DNA of 12,911 bases from Bacteriovoracaceae bacterium UBA2428 (GTDB lineage: Bacteria; Bdellovibrionota; UBA2428): contig DDRA01000135.1 of the NCBI GenBank assembly GCA_002343545.1, forward strand, positions 11,245-24,155, written 5' to 3'. Shown here one piece after another: positions 1 to 12,911 of this stretch. A program made the translations under genes and the position numbers. Numbering within the stretch: position 1 is the first letter of the stretch; each line of letters opens with the position of its first letter. A model generated the notes under the pieces. The model did no database searches. It had not been told where the DNA came from and saw nothing but the letters and a program-made list of their open reading frames with translations.

Positions 1-934
1 CCGTGGCGCCCGCCGCGACTTCGCTCCGGATTTTCGGCAAGAAATAGGTCTTTTGGGTCTCGTTCGCCCGTTCGACGGCCTCGGCGATCGAGGCATCGAC
101 CTCGTGCGCGCGGCACTGGTGCAAGTAACTCTTCACGTCCTTCGGGAAGCAGGATCCCCCGTAGCCCATGCCGGCGTAGAGATACTTCGAACCGATGCGG
201 GAATCGGACTTGAGGACTTTCTCGATCGACTTGATGTCGGCGCCCGTGGCGTCGGCAAAACGGCTGATCTGATTGATGAGACTGATGCGCGCGGCCAGAG
301 CCAAGTTCGCGGAGAGCTTGGCGGCTTCGGCCGACTCCGAACTCATGGTGAGACAAGGATGGCCATTACGAAGGAGCGGTTCGTAGAGATCCCGGAGACC
401 ATTGACGGCGGCTTCGTCCTCGCCGCCGATCACGATGCGCTCGGGACGCATGAAGTCCTGGATCGCCGTGCCTTCGCGCAGAAACTCGGGATTATTGATG
501 ACGCGTAGGCGACGGCCGACGCCGAAGCGGCGTTTGAGGTCGCTCGCGGTTCCCACGGGAACGGTCGATTTGAGGACGACGATCGAATCTTCGGGCGAAC
601 GTTCGGCGAGTTCGCGAAGCGCGGCTTCGACGTGACTCATGTCGCAGGACCCGTCTTCCCGCGAAGGTGTCCCAAGGCAGACGAAGACGAAGGTCGGCTT
701 CGCGCGAGCGTAAAGTTCCGTGATCGAAGCGTGGGTCTCGATGAGTCCGCGCTTCGCGGAGTCCTCGAGGATGTCCTGCAATCCGGGTTCGAAGAAGGGA
801 ACCTCTTGGCGACGCAAGCTCGCAAGCCGTTCGGGGAGCGTCTCGACGAAGTGGACTTTGATTCCGAACGTCGAGAAGCAGGCCCCCGACACGAGCCCCA
901 CGTAACCGGCCCCCAATACGGCGATTTCGATCAT
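1..934 (-). CDS. ugd: UDP-glucose/GDP-mannose dehydrogenase family protein (probable UDP-glucose 6-dehydrogenase), 3' end outside the window
   Basis: I translated this by hand from the minus strand; 311 codons are present of a family usually about 430-450 residues, so the C-terminal UDP-binding domain is missing at the left edge. The protein begins MIEIAVLGAGYVGLVSG, a Rossmann NAD-binding motif GAGYVG at residues 8-13. Further on come a FVCLGTPS segment, a KSTVPVGTA strand, NNPEFLREGTAI, and the active-site motif GGSCFPKD with the catalytic cysteine at residue 262 (bases 149-151). These are hallmarks of the family, which oxidises a nucleotide sugar twice with NAD to the uronic acid for envelope polysaccharide. 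UDP-glucose is the likely substrate from overall resemblance, but GDP-mannose or another nucleotide sugar is not excluded. The ATG at 932-934 lies 24 bases after the stop of the M16 peptidase gene, with AGGG about 8 bases upstream, so the two genes are probably cotranscribed. Confidence 0.9.
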   Translation of the reverse strand, partial: MIEIAVLGAGYVGLVSGACFSTFGIKVHFVETLPERLASLRRQEVPFFEPGLQDILEDSAKRGLIETHASITELYARAKPTFVFVCLGTPSREDGSCDMSHVEAALRELAERSPEDSIVVLKSTVPVGTASDLKRRFGVGRRLRVINNPEFLREGTAIQDFMRPERIVIGGEDEAAVNGLRDLYEPLLRNGHPCLTMSSESAEAAKLSANLALAARISLINQISRFADATGADIKSIEKVLKSDSRIGSKYLYAGMGYGGSCFPKDVKSYLHQCRAHEVDASIAEAVERANETQKTYFLPKIRSEVAAGAT

Positions 935-958
935 GGGGCCGACCCTAGCATAGCCCGT

Positions 959-3499
959 TTACTTAGGCCCGACCTGCGAAACGACCGAGGCTCCGCGCAA
1001 ATACTTGCGCGCGACCCGCACGACGTCCGCCGCCTTCACCGACTCGAGCTTCTTGGCGAACTCGAAATGTTCCTTCCATCCGAGACCGTAAACTTCGTCG
1101 AGCGCCATGCCCATGGCCTGGCCGCCCAGACGTTGTTGTTCGATCTCGTGGTTGCCGACGTAGAAACGCTGCGCGGACTTCCATTCGTCCTCGGGCAGTC
1201 CTTCGTCGCAAAGACGATCGATCTCTCGACGAAGCGCGGCCAAGGCCGTGTCGCGCTTGTCCGGGGCGGTGGCGATGTAGAAGCCAAAATAACCGGCGTC
1301 AAAGCCTTCCATGTGGGTCGGCGCGACCGTGTAGCAAAGCGAAAGCTTGTCACGAAGTTCCAGGAAGAGTCGGCCACCTTGGCCGCTCAACACGGCCGAA
1401 AGGCCGAGCAGAGCCCAACGATCTTTTTCGAAGAGCGTGCAGCTCGGGAAGCCGAGGAGGATATGGGTTTGCTCCTTGGGCAGCTTGGCCCCGACCGCCA
1501 CGTCGCGTGAAATCGCCTTGGCGGGCGTCCGTTTGAGCAATTTCGAGGTCCGGGCGAACTTGTGGGCGCCCAGAAACTTTTCGAGGGTTGCCTCGAGCGT
1601 TTCGCGCTCGATGTCGCCGACCACGGTGAGTACCATCGGCTGCGCAAGCATCTTACGGTGGTAAGCGATCAGATCGCGCGCGCCGAGTTTCTTGATGATC
1701 GCGGGCTCGCCCTGCGCGCGTCGGCCGTAAGAGTGCTTACCGAAGAGCGCCGCCGAGAAGAGTCGGGACGCCACGGAGCTGGGGTTGTCGTCCGAGCTTC
1801 GGATGTCTTGGAGGACGTGGCTACGGGCTTGATCGACGATTTCTTTGTCGAAGCTCGGTTCCAAGAGCGAAGCGGCGAAGAGCTCGAAGAGCGAATCGAA
1901 GTCGGCGGCGAGACCGTCTACGCTGAAGCCCCAGCTGTTGCGACCGTGGAAGGCGCTCAGGCTCGCGCTCGAGCGGTCCACGTGTTCCGAGACTTCGTCG
2001 CGCGTCCATACGCGCCCGTTCGAAGCCCGGCCGCCTTCGGTCACGCAGCGGGCCCACATGTTACCGATGCCAGATTGGCGATCGCCCTCTAGGCGTCCAC
2101 CGCCCAGGCCTGCTAGCCGGAGCGAGAAGATCGGCAGGTGCGTAACGGGCTTGCGCAGGACGGTCAGTCCGCGGAAGTTGAACTTCTCGACTTCGCCCGC
2201 CTTCGCGGCGGCTTTACGCGCGCGCGAAGGAGCCGCGGCTGGGATCGAGAGCGACGAAGGGATTTTTTCTCCTTCGGGGAAGATGCCGCCGAAGTGGGCG
2301 CACGAAGGATCGAGGTACTGGCGCTTCACGCGCTCGATGTCGTCGATCGAAAGACGACGGACCGCGGCTTGGTAACGCTCGTCGAGACCGACGTCGCCGG
2401 CCACCGACTCGCAGCTACCGAAGCGCTCGGCCAGGCCGTCCACCGTTTCCTTGGAGTAGGTCGCCGTCGAGAGCAGGTTCTTGCGGGCCTTCTCGAGCTC
2501 GGCCTCGATCGTCGGTTTGTCGAGCAGGCCACGGAGCTCCGTGAGGATGCGCGGCATCTTGGCCGCGAGACCTTTCGGTCCGCGGAAGACGATGCCGAAG
2601 GATCCGGCTTCCTTGGGCGTCCAACATCCCGCGCCCGTGTCGCGCACGAGCTGTTCGTCGTTCACGAGTTTACGCACGAGACGCGAGCTCTCGCCTTGGC
2701 CCAGGATGAGGGCGAGCGCGTCGAGGGCCGCCGCGTCGGGGTGATCCGCGCCCACGGACTTCCAGCCCAGGTGCACGATCGCGTCGGGCGAGGAGTGGTG
2801 GCGGAAGCCCGAGGCGCCGGCCGCGCCCGCGGGACGGGAAGGCCGCGCGCCGGGAATGGGACCGGGAGGCATCTTCGAGAAGAGCCGTTCGCAGCTGTCG
2901 CGTAGATGGTTTTCGTCGAAGTCGCCCGCCACCACGAGAAAGAGGTTCGAAGCGTTGTAGTGCTTCTTGTACTCGCGCATGAGCGTCTCGCGCGACATGT
3001 TCGCGACGACTTCGGAGAAGCCGATCACGGGTCGGCTGTAGGCGTGCGACCCGAAGAGGCTCGAGCGGATGAGATCCGAGGCGATCGCGCCGGGCATGTC
3101 GTTGCGGCGGCGGATTTCCTCGAGCACGACTTCGCGCTCGCGGCCGAGCTCTTCGTCGTCGACGATCGAGTGCTGGAGCGAGTCGGCGAGAATATCGAGC
3201 CCGGCCTCGAGGTGTTTCGACGCGAGGGTCATGTGCATGACCGTGTGATCGTAGCTCGTGTAGGCGTTCAGGTCCCCGCCCATGCTTTCGATCTCGCGCG
3301 CGATGGCGCCGACTTGGCGGCGTTCGGTACCCTTGAAGAGCAGGTGCTCGAAAAGGTGCGCGAGTCCCGCGATGTCTTCGGTCTCGTCGGCCGCGCCGAA
3401 CTTGATCCAGCCCTGGAGCGCCACGACGGGCGAAGTCCGGCTGGGAATGCGCAGAAGTTTGAGTCCGTTGGAGAGGGTCAGTGTTTCGCATAGAGACAT
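959..3499 (-). CDS. M16 family zinc metalloprotease, fused two-half form
   Basis: The protein has 846 residues, about twice a single M16B subunit (about 420), and reads as two M16 halves joined by an Ala/Arg/Lys-rich linker near residues 418-440. The first half has the inverted zinc motif HLFEH at residues 48-52 and a downstream VVLEEI around residues 124-129, whose second glutamate is the probable third zinc ligand. GQGESSRL follows in the second domain of that half. The second half (about 440-846) keeps the fold-type signature GQGGRLFLELRDKLSLCY but has no HxxEH, so it is probably the non-catalytic half that closes the peptide chamber. No signal peptide or membrane segment is visible, which suggests a cytoplasmic peptidase, although some relatives are exported. 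The ATG at 3497-3499 is preceded by GAGGG about 4 bases upstream. It starts 91 bases from the divergent hemW-grpE gene and leads into the dehydrogenase gene. The substrate cannot be inferred. Confidence 0.93.
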   Translation of the reverse strand: MSLCETLTLSNGLKLLRIPSRTSPVVALQGWIKFGAADETEDIAGLAHLFEHLLFKGTERRQVGAIAREIESMGGDLNAYTSYDHTVMHMTLASKHLEAGLDILADSLQHSIVDDEELGREREVVLEEIRRRNDMPGAIASDLIRSSLFGSHAYSRPVIGFSEVVANMSRETLMREYKKHYNASNLFLVVAGDFDENHLRDSCERLFSKMPPGPIPGARPSRPAGAAGASGFRHHSSPDAIVHLGWKSVGADHPDAAALDALALILGQGESSRLVRKLVNDEQLVRDTGAGCWTPKEAGSFGIVFRGPKGLAAKMPRILTELRGLLDKPTIEAELEKARKNLLSTATYSKETVDGLAERFGSCESVAGDVGLDERYQAAVRRLSIDDIERVKRQYLDPSCAHFGGIFPEGEKIPSSLSIPAAAPSRARKAAAKAGEVEKFNFRGLTVLRKPVTHLPIFSLRLAGLGGGRLEGDRQSGIGNMWARCVTEGGRASNGRVWTRDEVSEHVDRSSASLSAFHGRNSWGFSVDGLAADFDSLFELFAASLLEPSFDKEIVDQARSHVLQDIRSSDDNPSSVASRLFSAALFGKHSYGRRAQGEPAIIKKLGARDLIAYHRKMLAQPMVLTVVGDIERETLEATLEKFLGAHKFARTSKLLKRTPAKAISRDVAVGAKLPKEQTHILLGFPSCTLFEKDRWALLGLSAVLSGQGGRLFLELRDKLSLCYTVAPTHMEGFDAGYFGFYIATAPDKRDTALAALRREIDRLCDEGLPEDEWKSAQRFYVGNHEIEQQRLGGQAMGMALDEVYGLGWKEHFEFAKKLESVKAADVVRVARKYLRGASVVSQVGPK

Positions 3500-3590
3500 A
3501 GACCCTCTATTCTTTCACGTTCGCGGAAGGCGTGGAAGGCGGCCGGGCTTCTCGTTTTGACGCCCTTGGCGAGCGCGCTATAAGGCCCCC
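3500..3590. other. Divergent intergenic spacer between the M16 peptidase and hemW-grpE
   Basis: This 91-base spacer must hold the promoters of both divergent units. On the plus strand it contains a strong sigma-70 type promoter (listed separately). On the minus strand I see only the Shine-Dalgarno GAGGG close to the peptidase ATG and no convincing -35/-10 pair. I looked for a CIRCE operator (TTAGCACTC / GAGTGCTAA) and found none. Confidence 0.7.
3557..3584 (+). promoter_or_regulatory. Sigma-70 type promoter of the hemW-grpE-dnaK-dnaJ operon
   Basis: TTGACG at 3557-3562 and TATAAG at 3579-3584 are separated by 16 bases; each matches the sigma-70 consensus at five of six positions. Transcription would be expected to begin about seven bases after the -10 box, at about 3591, which is the first base of the GTG start codon. 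The transcript would then be leaderless or nearly so. The only Shine-Dalgarno-like sequence (AAGG, 3582-3585) overlaps the -10 box and would not be transcribed from this promoter. No heat-shock sigma-32 consensus is evident. Confidence 0.55.
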
Positions 3591-5426
3591 GTGTCGTCTT
3601 CCCTCGGCCTCTACCTTCATGCCCCATTTTGCGTGCATAAATGCGGGTATTGCGACTTCAATTCCTGGGCCGAGGAGCGTCGCGAGCCCATGGAACGCTG
3701 GGCGCGAGCCATGAAGCGCCAAGTCGAGTATTGGTCACCGCGTTTGCGCGACCGCGGGATTCGGATCGAGACCGCGTTCTTCGGGGGAGGCACGCCGAGC
3801 CTCTTGCCCAACGATATTCTGCGCGAACTCGGAGAAACGCTTCGCGGCGCCTTCGATTGGTCGCCTGGCTTCGAGTGGAGCGTCGAGTGCAATCCCGAGA
3901 CGCTCGACCGCGAAAAGCTCGGGGCGTTACGCGACATGGGCGCGACTCGCCTTTCGATGGGGCTGCAAAGTTTTCAGGACGCCCATCTCGAGCGTCTGGA
4001 GCGGAGAGCGCGCCGTGGTCACAACCTCCGGGCGCTCGAGCTCGTGGCCCGCGATTGGAGTGGGCCCTGGTCCGGCGACCTCATGTTCGGCCTCCCTGGT
4101 CAGAGTCTCGTGGAATGGGAAGAAGATTTGGCACTTCTCCTGGGGTTCGGACCCGGGCACGTTTCCGCCTACCAGCTCACATTGACGACGGAACGCGCCA
4201 AGAACTGGCGTCAGCCCGGCGAGGAACGTCTCCTGGAGATGTTCGATCGCACGGAAGAGTTGTGCGCCGCCGCGGGGCTGCCGCGTTACGAGGTCTCCAA
4301 TTTCGCCCGTCCGGGGCGTGAGTGCCGCCACAATCTTCGCTACTGGAAGATGCTCCCTTTCTTGGGACTCGGCCCGGGCGCGGCCGGGGTTCTGCCGCCC
4401 GGCCTGGCGCCCAAGGCGCCGGGCGGTTTCGGAGCCCACCAAAGGAACCCCGAGTCCTTCGAGAAATGGGAGGCCATGGCCGGGACGCCCCGGGAAGAGT
4501 TGGCGCTGACGACCCGTAGCCCGCTCGAGCACGCCGAAGAGATTTTGCTGATGGGCCTGCGTTTGCCGGGGGGCGTGGAACTCGAGCGTTTTGGGCCGGT
4601 CGCTGACCTGCTCGAGACCTTGCCGCAAGACCCCCGTTTTCGGGACTTCCTTGAAATCCGATCCGGCGGTCAAGCACTTGAAAATAAAAGAAAAAATCTG
4701 GCCGTCACGGAGGCCGGACTTCGGATCCTGGACGGGCTTTTTCCAAAGATTTTCGAGCTTTTGGAAAGTTCCGGAAAACTTTCCCCCGCAAACCTTGACT
4801 CGGCTCGCTTCGACACCAAGTTTTCAGAGATGTCGGAATTCACGGAAAACCCCGCAGATTTCAAGGAAGAGAACGGCCCGGCCGAAGCTCAAGATCCCGC
4901 CGCGGCGTCGCCTTCGGATGAAGCGATGCCCGCCGCGGCCGATGGTCTCGCCGGCGAGGCGGCGCTCGAGGAGTGGAAGAACAAGGTTTCCTACCTCGCG
5001 GCCGAGATCGAGAACATGCGCAAGCGTTTCGTGCGCGAGAAGACGGAAGTCGTCAAATACGCGAACGAGGAGCTCATCAAGACGCTCCTCCCCGTCGTCG
5101 ACAATCTGTTCCTCGCGGTCAAGGCCATGAAGGACTCCGAGTCGAAGCTCGACGCTACGGTGCGCGAGAACTCGGTCGTGAACAATCTCTTCAAGGGCGT
5201 CGACATGACGCTCAAACACTTCGAGTCCACGCTCGAGCAGATCGGCGTGAAAGCCGTTCATTCCGAAGGCCAGGCCTTCGATCCGACCGTGCACGAAGCC
5301 GTCGGCCAAGCCTCGGACCCGACCCACAAAGACAACCACATCAGCTCCGTGCTCCAGCGCGGATGGACCCTCCACGGCCGCGTCATCCGACCGGCCCGCG
5401 TTTTCGTGAACAAACTTTCTTCGTGA
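3591..5426 (+). CDS. hemW-grpE: HemW heme chaperone (radical SAM) fused in frame to GrpE
   Basis: This single frame of 611 codons encodes two normally separate proteins. Residues 1 to about 390 are Hem[18 protein letters not shown] carries the 4Fe-4S motif C14-x3-C18-x2-C21 followed by D-F, the HemW pattern, whereas HemN has a further Cys. The radical SAM motif GGGTPS is at 65-70, the HNLRYW motif typical of HemW at 247-252, and GLGPGAAG around 259-266. A typical HemW C-terminal piece ([14 protein letters not shown]) ends near residue 390. HemW delivers heme to respiratory enzymes. Residues 391-413 resemble no domain. From Met414 the rest is a full GrpE, the nucleotide-exchange factor of DnaK. 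The GTG start is chosen because HemW proteins begin only a few residues before the LYxHxPFC strand and no in-frame ATG occurs before residue 34. The hemW-grpE order is the common neighbourhood with hrcA missing. It may be a true fusion, two proteins made by internal initiation at 4830, or a sequencing error that removed a stop codon. Confidence 0.9.
4663..4860 (+). other. HemW/GrpE junction, AT-richer segment with homopolymer runs
   Basis: Between the last recognisable HemW domain and the body of GrpE the base composition changes: there is an A-rich tract at 4681-4696 including six consecutive A at 4691-4696, then T- and A-rich codons up to about 4860, in contrast to the GC-rich flanks. The encoded residues 391-413 have no recognisable fold. 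A stop codon TGA exists at 4796-4798 but in the frame two bases offset from the coding frame, so one indel upstream would separate the two proteins. The segment therefore looks like a former intergenic or poorly constrained region that is now translated. Confidence 0.6.
4740..4784 (+). repeat. Two overlapping inverted repeats (mutually exclusive hairpins) at the HemW/GrpE junction
   Basis: Inverted repeat A pairs TTTCCAAA (4740-4747) with TTTGGAAA (4760-4767), eight perfect base pairs and a 12-base loop. Inverted repeat B pairs GGAAAGTT (4763-4770) with AACTTTCC (4777-4784), eight perfect base pairs and a six-base loop; its loop region includes the palindrome TTCCGGAA (4769-4776). The two share GGAAA at 4763-4767, so an RNA can form only one of them at a time. 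They lie 46-90 bases upstream of the internal ATG of the GrpE part. No U-tract follows, so neither is a standard intrinsic terminator. Whether they do anything is unknown. Confidence 0.5.
4830..5426 (+). CDS. grpE: GrpE nucleotide exchange factor (possible separate product from an internal ATG within the fused frame)
   Basis: Starting at this in-frame ATG (residue 414 of the fused frame) gives a 198-residue protein beginning [10 protein letters not shown], the usual length and style of a free-standing GrpE. An acidic, Ala/Pro-rich disordered tail is followed by the long helical coiled coil ([20 protein letters not shown], about 460-479 in fused numbering), the helical bundle with [10 protein letters not shown] (497-506), and the beta domain with [11 protein letters not shown] (561-571) and [10 protein letters not shown] (597-606). 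GrpE dimers release ADP from DnaK, and dnaK begins 16 bases downstream. The bases before this ATG offer only a weak CAGAG and no good Shine-Dalgarno, unlike dnaK and lon. Independent initiation would therefore be weak or dependent on upstream translation, and the fused product is the direct reading. GrpE identity is certain; the separate start is the doubtful part. Confidence 0.55.
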
Positions 5427-5440
5427 AAGGAATTTAAGGA
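5426..5440 (+). promoter_or_regulatory. dnaK ribosome binding site region
   Basis: Two purine-rich Shine-Dalgarno candidates precede the dnaK ATG at 5443: AAAGGAA (5426-5432), which overlaps the last base of the grpE stop codon and ends ten bases before the ATG, and TAAGGA (5435-5440), only two bases before it. The first has workable spacing; the overlap with the grpE stop suggests translational coupling of GrpE and DnaK. Confidence 0.6.
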
Positions 5441-5442
5441 AT

Positions 5443-7383
5443 ATGGCAAAAGTTATCGGTATCGACCTCGGAACGACCAACTCGTGCGTGGCTATCCTCG
5501 AAGGCGGCCAGCCCAAGGTCATTCAAAACTCGGAAGGTGCGCGTACGACGCCCTCCATCGTGGGCTTTAACGCCCAGGGCGAGCGCCTCGTCGGCGCGAT
5601 CGCCAAGAACCAAGCCGTCACGAACCCGGACCGTACGGTCTTCGCGGTGAAGCGTCTTATCGGCCAAAAATTCGATTCGCCGCAAGTGCAACGACTCAAG
5701 GGTTCGCTCCCGTACAAGCTCGTCGCGGCTGACAACGGCGACGCGTGGGTCGAAGTCGACGGCAAGAAGTACTCGCCGCAAGAAGTTTCGGCCTTCATCC
5801 TCATGAAGATGAAGAAGACGGCCGAGGACTACCTCGGTGAACCCGTCACGGAAGCCGTCGTCACGGTTCCGGCCTACTTCAACGACGCCCAACGCCAAGC
5901 GACCAAGGACGCCGGCCGCATCGCGGGCATGAACGTCCTTCGTATCATCAACGAGCCCACGGCGGCTTCGCTCGCCTACGGCATGGACAAGGGCGGCAAG
6001 GACCGCAAGATCGCGGTCTTCGACTTGGGTGGCGGTACGTTTGACGTCTCGATCCTCGAGCTCGGCGACGGCGTCTTCGAAGTGAAAGCGACGAACGGCG
6101 ACACCTTCCTCGGCGGCGAAGACTTCGATCATCGCATCGTTCAGTGGATGGCCGACGAGTTCCAACGCCTCGAAGGCATCGACCTTCGCAAGGACAAGTT
6201 CTCGTTGCAACGTCTCAAGACGGAAGCCGAGAAGGCCAAGCACATGCTCTCCGAGTCCATGGAAGCGGAGATCAACCTGCCCTTCATCACGGCCGACCAG
6301 AACGGCCCGAAGCACTTGAACCTCAAGCTCTCGCGCGCCAAGTACGAAGCTCTCTGCGGCGATCTCATCGATCGTCTCGTGGCTCCCTGCGAGATCTGCC
6401 TCAAGGACTCGGGGCTCGCCAAATCCGAGATCGACGAAGTCATCTTGGTCGGCGGTATGACCCGCATGCCTAAAGTCCAAGAGAAGGTTCGCGAGATCTT
6501 CGGCAAGGAGCCCGGTAAGGGCGTGAACCCCGACGAAGTCGTCGCGGTCGGCGCGGCCGTTCAGGGTGGCGTGCTCAAGGGTGAAGTGAAGGATGTTCTC
6601 CTTCTCGACGTCACGCCGCTCAGCCTCGGCATCGAGACCCTCGGTGGCGTCTTCACGAAGCTCATCGAAAAGAACACGACGATCCCGTCCAAGAAGTCGC
6701 AAGTCTTCTCCACGGCGACCGACAACCAACCGGCCGTGAGCATCCACGTGCTGCAAGGCGAGCGCGAGCTCTCGCAGTACAACAAGACGCTCGGAAAGTT
6801 CGACCTGATGGGAATTCCGCCGGCTCCGCGCGGCGTTCCGCAGATCGAGGTGACCTTCGACATCGACGCGAACGGTATCGTGCACGTCTCCGCCAAGGAC
6901 ATGGGCACGGGTAAGTCGCAGTCGATCCAGATCACGGCGAACTCGGGCCTCTCGGAAGAAGAGATCAAGCGCATGGTCCGCGACGCCGAGGCGAACGCGG
7001 CCGAAGACAAGAAGAAGACGGAATCGATCCAGGTCCGCAACCAGCTCGACGGTCTCGTTTACCAAACCGAGAAGTCGATGACCGAGTTGGGCGCGAAGGT
7101 CGATGCTTCGCTGAAGGGCGAACTCGAGACGGCGATCACGGCCGCGAAGGCCGAGCTTGAGAAGGGCGACAAGGACGCGATGCAAGGCGCCCTCGACAAC
7201 CTCAACAAGCTCAACGCCAAGCTCGCCGAGCAGGTTTACGCCAACGCGCAGGCCCAAGGCGGCGCGGACGCGGCGGGCCAACAAGCTTCCGGGTCTTCGG
7301 AGCACGCCAAGTACGACGGTTCCGACGCTTCGGGCAACAAGAAGGACGACGACACGGTCGATGCGGACTTCAAAGAAGTCTAA
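5443..7383 (+). CDS. dnaK: Molecular chaperone DnaK (Hsp70)
   Basis: The 646-residue protein has the normal bacterial DnaK length. It is the ATP-driven cytoplasmic chaperone that binds exposed hydrophobic peptides, with DnaJ stimulating ATP hydrolysis and GrpE exchanging ADP. All three Hsp70 signatures are present: IDLGTTNS at 7-14, [14 protein letters not shown] at about 192-205, and [17 protein letters not shown] at about 332-348. The hydrophobic interdomain linker DVLLLDVTP is at about 384-392, followed by the beta-sandwich substrate-binding domain and helical lid, and the C-terminal [12 protein letters not shown] tail. An [11 protein letters not shown] motif is intact. The ATG is fixed by the canonical [10 protein letters not shown] start. 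It follows GrpE by 16 bases and precedes dnaJ by about 69 bases, forming one operon. No missing key residues are seen. Confidence 0.99.
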
Positions 7384-7392
7384 GTCTGGCGC

Positions 7393-7414
7393 TTAAGGTC
7401 CTTAACGGTTTAAG
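7393..7414 (+). repeat. CTTAA-based inverted repeats in the dnaK-dnaJ spacer
   Basis: TTAAGG (7393-7398), a single T, then CCTTAA (7400-7405) form a 13-base near-perfect palindrome. An outer pair CTTAA (7392-7396) and TTAAG (7410-7414) could form an alternative stem. This AT-rich element sits ten bases after the dnaK stop and just before the GC-rich hairpin at 7419-7447. It could be a protein-binding site or an mRNA element; there is no direct evidence for either. Confidence 0.35.
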
Positions 7415-7418
7415 AGGC

Positions 7419-7447
7419 GGGCCTTCGGGGGTTTCTCCCGAGGGCCC
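7419..7447 (+). promoter_or_regulatory. GC-rich hairpin that encloses the dnaJ ribosome binding site
   Basis: GGGCCTTCGGGGG (7419-7431) pairs along its whole length with CTCCCGAGGGCCC (7435-7447): 13 base pairs, of which two are G-U, with a TTT loop. The 3' arm contains GAGGG (7440-7444), the best Shine-Dalgarno for dnaJ, eight bases before the ATG at 7453. No U-run follows, so it is not a standard intrinsic terminator. Likely roles are reducing DnaJ translation relative to DnaK, or stabilising the 3' end of a processed dnaK message. An RNA-thermometer role is possible in principle, but the stem looks very stable for that. Confidence 0.6.
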
Positions 7448-7452
7448 GTGTG

Positions 7453-8601
7453 ATGAGGAAGATGGCTGGCAAGCGCGACTATTACGAAGTTTTGGGAGTG
7501 GCGCGTACCGCCACGGCCGAAGAGATCAAGAAGGCTTACCGAAAGCTCGCGATCCAGTTTCATCCGGACAAGAATCCCGGCAACAAAGAGGCCGAGGAAA
7601 AATTCAAAGAAGCGGCCGAAGCCTACGAGGTTCTGGCCGACGATAACAAGCGCAAGGCCTACGATCAGTTCGGTCACGCCGGAGCCCAGGGCGGTGGTTT
7701 CGACTTCAGCCAGTTCGGTGGCGCCGGCGGGGCCGGTTTTTCGAACCTGAACGATCTTTTCGGCGACATCTTCTCGGAAGTCTTCGGCGCCGGTGGCCCG
7801 GGTGGTCGCGGCGGCCGGGGTGGGGTGCGTGGCCAGCGGGGCGCCGATCTTCGTTACAATCTTTCGGTGTCCTTCGAAGAAGCCGCTTTCGGCGTCGAGA
7901 AAACGATCCAGGTTCCGCGCGAGACGGCCTGCAAGACTTGTTCAGGCACGGGCGCTCGTCCGGGCACTTCGGCGGAAACCTGTGGCACCTGCCGTGGCGC
8001 GGGCGAGATTCGCTTTCAGCAAGGTTTCTTCACCCTCTCCAAGACGTGCCCGGATTGTTCGGGCAGCGGCCAGATCATCAAGAGCAAGTGCGGCGATTGC
8101 CGCGGTTCGGGCCGCAAGACCGAAACGACTCGCCTTCAGGTCAAGGTTCCGGCGGGTATCGATTCGGGGCAGCGGCTCAAGCTACGCGGCGAAGGCGAAG
8201 CGGGCACGATGGGCGCGCCGTCGGGCGATCTCTACGTCGTCATCGAAGTCGACGAGCATCCCTTTTTCCGCCGCGATGGCGTGGACGTGCATTGCTCCGT
8301 TCCGATCTCTTTTCCGCAGGCGGCGCTCGGGACCGAGATCGACGTTCCGACGCTCGGTGGCACGGTGAAGCTCAAGATTCCAGCCGGCACCCAGTCGAAC
8401 AAGCGCTTCCGTTTGAAGGCGAAGGGTATCGCGCAACTCGGCGGTCGCGACCGTGGGGATCAGTACGTCATGATCCAGGTCGAGGTTCCGTCCAAGTTAA
8501 CGAGCGAACAACGCCAGCTTTTGGAGCGCTTCGCCGCGATCGGCGGAGAAAGCTTTCCCGAGAGCCAATCCTTCCTCAAGAAAATGAAGGACTGGTTCTA
8601 G
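7453..8601 (+). CDS. dnaJ: Co-chaperone DnaJ (Hsp40, type A)
   Basis: The 382-residue protein from this ATG is a full-length class A J-protein, which delivers clients to DnaK and stimulates its ATPase. It has a J domain with RDYYEVLG and the catalytic HPD at residues 37-39, a long Gly/Phe-rich segment (about 72-125), and four complete CxxCxGxG zinc motifs with cysteine pairs at 160/163, 177/180, 199/202 and 213/216. The C-terminal substrate-binding and dimerisation domains end in LKKMKDWF. Three starts are possible: GTG 7450, ATG 7453 and ATG 7462. I prefer 7453 because GAGGG ends eight bases before it; the ATG at 7462 (giving [12 protein letters not shown]) has AGGA only two bases away but matches the family N terminus equally well. 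It is the last gene of the chaperone operon and converges on the prepilin-like gene. Confidence 0.97.
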
Positions 8602-8628
8602 ATTTGGTCGAAACTTTCTTTGGCTAGG

Positions 8629-9597
8629 CTAGCGACGGACGCAGACGATGCCCAAGATTGTCATGTCGGCCCAGGTGTTCGATATACAGCCGTTCGGTAC
8701 GGTGAGATTATTCTCTTGAGCTCCGCTCACCGAGAGCATGCATCCACTCAAAGTCCATCCGGTGGCGCCATTGCAGCCGATTCCGTAGAAACTCGAACCA
8801 TCCCAAGAAAACGCGGGTATCTCAACGAAGGGAGCTCTGACCTCCGACGAAGTCGAGGATCCGGGCGGCGCTGAAAGCACATACAATTCCGTGGAACTGG
8901 CCCACGTCGCGACCGGATTCGAAACACCGGGTGCGAGCGTCATGGGGTACGCGGCCTTCGTCATAAAGTCGACTTTCTTCGACGCGTAGATTCCCGTGAA
9001 ACGAACGCGAGCGGCGCTTGCCGTGACCACGGCTGTGGAATTAGCGGCTCCCCGACAGTCCACCACAAACTCGGAGGAGTCGGTGACAATCTCGAAGCGA
9101 AAAGGATTGGAGGCGTTCGACAGTGTCTTGGCGCCAATGGAGTCCTGCGACTTGGCCGCTTCCAGGGTCAAAGCCACCGAGTGTACGACGTGCCCCGGGA
9201 TCGAAGTCGTATCGGGAGCGATTCCCGCGACCGGCTCCAAGCTAAGCCCCGTCAAGGTGAGTCCCGCGCCCAGATCTAGTCCAGCGGCCGCGACCGTCGA
9301 TGAACCGAGTCGCAAAGACCCGAAGGACTCCGTCGCGGAAACCGTGCCCGTCGGTGAATACTTTGCCGCGGCCGTCCCCGCCGAGTTCCAAAAGGCGGTC
9401 GCGCACTTCGCTCGGTTGCCCAAGATCATGGCGACCGTCGATTTCAACGTCTCGAAATCGGCGGCATTACGAACGCTCGTCTGCCCCTTTTGCGTGCTCC
9501 TCATCATCGACGTAAATACGAGGGCCAACGTCCCCAAGAGGGCGCTGCTCACCAACACGGTAACGAGAGAAAAGCCGCGTCGACGCATGTCATTCAT
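8629..9597 (-). CDS. Prepilin-like protein with type IV pilin N-terminal signal, function unknown
   Basis: The 322-residue protein begins MNDMRRRGFSLVTVLVSS: a short basic leader, a glycine at residue 8 and then F-S-L followed by a hydrophobic helix to about residue 32. This is a prepilin-peptidase (PilD) site, predicting cleavage after Gly8 and assembly into, or association with, a type IV pilus or type II secretion pseudopilus. The usual glutamate at position +5 of the mature protein is a threonine, which is seen in some minor pilins and GspK-type tip subunits and argues against a major subunit. The rest is Ser/Thr/Ala-rich with six cysteines (65, 181, 275, 286, 304, 319), four of them in the last 50 residues, suggesting disulfides. 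I recognise no named family. The start could also be Met4 (9588). No strong Shine-Dalgarno is near; AGGAG lies 22 bases upstream. No other pilus gene is in the window. Confidence 0.8.
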   Translation of the reverse strand: MNDMRRRGFSLVTVLVSSALLGTLALVFTSMMRSTQKGQTSVRNAADFETLKSTVAMILGNRAKCATAFWNSAGTAAAKYSPTGTVSATESFGSLRLGSSTVAAAGLDLGAGLTLTGLSLEPVAGIAPDTTSIPGHVVHSVALTLEAAKSQDSIGAKTLSNASNPFRFEIVTDSSEFVVDCRGAANSTAVVTASAARVRFTGIYASKKVDFMTKAAYPMTLAPGVSNPVATWASSTELYVLSAPPGSSTSSEVRAPFVEIPAFSWDGSSFYGIGCNGATGWTLSGCMLSVSGAQENNLTVPNGCISNTWADMTILGIVCVRR

Positions 9598-9865
9598 GGA
9601 ACTCGAAGATAGCGGAATTCTCCTCTATCGGTGACGGATTTTTGAAAAAGTTCGACTCGTCCAGGTCCCTTACGAAGCCGAGTCCGTGCGGCGCAGGTGC
9701 ATTCCTCGTGCTTTGTTTTGGCTCGGCGAGCCAGGATCGCATGAGCGCGTTTACCTACTTGAGGCGGTGCTTTAGATAAGTCCTACCGATGCTTAGGCGC
9801 GCTCGATACGCGGGTGCCGACAGTCGTGCTTTCGGTTGCTAGGCCACGATGGTAGTCTTGCGCTC
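9598..9865. other. Intergenic region between divergent prepilin-like and LpoA-like genes
   Basis: This 268-base region should hold both divergent promoters. I see a weak plus-strand candidate, TTTACC (9750-9755) with TAGATA (9773-9778) at 17-base spacing, and no convincing minus-strand promoter. A short hairpin pairs TTTTGGCTC (9716-9724) with GAGCCAGGA (9728-9736), nine pairs including two G-U, loop GGC, without a U-tract on either strand. No small gene with good support was found; the TTG at 9836 could extend the downstream protein by ten residues. Confidence 0.5.
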
Positions 9866-11752
9866 ATGCTTAGTCTCGGAGTGCTGTTGTCTCGTTCCTT
9901 CGTGTTGGGATCCGCGATCCTGGGCGTCCCCATGGCGTTCGGCCAGGCCCAAGCGCCCGCTCCGATGCAACAGGCCCAGGACCCCGGCGCTACGCTTAAG
10001 CTTGCCCGCGAAAAATTCGATCGCGCGGAATACGCCGACGTTATCTCGAGCTTGAGCGCGATCCGCTCGCAGTCCCAAGAATCGGCGGCCCGTGGCGAGG
10101 CCATTCTTTTGACGGCCCGCGCGAACTATTCGCTGGGTAAACCGAAGGTCGCGCTCGATACGCTGGCCAAGGTTTCGGCCCGCGAAATCCCCGGTCCGAT
10201 GCGCGCCGACTTCTTCTCGTTCTGGGCGCGCGTCGCGGGCGAAGAGCGCCGTTGGCTGGAGTCGGCCCTCGCGATGCTCAAAGCCCGCGCGGAGCTCACC
10301 GACGCCGCGGCCCAGCGTGCGATCGAATCGAAGCTCTCCGAAATGATCGACGTCCAGATGAGCGAAGCGGACCTTTCGTTCCTCGCGAAGGAGTACCCGA
10401 CGCAGTTCCCGGCGAACAAAGTCCTCTATCGTTTGGCGACCCTGCGAATTTCGCGTGGCCAAAAAGTCGAGGCCGAGCAGGTTCTCGCTCAGCTCAAGGC
10501 GATCGCCCGTCCCGGAACGCCGGATTACACGAAGGCCGAACAGCTCGCGAACCGACTGGGCTCGCTCGAGACGGCGATGCCGCGCAAAGTGGGTCTCTTG
10601 CTGCCCTTGTCGGGCCCGCAGGAGTCGGCGGGTCGCGCGATTCGCATGGGCCTTGAACTCGCGATCGGGGAGATGTCCAAGGATCCGATCGAGATCGTGG
10701 CGGCCGATGCCGGGGACACCAAGGAAAGTGCGCTGCAGGGCTTGGAACGTCTGCTCTTCGACGAACGCGTCATGCTCGTCGTCGGCCCCGTTTCGGGCGA
10801 CCAAGCCGAGCTGGTGGCCGAGCGTGCCGGCCAGTTGGGCGTGCCGAATATCTCGCTTTCTCCGCGGCGCGGGATTCTCGAGAAAGGCTCGTCGGTCTTC
10901 CGCGTAGGCCTGACGCCGGAACGTCAGGTTCGCGCTCTGGTCGGTTATTCCTACGATCGTCTCGGGGCGCGCCGTTTCGCGATCCTCTTTCCGGAAGACG
11001 CCTTCGGTCGCGAGTTCGCGACGGAGTATTTTCGCATCGTTCAAGAATACGGCGCCGAAGTCACCGCGGCCGAGAGTTACGCGCCTTCGCAAGCCGACTT
11101 CAAGATTCCGGTCGAGAACATGACCGGAACGGGATTCCCGAACTGGCGTTCGAAAGAAGCCGAAGAACTTCGCAAGAAGCTCGACGAGCGTCTGGCCGGC
11201 ACCCGCAAGGCCACGAAGCGTGAGCTCGAGTCGGCCAAACCGGGCCCCATCGTCGACTTTGACGTCGTTTTCATTCCGGACTCCTTCCGGGCCCTGGGGC
11301 AGATCGTGCCGACCCTCCTTTATTCCAACGTGACGACGCCCAAGCTTTTGGGGCCGAATACCTGGAAGTCGAACCGCCTCCTGGAGCGCGCCGGACAGTA
11401 CTTGGATGGGGCTCTTTTTGTGGACATGTTTGCCGCGGAGCGCAATTCGAAAGCGTCTAAGGATTTCTTGAATCTCTTCCAGTCAAAACGCGGAACTTTA
11501 CCGAATTCTTTGAACGCTCTCGGCTACGACGTCGGGACGGCCTTGCGCTTGGCCTACGGAAACGAAAGTTCGCCCGCCTCGCGGGACGAGCTCCGGACGC
11601 GTCTCGAGGGCCTCGGCACTTTTGAGGGCGTTCTCGGGCAACACCGCTGGGACTCCGGGCGCGAAGTTCTCTCGGAACTGCAGCTTTTCGAAGTTCGCAA
11701 GGGCGCCTTCCACCACCTGAACGGCATTCAGATTAAGCGCCGCGACAACTAG
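9866..11752 (+). CDS. Periplasmic penicillin-binding-protein activator (LpoA-like) / type-1 periplasmic binding protein
   Basis: The 628-residue protein from ATG 9866 begins with a hydrophobic segment ending in GVPMAFGQAQA, a likely Sec signal peptide cleaved around AFG-Q. Residues about 35-235 are Ala/Leu/Arg-rich helices of TPR type. From about 238 (RKVGLLLPLSGPQESAGRAI) it has a type-1 periplasmic-binding fold: LVVGPVSGDQAELVAERAGQ, NISLSPRR and RFAILFPEDAFGREFA are the typical strands and turns. A charged helical insert (about 421-460) precedes DFDVVFIPDS. This architecture matches LpoA, the outer-membrane activator of class A penicillin-binding proteins, and related amino-acid-binding proteins. 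LpoA is a lipoprotein, but this protein has no cysteine at all, so it cannot be lipidated and would be soluble in the periplasm. The start is uncertain: TTG 9836 or GTG 9881 are alternatives (the latter gives MLLSRSFVLG, a better n-region), and none has a good Shine-Dalgarno. Activation of a PBP is inference; the fold is well supported. Confidence 0.8.
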   Translation: MLSLGVLLSRSFVLGSAILGVPMAFGQAQAPAPMQQAQDPGATLKLAREKFDRAEYADVISSLSAIRSQSQESAARGEAILLTARANYSLGKPKVALDTLAKVSAREIPGPMRADFFSFWARVAGEERRWLESALAMLKARAELTDAAAQRAIESKLSEMIDVQMSEADLSFLAKEYPTQFPANKVLYRLATLRISRGQKVEAEQVLAQLKAIARPGTPDYTKAEQLANRLGSLETAMPRKVGLLLPLSGPQESAGRAIRMGLELAIGEMSKDPIEIVAADAGDTKESALQGLERLLFDERVMLVVGPVSGDQAELVAERAGQLGVPNISLSPRRGILEKGSSVFRVGLTPERQVRALVGYSYDRLGARRFAILFPEDAFGREFATEYFRIVQEYGAEVTAAESYAPSQADFKIPVENMTGTGFPNWRSKEAEELRKKLDERLAGTRKATKRELESAKPGPIVDFDVVFIPDSFRALGQIVPTLLYSNVTTPKLLGPNTWKSNRLLERAGQYLDGALFVDMFAAERNSKASKDFLNLFQSKRGTLPNSLNALGYDVGTALRLAYGNESSPASRDELRTRLEGLGTFEGVLGQHRWDSGREVLSELQLFEVRKGAFHHLNGIQIKRRDN

Positions 11753-11811
11753 TCAAAAGATCTTCACCGGTTCCGGCTCAAGAACTCGTCTCGCTCCGCC
11801 GAAGCCAATTT

Positions 11812-11837
11812 ATGAGCCCGAAAAAGATCGGGTTCAT
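11812..11837 (+). repeat. Hairpin in the lon leader
   Basis: ATGAGCCCGA (11812-11821) pairs with TCGGGTTCAT (11828-11837): ten base pairs with one G-T, loop AAAAGA. It ends 15 bases before the GAGGAGG ribosome binding site of lon. No T-tract follows, so it is not a typical terminator for the upstream gene. It may be an operator or an mRNA leader structure. The shorter palindrome CCGGTTCCGG at 11767-11776 lies in the same spacer. I found no clear promoter in the 111-base spacer. Confidence 0.45.
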
Positions 11838-11852
11838 GGAATGAGCAACTGC

Positions 11853-11859
11853 GAGGAGG
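11853..11859 (+). promoter_or_regulatory. Strong Shine-Dalgarno of lon
   Basis: GAGGAGG ends four bases before the ATG at 11864 and fixes the lon start. The two upstream ATGs (11836 and 11841) are not in frame with Lon. Confidence 0.8.
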
Positions 11860-11863
11860 CTCC

Positions 11864-12911
11864 ATGTCGCTGACCCGAGACGCCGATGACATCATCATCC
11901 CCGATACCCTGCCCATGCTTCCGGTTCGGGATGTCGTCGTATTTCCCTTCATGATCTTGCCGCTCTTCGTAGGGCGCGAATCGTCGATCAAGGCGGTGAA
12001 CGAAGCCCTCGGGCGCGATCGTCTCATCTTCTTGTCGAGCCAGAAAGAGATCGGCGAAGACAATCCGGCGCCCGAAGGTATCTTCGGCATCGGCACCGTC
12101 GCCATGATCATGCGGATGCGCAAGCTTCCCGACGGTCGTATTAAGATTCTCGCGCAGGGTATCGCGAAAGCGTCGATCACCCAGTACGAGAGCAGCGCGC
12201 CGTTCTACACGGTCAAGATCGCCCGCATCGAAGAGACGGTGCGTCCGGAGCGCAAGGCCGAAGACGAGCAGCAGATGAAGGCCGTCAAGGAACAGCTCGA
12301 GAAGGTCATCAACCTCGGCAAGATGCTCTCGCCCGACATCCTGATGGTCGTCGAAGAGATCTCGGATCCGGGTCGTCTCGCCGACCTCGTGACTTCGAAC
12401 CTCGGTCTCAAGGTCAGCGAATCGCAAGAAATCCTCGAGACCCTCGATCCCTCCGAGCGTCTCATGAAGGTCCGCGAGATCCTCGCGAAGGAACTCGAAA
12501 TCCTCCAGATGCAGCAGAAGGTGAAGGGCCAATCGCGCGAAGACGCGGGCCGCAACCAACGCGAGCAGTTCCTGCGCGAACAGATGCGCGCCATCAAGAA
12601 CGAGCTCGGCGAGAACGACCCGCGCGCGGACGAGATCAACGAACTCCGCAACCGCGTCGAGAACGCGCCGATGACCGACGAAATCCGCGCCGAAGCCGTC
12701 AAGCAACTCGGCCGCCTGGAGCGCATGCACCCCGACGCTTCCGAAGCGACGATCGTGCGCACCTACCTCGATTGGCTCTGCGACTTGCCGTGGGCGAAGG
12801 CCTCGACGGACAAGCTCGACCTCGTCGAAGCCAAGAAGATCCTCGACGAAGACCATTTCGACCTCGAGAAGGTCAAGGACCGCATCCTCGAGTTCCTCGC
12901 CGTGCGCAAGC
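11864..12911 (+). CDS. lon: ATP-dependent protease Lon (LonA type), N-terminal part, cut by the window edge
   Basis: The first 349 codons are present of a protein usually about 780-820 residues. The start MSLTRDADDIIIPDTLPMLP leads into LPVRDVVVFPFMILPLFVGR, the conserved opening of the Lon substrate-binding (LAN) domain, which runs to about residue 205. It is followed by the helical coiled-coil region with REQFLREQMRAIKNELGE, diagnostic of LonA, and then LDWLCDLPWAKAS. The AAA+ module and the Ser-Lys protease domain lie outside the window, so their integrity is not known. Lon degrades misfolded and some regulatory proteins in the cytoplasm and is commonly induced by heat shock, consistent with the dnaK operon nearby, although no sigma-32-type promoter is visible. 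It lies 111 bases after the LpoA-like gene on the same strand and could be expressed separately or by readthrough. Confidence 0.97.
   Translation, partial: MSLTRDADDIIIPDTLPMLPVRDVVVFPFMILPLFVGRESSIKAVNEALGRDRLIFLSSQKEIGEDNPAPEGIFGIGTVAMIMRMRKLPDGRIKILAQGIAKASITQYESSAPFYTVKIARIEETVRPERKAEDEQQMKAVKEQLEKVINLGKMLSPDILMVVEEISDPGRLADLVTSNLGLKVSESQEILETLDPSERLMKVREILAKELEILQMQQKVKGQSREDAGRNQREQFLREQMRAIKNELGENDPRADEINELRNRVENAPMTDEIRAEAVKQLGRLERMHPDASEATIVRTYLDWLCDLPWAKASTDKLDLVEAKKILDEDHFDLEKVKDRILEFLAVRK

Follow-up and report, generated by a model that had tools for sequence, protein, structure and literature searches.

Background

For HemW, the passages of PMC10320005 that deal with this protein give two motifs, LYxHxPFCxxxCxxCxF and HNxxYW. 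For the grpE/dnaK operons of delta-proteobacteria, the relevant portion of PMC545781 describes sigma-32-type promoters in which a CTTGA-type first box and a CCCCAT-type second box precede the heat-shock genes, and an excerpt of PMC3464611 reports a Bdellovibrio factor with RpoH-annotated relatives that is without an RpoH box. Here we describe a locus of Bacteriovoracaceae bacterium UBA2428 in which hemW and grpE share one open frame; the window is the whole stretch of 12,911 nucleotides analysed. What is new in its sequence is a grpE promoter-like element placed inside the coding end of hemW.

A single open frame holds HemW and GrpE

The frame runs on the plus strand from a GTG at 3591 to a TGA at 5426, comprising 611 codons and no internal stop. 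It is not a chance open reading frame because it holds two full domains, and the initial annotation, which had proposed a single HemW-GrpE frame of this length, is borne out by matches of TIGR00539 and PF01025 above their cut-offs. The HemW half narrowly passes TIGR00539 over its whole length (209.0 bits; cut-off 205.4), matches Pfam Radical_SAM with 74.8 bits (cut-off 29.5), and contains the radical SAM cysteine motif LYxHxPFCxxxCxxCxF at residues 7-23 of the translation and the heme-binding motif HNxxYW as HNLRYW at residues 247-252. These features agree with its earlier description as a complete HemW, except that HemN_C (PF06969), the usual C-terminal domain of HemW, scores 16.7 bits, below its cut-off of 24. 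The homologue P0003 is likewise below it (20.0 bits), with the proteins of G002, the nearest relative with DNA, and P0002 above; we read the low score as divergence of a short domain that leaves HemW membership probably unaffected. The GrpE half matches PF01025 with 153.4 bits (cut-off 25.8) across residues 456-608 of the whole frame, and falls under the cut-offs of most single NCBIfam GrpE equivalogs. The source genome, a draft of 185 contigs and 74% completeness, has one GrpE match and one further HemW-type match, which is remote (25% identity). With dnaK directly after the grpE part, the gene order is hemW-grpE-dnaK-dnaJ (Table 1).

Table 1. Features of the hemW-grpE-dnaK-dnaJ locus, in positions of the window
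Feature	Position	Strand	Basis
Probable hemW promoter, TTGACG-N16-TATAAG, ending 6 nt before GTG 3591	3557..3584	+	By eye
hemW part, residues 1-411	3591..4823	+	TIGR00539, Radical_SAM; homology of relatives up to F411
grpE promoter-like element, TTGAC-N16-CCAAGTTT, inside the end of hemW	4795..4823	+	Pattern counts, own-genome match
Six-base spacer, two sense codons	4824..4829	+	Stop codon at this place in G002
grpE part, residues 414-611	4830..5426	+	PF01025, 156.8 bits for 4830-5423 scored alone (cut-off 25.8); ATG 4830 is the start of separate GrpE homologues
dnaK	5443..7383	+	TIGR02350, 966.1 bits
dnaJ	7450..8601	+	TIGR02349, 453.3 bits

Two structure models were used for different parts of the protein. 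The one built from an alignment of HemW rows is mostly confident over residues 1-393, models GrpE poorly and was used for the HemW half; a fold search with it returned HemN 1OLT as the top match. The one built from a mixed HemW and GrpE alignment (A3) is confident over about residues 460-610 and was used for the GrpE half and the linker only, the alignment having put the second half of HemW onto GrpE. Residues from about 416 to 450 have low confidence in both. A plausible picture from these models is thus one of two working domains on a tether, with a linker of about 50 residues predicted to be disordered.

Among the neighbouring genes, an 846-residue protein encoded divergently from hemW (959-3499, minus strand) matches both M16 peptidase domains twice each, and by eye an M16-like gene also lies near the hemW-grpE cluster in G001, G002 and G003. 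Beyond dnaJ, the product of 8629-9597 (minus strand) has a prepilin-like N-terminus (RRRGFSLVTVLVSSALLG) that falls short of the Pfam N_methyl cut-off (14.7 against 21.2 bits), and that of 9836-11752 (plus strand) has a periplasmic-binding domain (PF13458) with a weaker LppC match; a gene similar to the latter comes after dnaJ in G047, again by eye.

The joined frame in related genomes

A protein search with all 611 residues, which scored the 7999 candidates with most shared words, gave 6817 matches; among the best 120, P0001 alone has both domains. This is the window's own protein, 578 residues long as called and found on two contigs, the longest of 119,152 bases, the window's contig having 44,680. 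We also searched with words from residues 412-611 under length limits that exclude ordinary GrpE proteins. Of 1665 candidates, two matched: one was P0001, and the other, P0121, is a GrpE protein that is 373 residues long, bears long extensions and lacks HemW. Resting on exact shared words, this second search would pass over distant fusions that have none. Thus, neither the GrpE-directed search of 1665 candidates nor the best 120 of the 6817 matches contained a HemW-GrpE protein other than the window's own. Nor did we find a description of such a fusion, or of a grpE promoter within hemW, in the literature covered, from which most subscription journals fall outside; the earlier remark that no HemW-GrpE fusion had been described agrees with these results.

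At the DNA level, 57 of the 58 other genomes searched had a match, and the 57 loci read came to 53 after removal of four duplicates: 42 with both genes, seven with HemW only and four with GrpE only. At least 80 loci of named relatives, at 30-42% identity, were left out of the junction comparison. The two genes lie on one strand in all 42 loci that hold both and are fused in none of these, such that the joined architecture, for which the initial annotation had suggested a search of relatives, is seen in one genome. In 35 of the 42, no more than 232 nt lie between the hemW stop and the opening of the GrpE frame, a gap too small for hrcA between the two genes, which runs against the earlier statement that hrcA usually lies there. 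Furthermore, at least nine HemW proteins have a longest contig equal in size to that of a separate GrpE protein (P0002/P0124, P0003/P0122, P0004/P0133, P0008/P0138, P0009/P0143, P0016/P0144, P0032/P0128, P0069/P0147 and P0075/P0140), and from this equality we infer that each pair shares one contig. A recurrent fusion was considered for G053, G039, G019, G047 and G009, whose HemW matches lie in open frames of 553-622 residues, and was rejected when the DNA showed separate frames in all five.

The junction and the loss of a stop codon

The homology of HemW to its relatives reaches F411 (4821-4823). In G002 (54% identity), hemW reads ..PTNLDSASFDPIF and then TAG, which stands right after the last conserved hemW codon and three bases before the grpE ATG, with both genes in one frame. 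The stop codon that had been expected near 4796 in relatives therefore lies farther downstream, directly behind the conserved end of HemW. G002 is one of three loci (with G014 and G047) where the GrpE frame opens directly behind the hemW stop in the same frame, so that one codon alone parts the two genes. In G001 the hemW stop overlaps the grpE ATG, and in G003 a stretch of 611 nt separates the hemW stop from the opening of the GrpE frame, with msrA (PF01625, 224.3 bits) between them on the other strand. Judged from these junctions, the fusion looks like the loss of a stop codon in one lineage; the stop would have been lost from the six-base interval that separates the conserved end of HemW from the grpE ATG. 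Codon reassignment or a frameshift is unneeded as a cause of the joined frame, both parts being in one frame by homology.

A promoter-like element in the coding end of hemW

In close relatives, the C-terminal tail of HemW has the form LDSxxFDPxF. Across 74 HemW proteins (P0002-P0075), 44 end in (L/I)D..D(P/T).F plus 0-7 residues, and an alignment of 32 sequences has D408 and F411 in every one. At the DNA level this tail is TTGACTC...CCCATNTTT, and on the strength of the sequence we conclude that the tail is largely a translated promoter-like sequence. The window's element starts 35 bases before the grpE ATG at 4830, and its second box is CCAA, the commoner form being CCAT. The pattern TTGAC-N16-CCA has its source in a first count of sigma-32-like sites over 7+6 fixed positions, which gave a weak excess (a mean of 8.8 matches against 7.9) and in which the best site of the window fell at another position. 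Of 47 regions (46 loci plus the window), 17 have TTGAC-N15-18-CCA(T/A) ahead of the GrpE domain, 16 of these with a gap of exactly 16, and 30 are without it; the figure is indicative, as the pattern was derived from the same loci on which it was counted and the relatives are not independent. As controls, 1000 letter shuffles gave a mean of 0.27 and a maximum of 3, the reversed sequences 0 and the reverse complement 2.

The position of the 17 elements relative to hemW varies: four lie inside it (the window, G001, G002 and G036), two have the hemW stop within the first box, ten lie beyond the stop, and one belongs to a locus without hemW. The hemW of G003 is without the tail, yet CTTGACTC stands 35 nt before its grpE ATG, with a degenerate second box; CTTGACTC being retained there, the promoter can be told apart from whatever the protein tail may do. 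TTGAC and the ATG are 35 nt apart in the window, G002, G003, G036 and G043 and 34 nt apart in G001, and the start codon is farther away in the other loci that have the element, so leaderless starts would not be general in the phylum, which the names attached to P0007, P0020 and P0046 indicate to be Bdellovibrionota. Two forms of overlap may be described more closely: in G036 (locus L124), from another family of the phylum, the last hemW codons hold TTGACA-N16-CCAT 35 nt from a grpE ATG that the hemW stop overlaps, and in G009 (L035) and G042 (L128) the TGA stop of hemW sits inside the TTGAC box.

Start of free GrpE and transcription signals

Separate GrpE homologues begin at the equivalent of the methionine at 4830, and seven of the nine best GrpE matches start with Met-Ser as found there. 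The usual spacing of promoter and start would put the transcript start at or beside this ATG. No good Shine-Dalgarno match precedes 4830 (3/6 to AGGAGG), and with the 35-nt spacing this makes leaderless initiation at 4830 the natural reading. Internal initiation at this codon, offered earlier as an alternative to a working fusion, is well supported by the equivalent start of the homologues and the conserved promoter-like element 35 nt upstream.

At hemW itself, a scan for consensus promoters, in which the second hexamer must end in T, found none and did not report the site read by eye (Table 1). There are no terminator-like sites on the plus strand in 3450-5500, and two on the minus strand against 2.9 in shuffles.

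Other heat-shock genes and the sigma factor

In the source genome, a looser version of the element, TTGACN16CCANGTTT, a pattern chosen after both of its sites had been seen, matches twice, here and before the only detected hsp20, with none in the backwards control. The pattern CTTGA-N13-18-CCCAT has 28 sites there against 11 in that control, and CTTGACTC-N10-14-CCCANNTT has none. G001 has two copies of hsp20, one with TTGACTC..CCCATGTTT and the other without a match. The groES and clpB genes of G000, G001 and G002 gave no match to the element; by eye, CCCCATCTTTAGGGC stands before the ATG of the G002 clpB. Thus, among the grouped heat-shock genes besides grpE, hsp20 alone shows an element of the TTGAC-N16-CCA(T/A) type. 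The genome encodes a factor of the sigma-32 family (NF005143, 279.1 against 241 bits), which stays below the narrower RpoH model TIGR02392 (285.5 against 323.1). A further stress gene begins at 11864-12910 on the plus strand of the window; it encodes a Lon protease, whose initial stretch included here scores 260.5 bits with TIGR00763, and no TTGAC-N16-CCA element precedes it.

Discussion

The explanation that we favour, and hold to be somewhat probable, is that the loss of a stop codon joined two genes and an internal heat-shock promoter in the end of hemW was kept, giving a locus with two products, HemW-GrpE and free GrpE. Under this explanation, long transcripts from the hemW promoter would yield the fusion, two folded domains with about 50 disordered residues, whereas grpE would keep its own heat-shock promoter inside the last hemW codons, and heat-shock transcripts beginning at or beside ATG 4830 would yield free GrpE by leaderless initiation. 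In the relatives, termination-reinitiation, a process treated in part of PMC6728339, could let ribosomes that have finished hemW begin anew on grpE; in the window, such ribosomes would read on and produce the fusion. The sequences show the joined frame with its two domains, separate genes in the 42 relatives' loci and a conserved promoter-like sequence, whereas we infer that the promoter is used, which sigma factor serves it, that the start is leaderless and that both proteins are made.

The main alternative to a genuine fusion is a sequence error, in which the six-base spacer of the real genome contains a stop codon, as in its relatives, and the joined frame is an artefact of metagenome assembly. 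The draft state of the genome, the uniqueness of the fusion in the GrpE-directed protein search and the stop found here in relatives all speak for it, and a difference of one base there could suffice. On the other side, the same protein is found on two contigs, one of 119,152 bases and the window's of 44,680, and HemW homology and GrpE share one frame right up to the spacer. The error suspected by the initial annotation is weakened by the second contig and survives as a base error within the six bases; we consider it unlikely, if worth keeping in mind.

The remaining alternatives accept the frame and differ in what it is for. The fusion could be a selected bifunctional protein, HemW being tethered to GrpE for heme delivery at DnaK and the joined form being the main working form of both. 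That both domains keep their signatures, that the linker is predicted to be disordered and that the genome has a single GrpE match would fit such a protein; its restriction to one genome, with none of the 42 relatives' loci fused, the separate start and promoter-like element kept by grpE, and the HemW passages of PMC10320005, which mention neither DnaK nor GrpE, all weigh against it. We hold it to be improbable, and the tethering of HemW to DnaK proposed earlier is left without comparative support. Just as improbable in our estimate is a silent joined frame, with hemW hardly transcribed into grpE, or the fusion made and cut, and only free GrpE mattering in practice. The start and promoter-like element of grpE are consistent with this; in contrast, no terminator-like site lies on the plus strand in 3450-5500, and translation of HemW to its end must run on into GrpE.

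Returning to the favoured reading of a stop loss with two products, a stronger form of it, which we think doubtful, would have one frame with two outputs set by temperature: in ordinary growth mainly HemW-GrpE, bringing heme delivery to DnaK, and upon heat shock free GrpE through the internal leaderless start. Were this true, the stop loss would have created a bifunctional co-chaperone together with a means of switching between its fused and free forms. More generally, the locus shows how two genes can fuse while the second is preserved, its promoter and start being placed within the coding end of its upstream neighbour. Provided that both products exist, it is also a natural experiment on whether a co-chaperone, likely an essential one, tolerates a partner of 45 kDa. 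A wider point, which can be tested in many genomes, is that a conserved protein tail may exist because it spells a promoter.

Compared with known systems, the HemW half resembles the radical SAM heme chaperone HemW of TIGR00539 in its whole-length match above the curated cut-off and its HNxxYW motif, and differs in continuing in frame into GrpE and in its HemN_C score below the cut-off. Likewise, the GrpE half resembles the nucleotide exchange factor of DnaK (PF01025; PDB 4ani, 1dkg) as a full domain before dnaK-dnaJ, and differs in having no stop codon to part it from the preceding gene. The promoter-like element may be akin to the delta-proteobacterial sigma-32-type promoters, as far as the cited portion of PMC545781 describes them, its two boxes before a heat-shock gene recalling the CTTGA-type and CCCCAT-type boxes, with CCAA as the second box in the window; it differs from them in lying within a coding sequence, at the end of hemW, and in having its second box only about 10 nt from the start codon. 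Finally, the alr-groEL1 operon of M. tuberculosis, as presented in part of PMC5335608, shares with this locus a promoter internal to a coding sequence (rimI in that case) and ends in groES-groEL1; its promoter drives tsaD, however, and a joined frame does not form part of that description.
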